From NCBI RefSeq assembly GCF_030253575.1, contig NC_080561.1, forward strand, positions 36,999,564-37,063,563: DNA of 64,000 nt, in the 5' to 3' direction. This DNA comes from Rhododendron vialii. Lineage: Eukaryota; Streptophyta; Magnoliopsida; Ericales; Ericaceae. Shown here in pieces: positions 1-64,000 of this stretch; positions within the stretch are counted from its first letter, which is position 1; each line of letters begins with the position of its first letter. The translations under genes and the position numbers were made by a program. The notes under the pieces were generated by a model, which was given only the letters and a program-made list of their open reading frames with translations, searched no databases and was not told the DNA's origin.

Positions 1-666
1 TTTGTGGTTCTCATAACAATTCCATGGCATATAAATACTGAAAGGGTTCACAGCTCCTAAGGTAGACATGAGATGTGGTTGGCACAAGATATTAAATGAC
101 TACTTTTTGCTACGTGCCAATGTCAAAGTTCATTAAAATCAGCAGCACTTATGATAAATACTTGTATTTCATCTTTTTATAAGCGTATGCCTTTTCGTGT
201 ATAATTTCCAGTTTGCGAGGATTTAGTATCTCATTTAGGTTTTCTGGAATCAAACGCTGCTGTATGGCATCTCATGAACAGAAGCAAGAAAAACTACGAC
301 ATTTCTCTTCTAGCTCATTTTTCTTCATACGATAAGTTGCAGACGTAACAGACCCCTACATAGACGAACTAAGAAGGTTTCTTAACTTCAACTATTAAAT
401 AGGCTCACCTTACCTATTACGGTAAAATGGCTCACAAGTAGAGTAGATATTTAACAAATAATTCACCACTATTAACTTCATTCCTTAGAGCTAAGAAATT
501 GCAATACAAAAATAATCTATATAAGTTTCTCTTTTCCGGCACTATCTCCCATATAAATGAGAAGCTTGGATAGATAAATAGTCTTTCCAAAAGGATGATG
601 CTTCGGAAAATGAGTTTGGTACTGTTTATTTCCTTGAAATAACTGAAGTTAACCCCATCAGAAAAT

Positions 667-2507
667 TCAATTGCTAGGCTTAATCTGGTTTCCTTTGTCA
701 CGCTTTTGTTCCTCTACAGTCATGGTTCCTTCGTTTGATGCATTTATGGTGATGACGCCATGACATGGAATTAAGTCTCCATTGTTGCCGCTCTCTGTCA
801 GTTGCTTAGCTTGTGTTGTTTGCTCGTCAGTTATTAGAGATTCGGACTTGTAATCCTTGCTTTTACCCCATATGACAAGATATAGTCCTGCCACTATGAC
901 CATCGCGCCCATCACCCTGTAAATTACACCATCGCCTAGGTCATTTCCCTTTTTAACCAGCTGCTTGTAATTAACAGTGTGTATTGAGAGATTACCTTCC
1001 CAGGGTCATTTGCTCAGCCAATATAAAGGAACTCATCACAGCAACAATCACCATGCTGAGTGGGCTGAAAGCCGTTACGAAAACGGGTCCTTTGTCTTTC
1101 ATTATTACTCCTTGAATGTAGTAAGCAAAGCCCGAGCAGACTATGCCCTGCGTGCATGTTTTTAGAAAAACAAAAAGTTGTAGTAAGTTACCAATGTTGG
1201 CAACTTTGTTCTCCTTCTCTTATTAAACATCCTTCTCTGTGGTAGTTGCAGAATTTTAGTTCTAGATTAATATCTATTTTAATATAGAAATGTAGAACAA
1301 AACTCGGTCTAAACAAATTTTTGAAGTTGTGTCATGAAAGTGATTTCCTATATTGTTCTAAGGATAAAACAAATTTTGCAACTGTGTTTACTATAAATGA
1401 GTTAACCGTTAGGGCAAAGTAGTAAAATTACTTGAACTCAACCACCCACTCATACACCTAATATGTTGTTTGATTTTCTTATCCATTGAGAACATTCTAG
1501 CTAAGAAAGAAATTTTCGTTTTTCTATTTATTCTCCTTACACTGTAAACAGCTGCCAGGAATTTAGCGTCCCAGTTTATAGACCAAACACTGGCTTTTCC
1601 CCTTTCCATTATAAGCGCCACTACTGCTCCCTGGGCTGTTCCCAATATGCATATCCAAGCGGTGAGGGAGAGCTCAGTGGGATATGTTCTTAGCGTGATT
1701 GCCTGGATAAACACAAAAGATTAACATGATCTCGTAAAACATGTAAATTTTGGTGTCTGTTAGTTTATAACTATATTGGCGTACTTGAAGGTTCATGAAA
1801 GCTGCCCAGCTGAAGCATCCAACTGTGATCATTAGCGACCCCTTAATTGAATGTTTAAGAGTTAACCCGGCCCCTTGAAGTTCAGGAGTGCTGCTTCCTT
1901 TTGCCCTAAACAGCTCAATAACTGGGCCTTTTACCAGTGTCATGAGCATGGCTCCTGCAACAGTGGCTACCGTCCCCATTATCTTAGCTTGGCTGCGAAT
2001 GCTATTAATCTTTAACTTCTCCATCCTACCACAGGGAAATTTACAGACATACAAAAACCATATCAGACATGTTTATAAAAAACCCATTTCTGTGTCCATG
2101 CCGGTGCATACTTATATTGAACCTTATAGTATTTTTTATTGTATGGTATTGATTACCTTAGAACCCATGCCATAACAAAAGTTATGGCGGGAAGAATGTT
2201 GGACATTGCAGTTGCAAATGTTGCTGTTGTGTATTTCATCCCCAAAAAATATAGGTTCTGGTCAATGACTGGCCTGCACACACACGTGCACAGAGGGAGA
2301 GAGTAGCTTGTAAGAAGGTCATTGCATGAGGAATAGGAGGGAATAAAAACATGTGTAATATTTGGTGGGAAATTACTCGAGTAAGCTCAGCAGCATAATT
2401 TTGGCAAAGATTGAGAAAGTCATCTTCGGTCTTGTTTTCCTGTTGAAATGTTATGTCATCTGTTTGTGTTACTTCTATGGAATTATCACATGAGACACAC
2501 ACACGCA

Positions 2508-2594
<87 letters not shown>

Positions 2595-2777
2595 GTCCAA
2601 AATGATCGCAAAGGGGACGATGACAATAGTGGCAACGGCATGGCGGTACACAACAAATACATAATTGCTCATCCCCTCATTCAATGCTACCTTGGAAAGG
2701 ATATCCATCCCTGCAAACCCAAATTGCAAGAGAATGACACCAATGAAAGGCTTCATCCTCTGATACAGCTTACCCAT
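667..2777 (-). CDS. WAT1-related / MtN21-type EamA transporter, 7 exons
   Basis: Reading the minus strand, the coding exons are 2777-2593, 2439-2377, 2273-2157, 2025-1785, 1702-1541, 1147-996 and 916-667. All junctions are GT-AG, phases close, and the product is 389 aa. The family comprises ten-helix membrane proteins with two EamA domains; characterised members export auxin (Arabidopsis WAT1, vacuolar) or move amino acids. Visible hallmarks are the N-terminal KPFIGVILLQFGFAGM helix, YRHAVATIVIVPFA, the RPKMT loop in the 63-bp exon 2, PVIDQNLYFLGMKYTTATFA in exon 3, and the second-repeat GPVFVTAFSPLSMVIVAVMS plus GLYLVIWGK near the C-terminus. The last ~60 residues form a hydrophilic tail. 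Substrate cannot be read from sequence. The start is the first ATG, before MGKLYQRMKP. The first donor (AA|GTCTCT) is weak and runs straight into a CT/TA microsatellite. Confidence 0.93.
2517..2591. repeat. (TA)n(GA)n compound microsatellite at a splice donor
   Basis: About 30 bp of TA is followed by about 42 bp of GA. On the coding (minus) strand this is (CT)n then (TA)n, starting at the GT of intron 1 of the WAT1-like gene. Confidence 0.95.
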
Positions 2778-2924
2778 AGTTACACACTGCTCTCTTAACT
2801 ACTCAACGCTCGTGAAATTTTGAAATGGAAATTTAATGAGCTCAGTGTTCATATTTGTAGTTGTTTCGTTTTCCTGTTTTGTGCAACAATGTTGTAGTAG
2901 TCAGATTCAGATATCTTCAACATG

Positions 2925-2932
2925 CTTTATAG
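2925..2932 (-). promoter_or_regulatory. Candidate TATA box of the WAT1-like gene
   Basis: CTATAAAG is seen on the minus strand about 150 nt upstream of the ATG at 2777. Motif match only. Confidence 0.35.
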
Positions 2933-2939
2933 CAGGGGA

Positions 2940-5744
2940 GTCCACTAACAAATAAAAAGTCAATTATTGCTTAAAAGGCCCTGTCACCAAACATCAACAG
3001 GAGACATCTTTCTTCGCGCAAACCTATTGGTGTCCACCTGTGACAACAAAATTGCTTATGAAACATCAGACCTTAGTGCCTTTCTATTTTTTGTCATAAT
3101 TGTTTGACCGATGACTAAAGCTTTATGGAGTCGCTTTTATCAATATAGAGCTCTCTCAAGTTGATTTGTGATTGGTTCACAGTGTTGTTCATTATTGGCA
3201 AAATTGTACGCCACAATAAAGAGATTCCTCGTATTCTTACCATTTAACTGCCTGTGTGGGTTGTTGTTTTCACGTTCAAATGAGATTTAGTTCCTTAGTT
3301 AAATTGTTCCTATTATAACACCTTCATATAGTCATAGTACCCGGTCTTAAATCTGCAGGATTGATGTCTAGGGTACATCGGTTTCATCTCCATATGCAGC
3401 TACAGAGGTCTTGTGGTCTTGAGCAAAAGGAATTTCTGTGTTAGCCCACAGAACTTGGCAAGTTTCTGTTGGGAAGATACGTCCATGTATATATGTATGC
3501 GTAGACATCATTTGCATCATTGCCATTGTCGAAGGTGACGTTGCATTGTTTAACTGATAAATCCCACTTGAACAACTTCTTTCCGGTGCTTTAACATTAT
3601 TAGTTTATGGGCTAGGCTGTGTCATGGCACTAGGCACTATGCATTGTGTACCATGTACTTGGCACTCAAATCCCACTAATCCATACTTTACACTGTATAT
3701 TTTTCTGCCCTGTGCTTTATCATTTTGCATAGACATCCCATTCGGAACTCCATTAGCATCCTGTCATATATTCTGGTGTCCCCTTCACATCAAAAGATTT
3801 GTCCTTCAATAAGTGGGTTCATGCCGTGCACGCCACTTACTCCTTGACAAGGTTGTGCCACTGGGACTATGCTTCTGCTTACAAAAACTGATCGCTTAAA
3901 GACAGTTTGTTCTTGATTTGTTGATGGAGTTTTGTTTACACTGCAAATCAGGATTGTGTGTGCATTAATGAACCGTCCTTCCTATCACTTCCGGGTCTGT
4001 ACCAAGGATAATTACTTGGTCCTTGTTCCTTAATCCTTTCTGTCAAGTCATCATTAACAGGCTTGGAAGAGAAAATTAGCAGCACTTTGAGTTATCGAAT
4101 GAAGATGTCCTCTTTATTCCTATTTGATGAAATAGTTGATTTCAAAATCGGTCAAGTTAAATTGCACACGTAGGGGTGGGATTTCGTTGGGTTAGCGTAA
4201 TCTCAGAAACACACATGAGGTTAGCATAACTGTAAGAAGCTTAAATGCAGGTCCGCGTAATTAGCCCTGTAAGTTGAGTCGGGCACGGCATGTGAAGCTA
4301 AATGTACTGGGATATTTGTTACGTGAACTTTATCCTTGTGGATCCCTTTACATCCAACAAAAGAATATGGAGGGGCTATGAGAGCTAATCTTTTAGTGTC
4401 CTAGTGTGGTCAAAAGTGTCCTGAATAGAGTGATGAAGCTTTGCAGACACACCATCTTTTGATTTCCTTTTTTGTTTTTTGTATTGTCTTTTGTTTTTGA
4501 GTGGGTGGGAGGAATCTGTTTGCCTATTGGAATGTGTATTTGGGTGGGGGGGGCCTATAGGTAATTTGGTGGAATTCCTGAGAATCCGAATTAAACAATG
4601 CAGGAACCCAGAAGCATGAGAAGAAAGCTAATGTTGATTAATGGAAGAATGAAATCTGATTCTCCTACAATCGTCATTCCCTTACATTCATGCGATTTGT
4701 TTTGCCGATAAACCCTTCTGTTCTTTCTGTTTTGTATCCAATGTAAACGCGTAATTCACTATCTTGATTCTCGCTAGGTTCTAGCCGAGAATCAGGTAAA
4801 TGACAGCTTTCGGAAGTCATGTTTGCAACTTTTTTTTGTTCTGTACTTGCTTTATGATCCGGAATTTGTTTCCGTTAGTTGAGTTCGGAGCTCATCTAGC
4901 TATATCGCAATGTGCCGTTGGGTATCTTGCATAAAAATGTTGTTTTTTCAACTTGCTGGTTCAATTCCACTTTGCAATCCATCAGCTTCTTTCTCAATTC
5001 AAGAAAGATTCTCTGCTTCACAAGATTCTTATACCTCATCTGGCTTCTTTTGTGGCCATTACCTAACTAATATTCTGACATAGTTCCGACGATGACACTG
5101 ACAAACACCCAACACCCCCATTTTCCCCTAGGATTCGCGATTCGACCTCAACATCGTAGGACAATGGAGGATTATGAAAGTATATTGCGTTGATAATCAA
5201 AGTATATTGTGATATCATGGAATCGAATCTATTATCTTGCAAAAGGATGAGAGATATGAACAAGAAGCTTCACGAAAACTAGTGTTTTCTTAATTATATG
5301 AAGCCAGTAAACAAACAGTGAATCCATGGGTATTTGAACCCGAATATCAAAGACTCGAGATTTCTTAGAAGACAAGCGATCACATTCTTCAACTGTTGGA
5401 TTTTGGGCAATGTGGTCAGTTTGTAAATGACTGAAATTCTAGCACACCTATAAACTTTCCCCGTGTGCTCTTCGGATCAATTCCTAAATCCATTTTTTTG
5501 GCAGACCGCAGTTTTGGACATACTGACCAAAATCCAATGGTTTTGGATCGAAGGGAGCAAAATTCCCCCGCGTTCTAATTTTTCCAATTTTGTTAGTTTC
5601 ATCCGTGAACTTCCGAATTTGTGTTCAAATAGTCCAATCCATAGCGCCCTGTCTAACTCAGTTGATGATCATTTGGATTGCAATTTTCACCTGTGAAACC
5701 CAGGCAATGGTGAACGATAGGGGTATTCTGTGGAATTTACCCAC
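2940..5744. other. Intergenic, no gene recognised
   Basis: Moderately AT-rich sequence with only short, unrelated open frames. I see no splice-consistent exon, RNA gene or clear repeat. It separates the WAT1-like promoter from the MITE cluster. Confidence 0.6.
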
Positions 5745-5770
5745 TAAGAGCATCTCCAACTCATCTCTAA

Positions 5771-6100
5771 GAGCAAGTACATCAAAAGAGGTAAAAGACT
5801 TTTTTAGCTATTTTACCTAAGCAAAACCCTCAAATAGGCATTGCAGCAGATTAGGTAAAGGCCTAGGTAAAATGCATCCATCAACAGTGCTTAGGTAAAT
5901 ATACATTAGCACTATTCCCCTTCACTCTCTCTCCTCTTCTCCCCTCCTCCTCTCACCTGTGAATAGGTAAAATTAATATTTTAATACATAATAGGTAAAA
6001 TAGATAGTATTGGTGTAGTATTGAAAGAGATATGACTAGGTAAAATGAAAAATGTGTACTGTTCACTAATATTTTTGACCATGCACCGATGTATATGCTC
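5771..6100. mobile_element. MITE B1, TAA target duplication
   Basis: Ends are GAGCAAGTACATC and, reversed, GAGCATATACATC. TAA flanks it at 5768-5770 and 6101-6103. The interior is rich in AGGTAAA words. It is inserted into the left arm of MITE A. Confidence 0.75.
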
Positions 6101-6103
6101 TAA

Positions 6104-6273
6104 GAGCAAGTTTACCAGCATAGGTAAACTATCGTTATAGATATTTTAGCTCATCAAAGTGAGAAATGTTCAGGTATAGTAGCATAGGTAAACAAGAAGG
6201 TAAAATTCCTTTATCTACTGTTCTTCGCTTCTTTTGCGTAAGAACTATTCACAATCTACTCATTATTTTATTG

Positions 6274-6313
<40 letters not shown>

Positions 6314-6498
6314 CTTCTTCTTCCTTCGCAATAAATAAACAATAAAGATAAAAGGAAAAAAGTGAAAAAATGTATATTTTAATTTGTGTTAGGTAAAATA
6401 AATAGTGTTGGTGTAATTGTGAAAGAAAAGATTGATAGCTAAAGTAGAATTATGAACTATTCACAAGGTAGTATACCTATCCACCAGTAAACTTGCTC
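6104..6498. mobile_element. MITE B2, TAA target duplication, with a (CT)n run
   Basis: Ends are GAGCAAGTTTAC in inverted orientation. TAA lies at 6101-6103 (shared with B1) and 6499-6501. It contains a CT microsatellite at 6277-6311. It shares AGGTAAA-rich interior sequence with B1, so the two are related copies placed tail to head. Confidence 0.75.
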
Positions 6499-6721
6499 TA
6501 ATAGTCCAAAATAGAGAATGAATGTGACATATTGGAGGGAAATTTTATTATTTTCACTTTTTGCACTTTATGAGAGAATCTAAGAGAGACCAATATACTT
6601 TGGTCTCTCCTAGATTCTCTCATAAAGTGCAAAAAGTGAGAATAAATTATAAAATCTCTCTTTAATATGTTACATCTATTCTCCATTTTAGAATTTTAGA
6701 GATGGGTTGGAGATGCTCTAA

Positions 6722-7392
6722 GAGCATCTCCAACCCACACTCCATTTCTTCATTTTGGAGGAAAAACATTCTTCAATCCATCCTATAAAACTCTCCTTCA
6801 TTTGGGAGGATGAACTTTGATCCTCTAAATATAGAGGATGAAGGAAAAAATAGATGATCTCCTCCAAATATGTGTTGGAGTTGATAAATAGAGTATTGGG
6901 TTGGAGTTGAGATAAATAGTACAATCTTCTAAATTTACTTTTCAAATAAAATAGATTAATTTGGGAAAATCCTATGTGTACCGACCATTTTTGGACCGAA
7001 ACCGTACCGACGGCCGCGCGCGGCCGTCTCCGGCCACCGAACGGCCGATCCGAGCCGTCCAAAAATTTTAAAAAAAAAAACCGAGGGGCCCAACGCGGGA
7101 ATCAACGTCATCCGATGTGTGTAGGGTGCTTGATCTAAACACCCTATTTTTCGTGTATACATATATACACGAAAAATAGGGTGTTTAGATCAAGCACCCT
7201 ACACACATCGGATGACGTTGATTCCCGCGTTCGGCCCCTCGGTTTTTTTTTTAAAAATTTTTGGACGGCTCGGATCGGCCGTCCGGTGGCCGGCGGTACG
7301 GTTTCGGTCCAAAATGGTCGGTGTATATAGCAGTACTCATTAATTTGATCCTCTCAAATAGAGATTTGGAGGGTGTTGGATTGGAGATGCTC
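6722..7392. mobile_element. MITE C, same family as A, split by a Mutator-like hairpin
   Basis: Ends are GAGCATCTCCAACCC at the left and its inverted near-copy at the right, with TAA at 6719-6721 (shared with A) and 7393-7395. An insertion at 6964-7338 and its 9-bp duplication interrupt it; the pre-insertion length is about 287 bp. Confidence 0.8.
6964..7338. mobile_element. Mutator-like hairpin MITE, copy 1 (9-bp TSD)
   Basis: A long imperfect palindrome is centred near 7158, where TATACATATATACAC-type sequence joins the arms. The target duplication ATTAATTTG is perfect at 6955-6963 and 7339-7347. Each arm holds a GC-rich outer block (GGCCGTCTCCGGCCACC) and an AT-rich inner block. A 9-bp duplication is the signature of Mutator-type transposition. 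Related full copies lie at 17703, 30087 and 57277, and a shorter one at 29308. Confidence 0.85.
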
Positions 7393-7395
7393 TAA

Positions 7396-8387
7396 GGCAC
7401 TAATCAACTACATGTTACAACGCACAGGTTAGAGTTCTTAGAGGACACACACAAGAGAAGGGTGACGATTGAGGAAATCGGAGACCCTGTAGTGCAACCC
7501 AACACGTAGTGTAGTAGTGCACCCCAACACTATAGGAGACAGCAGGGCATCATCAAAGCTGCCCAAAAGTGTTTTCAATGATTCGGATTTTTTTTTTTAA
7601 AAAAAATTCTTCAGAGGAAGCAAACCCTCAAGTCTCAGGCCTTGACCACCACGCCAACTCCTCGGGGTTTTGTTTTGTGTAGGGAAATGAAAACGAGAGA
7701 GACACTTCCAACAGAAAGCAAAGTTCCCACTGACGGTCTAAGTGAGCTCTAAGATCACATCTTTGGAATAAAATCCAGTTAGAGAAGGAAAATGCAATTA
7801 GAGATGAGCACATTGTTCTGTGATGACCCAGACGAGTGAAACAAGATTCCTTCCCCCTATGTGATTGTTATCTTAACACATTTCCACAACCCAAGTATTA
7901 ACGTCCTGTTTGGTGGATCTCTTAGTGTCAATGCATGTGCCAAGTCCACTAGATTTTCAATTAACTTGATAAACTCTTACAAGCCAGATGTTCTTTGATG
8001 CATGGTGATCGTATCGGTCAGCTCGAGCTCGGCTCACTCTAACTCGAGAGCAATATCTCGCGCAAGTGGCGTGGGCAAAGATTGTGTGTGATATTGACTG
8101 TTGGTGGTTGTATTAGTATCGATCTCTTTCGGTATAATTGACTCTTGAAACAAATACTTGCACGAGGGAGACATGGAAGCATGTTGGCAAGTACAGTTGC
8201 TAACAGAAAAGGATAAAGCTTGTGAATAAATTCATTTGTCAAATAGGACACTGTATCAAAGTTCAAACACAAATGAGTAGTATAGCTCAAAATAATGATA
8301 GCACGAAACAGTACAAGCGACACTGCTACCACCTCGACACTGCTTCGAAGATTGTAGCCTTCTGTCGTAAGTTTGACAAGGAGGAGT
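7396..8387. other. Intergenic, 3' side of the Rab gene
   Basis: No gene is seen. Around 7590-7680 the minus strand reads like a 5' fragment of a plant tRNA-derived SINE (GTTGGCGTGGTGGTCAAGG) next to an A-rich stretch, but it is too short to assign. The part nearest 8387 should include the Rab 3' UTR. Confidence 0.4.
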
Positions 8388-9407
8388 TTAAGAACCACAG
8401 CAAGCCGACTTTTGTGCAACTTGAGCAGCCCCTCCTGCCTGATCTTGTTGGTTGATCCTGATGGCTTGAGGCTGCAACCAGAGGGCAGCTAAATGTTTAG
8501 AAGACAACTAAATATAAGACAAATCTCTGACTTTCCTACACATACAAGGTATTGCGCATACCCTATCTTACATCATATGAAAAACCTGTGTTGGACAGTC
8601 TCGACACTCTCCAATTGCTACATGAGATCAGTGTCCAACATGCTTAGTTATAGACATTCAACTAGCAAACACATTATGAACTATGTATAGAACTCGTATA
8701 CCGAGCACGAACTGACGGAAGACACCTTGTAAATACCATTTACTGCAGAAATATGGCGAGTCCCCATGTCCTTTAAATCAAAATTGGATGAATCCCTCCT
8801 CTTAGATACAGATCCACACTCGACACTTGTGTCTGAGTCCAAGTAAGATAGTGCATGCCTAATGTTACTCTCTCTTCTTTTCCCAACAGTTCTTTTTCAA
8901 CAAAATTTTCCAACACTGACAAGAAACGTGCAACGGAGAGAAAGGGATGCAGTGGTGACATGTGAACTTCTAAACGGAAACTTCCAAAGGTTAAAGACAC
9001 AAATGATTTAGTATTTAGTGGAACAATCTGTCATGCATGCGAACCTAAAACATGCATTTCCACAAATCATCAGGTTAGAGGGATTAAACACAGGAATTTG
9101 AAGAACTCATACCTCAACTTTCGAGTCAGTTTCAGCAAGTCTCTGCTTTATATCCCTTCCTATTGAAAAGAAAACCTCTTCCACATTCAAGTTCGTTTTT
9201 GCACTCTGCGTGTCAAAAAAGTACAGTGAGAATATTTGATACAATAACCCAAGTAATTTCAACATTAGCAACAAACTTACAGTCTCGAAGAATTTGATGC
9301 CATATTCATCAGCAAGCGCTTGGCCCTTTGATGTAGGAACAGCCTAAAATTAACAAATTTTAAAAACCAATCATTGAAGATTGCGAAGTAAAACGTGCTC
9401 ACACGCA

Positions 9408-9463
<56 letters not shown>

Positions 9464-10035
9464 CCTTTTGCTTTCATCCATGTCAGCCTTGTTGCCAACC
9501 AGTATCTTGTTAACATTGTCAGAAGCATGCTGTTCAATGTTACGAATCCAATTCCTAATGTCTAAAAATCGGGAAATTAAGTCACATAAAATAAAAAAGA
9601 TCAAGACTATGGTGTATAAAGCTTCACCATGCAAAGCAAACATCCTCAACAACCTAGTATCAAATATTCAAAAGTACATTCCACAGACATATCCAAGCAT
9701 TTCTTTTTTCTTAATAAAGAGGAAAGGTACAAGAAAGGGGAAAAAATCATAGAGGGACTTATTTTTTTACAGATATCGGCTTATGGGGACAGCGAAAGAT
9801 CCGCCAGTTGGCTCCGTTCTTAAGAAGGAATTTTGTTTGGATAGAAGAATCAAGAACAGAATGAATATGTGCTCAAAATTATATTTTTGATTCGCTACCC
9901 ACAAAATAATGAAGAGGGTAACTAGTTCCATTTCCCTTCCCTTTCACTTAACAAATAAGACCCAAAAGAAAACCAGCAGTATGTTAAAGTGGACATCACC
10001 CTTTGGTTCAATGACAGAAAAAAATATATATATAT

Positions 10036-10071
<36 letters not shown>

Positions 10072-13000
10072 CCAAGAAAACTAGACTAAAGGCAAAAGAG
10101 AATCCAAACATGAATTGAAGGATTGGAAAAAGAAATTACTATTGAAAGAAGACTCGTCAGTTACGTCATACACCAGCAAAATACCCATGGCTCCCCGGTA
10201 GTAAGCTGCAGAAGAGGGAGAAGAAATACTTGAGAAATTTCCTTAGAAATTTAAAAATGCGATACTATTCTTTGAAGTCAATGTGGTATAATCCATGCCA
10301 AGTAAAAAACTAAACAAACATGTAAAGCATCTAAAGCTATATCAGGTTGCACTAGAAAACGACACTTAAATATTCTCAATTTGAATTCAAACATCATCTC
10401 GCACCCAAAAAAGCAGTCTCCTTGCATGCAAACTACAGAATGGAATGATCTTGCAATGGTGACCAGGCTCCAATGAGTGAGTCAATATTTGCTCCCACAC
10501 ACACACACACACACACATGCAAGTGTGTCTGTGTGTGTGTGTGTATTTATGTATTGTATGTACAAGTGTACAAATGTATATATATACACGCGCGCGCGCA
10601 AGCACACTCACACAACAATACAAACAAACATGACTTGAAAGCATAACTAAATTCACACTGCACAATCTTGCCAGACAAAAACAAAGAGACATGAAAAGCA
10701 AATGATTATCATCTCTTTTGAGGTTCATAAATAAGGAACGTAGCTTTTCAATCAGCAGATTAAAATCGTTGCTAAATGTGACCTAATATTTGCTTTTCTC
10801 TTTAAGTGTCTTCTTTTTCTTTTGAGAGTGAGGACACGAGGCTTGGTTTGGTTTGGTTTGTGGGAAGGAGGCAGCAGCATAAACTTGACGGACCTGCTTT
10901 TCATTGCATCTTCCAGCAGCAGCAAGATGAAAATGCATTCATAGAAGTGCAAGGTGAGTCAGCTAAAACAGCTTTTGGACAAGCAATTGCTTCCCAAGCA
11001 TTTCAATTGCTAGCCACACAGGGATGCATTTTAAAGCGCATCCCTAGGTGAGAGCCAGCAATGCCCACCTAACCCCTTCTGTTTACAGAACAAGGTGAAC
11101 CACAGGTTTCTGCAATTTCAAACCCTACTTCAGTTCTACATTCAGCAGCAATTTAGAGTGAAAAAATGAACATCCAGTTACCAAGTGAGCAAAGGGTTTT
11201 GACCTCCGTGCCTACGATGTATTCAATTTTCTGAAAAACTAGTTTGTCTGAATTAGTAAGGGGATTTTACTATCAGTTTCTCAATTCAAATTTCAAATGA
11301 ATATGGGAATGTCATGACAAATGGTAATAACAGTGGAATTTCAACAAGGCTGTTGCCACTGATAGTTAATACTGCAAGTTTAATGGCACAATATCAGCAA
11401 TTCTGTAGCCAGTAATAAGATAATGTCTTTCTGGTGTTCAAAACCACAGGAAGGTGATGTCAACCAGAGGAAGTCATGTGTTAGGGTATGCGTTAACCCC
11501 TACCAACAAGAACCCCCATCAAATCCCTAGCTTCAATACCAACACATTTAAGGAAACAAATTCCCAGCGTCACCTCACTTCATGCACAAGAAGAAGAAAG
11601 AGGGAAAGAAACAAATTAAGAGAATGATGGAAGAGATGAGCATTTTGGATTCTTTTTGGAGTTGCTAATCATGTTAACCCGCTAGTTTCCTTCTTTGGTC
11701 TAGCATCATTTAGAGGTATCTTTTTTGTATAAAATTCCGAACATGTGCAGGGAAAAAGATCATCCACACGTAATCTTGTTGAAGTTTAACATTGTAAAAG
11801 TAAAAGTTATGAAGTACTAATTAAGTAATTGTGACTTTTGGCCTCCATTTTAAGTCTCAACTGAAACAGTGGTAATTAAATGCTTGCTTTAAATTCACTC
11901 CCGTGACCCTCTAGGAGGACATGTTTCAATGAAGTACAGTGACTACACCATTCAGCTCTTAACATACAGAAATACCCATGCTTACCTGTTGTAATTGTAC
12001 GGAATCGCTCCTGACCAGCAGTATCCCAGATTTGCAGTTTGATCCGTTTGCCATCAAGCTCTATGGTCCTTATCTTGAAATCAATGCTATATGAGAAAGG
12101 CCAATATGGTGAGATCAAAAGCAATTTGTAGAAGAGAAGGAAAAAAAAAAGACTATATTGACATTCATATAGAAGATACCCACCCTATGGTTGTAATAAA
12201 GCTAGTGGTGAAGGAACCATCAGAGAAACGCAAAAGGAGGCAACTTTTACCCACTCCTGCCAAATTAGAGAGCAAATAAATAAGTAAATAAACTCAGAAG
12301 GTAAAACCCAACTAGAATCAGCACAACACCCCCCACCACAACAAACCCCCCCCCCAAACAAAGTCTCTGTCAAAACTCTCAAGCAAAATGACCTCGCCAA
12401 CTTGGAGTCTCACAGAAGCTTCTGCACTGATGGAATCTTTCTGTTTGTACCCAAAAATGACCACCAATAAAAAAAAAGGGGCATTTTCCAAATAACTGGT
12501 AAAAATGAGAGCAGAGCATAATGGGATTTCTTTCCTCGAGCTGCCGAAATTGGTTGGAGGTGGGTGTTTGTGGAAAATATTTTACCTCTTTAATTTGCTG
12601 TACCCATTATCTCTTAGTCGAGTAATTCATTTGGTGAGGAACAGAAGTGTATGTGGCAGCAAATGACGTGCAAGGCAAAACCCATTTTCCTGGTGAAAAT
12701 GTGAACATGATTTCACGGGTCTGTGAGTAACCGATGGTTGCTCAAGAAAGTGGGACACATGGCACTAGTAGAACAAAGAGGAATGAACATGCTGTTCATG
12801 GAAACATGGCAAGTAACTGCCACTTTTGGCAGTACAAAAGGAGAAGACAAAGAACAGAAAAGGTCCCTGACCAGTGACCACACAACCAATGCCCCCCCTT
12901 TATCAATTTCATTTTCCATAGCCCAAGACTATGTCTATTCTCCGCATATTTCATGTCGCACAACTCCATGGTTGTAACTTTATTTTTCAGTACTGGAAAT

Positions 13001-15644
13001 CCTAATTCTGTTTCTCCTATGTTATTTACGTTTGAGCCAGCACTCGCTTCTCTTTTACTCACTTGAGAACATTGTGTCCTCTTCGTTGAGGAAAAAAAAA
13101 ATTCAGCAGTGGATTTTCATCTCCACACACAGTTCGCCTATTTAAAAGTCAGTTTTTCACACTCGAACGAAACCTGATCCTGCCACGCCCGCGCATCTAA
13201 TGCGTTGTTTTGCTTTTTTGAGGGAAAGACATGCATAATGAACTGACCAACTACATTGGGTTAAACCTACGGCCAGAAGGCCCAGAACTAAAGAATGTCA
13301 CCTTCTATACATGGTATAGGCATAAGCTCCCTAAAACAGACAGGTCCTTAGATTCTCATAGGAATATGTGCAGTTTTGGACCAGCCAAAGAACTAGTTCT
13401 CTAGTTCTTCGTCTATAACTGCAGACTGTGTTCGCCAATCAACATTGAGATTGAGTTTCCTGTATTCTGATGACCCTAAGGTCCTTTAGGTTTTTGGGCT
13501 TTGACCCAATAGGTGTTGGGCTTCAGACTGGGCACAGGATTGTTCTTAGCTTTGTTAGGAATATGATGTTGTTCCCCTTGTCCTATTAGTCTTTGTAACA
13601 ACCTCAAAGATAAATGAAATTTTTTTGCCGTTAAAAAAAAGTGTGATAACCGGTACCATCAGGAAAAGATTTCTCCACATAAGGGTCACTATTACCTGGA
13701 GGGACGTACTTTTACCTGGAACTAGTAGTTAAAAAGGAAAGAGTTCAAGAACCCAACTTTATAAATCTCAATGCATGAAACCAGCGGCATCTACCGTATT
13801 TGTCCAGAATAATACATTATCAACTATCGGAACAACAAAGGAGGTGGCGGCGGAGCAGACATGACCTTCCCTCATATCCAAGATGCATCTCACTGCACTT
13901 GATCTGAAGTATCTTCGTAGCATACATGAACTTCTCATCCCACATAGAGGCATAATTTTCACTATCCATCTCTCTAGAATAGTTCTTTTTTCCATAAGTC
14001 CATCTCCATATAGTGTAATGGTTTCGGAGGAAATCCTCACTTTGTATTTCCTGCTTTCTTTTCTACACTTACTGCCAATGTAAATCCAAAGCTTTGGTAT
14101 TCCTAGACCTCATGTTTCTAGGTAGGAAATGGAATCTAGTAACCAAATATATAAACCTTGTATAAAGGAAGGGGGGGCGGCGGTGGTGGGTTTGAAACTA
14201 GACATATAAAGCAGCCCTAGCAGTTCATATATATAAACCTTGTATAAAGGAAGGGGGGGGGGGGGTGGTGTGGCGGCGGTGGGTTTGAAACTAGACATAT
14301 AAAGCAGCCCTAGCAGTTCATAACAGCCTACGTATTGATGAGTCAGAAATCGTAGAACCATAACAATATTAATTTATCATTTGCCAGCTATTCCTGTAAC
14401 ATCTGCTACATATTGTTCTCTACTCCTATAGAGGAACAAGTCCATAACAATGCATTTTCCAATAATTCCGCTCCCAAAAATAAGAGCCCAATCACATTCA
14501 AACTCAAATGGTAAGAGACACAATAGTGTTTACATAGATCAGTTTTCAGTAAATGACCATCATCATTATTTCTCAACAATCCGAATCCCTTGCAGAATTT
14601 AAAAAAAAAAATAGCTCCACTTTCAAAGGAAAAACCTATGCAGGGGGTGCAAATAAGGTCTATCTTCTAGGATAATATGCGAACTACCTTTCATGCTAGT
14701 TTAAAACTTATCTGCGATAAATCACTTCCAAATACCAACTACACCTCCCAATCTGTTTGCAATCATACATTACTTTACACTTTGATCAACCTTCACTTTT
14801 AATAGCAAATAATTATTAGAGATAGCTTCTCTTTCATATTGGGCATAAAACAATGGCACTCCAAATGTGAATTAAACCCCTTTTTTTTTCCCTTTACACA
14901 GAACGTTGACCGAATTTGATGAAGCTTTGAGAAAAACTATTCTGCTGTGTAGGCAAACTTACCCAGAAAAACAAAATACATGCAGCAGTTTTCATATCAA
15001 AACTGATACATTATTGGATGGGCAATAACTAGAATGACATCTAATAGATCTGCATAATGCAGACGCATTCTTCACCAACATAATCTATTACTATTATGAA
15101 AGGACACCATTTTGTTCTGAATGTCAGTTTTGAGGCTCGCTCGCTCTTTTTTCCCAAATTACCCACTTTAAGTAAATAATTACATCAGAAAGAAGTCATT
15201 AAGAGAATGTCGCCCTTATACAAAAAAGGCCACAAAACAAAAAGGCCCTATGCATTGTATTGGAATGGAAAACCTCAAACCAATCTTAAAATTGGTCAAG
15301 GGATGGATTACCCCTTTAAGTTTTAACAACCCAAAACACGGCCACCGGTAAATTTTTCTTCCCTCTTTCCTACTTTCACGTCCCCGATTTCATTAGAGAT
15401 TAATCTCAAGTCAAGATTAAACCTTACGAATAAGATCCGAACAGGAAACCACATAAATTTACAAGTTCCACCATCTTGAAACAGGATAATTCACATATTC
15501 AAATTTGAATCTATAAATCGAACATGTAAATAAATATTTATATGCACACATAAACACGAAGGTACACTTACCGCTGTCGCCGATCAAGAGGAGCTTAATG
15601 AGGTAATCGTAATCCGCTCGGGCTCTGACAGGTGGAGCGGCCAT
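8388..15644 (-). CDS. RABE1: RabE1/Rab8-type small GTPase, 8 exons
   Basis: The coding exons on the minus strand are 15644-15572, 12256-12184, 12086-11986, 10205-10140, 9561-9464, 9343-9281, 9205-9113 and 8471-8388. All are GT-AG, phases close, and the product is 216 aa, the usual length of plant RabE proteins. These GTPases switch between GDP and GTP states and direct post-Golgi vesicles to the plasma membrane. Motifs present: P-loop GDSGVGKS (22-29), switch I FITTIGIDF (44-52, Thr47), WDTAGQE (69-75), NKAD (128-131), ETSAK (157-161) and a C-terminal CCGS with two cysteines for geranylgeranylation. Intron 1 is 3.3 kb. Just upstream, CTG|GTACAC at 15817/15816 and TTTCTAG|G at 15663/15661 could bound a 5'-UTR intron. 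The subfamily call rests on overall similarity to RabE/Rab8; RabA or RabD is less likely. Confidence 0.95.
9413..9460. repeat. (GA)n microsatellite abutting Rab intron 5 donor
   Basis: A 48-bp GA run on the plus strand. On the coding strand the intron begins GTA followed at once by (CT)n. Confidence 0.95.
10022..10068. repeat. (TA)n microsatellite in Rab intron 4
   Basis: Interrupted TA repeat of about 45 bp, less than 75 bp from the end of exon 4. Confidence 0.85.
10495..10612. repeat. CA/TG/CG dinucleotide cluster in Rab intron 3
   Basis: Runs of (CA)n, (TG)n and a CGCGCGCG block lie within 120 bp. These alternating purine-pyrimidine tracts could adopt Z-DNA. Confidence 0.8.
12257..15571 (-). 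other. Rab GTPase intron 1 (3.3 kb)
   Basis: No second gene is seen inside. The stretch ending at 13645 reads like a LINE 3' end on the plus strand: an AT-rich tail, then GCCGTT and an A-run. Its 5' limit and any target duplication are not identified. A tandem duplication lies at 14147-14322. Confidence 0.6.
14147..14322. repeat. Two-copy tandem duplication, about 82-94 bp per unit
   Basis: Each copy begins TATATAAACCTTGTATAAAGG, carries a poly-G tract and a GGCGGTGG motif, and ends in GCAGCCCTAGCAGTTCATA. The copies differ mainly in poly-G length and an extra GGTGTGGC, as expected from slippage. Confidence 0.9.
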
Positions 15645-15922
15645 TTGATGAAGAAGAAACCCTAGAAACAGGCCCTTCTTTTTTCTTTTTTTTTTTGGTT
15701 GATAAATATGCAATCGAAAAATACAACGTCAAAATCAACAATCGAAAATCTGAAAACGAAATGAACAGATACGTATATGTATGCATTTTGTACAAGTAAA
15801 GTGACGATGTGTGTACCAGATCGGAGATTTTTTTTTTTGTCTTTTGTTGGAACGAGTGGGGAAGAGAAGAAAAAAGAGGAGGGAAGCGTCAGCTCCGGTC
15901 GGCCGTTGAAAGAAATATTTTC

Positions 15923-15942
15923 TAGAGAGAGAGAGAGAGAGA
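15923..15942. repeat. (GA)n run in the Rab promoter/leader
   Basis: (CT)n on the Rab coding strand, about 280 nt upstream of the ATG. CT runs near transcription starts are common in plant core promoters. Confidence 0.7.
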
Positions 15943-16070
15943 ATATGATGCGGGCGAGTGCAGTGTAGGTTTTCTGGTAAGACCAAGCCGAACCGTTGGA
16001 TCTAGAGGAGGTTTCGCCGTTACCGTGGATGTGGGGAATGTTGGGACGGCGAAGGAGGGGGGGGGGGGGG

Positions 16071-16195
16071 GTTTTTTTTTTTTTTTTTTCCCACACGGAC
16101 CCCAACCGTTCCGTCGCTCATGAGACTCGAACTCGGGCCTCTACTGTAGTCTGTAGAAGGCGGTGGGTTATGCCAACAGAGCTCATTGGCGCGAA
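16071..16195 (-). mobile_element. Candidate tRNA-derived SINE
   Basis: On the minus strand, GAGCTCTGTTGGCA resembles an A box. About 40 bp further on, GAGTTCGAGTCTC resembles a B box (consensus GGTTCGANNCC). The copy ends in an A-run (T-run at 16071-16089 on the plus strand). These are the three parts of a short tRNA-derived SINE. I could not fix a target duplication, because a poly-G tract adjoins the tail. Confidence 0.5.
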
Positions 16196-16199
16196 CGAA

Positions 16200-17702
16200 A
16201 CTATACGGGTTTTCTTTTGGTTGGGGAGGCCGCACATTGTGTGGTGTGAGACTCATCTCAGGATTCTACACAAAAGATCGGAATCGCTCAATTTCTATAA
16301 AGAATTTCGGTAAGAAATCAACTGAGGCCCGTTTTGCCAACTAAGTATATGTACTTATTTTTTTGAATTAAAAGGGTTCTATTGTAAGAGATTGACCTGT
16401 CTCATAAAACGAAAAAATAAGAATCTTAACAGAACGGAGCCGTAGTCGAACATCCGTAAGAGCTTAATCGATTCTGTGCTCAATTTTAAATCAAAAAATA
16501 GAGCAAAGAATTGATCAACCTATTATCAATGTCTGACCAAACTGATTTTTAACAAAGATCCTAACAAATATATTTTAAATAAATTGAGCGGCTTCAATGA
16601 TTTATGCAAGACTCCGAGATATATTCCACACAATGCGGTGTTCATTTGGGCTACGCTAAATGGCGTACCAATAGCTTTACGGGGGGATTGCAGGACAGTG
16701 GATTTACCCCGACCCAAGGACTACTTTTTTGGAATTAATAAGTCATGGAAAGAAAAATATTAATTCCCAACTCATGAAATTCATATTTTTGGTAGACTAA
16801 TATATCCTTTTAATTTTTAAAAGGGAGAGCAACACACGGTGATACAAGGAGCAACTTAGATCACACAAAGAGTAACATATATTGATAAAATGAGTAACTT
16901 AGATAAATGCTGCTACTTCAAAAAATAAGGAGCAACAAGATGCAATAAATTTTAATAAAAAGAGCAACATATATTGATACAATGAGCAAAAGTATAAGAA
17001 AAAAAAACACATCTCCTCTATATTTTCTTCTCCGACTCCATCTTGAGTTGTAGAATTTCTTCCTGGTCATGATGCACAAATCCACTTCTCCGGTACCGTA
17101 ACCGTCACAGTCACCCCCAATCTCCATAGCAACCACCACCATGCCTTTTGATCTGATTTGCAGAGAGAGATAAAGAGCTGAAAAATGGAGTCTTTTACAC
17201 GAATGGAGATGAAATCCACGCCACGTCGCGCCCCTTTGACGACAACGACGACGACGACGACTACGCCATACAGAGAGGAGGGGTGGGAAGTGGACGGAGA
17301 GTAGGGGGAGGAGGAAAGAAGGAAGAATGTGGAGAGAGAGAGAGAGACGTGGCTATGTACCTGGGTTTATCCACTTGACCAAATTTGGGGTTGGAGATGC
17401 AGCAATGAGGAAGAAGTGATTTGGGGTTGGGGATTTAGGGTTTCACTTGAGAGGGTGTATTTGTCTTTTTAGTTGTCTTTTTCATGTAGGAGTATGAAAA
17501 ATTATTTTCTTCCATTTCATATTCAGATGAATTCCATAAAAAATAGTCCATGGATTGGGAATAAATTGCCCCAACCCCACTGTCCTTCAACTCCCCCTAG
17601 CTTTAATTGAAGCAGTAGAACTGTGTGATTGGACCCAAAAACACGTAAGTGCCTCTCACCTGTCTATTCCCAAGACCCGTACTTTTTTTGTTTTTTTGTT
17701 TT
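16200..17702. other. Intergenic between Rab promoter and hairpin copy 2
   Basis: No gene is recognised. Repeated GAGCAACATATATTGATA-like words occur at 16840-16990. A stretch at 16480-16690 resembles 45780-45990 (a GAGCAAAGAATTGAT word and an AATGCGGT/AAACGCGGT motif) and is probably a diverged dispersed repeat. A GA/CGACGACGAC simple-sequence region lies at 17240-17346. Confidence 0.5.
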
Positions 17703-18089
17703 CAGAAAGTCTACGGTTGCCGATCGGGAAATCCCGATCGGAATCCCGACGCCTCGCCGGGCACTCTCCGGCCACTGGATGGCCGATCCGATCCGTCCAA
17801 TAATTCTATAAAAAAAAACCGAGTGGACTTTTGCGAAAATAAATGGCATCCGACGTGTGTAAGTGGCCGATCCAAGCACTCCTTTTTTGGCCGATCCAAA
17901 CACAAAAATGGAGTGCTTGGATCGGACACTTACACACGTCAGATGCCGTTTATTCTAGCATTAGCCCACTTGAATTTTTTTTTTAGAATTATTGGACGGA
18001 TCGGATAGGCCGTCCGGTGGCCGGAGAATGCCCGGCGGGGCGTCGGGATTCCGATCGGGATTTCCCGATCGGTAACTGTAGACTTACTC
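17703..18089. mobile_element. Mutator-like hairpin MITE, copy 2 (9-bp TSD)
   Basis: The termini are CAGAAAGTCTACGG at the left and, reversed, GAGTAAGTCTACAG at the right. TTTTGTTTT is duplicated at 17694-17702 and 18090-18098. The element is palindromic, and the arms meet near 17890 around TGGCCGATCC/GGATCGGACA. Both arms contain GATCGGGAAATCCCGATC, itself a perfect palindrome. Confidence 0.85.
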
Positions 18090-18544
18090 TTTTGTTTTCC
18101 GTCGCAACCGTACCGGTGCCAAAACTGATGAATAATTTTGCTAGAAACCGCACCCCACGCAGTTGTATTTTTCCTAGTCACTTGTCCGACTCATTTCGAA
18201 AATCTGTTCCGTTCATATCGTAGTTCTCGTTGAAACATATGAGTGCGGTTTGAATTCATGTTAATTTGATACCAATTATACTTGAACGGAATACAAAATC
18301 GGGAGGGCCAGGGCAGAGACAGGGTAATGCGATCTTTCTGCCTTGGCTTTGGTGTCGTACGGCCTGTTTATTGCTCAAGTGTGTGATGTTCTGGGCATTC
18401 TCCTCATATAAAAGGTAGCCATAGAATAGGTTTTATCCTAGAAAAATGTTTGCTATAATAAGGTCATTCCTTCCTCAGGTCAAGTCAGGAACGTAGGGAT
18501 GCCGAACTCATACCGGAAGAACTACCCTTTTACAGCCTACACAA

Positions 18545-18790
18545 AGACTACGACATGTTTTAGAAATCTTCTTAAAAAATAAGCAGCTTATTTTACATTT
18601 TTAAACTTAAAAATAATGTAAATAAAAAATAATTTAATTTTTTTTCACCGTATTAAAGATCTCAATGAGGTCTATCAAACAAGATCCATAGTGATAGAAA
18701 AATTATCTGCGTAAGCACATGATTTTTGAGCTTGAAATTACATTCTTAAAAAATAAGTACTTATTTATCGTTTTGAAACGGAGATCAGAA
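18545..18790. mobile_element. Non-autonomous element, family X copy 1
   Basis: The AT-rich unit carries GATCTCAATGAGGTCTATCAAACAAGATCC in its middle (18658-18690) and TTTTGAAACGGAG at its right end. The same unit recurs at 59955-60185 and 61057-61293. Three copies with the same core and inverted-looking ends suggest a MITE family of about 230 bp; superfamily is not determined. Confidence 0.65.
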
Positions 18791-18799
18791 GGTCGAGGG

Positions 18800-20435
18800 A
18801 AGACGTGTCAAAGTGAAAGCCCCCTGGGATTATTGAACGCAAATATGTGCACGAGCCTATGCAGAACAGGTTTGGTGAACCCAATCCAGTGTGTGCAGAA
18901 TTAGAATTTTATTCGTTACTGTATTTTGACCGACCCCGCGGTTGGATGAGCATCTGTTATACCTTTTCTACACTTGTTGTTTCGTTGGTCACAATTTAGA
19001 ACTTGTTGATAACACCAACCATGTCAAAAATTCGCACACATAAGTTGATATAATTTGGGGATGCATTTGTTTTAAGATAAATGGGTTCTGATTTGTTGTT
19101 GTAATTTTGTTGTATTCTAAAACAAATGTGTTTGAAAAGCATATCAAACGATATTTGATCAACTTGGCTTTAGGTGTAACTATGTTCTCGATAAGTTCTA
19201 AATACGGACGATTTGAAAGATCATATTAATCCGAAAAAGGGCCCACAAACGGGCTAATTTTATTGTCCAGCCCATGGGCGAGAGAAGAGCTGAGTGACTG
19301 AGTCCAAGAAAATCCTAATTTTGAAAGTCGTATAATACCCCACAAATCATGAGATGCTTAACTAATTAGATTGTGTTAAGCTAATATTAAAGCTTCTGTC
19401 TAAATCTTCAATTATAAAAAACTAGGGTTTGTCCGTGTCTGAAGACATGACGTAACGTGAGATCTAATTAGTGGCAATTCTACAATTAATATTATTTGAG
19501 AGAGAGAGAGAGAGGGGAAGAGCCGTAGGATTTATGAAGCAAATCAATGGTTAGGATTTATAGAGAGATAAGATTCAAAAATCGTCCTCGCTTAGTATGC
19601 AGATGCATATCGTAGATTTAAAAGGGCTCAATTACAAGGCAGAACTAGGGTTTTACCTCATCTCCTGCGACACGAACACGATCTGTTTGCTCTCTCTAAG
19701 TCTCTCTATTTCATGAATAATAGAAAAACATGTGTGATTGACCTAGAGAGCATGACGTATATATACTATGATAGGGACCTAAGGAGTAATAAGTCCGGGC
19801 TTCTAGTGTAAATAAGAAATCCTAATCCCAGATTCTATTTCTGATTTCACTAATTATAATTCACCCAACTTTGGAATAATAATTGCACTCCCGTTCTTAT
19901 CTCAATTATATTACGAGCTCTATGATATTAAACACTTAAATATCTCCTCACGTTAAGATTACAGATACTCGTTGATTAAATCAAATTACCGACAATTATA
20001 TTTAATCAACATCTATAATTCTTGGAGACTGTCCACTTAACTTATTTGATATGTCGGATACAAATATCCACCTGCAGAATTTGACATAATCCAAACTTAT
20101 AAGCTTACTTAAGAGGGTATCATCAATCTTTTTTGGGGCATGGATTACATTGATAATTAATAACTATCATAAAATAATGTTGTGCCCTAACTTACTGAGA
20201 CTTAATTATATTGACCCTAAAGAGGATCTCACTCTCTAATAAATCAAAGTCAACAACATTTGATAGATATACCTATTAATTATCTTTGGATTAAAAGCAT
20301 AAACATTCATAATAACAATGAGGTTTTAATTGTCTTATAAAATTAGTATAAAAATGATTACCTCAAAGCGGTCTCGTTCAATACACACAAAGTGTACTAA
20401 CACAATAGGTTGAAACTAGACCGTTCCTCGTAGTA
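18800..20435. other. AT-rich region, probably an old LTR on the minus strand
   Basis: No gene is seen. Read on the minus strand it resembles a retrotransposon LTR: AGTATATATACGTC as a possible TATA box near 19760, followed by a CT-rich leader. It appears to continue past the insertion at 20441-25878 (rejoining at 25884). Both its ends are unresolved. Sequence at 19080-19280 resembles 34576-34840 and 38130-38420. Confidence 0.35.
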
Positions 20436-20975
20436 AAGACTGTAAAGACCCGAAATTTTCTTTTAAATTTTAACATTTTATAAGTGGACAAATAATGGTT
20501 AAGTGTGAAGATTATAGTTGTGGGTCAATGTGCAAGAGTTTGAAATATGTGGGTGTTAGTGTGATAAGGTGCATGTGTGTATAAGTGTGTGTGCCAGGGG
20601 AAAATTAATCCCATTCTCTCTCCCGTTCCCTCTCTCGGCTCTCTCTCTACCTCTCTCACTCCCTCACCCAAAAACTCTCCTCCAAACTCAAAACCCACTC
20701 AAATCAACCTTCCATCATTCATCCCTACGCGTCTTGTGGTTCGTATCTCGTGGGTCTTGCTCGGAGGAGGAGTATTCAGTTGTTTTTCGAAGTTTGGAGA
20801 GCTAGGGCTTGCTCAACTTGCGTGGGTTTCGCTTCTCGACTTGAGGTAGGGAATTCTACCTCTCTTTATATGTTTTATGAGTGATTTGGTGCATGAATCG
20901 TGCTTGTAATGTCATGTTTAAGTTTGGATTGAAAATTCGTAGTTGCTGTCAGAATTGTCTGTTTTTCCTGGATTC

Positions 20976-21469
20976 CTACCGGTAGGCCCGTCCTTTCTAC
21001 CGGTAGAACGTTGTTACTTTACCAGAAAATCGATTCCCTACCGGTAGGAACTTTTCACCTACCGGTAGAACGTTTGAGAAATTTCGTCAACCAGCTCAAA
21101 CGTATAGCAGCAGCTCAAAAGCTGCTCAACGTACCGAACTTCTACCGGTAGGAATCCCTTACCTACCAGTAGGTCAAGCACGAACTTGAATGTTGGTTGA
21201 ATGTTGGCCTTTCTGTTTTCAAGTTTTACCAGCAAGTCCTACCGATAGGTAGGTCAAGCACGAACTTGAATGTTGGCCTTTCTATTTTCAAGTTCTACCA
21301 GCAGGACTTGCTTGCCTACCGGTAGGTTGCGTTTCTATTTTCAAGTTCTACCGGCAGGAGATCAGGAGTTTGAGCTGCTTCTTTGAGCTGCTGCAGTATC
21401 TTTCAGCTGCCAGCAGGACTTGCTTGCCTACCGGTAGGTTGCGTTTCTATTTTCAAGTTCTACCGGCAG
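20976..21469. repeat. Array of paired CTACCGGTAG palindromes, 21-bp spacing
   Basis: Perfect CTACCGGTAG starts at 20976, 20997, 21038, 21059, 21142, 21316 and 21428. One-to-three-mismatch versions start at 21163, 21295, 21348, 21407 and 21460. Start-to-start distance is exactly 21 bp for 20976/20997, 21038/21059, 21142/21163, 21295/21316 and 21407/21428, and 32 bp for 21316/21348 and 21428/21460. The left site of a pair tends to be TTCCTACCGGTAGG and the right one CTACCGGTAGAACG. Confidence 0.9.
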
Positions 21470-21607
21470 GAGATCAGGAGTTTGAGCAGTTTCTTTGAGC
21501 TGCTGCAGTATCTTTCAGCTGCTTCCTTATTTGAGCTGCTGCAGTATCTTTCAGCTGCTTCCTTATTTGAGCTGCTGCAGTATCTTTCAGCTGCTTCCTT
21601 ATATCCT
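21297..21607. repeat. 112-bp direct repeat and 36-bp tandem repeat
   Basis: The segment starting GCAGGACTTGCTTGCC at 21301 recurs at 21413 (period 112). It is followed by about three copies of a 36-bp unit built from GAGCTGCTGCAGTATC and TTTCAGCTGC (21497-21607). Open frames over this stretch reflect the repeat and not a gene. Confidence 0.9.
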
Positions 21608-22393
21608 TCAACTCGCATATCGAAGCTTTTCATTGACTCTAATGAGTGTGTTTAAGTATCATTCCAAGTGTTTTGGTGAGTATTACTCGTATCTCACTTA
21701 GAATGACATTCAATGGACTAGAGTGACCATGTCTAGGGATTCAATGAATAGTATTGCAATCTGTTCTTTCTCCCGACTCGTAAAATTCTTAGATTCCTTT
21801 AGTACATGCTTTTACGGACTCCGAGTATAGAAACTAAAAAATCGGGCATCGTAGAGTCTAGTCGTGGATTAATATGTGGCTTGTAAAGGTACGAGAAATG
21901 TACTTAGAGGTACGGTGAGGACGTGTGGGATTATGGTGCACTTAAAGAAAAAGGCGTGCATTAATTAATTAGTCAGAGTCTTGACATGGATGACAGGTAG
22001 GAACGGTTTGAGATGTAATCAACGTAGTGGATTGGTAGATTGTTTAGAATGCTTGAAGTGAAAATCGATGGGAGAAAGAATTGTTTGAGATGATAAAACA
22101 ACTTGTGTCCTTTCGACTCGTCAAGTCTTTTAATCCTTTTGACACTCTATCTATGAGGTTTAAGTGTTGAAACTAATGGATAAAGTATGGTAGGATTATA
22201 CGTATGGGCTTGATACGCTATGTTAGATGCGAATGGGTAAACCAATGAAAAGGCATGAACATGTACATTTGTGGAGTCACGTAATGATTAATTAAAATTC
22301 AGTGGTATAACCGTCGAAGGGACGATGAAATTGATTATGAAATGATGTCGAATTGAGAAAAGTGTGAAAGGTGACCCAAGTGGTCGTTATTGA

Positions 22394-22522
22394 GGGAAAA
22401 GACTCGGGGTGACCCTATGCTCGAGGGAACTAGACCCGAGGTGACCCCACCTGATTATTATTATTAAGGGAAGAGACTCGGGGTGACCCTACGCTCGAGG
22501 GAACTAGACCCGAGGTGACCCT
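22394..22522. repeat. Two-copy repeat with inner mirrored motif
   Basis: Two copies of a roughly 60-bp unit. Each has ACTCGGGGTGACCC and then GACCCGAGGTGACCC about 30 bp later. It lies in the outer LTR, just left of the inner LTR. Confidence 0.85.
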
Positions 22523-23579
22523 AGTGATTATTGATGGGAAATACAGGATTAAAGGAAGAGAAAGGTTTCGCAATAAAGGGATTTAATGGAGGTCAATGTG
22601 GACACGAGAAAGATTGTGTAACGACCCGGATTTTTGACCCAATTTTTTTTCTAAATATAATAATATTAGAATTATTTTCCTTAATGCAATTCTTTTTTTT
22701 AAATATAATTATGCATACAATATAATTATGCATTCTTTTTTTAATTTTCCTACACATACATGCGTACATGCACACTCCTTTTCCTCCCTCACCTCAAACT
22801 CCTTCCGTCTCTCCGTCTCCTACTCAGTCTCTACTTCCTCCCTAACCCTAAAACCAAGCCAAATTCGTCCATTCCAAATCCCATGAACCCAACCCTATTA
22901 AATTCACTCTTATTCTCTTCCACCAAAATTCTCCTATAAATACCCCACCCCATTGACCCATGAAATTTACACCACAAATATTTCCCACGCCCTACCAGTC
23001 CAAAAGAGAGAGAAAAATCAGAGAAACCCAAGCTTCAATCAATGGAGTTTTAGAGAGAGAAAGAGAGAGAGAAAAGTGGGTTTCGTACCAAGACTCAACC
23101 AAAACTCAATCCGACCATTCTAATCTCTTCCTACTACTCCTAGCATCACCAAGCATCGTCCAATTTGGTTCCAAAGTCTTCCGATCAAAGAACCCGAAGT
23201 TTTTCTTTCCCAAAATTCAAGATTCGTTTTTAAATCAATTCGATCCGATTAAAGGTACTATAATCCTATCCAACCTCTTCTTTAAGTATATTAAGTGTTT
23301 ATATGCTTAACCCTATGTCCTGAACGAAAAAAATATAGTTTACTGCGCGTTTTCTGCCATATTCACCACTCTGATATTATTTTTGAGCCCGACATTGTAT
23401 TTGTAATTATTTACGAAGAAGATGACTCTTTTGATATTTATTTTACAATCCGTCTGATATTATTATTATTTGAAACTACTGACTTGATATTATTTTCTTA
23501 CAAAATAATATCATCAAGTATAAAACGTATTAATTATATCAGTTTAATTTATCTGATAGATTAAGTTGATTTTAAACGT

Positions 23580-24130
23580 TTCGAAACAACTTTGCGACCT
23601 TCCGAACATCGTTTATGACACCCGAACTATTTTTCCTAGACTTTTCACAACTCAAGGATCATAACTTGTTAAGATCATATTTTTTTTAATTAATTATCTA
23701 TTTATTTAATTATTTATTAGTTATCTATCAAAGTTTACAAACGAAAAATCTTTGCGACCTTCTAAACAACGTTTTAACACCCAAACTAATTTTTCCTAGA
23801 CTCCTTGCATCTCAAAGATAATATCTTGTTAAATTAATATTTTTTTTATTTAATTTACTATTTATTGTTATTTTTATAGCGTTTTCAATCAAAAATTCTT
23901 TACGACCTTATAAACCTTATTATAAATGCCCAAATAATTTTATTTAGACTCTCTACATTCTGAAGATAAAATTTTGTTAACCGCAATATATTTTAAACTG
24001 TAAATTATTTATTATCTATTTACTTCACTTTTGATCACTTTATTTAACGTCTTTATTTAAATAAATCCTGTGACCCTCCGAATCCAACTTTTGACACTCC
24101 ACTGGTTGCGTAGGATCTTTAGGACTCTTA
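23580..24130. repeat. Degenerate tandem repeat, period about 155-165 bp
   Basis: TTTGCGACCTTC-type words followed by ACACCCGAACTATTTTTCC-type words recur near 23590, 23752, 23906 and 24068 with increasing divergence. It lies inside the inner LTR. Confidence 0.75.
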
Positions 24131-24546
24131 TTTAGGTCATGATAAATACTCCAATATTTTTATCTAATTAATGTATTAAATTAGTTTTTAATTAATCTAT
24201 TATCTTAGAATTAATTAATAAAAGCCCAGAAAATTTTCCTTTTAATTTATTTTAAAAACTCTTACTTTATTATTGACATTGTGACTATACAAGATTAAGG
24301 GCAACGGCCCGTTCATAATAAGTTACGTGATTACATTGTTTATTAATTGTTTTAATTATTATTGATTTGTTGTATATTGCATCGATACTTGATTTGAATG
24401 CTAGATTGGACCCTAGAGACATGGGGTGGTATTGCGAAATAGAACTCATCTAGACGATGCTAAATAATGGATAAATTGAAAAGTTTTATTTTTAGATTGC
24501 CTGCAGGCGGGATTTTGAGATGTGATGAGTTGGATGTGATGGTTTG

Positions 24547-24645
24547 AAACTGGCAAAGTAAGCCCAGTGTTGATTGATGAATGATGATTGGCAAAGTAAG
24601 CCCAATGATGAATGATGTATTGATACTGGCAAAGTAAGCCCAGTG
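24547..24645. repeat. Three copies of GGCAAAGTAAGCCCA
   Basis: GGCAAAGTAAGCCCA occurs three times at intervals of about 40-46 bp, with ATGATGA spacers, inside the inner LTR. Confidence 0.85.
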
Positions 24646-25883
24646 ATGATTGTGAAGTGGTATATAAGATAAGCGAACCCTAGTTATGATTCGGGCATGA
24701 TAAGCTTTCTTTTGTTGTAATGAGAGGGATACACGCTAGGTACATAACTGAAGTGCAATCCGCGACAACAAAAGAAAGTGAGCTCATGGGACAGGGCATA
24801 GCTAGCGGTTGGGGAGGAAAGATCTCGCGGAGAGATCTTAGATTTCACATTAGGTTATGAATAGTAATGAACTGGCTTATGTGGAGAATATTTGTTTGGC
24901 TTCTTCGATTCAATATTATCTTGTTACCTGCTAATTGTAAAGTAAGAGGGGTGGTTGGGTTGAATTATTCTACTGGGTGATTTATCACTCACGGATACGT
25001 CTGTATCCTGGCAAATCGTTTGCTTCGGCGATCAATTTGCCAGTGGGCACAGGATTCAATGGAGATGATTCAAAGATGGTGCAGTTCAACACGGAAAGAA
25101 TATCAAGAATGAAGATCTAGTATGCTTCAGATTTGTATCAAGTTTAGAGTCAGCTCTGAAGTTAATGTATTTTGAATCAGTAATTTATCTTGTGACTGTA
25201 ATAGCTAAACTTTATTTTGAAAAATTATATTTATTTAGCAAATTTTCTTAAGATTTTATTTTATATTGCTTCCGAAAAGTCGAGGCGTTACAGATTGTAC
25301 TACCGTACGAAGAATAATAAGATGTTTTGATTTGATTATAGACAAATGTGGAATGACGTGAGTTTAATAATGTAACTAGTTAAAGAAGTAAACGGCTAGT
25401 GACCTTGATGTGAAGTCTAGGACTCTTAGGCGATAATTTGCAGCTTGTTGATAGTCACTTGTATTATAGGCGTATCTGTCCATACTCATTCATTCTCGAT
25501 GTATGATTCATTCAAACTACATATAGCTTGAGCTTAGAATTCTCTACTGGGCTAGTGTAGCTCAACCAAATCTTTCTTTTTAGGTTCTGATGCCGGGCAA
25601 TAGATTGCATGCATTGTGTGCTTGACAGTAAAAGACTTTTGGAAGCTGACATCACTGGTTATTTCGTCATCTTTGAGAAGATCTCATTTCGTTAAAGATG
25701 GTTTTGTAAATAATTACTATTGAGTTTTCTTTTGACTAAAGTTGTAATTATCTAAACTTAAGGATTTGTTTGTAAATTAAACTGGTGAGAAACTCCTTTG
25801 GGTAACGTATATGATATGCGAGGTTTTTCTTTTATTGAAATGTATTACTTAATCATGTTGAAAATCGAGGGCGTGACAAAGAC

Positions 25884-28863
25884 AGACCTACTAAAAACAT
25901 TGTACTACAGTCCTACCAATAGTGTGTCCAGTTCCATCTAAAACCATGAACTATTTCTTATAGTTGACAAGAACAGATGATCAGATCTTCTGTGTGTAAG
26001 CTGAACTCTACACACCGGATCATCTACTTTATAAAATAAAAGACACACATGCACAACATACAATAATATTATGCAAACATTATCCATAAAAAAAAACTCA
26101 TAAAAAAGGGATAAAACTGATTAATAAATAACAATAAAAAATATTTAATCCATTACACAAAAACATGATTTTTAGTATAATTTTCTAACACATAAATCTC
26201 AGTGAGTAAAGCGTTCTTGGAAACATGCAATCAAGTCAATTGAAGATCAATAACCACGAGACAAATAAAATTTATCTCATAAGTCTATCCCATAATCACA
26301 TTTGACTTTCATTTGTAAGACAAATGTAGTTTGATTACTGAATTATCGATGCCCGTTCAATCTAACATTTATTGAGATGAGCTACTCAAAAAGCTCAACA
26401 AAACGAACAGTGATCAAATTTTTGAGCTCGAAATGTGCTGCCCAACTCCCTACAGTGCTTTTGAACTTTCAGTGACGAAATATTTTTCCTCCTGCACAAA
26501 CAATAAGCTGAATTTTTTTTTTTAAGTTTTATCAACTCTTGGGGAACCAATTCATTGAAATTTGCTCCGACTTTAATCTGGTCATCTACTGCTAAACTCT
26601 GGAACTAATCCTCCAGATGGTATAAGTGATGTTCGGAAAAAAAAAACTGGTCAGAATATCACGAATTATGTAAAACCCTAACGGGAATGCAAACATAAAT
26701 GATACAATGAATGAGATGAAAACTTGCTCCAACATTAATTCCACAAGTAGGTAGGCAGGCAGGTAATGCTAGATTAATAATAAATAGTAATTCAGCTAGC
26801 TCATAGACTTGAAGGTTTTTGAGGAAAGGCCCATAAGTGTCCTCATTAATTGGGTCACAGATTTTCTCCCAAGTAGAATAGGCATATCCCAATTAAATTA
26901 AAATTTCTTCCCGTGGTCCTGTTAGGTTCTGTGTGAGATTTTCAGTCCATTTCGATGATCCGAATCGTTATTATAGAACTCAACGAGAATAATAATGGTG
27001 AAAACCCTTTGATGACCCGGAAATTGGATTTCCAAATTAATTTGCACGCAACTTGACTAAATTTCAGGCCTTAAAATTAATGACCATGCAAACCCTCTGA
27101 TGACCCGAAAATTTAAAATATTTTGCCTTTGTGAAATTCTTATCTTCACTTTGACCAAACTTTACGATAGGTTGAGAGGATCCACCGTCTCCTAGAGCTC
27201 TACTTTTCCAAACTAGTACTGCAGTCTTGAAGAATGGTAGGTTAAGTACGAGACAAAACGAACGAAAATTGCCAGCCTTTTTGACTTTAATTAATGGGAT
27301 TGCACTCATTCACAATTCCCTTGGCCGACGAGCAAATGCAATGGATAGGATAACCCATCTGTGTATCGAGATTGAGGTTGCTTTAAGACCACCTCTTCCG
27401 CCATCCACACCATTCAATCTCCACAGCTGTAATCGTTTTAATAATGTGTCTGAAATTGTTCGATGCACGTGAATCTCATACAGTATATAGAGAGCCTACA
27501 CCCATCGGGTAGTTATGAATGTATCTGTATCCAGATCAATGCATTCTAGTTTGTGCCCATAAAATTTTTGTTATAGTTTTTTTTCCACCTATGCATTTTT
27601 ATGTTTGTTTTGCAACAAGTCTAATTATGCCTTTTGTTGATCTCTACATTTATCTTTTTATTTAAATTTAACTTTGATCTATAAAACAAATAAAGTAAAC
27701 AAACATCTTTTAGAAACGAAATAAAAAGTTATATTAATCAATCTAGTTACAATGGAAAAGCTAGCTAATTATAAAATTCTAACCATAGGCACTCTTTTAT
27801 AGAAGGTACACAACAAAAGTATAGGTAAAACACCGATGTGAAATTGATATTAGATATGTGTAGAAGTTTTTGTCAGCAGGTTAAAAAACAAGTACTAGTG
27901 TTTTTGTATTGTTCTGATTTCATTCAAGGTCTCGAAGGGAGGAAAACGTACATAAAACTTGTATTTATTTTTTATTTTTTGTTTCTATGTGAAGAAGTAG
28001 AATTTCTTGGATTTTTCTCTCTCAATAAAGCTCCCCACAAAATAATGCAAAATCTATGCAAAAGGCTAAATGGGTGCTTAATGCCTTAATGGATATGGAG
28101 TTAACATAAACATCATTATGCAATAGTAGTGCTAGGTGTAATGAAATTATTAACAAGCAAAATGTCTATAAAAATAAGAAGCAAAATGTCCATAAAAATA
28201 AGAAGCAAAATGTGGTAAGACAACAGGGTGAAAAACTAGTCCATGTCTATGCTTCTTCATTGTCTCATTTAGGATCTTATATCAAAATATTGATTTGAAT
28301 TGTTCATTTCATAGGGGCTAACAAGTATGATCACATCTATACAAAGTCATCTTTACAAATATTGATAACGATATGAACGAACTAGATTTTGTTTAATATA
28401 TAAAATAGATGGTTTAAGTGTTTAAATTTTTTTATTGTTATTTTAATTACTATTAAAATACAATCTCTTTTTATGTACTTATTGATACCGATCAAACTTA
28501 TTATTACTTATAAAAGTTTCCACACTAGATTTCTAGGAAATGAATAATTTGAATCATTGTTTTAAACTCAGAGCGAGTTTATAAATGGGTATGGAGCGGA
28601 GCTGATCACTTTTGCTCCTGTGATTTTGCTGATGTGGCACTGCTTAGCTCGGCTCGACTAGATCCAATAGGCAAAACACTCCTTACTAAAAAATTACCCA
28701 CAACTCTTGGGATACTGCCGTGATGTCTCAAATTCTTCCACCGTCATACATTAAATAGGGCTCGACACTAATTGTATGAATTTCACATGTGGCGATAGTC
28801 GATAGAAGCGCTTGAAGAACCACGAGACAATAAACACTAAATTAATCTCCAGAGATGCTATTG
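25884..28863. other. AT-rich intergenic region, no gene recognised
   Basis: The left part (to about 26400) probably continues the old repeat interrupted at 20441. A short direct repeat of AAACCCT(T/C)TGATGACCCG lies at 27001 and 27096. A 27-bp tandem unit (AGCAAAATGT plus AAAAATAAGA) lies at 28158-28212. No splice-consistent coding exon was found. Confidence 0.5.
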
Positions 28864-29239
28864 GTACAGACATACCAGTATATACATACCCCGCGTAGAA
28901 ACCAGTTTTGAGCCCGTTTTGGGTTTAAAAAAATGATCAAATTTGCTCATTTTGTTTAAAATATTTTGCTCAGGATCCCTGCAAAGAATAAGCTAAATCG
29001 AATATCGGTAGAGGCGTTTACTATGCATCCAATTTTGTCCAAGAATTCGGGCTAGAATTCTATAGCAAAGTTGGATGTATCGCAAACACCCATAATGATA
29101 TCCAGTTTCGTTGATTTTTTACGGAGACCCTAATGAATAAAGTATTTTAAACAAAATGAGTGGATCGAATTTTTTTTAGAACCCAAAACGGGCTCAAAAC
29201 TGATTTGTACACGAAGGTACAGATTAAAAATATGTACCT
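28864..29239. mobile_element. MITE with about 85-bp inverted arms
   Basis: The left arm runs CAGTTTTGAGCCCGTTTTGG, TGATCAAATTTGCTC, CATTTTGTTTAAAATA. The same order recurs on the opposite strand at 29110-29205. Outer ends are GGTACA-like. The target duplication is not clear. A spacer of about 120 bp separates the arms. Confidence 0.75.
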
Positions 29240-29307
29240 TTATCATTTTTGATTAATCTCTCCTTCCCCTCCTGTTTTCGATAAGGTAAAAAAAATTGAA
29301 AATATAC

Positions 29308-29527
29308 ATGTACCGACCGGGGGAGAGAAAACGTACCGATGGCCTCCGGCGGGCCGTCTCCGGCTACTGGACGGCCGATCCGAGCCATCCAAAAATTCTA
29401 ACAAAAAACATCAATGGGCTTTCGCGGGAATCAACGGCATCCGAGGTGTGTAGGGTACTTGATCTGAGTACCCATTTTTCGTGCATCCCGCCTGCGGTAC
29501 ATTTTCTCTCCCCCTCAGTTGGTACAT
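29308..29527. mobile_element. Shorter relative of the Mutator-like hairpin family
   Basis: Its interior matches one arm of the hairpin family (CGTCTCCGGCTACTGGACGG, then the TCAACGGCATCCGA block). The opposite arm is missing. The termini form their own inverted repeat: ATGTACCGACCGGGGGAG against ATGTACCAACTGAGGGGGAG reversed. I found no perfect 9-bp duplication here. Confidence 0.7.
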
Positions 29528-30086
29528 ATAGCATTAGACTTAGCAAAAATTTCTCATATTTCCATTTTTTGAGGTAAAGAACAAACACATTTCGCAATCA
29601 AACATAAGGACAAATGTTCATATGAAAGTGGCTAAAATCCTAGAATACCCTATGAAAATACTTAAAATTCTAGGGTACTGTATATATGAAAGTGCCCAAA
29701 ACACTAAGGTACCCTATGAAAGTATCTAAAACTGTTAAACTCTAAAACAATATGAAAGTACTTAAACATGTTTTGGCCTTATGGCTAAAAAATTCAAAAA
29801 ATTGAAGGAGCTCTATTAAAAATTATTTTGTTTGCATCAATGAAAATTATTTTACCATAGTTAAGACTAATTTTCCGGGAAAAATTAGCCCCACGAGTCC
29901 ACGACCGTTAGGAACTCCGTCTTCGTCCGCACTGGGTCCCCTATTGTCCCCCAGCTCAGACGAACCGTCCAACTACATTCCGACACGTACCGGAACAGCG
30001 CAGCTGGCTTCACGTCATTCTTCGATCCGTTAGAATATTCCGATTCCACATGGCATTAGTCTCTCTCCAAACTTAAAAAATGCCAT

Positions 30087-30420
30087 GAGTACCGACCGGC
30101 CGCGCAGAGACCGTCTCCGGCCACCGGACGGCCGATCCGAGCCGTTTCAAAATTCTAAAAAAAAAACCGATGGTTCCTTGCGGGAACCAATGGCATCAGA
30201 TGCATGTACAGTGCTTGATCTAAAAAATGGTGTTTAGATCAAACACCTTACACACATTGAATGTCATTGATTCTCGCGTGGGTCCCATCGGTTTTTATTG
30301 TAGAATTTTTGAACTGCTCAAATTGGCTGTTTGGTGGCCAGAGACGGTCTGGTGCAGCCAGTCGGTATGAATTCCCTCCGCTCGGTCGGTACCTATATCA
30401 TTTCATTTTTATTAAAAAGG
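30087..30420. mobile_element. Mutator-like hairpin MITE, copy 4 (9-bp TSD)
   Basis: AAATGCCAT is duplicated at 30078-30086 and 30421-30429. The left end is GAGTACCGACC. The right arm ends GGTCGGTACC and then has about 28 extra bases before the duplication, so the left end is probably trimmed. The arms pair across a short loop near 30225 and are more diverged than in copies 1, 2 and 5. Confidence 0.8.
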
Positions 30421-30940
30421 AAATGCCATTAGTCGCGTGTATATAATATTATAAAAATAGAGAGAGAGAACAGGAAAGTTATGGCTACCGATGAAATGGG
30501 TACGGACAGGGCACATACAGTGTGGACCCTACTTCGAAATTTCACATAAATGATCCATGTCGTTCAATAATTTTAAAATAATTTTTGAATATACTTTTAA
30601 AAAAAATCACCTCAATTGAATATTCATAAGTATTTGGTCTACTCTTTCAATTTTTCATTTAGAAGTTAGGATTCTAAATTATGAATGAAGAATGAAAGTT
30701 TGGATCGAGAACTCAGAGATATCCAATTGAGCTGGTTTCTTGCAAGACCATTTGAAAAATTATTTTGAATTGCTCGGATTATTCGTGTGAAACTCCGAAA
30801 TGAGCCCAACAACCGTAATGCACGGGCCATACCCATTCCATCCGTACCCATAGAAGGACCGAGAATGAAGAAACGTAGGGAATTTCTCCTTTGTCCTTTT
30901 CTTCTTCTTTTTCCTTTTTCATCTTCTTCTCTGAGCACAT

Positions 30941-30950
30941 AATATATAAA
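30941..30950 (+). promoter_or_regulatory. TATA box of the pyrophosphatase gene
   Basis: AATATATAAAG precedes a purine-rich then CT-rich leader (CTCTCTCTCTC at 31015-31026) and a 5'-UTR donor CAG|GTACGT at about 31092. The position fits transcription starting near 30975. Confidence 0.6.
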
Positions 30951-31092
30951 GCGAAGAAAAAGCACAGAGCGGGAACGCGTACACCTTCAGCTTTCCTCTT
31001 CCCAAGTGCCCCCCCCTCTCTCTCTCACGCCTCGAGATCTGAGCCTTTCCTTCAACTCTTCTCACAGAAGGCTACTTCTTTCATCACTTCAG

Positions 31093-33127
31093 GTACGTTT
31101 CAACTTCGGTTTTCCGAGCGCTGAGATCTATCTTCTTCTGCAGTTTTTTTTCCCCCTTGTCCTGGTAAGGCTTCAGTTTCCAGCGTTTAATCGGAGTTTT
31201 TTTTTTTCCTTCCGATTCAACGTCGATTCTCTTCAAATTCCGGTGTATGCTTACACCTTTTCTAAATAAATGCACGTGCGTGCATGTGCTTGTGAATTTG
31301 TTTGGGGATTGTTGTAATTTCGCGTTCTAAAGTTCAGCTGAGACACTTGAAAATTTGGTGCGATTTTTCTGCGTTTCGGCAGATCTGTGTTTTTTTGTGT
31401 TCGTAGCACATAATAAGTCTTTACAGTCTCAATTCGTCCATTCATTCCGGTAATCAATGGTTTAGATTTTAAAACATTCTTCCCACACGACGAGTTCAAC
31501 AAAATCTAATCATTAAAAACACTTTTTGTACGAAGGAGATTGCCTGGACCAAGTCTGATTTAGATTTTAGAAAAAGACTCTTCAGTCTCATCTCGTCCGT
31601 TCATTTTAATAATCAATGGTTTAGATTTTAGAAAAAGACTCTTCCCGGGAAGTAACTATTTTTTGGAGTCTTTATATAATCTATCTTACTGTTAAAAATA
31701 CTTTTGTGCGGCGGAGATTGCCCGGACTGCTAACACATACGGCAAAGAAGTCATTTCCTATTTTTTTTTTCTAGGGCTGAGAAGTAACAGAAGGGAATAG
31801 TTAATGTCTATCACTACGTTAAATATTGTAATTTAATGTATATCACTAGATTGAATGTATAGCATAATCATAATTTGGTTTGGCTTTGACTGATAGTTGA
31901 AGCATATTCGGGCACTGAGAATAGTTTAATGAGTATCATCACTGTGCCAACTTCTGATGATAAAATATCCCAAAACCTATTGAATTGAGGTCAAGGTTTG
32001 AAACGATGCATTTCTAATTCAGTTGAGGTATTTTGGCGGACCTTCTATCTGCCCTACAGTTGCTGGGGTCTTTTAATCCTGATATATTCGTCGGTAATTT
32101 CCTTTAATCGGTAATTTAGTTATCCTTGATCTTTTGTTAGACCATGTTTGACTTTTGTGTTCAAGACTTGTCTATTTGTCATGTTAGGAAGTATCAAGGA
32201 AGTATAATCGTAGACAGAGCGAGATTGGATTCCAGATTTGATGTTGGCATGTTGCTGGGTGCAAATAGTTAAAACATGGCTTTGCTAAGTTGGATGTTCC
32301 GATTTTATCATACATAGGTCCAAAGAATCATGTTATGACCACTTCAATTTACTTCTGTCTGTCTTCGTGCTTCATTTAGTGCATTTCGTGTGAATTATTT
32401 GTGATGACATTTCTTAAGATTATTAACACACATACGAGGCTCCAAAATCATGTGACCCAACTGCCTGTGGCTTTTGAAGTGTGGTTGTTCCATCCTTGCT
32501 ATGTTATCATGTGTTTAAATTCTGTCTTATTTCATAGTCATAACGCAATTTAAGAGCTCAGAAGTCATCTTAGTTCAAGATGCATCTTAAATTTTAGTTT
32601 CTTACGTGTTTCCTTCCCTCCTTGCGGAAGGGTGGTATATATGCTACTTCCCATTTTCAGGTTGTTTGTTTTGCTTTATAGTGCAAGTGGCTGGACCACA
32701 TCTACATTTTTGGGTCATAAGAGTTGTAAATTTCTATGATATGAAGTATTTCTAGGTTGTGTAATGTATGGTCAAGGTCATCAGTGACTCCAATATAAGG
32801 GGTTATGTGTGTTATGTGTTAGTGTTTTTATTCTCCGGATATACCTTTGATTACTAGCTTTGTTAGTTTACTAGACATGAAGCAATGCCCATTTCTCTGT
32901 CAATGGCAGTTTTCATCTGACGCAAATTTCATATGGTCTGCAAGACTGCAATTTACATTATGTATTTATGGGAAAATGTAATCTGGCTCAATTTCATTAG
33001 AATTTTGGGACATGGATGTTGTTAAAGTGCTTCATTTTATTATAATGCCCAGTAATTTGTAAAGTTAGTCGCTAGTTTTGTGTCACAGAAGAGAGAAACC
33101 TTACCGCCGTTATTGTTGTCCATGCAG
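31093..33127 (+). other. 5'-UTR intron of the pyrophosphatase gene (inferred)
   Basis: Donor CTTCAG|GTACGT is at 31092/31093 and acceptor CATGCAG is at 33127, ten bases before the ATG. The intron contains a diverged direct repeat at 31420-31535 and 31588-31725 (CGTCCATTCATT/CGTCCGTTCATT and AATCAATGGTTTAGATTTTA, then GGAGATTGCC). Confidence 0.6.
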
Positions 33128-33136
33128 CTTGCAAGT

Positions 33137-36100
33137 ATGGATCTACCTACCGAGATACCAAACAAAGCACCTAATTCTCATGGTCATGGATCTCATGGGC
33201 CTCTTAATGAAAGAATTCTTACATCCATGACCAGAAAATCAATTGCTGCACATCCTTGGCATGATCTTGAGATAGGTATTTTATTATAAGGAATTGAGTG
33301 TTGATACAATTTTCTTGATTTTTACTGATATAATATCTCTGGTCTGTAATTCTGTCCTTATGATTCATTGCAGGACCTGGAGCCCCTGCAGTTTTCAACT
33401 GTGTAAGGATTCAGAACTTGATATGGCTGAATTTATTGGCTAATTTTAGCATTCTAAAAATTAGAGGATAAACACAAGGAAGACCAATTGTAGTTCAAGT
33501 TGAATATTTTTTGTTGGAGGAATAGCATAACAAAATCAACAGTTTTAGTTTTAAACACTAAGCATAGTTAATAAACCTTTGAACTGGTTACATGACATGA
33601 AGAGTAGAGGTAGACAGTCACATAATCCCCAAGTTTTTGAAAATATCTCAAACTGCTAAAATTCGCGAGAACGATGGAAGCACGAGCGCAGTGCGAGGAT
33701 TGACTGCGGGAGCGCAAAGCATTTTGAAGGACTATTTGACTAAGGGTAGACCTTATTTGATGTGTTCCCTTTTGGAGTTTGGACTTCTGAAAAACCCACA
33801 CAATTTTGTCCACAGTTTTGATGTGGTGTATAGTGTTTTGCCCACTTTTCTGTTTTCTATTTCGAATTATGCTTCTAAACAACTGCACGTGTTTGCTATT
33901 ATGGTATTTAACCAACTTATTGATTTTGTTTAAGGTCCCACAGTACCTATGGGAATACATAGAAAACAACTGGCAGTATTGCCTTAAAAAATTTGTTCTG
34001 GTCTGTTTTTGCTCAAGTACTATTCTAGTCTGTACCATGTTTGTGCAAAGGGGATTTAGTGGCTGTGGGCATAAGCTTCATCAGATACTTTGCTATCCCA
34101 TGATTAAGGAACCTGGCAATCATCAAAATTTTGCTTTATGTAGTGGAGACAGATAATTTTGCTTCATGCTCTTTTGTTTGGGAAAATGGAGGGGGCATTT
34201 CTTATACCAGGCAAAATGGCTTTAGTTCTTTGAGTCCTCAAAAAACGTATACCAGCATCGTTTGTGATACGCACTTGGTTTGAAGTTTCAAACAAGTCCT
34301 TACTAGCTAGTACAGATGTGAATTTTTATCACTTTAGAGATAGTTTTTTTCATTGTATGTGTATAAAGATATTCTTTATTTTACCTTCTGTCAATTTTAC
34401 AAACGACGAAATGGATCCTCTCCAGTCTCTTGGAGAAATTGGATGGCCATTATGACCCATTTTTAGGCTCTTTCCATTTCCATTTCAATTATTGGGACGG
34501 TCCACCATTTTAGACTTCTTCGAGAACATCAAGTATGCAAAAAATCATATTGATCTGATATTGTGTGCTATGTTTGTGTAACACTTTTATCTTGGAAATA
34601 TGGCTTTTGAAAACATTGCAACACTTCATAGAAATCCATTTTCTCAAGATAATCTGTTACTATGAAAACATATCAGACGATAGCTGATCAACATGATTTT
34701 TGGCGTGCCTAATGTTCTCAGTGAGGCCCAAAGAGTGAAGGTCCCAATCACCAAAATAAGCCTGGAAAGAGCCTGAACATAGGTCGGACTGGACCGTCTA
34801 GTCCCTCCAAATGGACTGGAGATGATCCAATCCCTTGTGCAAACTGCCCATAAACAATCACAGAATATCTAGAGGTCTCGCTTCACACATACTCTAGAAT
34901 AAATGTGTTAATTATTTCAGGTGGTTGAAATCAGCAAGGGTAGTAAGGTGAAATACGAACTTGACAAGAAAACTGGAATGATCAAGGTAATCATGACTAG
35001 TCAGTTGCCATATCAGTAGATTTTTTTTCCATCTTACAAGGTTGCTTAAGCCTATGTATGTTTGCAGGTCGACCGTGTGCTATACTCATCAGTTGTGTAT
35101 CCACATAACTATGGCTTCATCCCTCGTACTCTCTGCGAGGACAATGACCCCCTGGATGTCTTAGTTATTATGCAGGTGGGCTGTTTGATATGCAATCACT
35201 GACATTTGCAATTATTTGCTTACCTTAGCAATTATGGCCAAATATTTTGTAACCTGCTTCTGGTTCCTTATGAGATTTTAAATTTTGGGGACTATTAGCT
35301 TGGTCAGAATCTTTCGAAGGTATTACTATATTGTTACAGTGAGAGAGTCAGAGACCTATGAAAACAAGTAGTTATAGACAGAGAAGTGGAAGAGAAATGC
35401 TCATGTGGTGTCTTTTAGAGTCTTTCTATCTGTGAAGAAATGAGTGAAAATGTTTAACATAACAAATCAAAAGAGAACATAATTTTCACTGCAAGGGGTG
35501 GCCCCTTGGTTGGCTATACTGGTTCTATTCTGCCAGGTGTATTATTGGACAGCAAACCCTGTTCAGATAATGATAGAAAGACATATTTCAATCCATAAAT
35601 GAACACTGTCTAATGACCTTGAGATGGGTTTTACATTGCAAATTTAAGGGAAAAAGGTTACTCTGTACGTAGAAAATTGATGACTTTGTTAAGATGTCAT
35701 TTTTCCATTTTTTACCTGATGACAAGGTGTAGATTCTCACGTGCTCCGGATGGGGTAGTGGATTTTAGCAGAACCAGTGGATTTTATTGCAGGATAATTG
35801 AATTCTAAAGTGACGAGTCACCATAATACACTTTTTTACCACCCAAATGTTACAGCATTGGAGTATGCGTGGTCCGATTTACAGTAGCCTTGCGGTTGCA
35901 CCTCAATTGGGTGACATAGTCCACTACAAATTCATTTCCATATGCACATGTAGTCCAGATTTTTATTTTTATACTGCCATGCAATGCTTTACCACAAGCT
36001 TTTACGAACAAATACAGGAGCCAGTTCTTCCAGGATGCTTTCTTCGTGCTAAAGCAATAGGTCTTATGCCTATGATTGATCAGGCATGTATACTGTCCCT

Positions 36101-37475
36101 ACATTTAAGTTTTGATAGGCTGAGTTTGGTTCAGCTATCGGAAATACTAACCTTTTTCTTGAATGAAGGGTGAGAAAGATGACAAGATAATTGCAGTGTG
36201 TGCTGATGATCCCGAGTACAAGGGGTATACTGATATCAAGGACCTGCCACCACATCGATTGGCTGAGATTCGCCGCTTCTTTGAGGACTGTATCCTTGTA
36301 AAACTTTTTCATTTATATTTGATCAATTTTTGTGCCTTGCATCTTTGATACGATGTATACAGCAAATATTTCTACCCTACACCGTTCGTTTTCTTCCAGA
36401 AAGCTGCAAAATGAAAGGAAATAGAAGAATGTAGTTTTCTCTTAACTAGTAAATAGACAAGAAAAATGAGAACAAGGAGGTTGCCGTTAATGATTTCCTG
36501 CCTGCCTCAAAAGCGGTTGACTCTATCCAGCAGTCAATGTAAGTGATCAATTATACTATGTTTCAGTGTTCTTTTTCCCATTATACTTAGTATGTGTGTT
36601 GTATTGGATGGACTCATCCATACAGTCAACATCAAGCTGTTTGCTTCACAATAAACAATGATGCAAGATTGAATGAGCCTTGGTAGAACTGACTACAGAA
36701 GAAGCCATTTGTGTTTCAACCATACCCTGAAGGGCCTAGCTTCTGTGACTTCGAATTAGTTTTCAATCCTTCCGTTATCTTACATTTACCCCTTTTGGTG
36801 TTGAAAGCCTGTTTGCAGGGATGAACGTCTGCTCCGTAGTTATGGTACTATCCACGTATTGATTGGATAATTTTTATGGGATAGCCCAATTTGAAAACTT
36901 CTTTTGATTGACCTCTATTTTATGAGTATTCAACATAAATATTGCGTAAACAACTTCACTTGTTTCACATATTACGTAATTGCATCGATGTGTTTTTTAG
37001 ATAGCATCGATGTGTTTTTTAGATATGTATGTATGTGCCTTTTGCCTTTTCTATTAATACAAATATCATTGAGGTTGATTTATTCAGATATATGATACAC
37101 CATAAACTGACAGATTTTTGATTTCTTGGTTATTCTATTATAACACAGAAGAAAGATTATAGATTTCGTGAAACTAATTTTTTTTTAATCTTTTTCTTAT
37201 CTTACCGTGGTCTCCATGAAATGATTTCTCTAGCTTTGTTCCAGCTGGTGTTGGTTGCTAGATTTACACCCATACATTTTTTTTTTAAAACTCGGCAACA
37301 CCCATACATCGTTAGAGTTCCATCTTTCACTTTGTAAGGATTTTCATCAATTAATACTCTGCTTGTCATCAATCTCATCTACATGGATTATGACCTTAAA
37401 TCTTATCGTGTTTTTTCTGTTCAACCATGTAGGGATCTCTATGCGGACTATATCGTGGAAAGCTTGAGGCGGTAG
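33137..37475 (+). CDS. PPA: Soluble inorganic pyrophosphatase, 8 coding exons
   Basis: The exons are 33137-33275, 33374-33402, 34921-34986, 35068-35175, 36018-36083, 36169-36289, 36457-36538 and 37433-37475. Phases close and the product is 217 aa, the normal size of plant family I soluble pyrophosphatases. The enzyme splits PPi to two phosphates in a Mg2+-dependent reaction and so pulls biosynthetic reactions forward; plant members are mainly cytosolic. Visible motifs are [37 protein letters not shown] and the metal-binding signature DNDPLD (103-108), then ADDPEYK and the C-terminal VESLRR. The N-terminus is a short polar extension without an obvious transit peptide. The start follows the splice acceptor closely. 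The intron after 36083 has a GC donor. Introns 2 and 8 carry repeat remnants. Confidence 0.97.
33655..33760. repeat. Dispersed repeat Y, copy 1
   Basis: GCACGAGCGCAGTGCGA, GCGGGAGCGCAAAGCATTTT and GACTAAGGG occur in order. The same order recurs at 58175-58290. It lies in intron 2 of the pyrophosphatase gene and is probably a transposon fragment. Confidence 0.7.
34576..34840. repeat. Dispersed repeat Z in pyrophosphatase intron
   Basis: ACATATCAGACGATAGCTGATCAAC, a TTCTC word and CACCAAAATAAGCC resemble blocks at 19140-19270 and 38230-38400 in the same order. The copies are diverged, and limits are approximate. Confidence 0.4.
36084..36168 (+). other. GC-AG intron in the pyrophosphatase gene
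   Basis: Exon 5 ends GATCAG and the intron starts GCATGT, ending GAATGAAG before GGTGAG. Only this placement keeps the conserved protein sequence MIDQ|GEKDDK in frame. Using the nearby GT at 36088 would add four bases and shift the frame. Confidence 0.85.
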
Positions 37476-39680
37476 TTCACATTTACCATAAACATCACGC
37501 TCGTTGGTGCTGTTGGTAGTTTATCTATATCTTGCTTCATTGTCTTCAAATCTTCTCAACATTCCGCTGCATATGAACCCGTGGATTCACATTTGTGGGC
37601 TTGTATCATGTTAACGGATGAATTGTTCCTTATAGTTCATGGTGATGGTGGCGAAATCGCTCTCTATACATTGACAGTAATGAAACTTACAAGTTGAAGC
37701 TTCTGCCATTTGATGTATTAAAGTATTTTTTGTTCACTACTACTTATTTGCTGCCATTATTTGTAGCGAACCGGGGCCAAGTGGAATGATTTTGTCAGCT
37801 TTCCCATGTCTTCTAAAACTTGCCCACCTGATCAAAGTTACATTTCCATCTTAGGTGTGGCCAAATAGGGCTTAGCTTCTATTCTACAGAAGTGAATTCT
37901 CCTCCGATACATTTACGGGGCTCGTGTCTGATAAGCTTAATTGCCGAGGCCTGGCGAATTCTTCAGGAAAACTTGGGTCTGTATTCTTCTCTTTATATTT
38001 CTGGGTTCGTCCTCTTTGCTGTTGCCCAGCTGAGGGACCTCTAGTCTGGCCCAGCAGTGGGCCTTTTTCGGGCCCAAGTTGATGATCAAAGCGGAGTATT
38101 TAGTTTTTAGACCAACTTAAAGTTATGACAAAAGCGTTGATCGGGTAACATACGATATGCTTCTGGAACACATTTGTCTTACAAAATATTGAAACAATAA
38201 AGTTTTGAACACTGAATCGAAAACAATTTTTTGCAACATAGATGTGTGCTGAAAGTATATCAAGCAGTATTCGATCAGCTTTAATTTTTACTGTGACTGA
38301 ACTTCTCAACAAGGTTTGAAAAGGGAACGACTCTAATCATCAAAATATGGAGCCCATAAATGGGCCGGACTTGACTGTGCAGGGACAGATGAATTGGACG
38401 GCTCGGGACAAAATTGTGTCTGGAATTGTATTTAGTTTTGTAGGTAGCATTGCTCTTTTCTGAATTTACTTTACAATGCTTCTATCTTCTTCTTCTTCTT
38501 CTTCTTCTCCTTCTTCTTCTTCTTCTTCTTTTTTTTGACAAAATACAATGCTTAACTACTAGTATTTGTTACATATTGTGTTACAACATCGTAGTAAAGA
38601 ACTCTCACCCAAAAAAAACATAGTGAAGAACTTCGAAGCAAATTACATAAGCTCAAATAATGCCCATGAAACTCAAAAAAGAGATAGGCATGAGCTAGAT
38701 CTTCCGTTGGATCTATCAACCATATGGTACATTTTTAATTGGTCTTGACTAATAAAATTGTAGCCGACGCAACAAGATAAATCTACTTTACAGAAAGCAG
38801 ACGCTGAATCTTTCTTTACCAGAAGAAAAAGTTTGACAAGATTTAAAGTGACAATCATGTCGCTCTTAATGAAAGGTGAAAGATCGTAAACATGAAATGA
38901 AGTTCCCTATCAACGTCACTCGTGACCAAAAAAAAACCCTACTCACTCATGACAATTGAATGATTCAATTCATCCTACGTTTGAAATTTGCAATTTTTGT
39001 TTTAATGTTCCCCCAACCCTAAATCGTAAACCTTGTGTATTTGATATCAACCACTCAATTAAGACTGTGTACAAGTAAAAGACTGGGAAGAATTCATTCA
39101 CCGTGGTAGAATCAGAGTGAGAGGACATCATCTTCTTTTGAGTTCAATTTTTCCCTTTTTGGAAGAGTCCAGTGATAAATCAAAAATTATACTCCGTAGT
39201 AAACTATTTCAAAATTTTATTCCAAAACCCGACACAAAGCGGACATAAATACTAGGAAATTGAGGTATTCCATTCATCATTATTAGTTCAAAAATGTTCA
39301 CACCAGCGGCTAAAAGTTGCGTAACAACAAATGGTATTTGAGTGACATAGTTGAGTTGTCTGGTTTGATTGGAAAACGGAAGAACTATAAGAAGACATAA
39401 TATTATAGACAATGCTATAGAAAAATGCTGTTTGTATTTAACAAAATTAACCTTGATGAGATCAAACAAAAATTAGAAGGGGGAAAGCAACACCTCTTCT
39501 TATTTCCTTCAATTTACTTGATACAGCACACTAGCATTAGGACATTCCATGCTTATTTGACCCATTTGACCCTTGGATAATGGGAACTTTACAGAGATGC
39601 ATGCTTTAACCAATATGAGGAAGGCCACAAAAACAGTGATATTTGGGCCTTAGAAGTACAGAATGGGAAGAGAGTGTGAA
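37476..39680. other. Intergenic between two convergent genes
   Basis: The left part contains the pyrophosphatase 3' UTR. A diverged copy of repeat Z lies at 38130-38420 and a (CTT)n microsatellite at 38486-38530. Nothing coding was recognised. Confidence 0.5.
38486..38530. repeat. (CTT)n microsatellite
   Basis: About 15 TTC/CTT units with one CTCC interruption, followed by a T-run. Confidence 0.95.
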
Positions 39681-41787
<2,107 letters not shown>

Positions 41788-41828
41788 CTCTGTGTGTGTG
41801 TGTGTGTTGGGTGAGAGATGAGCTCCTC

Positions 41829-41838
41829 AATTTATAGA
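41829..41838 (-). promoter_or_regulatory. TATA box of the double-bond reductase gene
   Basis: CTCTATAAATT on the minus strand lies about 45 nt upstream of the ATG at 41787. This predicts a very short leader of roughly 10-20 nt before a (CA)n stretch and the ATG. Confidence 0.65.
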
Positions 41839-42150
41839 GGAACGTTGGTCAATGACGTTAATTATCACAAGTGATTTTTTTGAAAACTAATCATGTGTCC
41901 GCACATCGACTGATCATTTTTATCGTAAGCGATGATATACATGCCCCCTTATAAAGTCGAGGGAGTTAAGGTGAAATAATGATAAGAATCGAGATTTTCT
42001 AATGTGATGATCCATCTATGATTCTTACGTGACTCAAAAATGGATGCAATCTATCATGTACGGTCTTGTTCGATTATCCGAACTGTTCATTTTGCAAGTC
42101 TTAGATTTATTTAGCTCAAATGTTGGAAATTAGGTCTATTGGACACAAAA

Positions 42151-42365
42151 ACATCGGGAATATCAACGTCATCGCTTACTTCATAATTAACTAAATAATC
42201 TTCCAGAGTTTGATTAATTATATTATAGTGTACACAAAGAGGGAAAAACATTGGGAATCAACGTCATCGCTTACTTCATAATTAACTAAATAAATAATCC
42301 TCCAGAATTTGATTATAGTGGTATATATACAAAGATATAAAAACATTGGGAATCAACGTCATCGC
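42151..42365. repeat. Tandem repeat, about 96-bp unit, just over two copies
   Basis: ACAT(C/T)GGGAAT, CAACGTCATCGCTTACTTCA and AATTAACTAAATAA recur at 42151, 42248 and 42343. Small indels separate the units. Confidence 0.85.
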
Positions 42366-42405
42366 TTAATCATCTTAACATCGTATTTAATTTTGGGAAT
42401 TGATA

Positions 42406-42570
42406 TTCGCGCTCCAAGATTTACTGCAGGCGCTCCACCTTTTTGTTTTTACACTGTGATGTTGTCAGCAACATCACAGTGTAAAAACAAAATATACACT
42501 GATGTTGCCAGCAACATCACAGTATAAAAACAAAAAGGTAGAGCGCCTGCAGTAAATCTTGGAGCGCGAA
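42406..42570. mobile_element. Short foldback element with 30-bp inverted ends
   Basis: TTCGCGCTCCAAGATTTACT at the left is matched in inverted form at the right, and the match runs about 30 bp through the CTGCAGGCGCTC block. The interior has two nested hairpins built on ACTGTGATGTTG and CAGCAACATCAC. No clear target duplication was found. Confidence 0.8.
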
Positions 42571-43557
42571 AATCAGTTCCCTTAATTTTAATTAAGGTTT
42601 ACGATAATTAATTAAGTACAGCCACGTAGGGGTCAAGTTGAGTTGGACCGGATTAGCTCATGGCTGACGTCTAATTAACTTCCTCATTTTGTTTGGTTCT
42701 CCCTCATAAATATTTTTTTAATTTTTTTTTACTGTTGCGTCGTCCGTGTTTTTTTTCATCTTTAGTGATTTCTTTTATCAAATTTATTACTTTTTTTTTT
42801 TGATGTATATAAACATACCTCTATTAAAAAAGAAAAAGAGTTTGTTAAAATGTTTTAAAAATTGACAAAGAACGAAAAATACGCAAACTTATAAAACTTT
42901 TTTTTTTTAATCTCAAAACTGACATTTAAACAAAGTGTTGAAGTTCCTTTTTTTGTCCAACCCCGGGTTAGATTGTCGCATATACTGTACTATACTAGCA
43001 ATGGGTCATTGCTAAGAGAGAAATTTATTCACGACACTCCGCGCAATCTTAGCCGCCCAAAACACTTTTGAACGGTCGAGATTGAGCATCGTAAAACTTA
43101 TTCACGGTTTCTTTTTCTTTTTTTTTTTGAAAATGTCAATTTCATTTCTTAACAAGTCCGAAGGCAATGATTACATCGCAAGCAAAATACAGGAGTGCAC
43201 CGAACTACCTACTCAGGGATTAATGGACACCCTACAAAAGCAATCAACACTAGGTGCCGATATGAGAATTCCATCCAGGACTAGGCAGAGAGAAATCGAA
43301 ACGAAATCCCAGTACAAACCATTACACAAACATAACAGATGTAATCAGAACAACAAACAGATCACAAGCGAAAAGGCCGGCCGAAGACCAAATCCTCCTT
43401 CTCCTTGACCTGCAGCCGTCTCCGCCGGCGCAAGGCCAGCCCACGACAGAAATCAACCAAATAGGCAGCCTTCCGGTCCCATGAACTACTGTCCTTTTAG
43501 CATGCCAGCCGATCAGAGAAAACTCCGCAGTAAGCCTCCGCTGCCACAGCAAGCTCC

Positions 43558-44964
43558 TGCTTGCGACCTTAATGTGTGTTGCAATAAGAATGCCCCAAGC
43601 GTAGGGCTAGGTCGGTTGAAAGCATAATAATAATACCCAGAAGTCCGGGGTCGAATCCTCAGGGAGCGCATCCATAACTTGTCTCAGAGATTAGCTTTAA
43701 GAGAGTTTTAGTGTTAGGACCGCCAACCGATCTTCGGCTTTTAGACGGCCAACTTGAAAGATTTGGTTAACTGGCTACTTAACCTAACTACGGCTTTTTG
43801 ACTGGAGGTTAAACTAAAGGCTCGGTCTAGGGATAACTAACAATCATAACGCAAGGATAAGCTCGATTCTTCTCTTTTTAACGAAAGTGTTAAACATGTC
43901 TGGGGTCCTTTTTGAGCATTTAGACAAACACGAGGAGGGACATAGCTCTAGGTATCAAATGTGGCAAAAGGATTAACCATTGCTTACATTTGATCCAAGA
44001 GAGTAACACCTCAAGGTTTTGATTCATAAAATAGGTCCTTGCCATGTTTAAGCTGGAAAACAAGAGTTCTCGAGAGGAGAACGAGCCCACCCCTGGTTAC
44101 GGGATGTTAATCATCTCATAACCTAGTCTTGCTACACTACTCACACATAATGAAAGGAGAAGTGATATGGATTAGGATTCGGATGAGAGAACACGAAATC
44201 ATGCTGAAAGCAGAAATAAAAACTAGATTAATAAGGATCCCAATGAAACTTACAACATTAATGAAAGCAATCCTCCTCCAAATCCCCAAATCAATGCTCC
44301 ATTAATGAGGGAGAAAAGAGTTGGTGAGAAGAGGCGGTAGAGAAAGAAAAGAGCTGATGTCTAAGAACATAACATAACCCTAAAAACGTGCAAAAGAGTA
44401 TTTATAGCATCCCTTTAAAGTTACAAAAGAAAATAGAAATCTGCAGAAATTGGGGCTTCCTACCGGTAGGCATTGATCTCCTACCGGTAGAACGGCTTCG
44501 AGCAAAAGGGGACACTGAAAAATCTGGCTTCCTACCGGTAGGCATTGATCTCCTACCGGTAGAACTTGAATGGTGCAACTTTGTGACCTCTCTGATTAGG
44601 CGTTGGACCGGTAGAGCAGGCCCTCCTACCGGTAGGAATGAGATTATACCGGTAGGCATTGATCTCCTACCGGTAGAACTTCCTTTTCTACGAATTTTGA
44701 TCAGCTTCTTCTGGACTTCTCCAAACTCTCCGGGGCTTCGACACAGCTCATCCGGACTCCGCTATCGCTTCATTTACCCCACGGGTCCCCGAATCACGAT
44801 GGGATAGGCTCATGGCGTTAAAACTGCCTTATTAAAGAAAAGAACCTGCAAACACCAAAACGCACCCTTCGCACAATATCATTCAAAAACATAGAGTTAT
44901 GCGCGCGCGCGTACCAAAAATGAGCGAGATAAGCCCGAATATAACCACAATTGTGGGCTTATCA
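43558..44964 (-). mobile_element. Solo LTR (1,407 bp) inside the retroposon, TSD GCTCC
   Basis: On the minus strand it begins TGATAAGCCCACAATTG and ends GGTCGCAAGCA (TG...CA). GCTCC is duplicated at 43553-43557 and 44965-44969. CTATAAATACTC on the minus strand (44397-44408) gives the orientation. The CTACCGGTAG array lies 50-270 bp upstream of this TATA box, in the presumed U3. No internal coding domain is present. The 139-codon plus-strand frame at 44388-44807 is a by-product of the array. Confidence 0.87.
44460..44676. repeat. Second CTACCGGTAG array, 21-bp phase
   Basis: Perfect CTACCGGTAG starts at 44460, 44481, 44532, 44553, 44626 and 44667. Near-perfect sites start at 44605 (GGACCGGTAG) and 44646 (ATACCGGTAG). 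Spacings are 21, 21, 21 (44605 to 44626), 20 and 21. The spacer GCATTGATCTC is the same in three pairs. Confidence 0.92.
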
Positions 44965-45527
44965 GCTCCAACCACGCAACCGAAGCAAACCAAACTAGGT
45001 CCGGCCGGCTGAGCGTGGTCACGGCGACCGGTAACCTTCAAGAAGACTATCCGTTGAAACTCATCCACAACCCATACCAGAACAAGAACGAAAAAGAAAT
45101 TATTTGCCCACTACCACAACCTCACCAGATCCGGGGGAGACGCGAATCGGTACACAACCGGACTGAAAAGACCAGCCGGTAGAGGAGATGAAAAATCGTC
45201 AGAAAAGGAAAAGAAAACCCTAATTTCAAAACACCTCACCTTATTAAATCCAACCACCGACCACCAGCTACCAGATCTGAGACTCCACTGTGAGGACCGA
45301 ACGGAGAAACCCACGAGCTATGGCCGGAGTCCAAGCGCCGAGCTCAACAATAGACGAAACGAGAACTGAGAGGTGTGAACAGCAGAAAGGAGGGGAGGAA
45401 GGGGGGAAATTAGGGGAAAAAGGGGGGGGGGGGGGGGGGGGGAAGGGGGGGGGCGGGGGCCCCTCCCCCAACGGAAAAACTTAGCTGTAGAAAAGTTTAG
45501 AGAGAGAAACAAGAGAGATTCACGGTT

Positions 45528-46038
45528 CTTTCATGAATAAGTTTTTCTCCATTGCTAATGAGAATAGGCATTTCCGCCTTTACTCAAACCTAAACTCCGA
45601 TTCAAAGTCTTTCAATCCTTCAAAGGGGATTCAAACCCAAATTTTCAATGGCTATTTTCTGATGGTGGCAGGTGGTGGTCGTGGTGCTTTGTTGGTCAGC
45701 AATTTTCGGTGGTCAGCAGTGATTTTGGTGGTCGCGGGAGGTGCGCAAGTTTTCGGAAAAGATAGCAGAAGCAAGATCGAGGGTATGTTAAGTATATCAA
45801 TAAAGGCTTTCTACGCCCAACTTGTTAACAGAAAATTGAGCAAAGAATTGATAAGCCTTTACTGATATCGGATTGAGCTGATTTTTTTTCAAAAAAATCC
45901 TTAAAAAAGATTTTTTGAAAAAATTGAGTTGCTCCGATCAAATGTTTGAGATCCCAAAGTGGATCTCACAAAACGCGGTATAGTGTAACGTCAATAGCAG
46001 GGTTCTTTTCATTTGTCATTATGTGGGGTATCTATTAT
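45528..46038. other. Short intergenic stretch, repeat fragments
   Basis: No gene is recognised. Part of it (45780-45990) resembles 16480-16690 and looks like a diverged transposon end. Confidence 0.4.
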
Positions 46039-46870
46039 GGACACGGGGCTCTGCTGCCCACCATGGGCAGTAGCCCCTGCCCACACCTCACACACACCTC
46101 ACACGGCACCGTTTTGGGAAGGAAAGAAAAACCAAACTTTTCGTTTGCAATCTTATAGAGCAGAAACGTGATTATGAGAGCTCTAGAATTAAAATTTAAT
46201 TATGTCTCTTTAGAATAATATGATCAGAATAATAAGATCTTCGTGTCAATTCAAACGGATTGAAAATTGGAGCACTTAATTTTTTAATCAATTTTTTAAT
46301 ATATAAACGGTCTAAAAAAAAATTAAGTACGCCAAGTTTTAATTCGTTTGAACAAGTACGAAGATCTTATTATTCTAATCATATTATTCTAAAGTATCAT
46401 AATTAATTTTTGTCTATAGGGCTCTCATAATTAAGTATATGCTCTTTATTTAGGATCCTGTAGATCAGAAACGTGATTATGAGAGCACTATAGACAAAAA
46501 TTAATTATATCTCTTTAGAATAATATGATCAGAATAATAAGATCTTCGTATTTGTTCAAACGAATTAAAAATTAGCGCACTTAATTTTTTTTAGACCGTT
46601 TATATATTAAAAAATATGATTAAAAATTTAAGTGCTTCAATTTTCAATCCGTTTGAATTGACTCGAAGATCTTATTATTCTGATCATATTATTCTAAAGA
46701 AACATAATTAAATTTTAACTCTATGACTTTCATAATCACGTTTCTGCTTCATAGGATTGCAAACGGAGAGTTTTGTTTTTTCTTTCCTTTCCAAAACGGT
46801 GCCGTGTGAGGTGTGTGTGAGGTGTGGGCAGGGGCTGCTGCCCATGGTGCGCAGCAGAGCTCCCGCGTCC
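46039..46870. mobile_element. 832-bp hierarchical palindrome (foldback element)
   Basis: The whole element is an inverted repeat. The GGACACGGGGCTCTGCTGC end is matched inversely at 46848-46870. CACACCTCACACGGCACCGTTTTG (46083-46114) is matched inversely at 46793-46826. Each arm is again palindromic: GAATAATAAGATCTTCGT blocks occur four times in alternating orientation near 46229, 46362, 46532 and 46664. The outermost flanks share only TAT, so the target duplication is uncertain. No coding capacity. Confidence 0.88.
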
Positions 46871-49800
46871 TATTGCATGGCATTGCATAATAGTAGACGG
46901 GTTTGTTAGCTGCCTTGCCGGAGATGGTGTGCCGGGTTGGCCATGTTTTCGAATACAATTTTCGGAAAAAAACGTAAGCGTTCGTTCACAAAAATTAACA
47001 AGTTTTGCATTTTAATTACCATGTTGTTCACAGAAATTAGTAACTTGTCAATAAATTTTTTTTTTTGTATAGTAATTCCAATCACAAATCTACCTACAAC
47101 TTATTCACTATCGAAAATAATTTGACATTTCTCAACAACTTGCTCACTACCGAAAACACCTAAAAACTTGATTGCTATAAATTTCTTCTCACAATTTACT
47201 CACTACTGGAAACACTCCCTTAGTAGTAGCACGGTCTTTATTCTCTAGCTTATTTTGGCTGTTTCTCCGGCTGGTTTTCCCAGTCCGTTTGGGTTTTTGT
47301 CTGAGTTTCCCCCAGATCCGAAGGGTGCAGTGGTGTGCTGATAAGTATTGGGTTGGTTCCATGGGTTTTCTGCATTTCCGGTTTGAGGCAATGGTGAATA
47401 AACACCAGGCTTTGCCCTAAGGTTTTGTTTGAGCACTTGACATAAATCTGCAGAAGTGGGTTTTCAATCACTGGTTGTCGTGATCGCGAGATTTGGAATT
47501 TTAGCCTATTACGGATTTCTTTTCCGGTCTCCGTGCTCAAAGCCTGTCGTGGCAGTAGGGGCTTGCCTCGGAGCCTCTCCTTCGCTTTGGATTGAGGTAT
47601 CGGTTGCGTCCTCAGTCAACGGAGCATCTTCTCCTCGCCCAGAGGCGACCAGTATGCTTACTGGGCAGCAGTCCAGGGTGTTGGATTCTTAGCTTGTGCT
47701 TGTTTCATAATTTCCATCAAAATATTTTGTGTTGGTTAATCAATTGTAAGTTTAGTTATAAAAATGGGAGTGTCACGAGACTTTCCCTTTATAAGATGGA
47801 GAAAAGGGTTCTCACTTTGGAATAGTAATAGTAGACTAGCATCTCCAACCCAACTAACTCAAGTTTTTACTTAGATTTGAGCAAAAATTGGCGTGAAAGC
47901 TAGCATCTCCACCTCTTTACTTGGATGTTGAAGGATTCCAACGTCCACCGCCACTACTACCGCTTGTCACCACTGTCTCCGCCGCTGACCAAATCTCACT
48001 CTTTTGCGGCTCCTTCAACGCGACAGGCAAATCCACTGATTTCTCTTGATCTGCTGATCAAATTTTATATTTTTTATACGAAGACAGAGAAAAGGAATGT
48101 GTTTGTTTCGGCCTTTCGGGCCAGAATTTGTTCCATGGCATCTTTTTACAGGGGTGCACATAGTCTGAATTGGTCCAGTTTTTTAGAAAATTAATAACCG
48201 GACCATTTTAAACGGTTCTAGAAAATTGGGAACCAAAATCTAACCAATATATGCATGGAACCTAACGAGAAACACATCGCTTATTCATATGAACTCATAA
48301 AAATTGAAAATTTAAAGCACCAAAAAACTCATAGGTAAAATAAAAATAGAAATTTTATTAAAAACTTTCCTAACAAATAAGATTTCATCTCTAAATAAAT
48401 TAACTTTAGCATGAAAAGATTAACCTACAAAATTCAAATTACATATTTAATAACACACATGTATGTATTTTTATATATATTAGTTCTAATTGGTCCGGTT
48501 CGGTTCTAACCACAATTTTTTAATTGAGAACCAGTAACTGAATCAAAATTAACGATTCTTATTTTTTTGAAACCATAACCTAACTAATTAATCGCAGAAC
48601 CCGACTAAATCAGACGGTTCGATCCGAATTGAACCGGTGTTTGCGCTTCAGGCAGTTTTCTTGAGCACTCCTATCTTTTTATACCTATATTTTGGAGGCA
48701 TTTTCTGCACTTTGTGTTCTTGATGAAAAAGAGTTAAATAGTAACATCTTGAACTATCACCTTGTCAGATATCAGGACAAGTGAGTAGGGAATGATTGAA
48801 TCGAACCAGGTGCCATGATTGGTTGTTTGGTAGAATGGCAGAAGACATTTGCCTTATTTGATTCAACTCTCATTTCATCTCATCTCATTTTTTTTTTTAC
48901 ACTTTTTTCAATACATTTTTCTTTTTATCTCTTTTCATTCATTACCACTCATTACAGCAAAAATAATTTTCAAAATGTTGAACCAAATAAGGTGATTGTG
49001 ATGTTTTAATGCTTGGAGTATTATTTAAGGATCTTGTTTCACTCATTATCGTACTTTACTTGCTTACCATTTTGAAGAATCAAATTTTCCCTTTGATAGC
49101 TTGTAACTGCTTGTTTGTTGGAGCCTTGGAGGAGAAGAGAGTGGGATAATGGTGGGGCGCCGAGATAAGCTAAAAAGAGACATAGTTTTTATTCGGTGTT
49201 TGGTTCGCCTTTAGCACCCGAATTGCAAAAATTACCAAGGGTGTGAAAAATTACCAAGGTGCTTTCGTAAACTCTCTAATCCTTTTTTATAAGGGAAATA
49301 ATATTGTTACTCTAAAAATGAATACAGGCACTCAAAAATCAGTATAACTCCAAAGCCACTTTTCTTTATTTTTTGAAATGCTTGCATCAATTTTTGGAGT
49401 GTCAATATCATTTTCCATTTATAATCTCATTACAAAAATGATATACAGTAGTACTATAAGGACAACTAATTGATTTCCCGTAGATTTCCTTATCCATCCG
49501 CTCAACCAGCAATTTTTTTTTTTTTTTGAACATCCACGTATTAACTACCAAACAAATACTCCTACTATTCTTAACTAATCCTATCCTCGCTTTTACTATA
49601 TCCCACTCTTGTCCACTTTCATTTCTTATCTCATAGTAAAAATTTATCTGGCCATCAAACGAGCCGTACGTTGCCAAGCACCCTAGCCCAGCGGAGCGTC
49701 GAGCGGCATCCAACTATTCATCTCGGTACAGACGATTTGAATTGAACTTGAGAATCTATAAATCTGAACCCTCTACTGCTTAGTCAAAATTCAAGCCATT

Positions 49801-49975
49801 AATATATTCGAGATGAACGATCGGATCGGCCGTTCGGCACCGCTTGGCAGCTCCCAATCCGAATCTCTGAGAGAGAAGAAATGGATAAGATCAAAACTTG
49901 TTATTGATTCCCATTTAAAGAAAAGAAACTGTTCTTATCCGATAATTTAATTGACTTTAACGCGGTTATCAATCC
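46871..49975. other. Intergenic, degraded repeats
   Basis: No gene is recognised. Fragments include a GC-richer stretch at 47240-47700 that looks like UTR-type retroposon sequence, and a GCATCTCCAACCC MITE end at 47841 with a partial repeat of it at about 47903. At 48150-48640 is an AT-rich element bounded by GGTCCGGTTCGG-type words. None can be assigned firmly. Confidence 0.4.
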
Positions 49976-49977
49976 GC

Positions 49978-49981
<4 letters not shown>

Positions 49982-50008
<27 letters not shown>

Positions 50009-50009
50009 A
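49982..50009. repeat. (CT)n run upstream of the unknown gene
   Basis: 14 CT units. A likely core-promoter or 5'-UTR element of the transcript that starts hereabouts. Confidence 0.8.
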
Positions 50010-50206
50010 TGAAACTCTTTCCCAATACCCAACCAACGAATCTTCATTCAGATTTCAACGCACTCAACGTCGGTAACCGCCGTGCTCTTCGTTTCCCATT
50101 CCGATCTCCACCCAAATAAGCTCGCTTTTTCTCCTCCCTTTCCTCATCGATGAGCTTGGGTTGCGTTACTTTTGATAGGCGTTAGGGTTACGAAGAGCAT
50201 ACGAAA

Positions 50207-51805
50207 ATGCCTTCGGTGCCCACAGTTGAATTCGTAACCCGTAGCGTTACCCCTTCTCTGACCTCTTTCTATGGTAAATCATGCTCTCATCGCCTGAAAC
50301 GTTTGGAAAAAGGCGACCGGCGTGGTAATCTTAGTTAACGTTTGATCTGTTAGCGTTTCGTTTTGATTTGGGGGATTTTGTTGTTTGGATTTTGTTTTTT
50401 CTTGTCCGATCTTCTTCGAGTAGTTTGGCCCAATTAGTTATCAACAAATCGGAGATCAAGGTCGTGAAAGCTTGGTACTGCGCTGTGGGTTTCGCCTGCC
50501 TAAGGTAGTTTTTATTTGTGTGTATTTTGACTTGAAATAGGGTTGGAATTTTTTTTGGTATTTATAGTCCATTTATATTTTCTTATCATGCTTGTTTATT
50601 TGCTCCGGTTTTAATTGAACTCCGCCGGTGGATGCTATGATTAGTCCCACAATTAGTTGAGGGCCCGGAGACCTGAGATATCTAAAAAGATTTTCATAAC
50701 TGTACCATGTATTTTGTAGCGATGCAGGGGTTTTCCCCAATTTACAAATATGTAACTCCTCAATGCGCAGATAATACATGTATGAACTGTGATTGTGTTT
50801 AAATCGGCTGCCACTGGTGGACGTTGTGATGGTCCCGGGAATCAGGATAAGTGGAGATATTCGGGGTGCGCGTAAGCTGGATCATTGGCAGAGCTATACC
50901 TTGGGGTGGGGTGGGGCCCCCGCGTCCCCCAAATTTTAAATTTCTATTAGTTTAAAGCTTCTTTTAGAATCTTAATAATTTTGGTTTTACTTAATAAAAA
51001 CAGGTTATTTTACATTCTCATACAAAAAAATTACTCAGGGTGGTGGACGTTGTGATGGTCTCGGGAATCGGGATTAGTCGAGATAGTCGAGGTGCGGGTA
51101 GGCTAGATCATTGGCAGAGCTACCTTGGGGCTGGGGCGCCCACCGAATTTTAAATTTCTGTTAATATGACTTCTAATTTGAGTGTTATTAATATTATTAG
51201 TGTAATAGCTTCTTAGAATCTTAATAATTTCGGTTTTACTTAATAAAAACACGTTATTTTACGTTCTCATTTTTCAATTTCTTTCACAAATAAAAAATAA
51301 TCATGTAAGTGTTGTAGTCTAAAGAATAAGAACAAAATGATTCATATAGTTTTACTGCATTAGGCTAGAATAATTTTAATTTCAATTTCAATTTAGAAAG
51401 GTATTATATTGCAAAACAAAAAAACTATGATATTATAAGCATATGTTTAGATAAAAAATTTGTCTATTTGTCTATTATGTTGGGCCCCCTCAAGCCAATA
51501 TCCTGGCTCCGCCAGAGACTGAGATATCAATTATATTTTACATAATTGTAGTAAGCATTTTGAAGGAATACAGGGGGTTTGCCCAATTTGAAATTACATT
51601 CCACGATGCGCAGATCATACCTGTATAAACTATCTTTGTGTTTTCGTTTACCCTTCGTCCACTGCATCTTGTTGTTTTCCATTAGATGTAGTTACTTGTG
51701 AAAGGATTGATGCTCTAGGAAACAAAAACTTACTTCAAAGAAATCCACGAACACAGATAACTACTTCAAATTTGTACATGTTGTCTATGTGCCCTCACGC
51801 TCATG
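50207..51805 (+). other. Possible leader exons of the downstream gene
   Basis: ATG at 50207 opens a 67-bp stretch ending TATG|GTAAAT. TTCCATTAG|A at 51685/51686 to CATG|GTACGT at 51805 bounds a 120-bp open segment in matching phase. Joining these to the acceptor at 53352 gives a stop three codons later, so they are best read as 5'-UTR exons carrying a small upstream frame, or as part of a transcript I could not complete. Confidence 0.3.
50816..51270. repeat. Direct duplication, units of about 206 and 229 bp
   Basis: Units at 50816-51021 and 51042-51270 share GGTGGACGTTGTGATGGTC, GATCATTGGCAGAGCTA, CCTTGGGG and ACTTAATAAAAACA. The second has an extra TATGACTTCTAATTTGAGTG-type insertion. The terminal wording (CCTGGCTCCGCCAGAG at 51503) suggests a transposon remnant. 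Confidence 0.85.
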
Positions 51806-53378
51806 GTACGTTTGGTGAACAGTTGTTCTCACCATCACTTCTGCTTTGCTATTCGATAACTGATGTTTGATGTTGCATAAGTTCACTTTCTTTAATTTTA
51901 GGTGTTCTTGTTGCATGGAAAATTTTTTTTTTTTCCCGCTTAATACTTTACCACGTCGATCTTGATTAAAATGAATCTATTTACTGGTTGGTTATGTTAA
52001 TTTTTTATTCTGGAAAGGTTACGTTAGTTGCACTTTTTCTTAAAGTCAAATGCATAGCTATAATATATGTACGATTCATGATTTGTGTTGTGACTTGTGC
52101 GTGGGTCAACGATAAGCATAGATTCCATGAATGGAAAATAGCTGTGAATTGATGATTCGATTTTGGCTACTTTTTGCATTTTCTTTGTTGGAAAAAAGGT
52201 CATGACTATTTTTTAAAAGGGCTCTTGTATAATATATGCCATTTTTTGTCGATGTTTCTCCTTATTTGCTCTGGAAAATAGATTTTCCTCTCATTAGTAC
52301 TATAACAAAGATGACAAATTTATCTTGAGAGTAAATAGAGGCAAAGACAAGATGACTGACAATAACCTGAAGAGTGAAGACATTCTTATGGTTTGATCAC
52401 TTTGATTGTATTTTGAACTCTTTTCCACAAAGGGTCATACATTGATTCACGAGTCCACATATCTTGCAAATTGCATTAGAAGCATACCATATGAATTTTC
52501 ATGTCGCTGAAATGCATAAATATAATTTTTTCATGGATTTTAGAAGTCATGATATAACTGAATGATTCATGATTCGATTCAAATTATTCAATTCACAAAA
52601 CAAAAAGGGAGCATTTTGATTCTTCATTCGTTTCCCGGTTGACAACTATTGTCAAATGCTTGAATTTCACAATCGTGCTGTGCTTGTTGCCCAACTACTA
52701 TTTTCTTTTTTTTAGCTAGCTTTTCCGTATGATGTAACCCTTTTGACCTTGCCCTTCTTATTTTTTATAGATGTAGAATCTTCTTGTGTATAAACTTCTA
52801 ATGTGATATCAGTCATTCTCCATTTGCTCTACGGGTATCCTTTTTTTATTGGTTATGAAGAGGCTCATTTGAGGAGGTATATCTATGAGAGAACCAAATC
52901 ATCCAATTAGTTTCTCTGTCAACACTCTTTTAAGTCTTCATTGTGACCTGCCAGATCCGTTGCCTCAAGTACTTGTGGCATTTGTAAATACATTTTGCTT
53001 TGCAATACCTTTTTGCCTCATATCTATTGGGTTGTTTGGTAGTTTTCACTTCCTTTGGAATTGCCAATTTTCTCGGCGTAGATTCATTAGAAAGTGACAA
53101 GTCCTTTTAGTTGCTTTATATTTATATATTCTTCTTTAATAATTTGGCAATCCGGGGACCGGTCCCACCATCATCTAGTGGGGCTTCATTATTTTTTTAG
53201 ATATACCGTGACACTTATATATAAGATCTTCACTCTGTCTGTCACCCTTCCTAACCCCTTTCTCTATTTTTCAGTTACATGCAATGATGTTGAAGTAACT
53301 TGTAATTTGTTCTCTGACTAATTGTGCTTTGTGACTAATTGTGCTTTGGCAGTTCCCTGACAGCTTGTGATTTTCGCA

Positions 53379-55285
53379 ATGAACCCTGGTTCTCCAGAGG
53401 ATGTCCCAGCTTCTAAAGATGTTAACAGGCCTGATGCCTTGAAGAAGCTGTATACAGAGCCATCACATTGTAATCGTCATTTCTTGGAATATATATCTAT
53501 TGATGAGCTTGGAAACAGTCTGGCTGAATTTCTACGTGTTCAAGATGGTCAGTTATTGCCGTCAAAGTCCATTTTGTGTCAATCTTCAGACAAAACTGAT
53601 AACCCCAATGAGGAGATGGAACAAGAATTTGAAGATCCTGGTCAATCTGAATCGGCGACTGTAACTTCGGAGAAATGCTTATTCAAGTTTGCAACATTTC
53701 CGTCCTCTGGTAAGAAATCCCCAGCTTCTGTGCCTATCGATGGGGAAGATGACATAGCTGCTGCTGTATCGATGCAAAGTGGCTGTGAAACTGTTAAGCC
53801 TGCAAACCCTCGATCCATATCTTTGCCTGTAAGTTTGCATTACATTTGACCTTTGAATTCAGATGTTTTATTCTGTCTTTCGTATTCCCTATTATCATGT
53901 CACAATCTTTGGATTGATGCTGGATAGATCTATGGGATATACACTTGATTGTGTGTCTTAAAAGTATCCTATCATCAGCAAATACCTGCGCCGTATTTAG
54001 TTAAATTCAAATGACGATGCTGGTGGATGTGCTACTTTGACGTAATTAATGAACTCCTTTCGACATATTCGGAATATTGTTCATTTCTCGTGGGGTTGAC
54101 TATGCATGTCTAGGTGATTGGGGTCAAGGCTGTAGCCATAAATTTGATTGAAGGGTGGCCTAGATAAGTGGAGTGAAAGTAAGAATCCCACATGAAATAA
54201 CTGTTATTTATTGTTCAACAACAAATATAAAACAGTGAATTTAATTACTTCGTGTTGGAAAAGGTTGGGGATACCCATCTATATTGAAGGAATACTCTTG
54301 AAACAGAGGCCATGTAGTATTTTTTTTCTGGGGCTGGTCCAGATATATGATAAAATGATGTTCGAAGAGATGGTTAATAGTGCAAGTAGAGAACTATCGT
54401 CCATATGCAACTTCGTCTATGGTGGGGGGTTAATCCTTTGGCACTAATGGGAACTGTGAAGTTTTTGTCTGTGTTACGTATCTCATATTTATTTAATCCC
54501 TCAATTTACTATTTGCCTGAGTAACATTCTAAAGATATGATGTACTTCCCTTGAGTAAATGAAGCTTTTCGGTCTAATTGACCTGCAACTTTCTGGAAGC
54601 AATATTGTATGTCAATTTTTGATTATAGGCCGAAATTGTTTCTGTTTGTGTCTGCAAAAAAGAATTGCTGTTTATGTCTGCAAAAAAGAATTGCTGCCAA
54701 TCAGTCTTTTCAGGATGGATGAAGTTATTCTTTATTTCTCTGAGCTGGTTATGTATATGTTGTTGAGAAGTGAGAACCAGTATTCTGATGGGTTTTTTTT
54801 ATAAGTTTTCTTAACGGTTTGATTTTCTTCTTAAAACTTTTGTTTCTTTTCAGACACATTTTAAGCTTGTATCAGCTCTGAAGGGTAGCCGCGAGAGACA
54901 GGGGAAATCCCAAAAGAAGCTCACGGTCACCTGGGCTCCGGATGTCTATGATCCTCCTCCATCAGCACCAACTCTTTCGAGAAATAGCAAAAGACGGCCT
55001 AAGAATGAACGGAAGAAGTATGATAAAAAGAATGGAAAGAACAAACAGAAAGGCAAACCTTCTAGAGTGGGTGGCAGCAAAGATAAGAAGCAGGTTCGAA
55101 AGTACAGCGAGAGTTCTAAGAGTTTTTCCCAGTGGCCAAATAACGATAACACAGAGTTTGAATTCAATGAACCCTGTGAGAAATTGGAGCATTTTGGTGT
55201 TGGTAACTCAGACGCATATTGCGGGAGTAGTTTCCTTAAGAACTCTATCACAAAGTTGCACTTCTCCATGGCAGAGGCTACGTAA
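53379..55285 (+). CDS. Plant protein of unknown function, basic C-terminal half
   Basis: Coding exons are 53379-53828 and 54854-55285 (GT-AG, phase 0), product 293 aa. The ATG lies 26 nt after an acceptor at 53352, so at least one non-coding exon lies upstream. Residues 1-150 are acidic and serine-rich and include [20 protein letters not shown]. The second exon begins [17 protein letters not shown], followed by [17 protein letters not shown] (175-191), then a long Lys/Arg-rich stretch (about 198-235) that could act as a nuclear signal, and ends in a serine- and aromatic-rich tail. There is no signal peptide, membrane helix or known catalytic motif. The WAPDVYDPP segment looks like the conserved core. 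I do not recognise a characterised family; nuclear location is inferred from basic content only. Confidence 0.8.
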
Positions 55286-56029
55286 TCTGTCTTTGGTCAC
55301 TACTCACTGGTTTAACTTTCTTGTCCTTGGCAGTGTGCATAAATAAGTTTAGGCTCCGGTGTTGTGCTTCAGGGCCTTCTTTATCACACATTTGTGTGGG
55401 AGCCACATTCTTGGCGGTGAAAAAGGCCCGGTGCTCTAGGAGCTAAGAATCATTTTCTGTTGTGCTGATGGTATTTGTAGTACTTTGGAAGTTCTGACAA
55501 TTTTCTTTTGAAGTGTGTTTGTTTTAAATCAGCGATGGTGCACCCTGTGAACTATATAAGTTGTCTCTAATGAGTGCCCTGCGACATACTCCTTGTCGTT
55601 TGGGGTAATCGAAATTGTAGTCCTTGTTTTTTCTGTTCAATTTTAGATGGTGGGAAAAGAGTGCCATTCTTCTCTCATTCATCCAAATCGCATTTGATGC
55701 CATACGCTAAACCGGACCTAGGCTCAAACCACAGCAGGACATGTTTTCTGAAGGGGTATGCCCCAGGCTTACTAGTCTGATTTGAATTGTTCATTTTGTT
55801 CGGCTTGCTAAGTAGATTGTACATGCCAAAGATGAACTGTTCGGAAATATTTTTCTTTGAGTTAAATATTTCAAATCATAGCTTGTTATTGTTCTTCAAG
55901 AAAGAATGTTCATTTGGGTTTTGGTATTTGATTCATCTCACTTTTGTTACGATCAACAAACTCACAGTTGAACAGAATGATCCGTTTGAATCCCGCCCCC
56001 ATAGACCCAGAACAGGACTCATTTTAAGC

Positions 56030-56345
56030 GCATGACACCCTGCTGTGGCCCTCTGGGTGCCAACCTGGGTGATAGTATGGCATTGGCAATGGATTTGGCT
56101 CTCATGTAGTCACTGGTTCGAGGCGTGCCGATGCTCCCTTGCACTCGTAATATGCCAATTGCCTTCTTCTGTCTCGGGTGGGGGTGGTGGGCACTTACGG
56201 ATTTCAAATCTCCATCGCAGGTTTGGAGTTCGTATGATCACATTCGGAGAACAGTTGCTACGCTTGGTCATCCCTCGTCCGGGGGCCGGAAGTGTTTTGT
56301 CAAAAGCAGCTCCTCCGTCTTTACCGAACCCAAACAAACAAATAA
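56030..56345 (+). mobile_element. Candidate SINE or tRNA-like repeat
   Basis: TAGTATGGCATTGGCA could serve as an A box. ACTGGTTCGAGGC about 30 bp later fits a B box (GGTTCGANNCC). It sits between two genes, with GC-rich flanks unlike nearby intergenic DNA. No poly(A) tail or target duplication is clear, so this is weak. Confidence 0.35.
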
Positions 56346-56483
56346 GTCCATACTTTACCAGCCTTAAAGGGGAGTTAGTCCACTTCACAAATTCCCCAAC
56401 CATATTAGTTGAGATTAGGTTAACCTTCATCTCCACCTCATCTCAAGAGCTTGAGTACCGAATTGTATACTCCACATGATATC

Positions 56484-56490
56484 TATAAAT
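56484..56490 (+). promoter_or_regulatory. TATA box of the single-exon membrane protein gene
   Basis: CTATAAATGC, 53 nt upstream of the ATG at 56543. Confidence 0.6.
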
Positions 56491-56542
56491 GCACTCAAAT
56501 TAAAGAACTTAAACACCGGATATTCTTCGTCGCGGATTTTCG

Positions 56543-56914
56543 ATGTTTGAAATAACTCTCTCTCTCTTCAATTCGATACTCCAACGCCTCACCCTGCGGT
56601 GGCCGCTCCTGCTGTACGCCGCGACGTGGACGGCGATCCTGACAATCACCGTCGCCGTGGCGTCTTTCTCGCCGGAGTTTGCGTTCGTGTCTGCGATCTC
56701 TCCGACTTCGGCCTTCTCTCGGCCGTGCCCGGCGGAGGGATCCGTCAGGGTTCCGCTCGATGTTCCGACGGAGGTTATGTGTTTTCCGGCTCACATGTTC
56801 CAGCGGTCTAAGCTGGACACGGTGGTGCCTCCGGTTTTCGCGGCGGTTGTTGTCGCCGGCTCGTTTTACGTGGTCCGAGCCCTTGGGTTGTGGGAGGTGG
56901 ACGACGAGGCCTAA
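56543..56914 (+). CDS. Small plant transmembrane protein, unknown function
   Basis: An intronless 123-aa frame with strongly GC-rich third positions, unlike its AT-rich surroundings, which supports real coding. Two hydrophobic stretches are seen: about residues 20-50 (LLLYAATWTAILTITVAVAS onward) and about 92-113 (VPPVFAAVVVAGSFYVVRAL). Between them a loop contains PCPAEGSVRVPLDVP, and the tail is acidic (WEVDDEA). A TATA box lies 53 nt upstream. It resembles the small unnamed transmembrane proteins common in plant annotations. I cannot name a family, topology or role. The overlapping longer frames on both strands are shadows of the GC3 bias. Confidence 0.75.
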   Translation: MFEITLSLFNSILQRLTLRWPLLLYAATWTAILTITVAVASFSPEFAFVSAISPTSAFSRPCPAEGSVRVPLDVPTEVMCFPAHMFQRSKLDTVVPPVFAAVVVAGSFYVVRALGLWEVDDEA

Positions 56915-57276
56915 GATTCCTTTCGGACCAAATTTAAATCAATTGCGAACAGTTTATTAGTTGAGAACAAAATGACACGAGAAATGTTACGAACATAGAC
57001 ACCGATCACAGATGGTTTTGAAACCGTCAAATGTTATGAGTTTCTCGTGCATAGTCACCAATTACAGATAGCGGTGAGTGACTATGCACGTAGCGCTGCT
57101 GAGAAGACACGAGAGAATATATGGAGTCTTTTATTTCATCCCATATATGATGATAGCTGGGTGCGTGCTTATTGACCGAATCTCGAACCACGCCATTTTT
57201 GTCTTTTGTGTTTTTATTTTGTCTATTATTGTTTACAACCCTAGATGTCTAGAATAATTTACGGGCATTTTACTGG

Positions 57277-57684
57277 GAGTAAAGCTACAGTTTCCGACGG
57301 CCAAAATCCCGATCGGAATCCCGACGTCCCGCCGGGCACATTCCGGTAACCGGACGGCCGACCCGAGCCGTTCAAAAATTCTAAAAAAAAAATCGAGTGG
57401 CCTTTGGGAGAATAAACGGTCCGACGTGTGTAGGTAGCCGATTCAAGCACTCCATTTTTAGCCGATCCAAACACTCCATTTTTGGCAGATCCAAACACAA
57501 AAATGGGTTGTTTGGATCGGCCATCTACACCGGTCGGATGCCGTTTATTCCCGCTAAGGCCCACTTGGTTTTTTTTTTTTAGAATTTTTGGACGGCTCGG
57601 ATCGGCTGTCCGGTGGCCGGAGTGTGCCCGGCGGGACGTCGGGATTCCGATCGGGATTTTGGGTCGGTAAGGGTAGACTTTTCC
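57277..57684. mobile_element. Mutator-like hairpin MITE, copy 5 (9-bp TSD)
   Basis: TTTTACTGG is duplicated at 57268-57276 and 57685-57693, and identity extends by GA on the outside. Ends are GAGTAAAGCTACAG and, reversed, GGAAAAGTCTACCC. Arms meet near 57490, where CCATTTTT(A/T)GCCGATCCAA-type words are locally triplicated (57440-57500). The longest copy, 408 bp. Confidence 0.88.
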
Positions 57685-57892
57685 TTTTACTGGGATCTCA
57701 ATTAATTTTTGAAGGATGAATTCCAAAATCTACTACTCCATTAGGAAATGTATTTAAAAAGTCAACGTAAAGTCCCGTGTTCTCTTTTTCTTTTTGCTGT
57801 TTTTATTCCTGGGGGTTTCCCACCTCATTTCCCTTGTGTTTTCGTGAGAAAAAACAAAAGATCGGACGGGATTTGTTACATTTGCGATTCCG

Positions 57893-58056
57893 AAAATTAT
57901 TCAATACTCTCGGAATATGTGAGAGGAGAGATAGAGCATATTGTTCATATACTCCAGGAGTATTGAATAATTACTCGATTTAGAAAATTATTCAATACTT
58001 CGAAAGTATATTAACAATATTCAATACTCCTGAAGTATTGAATAATTACTCTTGGG
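57893..58056. repeat. Alternating inverted copies of ATTATTCAATACT
   Basis: ATTATTCAATACT occurs forward near 57896 and 57988 and inverted near 57959 and 58036. Each forward/inverted pair encloses a short spacer, so two hairpins stand side by side. Confidence 0.8.
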
Positions 58057-58174
58057 ATTTCTACTTCAGCGGTGAAGTTTGGGAAATTTTCCAATCGTCC
58101 TCCAAACAAAGACAAGATTGGATGAAAGACACATACTTTGTGTGCGCGAGTGAAAGCGTTTTTAAAACACATTC

Positions 58175-58290
58175 TAGGCTACTAAAATTCGTAAGAACGA
58201 GAATTGAGAGCACGAGCGCAGTTCGATAATTAAAAGCGGAAGCGCAGAGCATTTTCGAAGGGTTATATGACTAAACGGGTGACATTTTGA
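58175..58290. repeat. Dispersed repeat Y, copy 2
   Basis: AGCACGAGCGCAGTTCGA, GCGGAAGCGCAGAGCATTTT and GACTAAACGGG occur in the same order as at 33655-33760. Diverged copy of one repeat. Confidence 0.7.
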
Positions 58291-58825
58291 AGGATTATGA
58301 GATTTCTACGACTTCAAGGTTGAAGTTGGTAAACAAAAACAAATCCACGTTCACCAAGATTTTCAAGCAAATCACTGGGATTTGCTGCAGTTGATCGTTT
58401 TCGATCATCCCACTTGACAAGTGCCTTGTGCCAACATTGTCAAAGATGGCTCAGATAAATTGGGTTCAAAGCTATTCTGAACTTTGTGTGCCCATTAAAC
58501 CTTGCATAGCAAACCGATGAGTGCAAATCGATCAACATTATAACACATTGGGAACGGACGTGTTATAAAATGAACGTTGCATGTTGAGCCGCCCGCGTGA
58601 TTCCGTCCGCTCATGTTTTGAAAACACGCCGAAGACGCATACTCACAAATAGAACGCCATGCATGTCCGACCGATCGATTGGCGGAAATGGACGTCGGAG
58701 ATATTTCTCAAAAAATTCACTTTTTTTATTGGGTACGTTTGCAAGTTTTCAAAAACCATAATGGGTGTGGATTCATGAGCCTGATGAGGTGTATTCGCAC
58801 ATGACACAAACCACATGAAGTATAA

Positions 58826-59077
58826 GAGCATCCGCAATGTAATAATCAAAATCAAAAGATTGCTAAAGTTAGCAATGTGTACTTAAAAAAGTGCTTACAT
58901 TGTAATAATCAAAGTTAGCAACCTCATAACCAATAATCAAATTTGGGCATTTGAATAATCAAAAGTAACAATGTTGGACTTCACATTGTTAACTTTAGCA
59001 ACCCTCTAAATGAATAATCAAAAATTGACATGGTAAGTTTTGATTATTCACTTTTGATTATTACATTGCTGATGCTC
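58826..59077. mobile_element. MITE with TAA duplication
   Basis: Ends are GAGCATCCGCAATGTAATAA and, inverted, GAGCATCAGCAATGTAATAA. TAA stands at 58823-58825 and 59078-59080. Interior repeats AATAATCAAA on both strands. Same terminal style as MITEs A and C but a different interior. Confidence 0.85.
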
Positions 59078-59097
59078 TAAGTGGACTTTGCCCTATT

Positions 59098-59505
59098 ATT
59101 ATTGCAGTAATGCTAATGACACAGATTTTTCACCCACAAATTGTGCATAGATTGTGATGTGCGGCCACTATGGGTCCTACACAAACAATCCGAGCCGTTC
59201 ATTAAATTTAAAAACATGTTTTCAAGGGCCCTTAAGAGAAATCAGCTCAATCCGCTATCTATAAGTGTTCGATCCAATCATCTAACTTTTTCTTTCAAGT
59301 TTTAAGATCCTAAAAACTGAATGAAAAGTTAGATGATTGGATCGAATACTTATAAGTAGCGAATTGAATTGATTTCATGCAAGGGCCCTTGAAAACATGT
59401 TTCAAATTTAACAAACGGCTCGAATCATTTGTGTGGGACCTGCAGTGAACCCCACATCACAATCTGTGCTTGAAAAATCTGTGTTGTTAGTATTACTGTA
59501 ATAAT
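59098..59505. mobile_element. 408-bp hairpin MITE
   Basis: ATTATTGCAGTAATGCTAA at the left matches the inverted right end. Inner arms pair through AACATGTTTTCAAGGGCCCTT and GATTGGATCGAA-type blocks around a loop near 59300. No target duplication was identified with certainty. Confidence 0.8.
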
Positions 59506-59759
59506 TGTCTTGTTAGGACAGGGCACTTTTAGGTTGCTCTTCTATCAACTTCGGAAATTTTTGTGCCGCGCGAACAATAAACAAAATCAAATTGAAGAAG
59601 GTAAATGGAAAATCATTTGGATTTTGCACAATCTAGCAACAAAGAACAAAAAAGCTAACAGATCACACAATTTCTTTTTGAGCAATGAAATTGTGTGTTT
59701 TGTTAAAAAAAAAAAAAAAGAACTAACAAAGAGCTGCAAATCCAGTATAAAGGTATGCA

Positions 59760-59942
59760 CTTTGATGCAAGGACGGAACCGGAATTTTACCCTAGCAGTG
59801 GCGAAATATATTCTAAAAAAATCTAGTAGTGGCGAGACTATATAAGTTAGGCATAATATTTTTTTTACATATAATAATTGCATTTTCTAAAATTCTTGTC
59901 GTGGCGGTCGCCGCCACTAGACCCCCCTGATCCCATCCTTGC
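59760..59942. mobile_element. Short transposon remnant
   Basis: GCAAGGACGG at the left and CCATCCTTGC at the right form an inverted pair. GTGGCG words recur inside. Low information. Confidence 0.35.
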
Positions 59943-59954
59943 TTTGATGGTCTA

Positions 59955-60185
59955 AGACCTCGTTTCGCTTTCTCTCAAAATCTTCTTTTTCAAAAAGAAG
60001 GTGATTTCAAATTCAAATATAATGAAAATAAAAAATAATTTTTTAATTTTTTTTGCACCGTTTAAAAGATCTCAATGAGATCTATCAAACAAGATCCATA
60101 TTGGTAGAAAAATTATTTACATCAACCCAAAATTTTTAACCTTGAAATTACCTTCTTTTTCTCAAAACGTTCCTTTTTAAAAAGT
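59955..60185. mobile_element. Non-autonomous element, family X copy 2
   Basis: Shares GATCTCAATGAGATCTATCA and AACAAGATCCAT with copies at 18545 and 61057. The ends carry CTCGTTTCGC and a CTTTTTCTCAAAACG-like stretch. Confidence 0.65.
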
Positions 60186-60427
60186 GGAATGCCACCAATG
60201 TCTTACAGTTGCAAATTAATTGTCTTTCCTTGTTTAATTATTTTTTTTATACTACTTATTTATTGTTCCTTTTTTTCTTTTTTTTCGATCAAATAGAAAT
60301 TCATTTATTGTTCCTTTGGACATAAGAGAGTCATCATGTGCATCACACCCCAATTATTAGTAATATGGTACTGTACAAATCAATTATAAAAAAACGAATT
60401 TACTACTACTCGTTGAAAGTTGAAACC

Positions 60428-60458
<31 letters not shown>
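60428..60458. repeat. (CT)n microsatellite
   Basis: About 15 CT units in intergenic DNA. Confidence 0.9.
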
Positions 60459-60461
<3 letters not shown>

Positions 60462-61056
60462 ATACATGCATACATACGGGGAGGCACCTGTCCAGATTCC
60501 TCTGTACTGGTCCAGTTTTGTGCCTTTCTGGGTCCACACCAAACTCACAACGGTAATTGAAATCGTTGATTTGTTTTTCATGAAAAATAATTATAATGAT
60601 TTAATTGAACATAGATAAGTACATGACCACAACATATTTTTACAAGAAAAAATAAAAAATATAAATTTTGTACTATTTTTTTCTCTAATTTTTTGGGTAC
60701 AAATTTGTTGCGTGCCTACCAATTTTTGATCAAACTATAGTAATTAGTTAGCGTGAGTGATATTGTTGGCGAGATCTATAGAACGATTTCGATTATTGTT
60801 GTGAGCTCAGAATGAGCTTGTAAATGCTCAAAATGAATCCTGAAAGCCTCGTGAAATTATACAGTAAATCGTAAGTACGGTCACGTGGTACTTAGACCGC
60901 TTTACAATCACACATTTTTATAGCAAAAATGCTACTTGCGTAACCGTTGTGTTGATTGTGTGCATAATTCTGACCGCCTAGATGTATTTGGATGATTTAG
61001 ATTTTTATAGGGTCTATCACTAAATAAATGAACCCCACAAAAACATACTTTATTAA

Positions 61057-61293
61057 GGCCCCGTTCCAGAAACTTTCTTAAAAAATAAACAGCTTATTTT
61101 ACATTTTCAAACTCAAAAATAATATAAATGAAAAATAAATTTTCAATTTTTTTTGCATCTTATAAAAGATCTCAATGAGATCTTTCAAACAAGATCCATA
61201 GTGCATATTTTTAGATTTCAATAAACCTTCAGTTTTTAACTTGAAATTGTCTTTTTACAAAATAAAGGCTTTTTTTGAGTTCTGAAACGGAGC
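61057..61293. mobile_element. Non-autonomous element, family X copy 3
   Basis: Left end GGCCCCGTTCCAGAAAC, right end GTTCTGAAACGGAGCTT (inverted partner). Core GATCTCAATGAGATCTTTCA. The clearest of the three copies in its termini. Confidence 0.75.
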
Positions 61294-61467
61294 TTAATTG
61301 TAAATTGGTCAAGGTACCACGGAAAAAAAAACACTCCATACTGCAGTGCTCATAACATCGCACATAATTTGCGCACACCCGCAATCCAGCCGTTATCAAC
61401 CCCATTTGGACGGTGTCGACAATCTCGCTCTACCCCTCTCTCTCCCCTCGAGACAAAGAGAAGGGGT

Positions 61468-61493
61468 CTCTCTCTCTCTCTCTCTCTCTCTCA
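61468..61493 (+). repeat. (CT)n run in the ARF-GAP promoter/leader
   Basis: A CT run about 175 nt upstream of the ATG. It continues a C/T-rich leader from 61431. No TATA box was found. Confidence 0.8.
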
Positions 61494-61665
61494 GATTTTC
61501 TTATTCCATGATCTAATCACTTTTCCATGATCTAATCACTCAACCCTCCCTATACAAATCGAAACGAGTTCGTACAGCTACCCGCATTCCCTGCAGGAGA
61601 TCTGAAACCGAGCGATCCAGATCGTCCCCGAATCCAATCGGACGATCGATCCCGACCGTCGGACA

Positions 61666-63266
61666 ATGGCGGCATCGTCGCGGCGCCTCCGCGAGCTCCA
61701 ATCCCAGCCCTCCAACAAGACCTGCGTCGACTGCTCCCAGAAGAACCCCCAGTGGGCCTCGGTCTCCTACGGCGTGTTCATGTGCCTCGAGTGCTCCGGC
61801 AAGCACCGCGGCCTCGGCGTCCACATCAGCTTCGTCCGGTCCGTCACCATGGACTCCTGGTCCGAGATCCAGCTCAAGAAAATGGAGTCCGGCGGCAACG
61901 ACGCCCTCAACACTTTCCTCGCCCGATACGGGATCCCAAAGGACACCGAAATCGTCAAGAAATACAACACCGACGCAGCCGCGGTCTACCGCGACCGGAT
62001 CCAAGCCCTAGCCGAGGGCAAACCCTGGCGGGACCCGCCCGTGGTTAAGAAGAAACCTCCGTTGGATCCAGGCCCTAGGAATAATACTGTTGCTGGGGGC
62101 TGGGATAGCTGGGATGATGACGTCAGATCGGGGTCGGAGGTGAGGAGGAACCAGTCGGTGAGCGATTTTAGGAGCGGAGGGGGAGGGGGTGGGGGACCGG
62201 CGAGGTCGAGGTCGAGTCAGGATATATATACGAAGGGGCAGCTGGAGGCATCGGCGGCGAACAAGGAGAGCTTCTTCGCGAGGAAGATGGTGGAGAACGA
62301 GTCGCGGCCGGAGGGGCTGCCGCCGTCGCAGGGTGGGAAGTACGTGGGGTTTGGATCGAGTCTGAACCCGGTGGCGCCGAGGAATGATTCGCAAGGGGAT
62401 GTGCTCTCTGCCGTTAGTCAGGTAGATTTTCTGTGCATTTGAGGTTAATTCACGCGGGGCACGTTTGATTGTCGGACTATGTTTTGGATGGATTGGAAAA
62501 TTTGGGATTAATGATGGTGATAAAGGACTTGTGGATCCTGCTATAATAGATGGGATTATAGGTAGGATAGGATTAGTTGTACGAAGTAGTGGTAGAGTTG
62601 AAAATTTTGGAATTACCGGTATAATAGATGAGATTGTATGTAGTACAGGATTAGTTGTAGTATGTTTGATTTGGGAGGGATAAAGTATGAGACATTGGGT
62701 GTTAAGAATCATTTTTGATCATTGGATGAAGAGGGAAATATTCCTAAAGTCCGGATTAACTAATAGATGAGATTGTATGTAGTACAGTATTAGTTGTGGT
62801 ATGTTTGATTTGGGTGGGATAAAGTATGAGACATTTAGTGTAAAGAATCATTTTTGATCACTGGATGAAGAGGGAAATATTCCTAAACGTCAGGATTAAC
62901 TAATACCACCCCTGGGTCGTATTGGATATCCCTTAAATATGGTAAAGCGGCCAAATAGTCCCCATCTAGTCCGGTATTATATTTAGTCCCGCGTGACAAA
63001 TGTGGTATTGTCTTATCCTCAGGAACATGTGGATTGTGGCTTCACATGTTTACCATGGGTGCGGGATTACAATCCCGGCATCAAACATGCCTTTGGAATA
63101 CTGATCTTTTTATGGGTTGATCTTGTGTTTGTTTTGGTATGTTGATCTTATCTTTGGTTATGTATGTTGTGTGCAGGGATTTGGTAGGCTATCTATGGTT
63201 GCTGCATCTGCAGCGCAATCTGCAGCCACTGTTGTTCAAGCTGGTACAAAGGAGATTAGTTCCAAG
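61666..63266 (+). CDS. ARF GTPase-activating protein (AGD6/AGD7-like), 5' part only
   Basis: Exon 1 is 61666-62421 (252 codons) and exon 2 is 63177-63266 (30 codons), both GT-AG and phase 0. The gene runs off the right edge, because I found no further exon before 64000. ARF-GAPs trigger GTP hydrolysis on ARF GTPases at the Golgi and so control COPI vesicle coats. Motifs: zinc finger with Cys20, Cys23, Cys40 and Cys43, arginine finger Arg48 in [14 protein letters not shown], then SVTMDSW and [17 protein letters not shown]. Exon 2 has a small-residue stretch ([16 protein letters not shown]) like the amphipathic regions of ArfGAP1-type proteins. Codon use is strongly C/G-ending to about codon 125 and then relaxes. 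Confidence 0.93.
62455..63092. mobile_element. MITE in ARF-GAP intron 1 with an internal tandem duplication
   Basis: GGCACGTTTGATTGTCGGA at the left pairs with the inverted right end GGCATGTTTGATGCCGGGA. The interior has a 139-bp direct duplication (62622-62760 and 62761-62900). The element fills most of the intron. Confidence 0.65.
62622..62900. repeat. 139-bp tandem duplication
   Basis: Two adjacent units beginning TAATAGATGAGATTGTATGT and ending GGATTAAC differ at only a few bases, so the duplication is young. Confidence 0.92.
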
Positions 63267-64000
63267 GTATTTTGCGCTTCCTTAATTTTAATTTGCCCTA
63301 TTTTCGCTAATTCTGAGTTGTCGTGTGGCAACTGTTTACTATTATTATGTTCTTATTGCTGAGGATCACAGTGATAGTTGTGTTAGTATGACCAGGATTT
63401 TTGGGGGAAAGCATGTTCATCACATTAGCGAATATATAACTTCTACGATTCTATTACAATGCTATTACAATGTTGCAGTTATTGGGGAGGTTGTTGGTTG
63501 ACTTTGTTTTAACTTTGAACTCTGGAAGATACAAACGCGAGAATGTTAGGGGATACTGTGACCTCTCGGCTCTCAGGAAGGCACAATTTATTGTGTTTTA
63601 TTTGATTGTACCTTTTTATTCTTGTGACTTGAAGGTGAATCCAAAATCAGTAAAATAATTATTGAGCAAAGAGTAACCTTTGATGAAAAGAAAAAAAGAA
63701 AAAGGAAAGCATTTTTGAATCATAGTTTTATACAACTAAGAGATGTTATGTTCAATGGTATGGGAAAAGCTCGGGTTGATAGCTGGATTAGATTGCTAGA
63801 TCCTAGAAGGAAGCCAGAAGGTGAGTGTCGAGAGATGGATAGAAGGTGAGACTGTATGAGTTTCAAGTTTTGATTTTTTGTTAGAAACAAAGGCATATTC
63901 CGGGGCAAAAGTCAGCACGCATCAGCCATGTTCCTGTGAACATGGCCTCATTGAAGTTTCTGGTAGTTCTTATCCCAAAACTGCCCTAATAAGGTTTCTT
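63267..64000. other. ARF-GAP intron 2 (continues past the window)
   Basis: No exon with splice sites and matching phase was found. The next expected protein segment is absent, so this is intron to the edge. Intronic GGTGAGACTG and A-rich runs have no further meaning that I can support. Confidence 0.6.

Follow-up and report, generated by a model that had tools for sequence, protein, structure and literature searches.

How did the same short palindrome, repeated 21 bp apart, come to lie in two solo LTRs of one stretch of Rhododendron vialii DNA, and what would it do there? The stretch, referred to below as the window, is 64,000 nucleotides long. Within it the 10-bp palindrome CTACCGGTAG occurred in 13 exact copies, against a mean of 0.01 and a largest count of 1 in 100 dinucleotide shuffles, and in 18 copies when one mismatch was allowed, against 0.42 expected. 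A chance origin of the copies was rejected on the first of these counts. All 13 exact copies were confined to two solo LTRs, seven in an LTR that begins at 20441 (the 20441 LTR) and six in the LTR at 43558-44964 (the 44460 LTR, after the first site of its array). The features of both are as follows.

20441..22616, plus strand: left portion of the other solo LTR with an array (TGTAAAGACCCG...GCGTGACA; 2757 bp when the insert is excluded)
20976..21469, plus strand: array of the 20441 LTR, seven exact palindromes and four with one mismatch
22617..25292, plus strand: palindrome-free LTR inside the 20441 LTR (TGTAACGACCCGG...GGCGTTACA; duplication GATTG)
25298..25878, plus strand: right part of the 20441 LTR; duplication AAGAC at 20436-20440 and 25879-25883
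43553..43557, unstranded: target-site duplication GCTCC, left copy
43558..44964, minus strand: solo LTR, 1407 bp, TGATAAGCCC...GCAAGCA; non-chromovirus Ty3/gypsy, Athila-like, the family being taken from elements elsewhere with both LTRs
44396..44407, minus strand: TATA-like box CTATAAATACTC; CTATAAATA is present in 25/30 family copies
44460..44469, unstranded: palindrome CTACCGGTAG, exact
44481..44490, unstranded: palindrome, exact, 21 bp further
44532..44541, unstranded: palindrome, exact
44553..44562, unstranded: palindrome, exact, 21 bp further
44605..44614, unstranded: degenerate palindrome GGACCGGTAG, two mismatches
44626..44635, unstranded: palindrome, exact, 21 bp further
44646..44655, unstranded: palindrome ATACCGGTAG, one mismatch, 20 bp further
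44667..44676, unstranded: palindrome, exact, 21 bp further
44965..44969, unstranded: target-site duplication GCTCC, right copy

Two LTR families that carry the array

The first-pass annotation had placed the 44460 array in a host LTR of its own, with spacings of 21, 21, 21, 20 and 21 bp within its groups of sites. Both points were borne out: the starts and spacings were correct, with six sites exact, the site at 44646 one mismatch away and that at 44605 two, and the host is a separate 1407-bp LTR on the minus strand, bounded by the GCTCC duplication. Successive spacings over the whole array were 21, 51, 21, 52, 21, 20 and 21 bp. Read in the direction of its own LTR, the array occupies 289-505 and CTATAAATA begins at 558; the array thus lies upstream of the TATA-like box on the minus strand, the nearest palindrome being 52 bp away from the box. 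A coding repeat was rejected by reasoning, since the plus-strand stop-to-stop frame at 44373-44807, which repeats FLPVGIDLLPVE, opposes LTR transcription and the 20- and 52-bp steps break the frame.

The 20441 LTR extends to 25878, with a third LTR embedded in it at 22617-25292, in which no exact or one-mismatch palindrome was found. This nested 2.7-kb solo LTR has termini similar to those of the 20441 LTR and, with the palindromes absent, is a natural array-free comparison. Around and past the 20441 array, at 21186-21602, lie more tandem repeats (112-, 53- and 36-bp units) rich in GAGCTGCTGCAG words. Towards its 3' end, the 44460 LTR carries GGGGTCGAATCCTCAGGGAG at 43640-43670, which resembles the B box of a tRNA T-arm; words like it also occur in other plant Ty3 LTRs. 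Elsewhere in the window, a 305-bp unit is present in about two tandem copies, 80% alike, at 46156-46736, and one repeat at 17706-18093, 57277-57688, 7004-7305 and 30089-30367, with matches in both orientations that are about 71-78% alike (longest matches), resembles a foldback or MITE family.

Relatives of both LTRs were sought in the 532.6-Mb assembly (13 contigs), and the assignment to two lineages described here covers the fetched loci, 30 of the 44460 family and 20 of the 20441 clade. A genome search with the 44460 array as bait gave 42 matches, of which the 30 with a fetched locus were analysed and the other 12 were not included. All 30 LTRs begin TGATAAGC and retain at least three exact palindromes (3-7 per LTR), a proportion that says nothing on the share of array-free members because retrieval by the array misses them. 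By their flanks, nine of the LTRs are followed by a primer-binding site, eight resemble 3' LTRs and 13 resemble solo LTRs. The sequence after those nine is TTTTTGGCGCCGTTGCCGGGGAGC or a close variant, in agreement with the primer-binding site TGGCGCCGTTGCCGGGGA, which we take to be a mark of Athila elements. Eight pairs of LTRs lie 10.7-12.1 kb apart on the same strand, with mates 94.5-100% identical. In one such family element, read in four pieces, matches to reverse transcriptase (RVT_1), RNase H, the integrase zinc finger (H2C2) and the integrase core (rve) were obtained, together with an aspartic protease match just below the cut-off; the closest solved relative of the reverse transcriptase piece is Ty3. 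A chromodomain, the mark of chromoviruses, and a second RNase H, the mark of Tat elements (both as given in PMC6317226), were not found in these four pieces (scan up to L077:1283). By its domains and primer-binding site alone, the 44460 family is placed as a non-chromovirus Ty3/gypsy family that is Athila-like.

For the 20441 clade, at least 21 clusters of palindrome pairs were located in the first 6.3 Mb of contig 1, among the matches listed, and 20 were fetched. In single linkage with the palindromes masked, all 20 loci joined the 20441 LTR, 17 directly and three (L058, L059 and L069) via intermediates, and the 44460 LTR and the nested LTR stayed outside. Six elements with both LTRs are represented by pairs of loci (ends TGTARAGACCC and CGTGACA; mates 99.9-100% identical). 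In all six, TTGGTATCA adjoins the LTR, which we take to be a primer-binding site of the tRNA-Met type. Priming by tRNA-Met is also used by other lineages (PMC6317226). Two of the six paired elements were examined for a chromodomain; the matches (E 3e-5 in L057 and 5.4e-4 in L060) are both below the Pfam curated cut-off, and in both elements the integrase region is followed by a strong Tf2-1 SH3 match beside the weak chromodomain match. From these domains the 20441 clade looks chromoviral.

BLAST between the 20441 and 44460 LTRs with the palindromes masked returned nothing significant (best E 0.028, 13 bases). A single LTR family for both arrays was rejected by this comparison together with the linkage. 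The claim that the two hosts are unlike therefore held, through the masked comparison and through the different primer-binding sites and domains of their relatives, and classification from copies elsewhere, which the first-pass annotation had proposed, gave a non-chromovirus Ty3/gypsy family (Athila-like) and a chromoviral-looking clade. By these comparisons, the two arrays sit in only distantly related Ty3/gypsy families of one genome.

The position of the array was assessed in both lineages. It is about the same in all 30 family LTRs of the 44460 family, and length changes within the array are steps of 21 or 41 bp. One copy (L031, G000:C11:28233685-28237019) has one extra 21-bp palindrome unit, L032 lacks one unit, and L033-L038 lack about 41 bp, showing that the array turns over unit by unit. 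The CTATAAATA word follows the array in the 25 copies noted above, and the exact word was not found in the other five. For the 20441 clade, the LTR start was set in 12 LTRs with an array, and every one of these arrays begins 536-591 bp into its LTR. A CT-rich leader precedes the array in those LTRs that were read, and a TATA box at 154 was seen in L063 and L065 only. This position and the leader suggest that the 20441-clade array is probably downstream of the transcription start; should the TATA box at 154 in L063 and L065 be the promoter, transcription there would run through the array, and the two lineages would differ in where the array lies relative to the start. The earlier statement that the array sits just upstream of a TATA box thus applies to the 44460 family and fails as a general rule.

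These positions also bear on the idea that the cassette represents a separate, third transposon that landed in each LTR, an outcome which the first-pass annotation had named as grounds for abandoning its reading. Two 40-bp cassettes are identical in the 44460 copy and the stretches between them differ, as an inserted element might leave them. The nearly constant position and the 21- and 41-bp unit gains and losses in 30 copies of one family, and the start at 536-591 bp in all 12 LTRs of the other, argue against such an insertion, which we regard as highly improbable.

Helical phasing and conservation of the palindromes

The spacing between exact palindromes was counted across the genome. Pairs with starts 21 bp apart numbered 2,263 and those at 19, 20 or 22 bp 121 (2,384 in total at 19-22 bp); 19 pairs were found at 23-28 bp and 405 at 29-40 bp (424 at 23-40 bp), 56 at 44-48 bp and 1,249 at 50-54 bp. 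These are counts of copies, dominated by large families, and some of the 50-54 bp pairs span an inner palindrome (29 + 21). Searches with the reversed pattern returned 0 in every range of spacings.

Spacings were further analysed in 15 arrays of the 20441 clade (14 of the 20 fetched loci plus the window) and in 30 LTRs of the 44460 family; the six mate LTRs among the 20 loci were dropped as duplicates from the spacer and flank analyses. Spacers were taken between neighbouring exact sites, and those of equal length that were at least 60% alike were merged. Between 15 and 90 bp, 49 spacers were left, including 11 of 21 bp, and their best period (among 5-30 bp) was 10.4 bp (R 0.75). After removal of spacings of 20-22 bp, 37 spacers remained with R 0.68, a value reached by 0 of 2,000 uniform draws; for one lineage alone, 1 of 2,000 draws reached the corresponding value in the 20441 clade and 4 of 2,000 in the 44460 family. 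With one mismatch allowed, the figures were 0 of 2,000 for both lineages together, 12 of 2,000 for the 20441 clade and 2 of 2,000 for the 44460 family. None of these phase figures is a strict probability, because the test overstates independence by counting length variants of one spacer apart and by including spacings that are sums of others (52 + 21 = 73). The spacings at the fetched loci gather at multiples of 10.4-10.6 bp, which corresponds to one face of the helix. Against phasing stand a 29-bp spacing, more than 2 bp short of three turns, that is common in one high-copy subfamily, and the pairs that do occur at 44-48 bp.

Conservation of the palindromes was assessed in an alignment of the 30 family LTRs of the 44460 family (28 distinct), with rates matched for sequence context. 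Changed cells were fewer in the palindromes than elsewhere for CG (1.9% versus 8.9%), for A/T (0.7% versus 5.3%) and for CHG (5.2% versus 7.7%). Other C/G cells, outside CG and CHG, did not differ (5.4% in the palindromes versus 5.5% elsewhere), which counts against selection.

Change after insertion and difference between source copies were then separated with eight element pairs only. Differences between mate LTRs, which arose after insertion, affected 27 of 580 cells in the palindromes (21 of the 27 being transitions) versus 215 of 10,071 outside them, so that the palindromes of the 44460 family changed at roughly double the rate of the remaining LTR sequence; this fits the change expected of methylated CCGG. 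Where mates agree, variation between the eight elements affected 2 of 80 palindrome columns, 38 of 167 spacer columns within the array and 252 of 1,173 columns beyond it (Fisher, palindromes versus spacers p = 7e-7, versus outside the array p = 6e-8). Since the palindromes change faster after insertion yet are nearly invariant between source copies, low mutability cannot explain their conservation. The conservation between elements fits purifying selection on the source copies, to which gene conversion between repeats perhaps adds in part. In three LTR groups of the 20441 clade (13 sequences, first 1300 bp), the palindromes differed by 2.6, 8.2 and 2.5%, the array spacers by 19.2, 17.0 and 5.5% and the sequence outside the array by 16.5, 28.7 and 20.9%, a difference biased downward for the palindromes because their columns were picked with at least one intact sequence. 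The suggestion of the first-pass annotation that the array is a regulatory element agrees with these results, as it behaves like a selected cis element both in the context-matched rates and in the comparison of mates with source copies.

A probable regulatory array and its possible origin

We consider it probable that the LTR uses the array as a cis-regulatory module, whose phased palindromic sites would be bound cooperatively by a putative dimeric host protein and would drive transcription, much as has been proposed for the palindromic motifs of Sireviruses. The phase, the conserved 10-bp palindrome, the selection on source copies and the adjacency to the TATA box fit a cooperative, dimeric host protein. 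The palindromic sites YCTACCGGTAGR would be presented on one helix face, two turns apart within pairs, and the host DNA-binding protein would assemble cooperatively on the array and activate transcription of the LTR. Such a protein would act on sites whose palindromy, dominant 21-bp spacing, phasing, occurrence in two lineages and, in the 44460 family, conservation beyond mutability were established above. In the 44460 family the array would serve as an upstream enhancer beside the TATA box, and in the 20441 clade it would probably act from within the transcribed leader. That the array of the 20441 clade is probably on the other side of the start site argues against one geometry for both. The shared and selected palindrome suggests that the same host protein serves both lineages. 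A MYB-type factor is a weak candidate because the half-site CCTACC matches the AC-I element, a MYB element with the sequence ACCTACC (PMC6416899), in six of its seven bases. The base before the half-site is T in 14 of the 19 window sites and A in only 2 of the 19, which weakens the lead.

Palindromes also pair in RNA, and hairpins in the transcript could serve the element in packaging or dimerisation, or could be a liability that feeds small-RNA silencing. Predicted folding was stronger than in all 200 shuffles at 44440-44700 (z -6.6) and at 20950-21200 (z -7.1), and palindrome clusters of maize Sireviruses are described as attracting small RNAs (PMC10760457). Such folding is, however, a consequence of palindromy itself. 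Hairpins predict neither the 10.5-bp period over 15-90 bp nor the 1,249 pairs at 50-54 bp versus 56 at 44-48 bp, and changes in one palindrome were, as judged by eye, unmatched in its partner. We therefore regard a role or cost at the RNA level as unlikely. Phased CCGG steps could likewise set nucleosome rotation, bend the DNA or form a methylation target with no sequence-specific activator, as the helical phase, the CG and CHG cytosines in each site and the predominance of transitions among the changes after insertion would allow. Within the 10-bp word, the A/T bases too show conservation (the 0.7% versus 5.3% above) beyond the needs of bending or methylation, and we give this structural explanation a slightly lower probability than the RNA-level one. 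The cooperative binding of a host protein to the array remains the preferred explanation.

The presence of such a module in two lineages could reflect exchange, in which one lineage took it from the other by template switching or recombination and the spacers then diverged; this is compatible with the cis-regulatory explanation. The sequence TTCAAGTT[CTACCGGYAG]GAGATCA (palindrome in brackets) is common to the 20441 LTR of the window and the 44460 family in the same orientation. Its shared flank amounts to 15 contiguous bases, a length reached by 0 of 400 shuffles (mean 8.6, largest 14) and not in the opposite orientation (10), and the spacing order 21-52-21 is found in both lineages. The contiguous run was, however, picked as a measure after a count of all flank matches, by which the best pair (16) is inside the shuffle range (mean 14.4, largest 17, n = 200; opposite orientation 15). 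Six flank pairs scored at least 15, against a shuffle mean of 1.0 and a largest count of 10, and the masked BLAST between the lineages gave nothing significant. An opposite orientation of the cassette in the two LTRs was rejected, as a symmetric palindrome defines no orientation and the longest match between flanks is in the same LTR orientation.

Convergence would instead have each lineage build the same array of sites independently, under selection for one host factor. The spacers are mostly unlike, the array position relative to the presumed promoter differs between the lineages, and heat elements are described as having arisen recurrently in Copia LTRs (PMC5059998); the shared 15-base flank and the 21-52-21 order are not expected of independent origins. 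From the sequences compared, exchange and convergence are held about equal, each falling a little short of an even chance. Viral relatives were considered separately: ten stretches of viral contigs had paired palindromes, with two or three sites each and other flanks, and were judged unrelated. A broader and more tentative proposal is that one module, of phased CTACCGGTAG dimers, moved between the deeply separated chromovirus and Athila-like lineages, so that a genome-wide regulon of very many elements would depend on one host factor and parasites would trade enhancers.

Comparison with known LTR motifs

Two Ty3/gypsy lineages of the same genome share a clean, phased array of putative binding sites that is present in high copy number and shows evidence of selection. 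With it one can test whether retrotransposons that are not related acquire host regulatory modules by convergence or by exchange, and it can serve as an unbiased bait for a plant DNA-binding protein. Comparing mates within an element with different elements tells function apart from mutability, and the approach can be applied to further LTR motifs. The half-site of the palindrome is like the site in the element Tto1, which reportedly has a 13-bp LTR element that responds to stress through a GGTAGGT-type MYB site; Tto1 is said to belong to Ty1/copia, and its site is said not to be palindromic. In the open-access literature searched, the string CTACCGGTAG appeared in seven papers on animal, yeast or microbial subjects, as judged by title, and no title on a plant transposon was found.

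Heat elements in the COPIA LTRs of Brassicaceae (ONSEN, COPIA37 and TERESTRA) are clusters of nGAAn for which the factor, HSFA2, and the induction are known (PMC5059998). As may be the case here, several LTR families have the same host-factor site, acquired partly independently, and the ONSEN element is described as arising by duplication of a shorter precursor (PMC5059998). The sites here differ in forming a phased palindrome array, and the COPIA elements in that factor and induction are known (PMC5059998).

The closest resemblance is to the repeated motifs of Sireviruses, short palindromes which are present in at least eight copies, have a CGG-CCG core in 12 of 13 cases and cluster in the LTR upstream of the TATA box (PMC2829016). 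Those motifs are nearly identical in elements of very low overall similarity, have an inferred function and are called Sirevirus-specific in the same source (PMC2829016). The palindrome CTACCGGTAG likewise has a CCG/CGG core, and its cluster is upstream of the TATA box in the 44460 family, with the 20441 clade not, or not clearly, so arranged. Compared with the Sirevirus minimum of eight copies, the 44460 LTR has eight sites including two degenerate ones, with the LTRs alone counted. Unlike Sireviruses, which are Ty1/copia, the hosts here are Ty3/gypsy by their Ty3-type reverse transcriptase, RNase H and integrase domains. Helical phasing and a comparison of changes after and before insertion are absent from the Sirevirus motif section of PMC2829016. 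Relative to the open-access literature searched, the new observations are the Sirevirus-like palindrome arrays in two Ty3/gypsy lineages and their helical phasing. Given its Ty3/gypsy hosts, the array falls outside the Sirevirus motifs, although it may function in a similar way.
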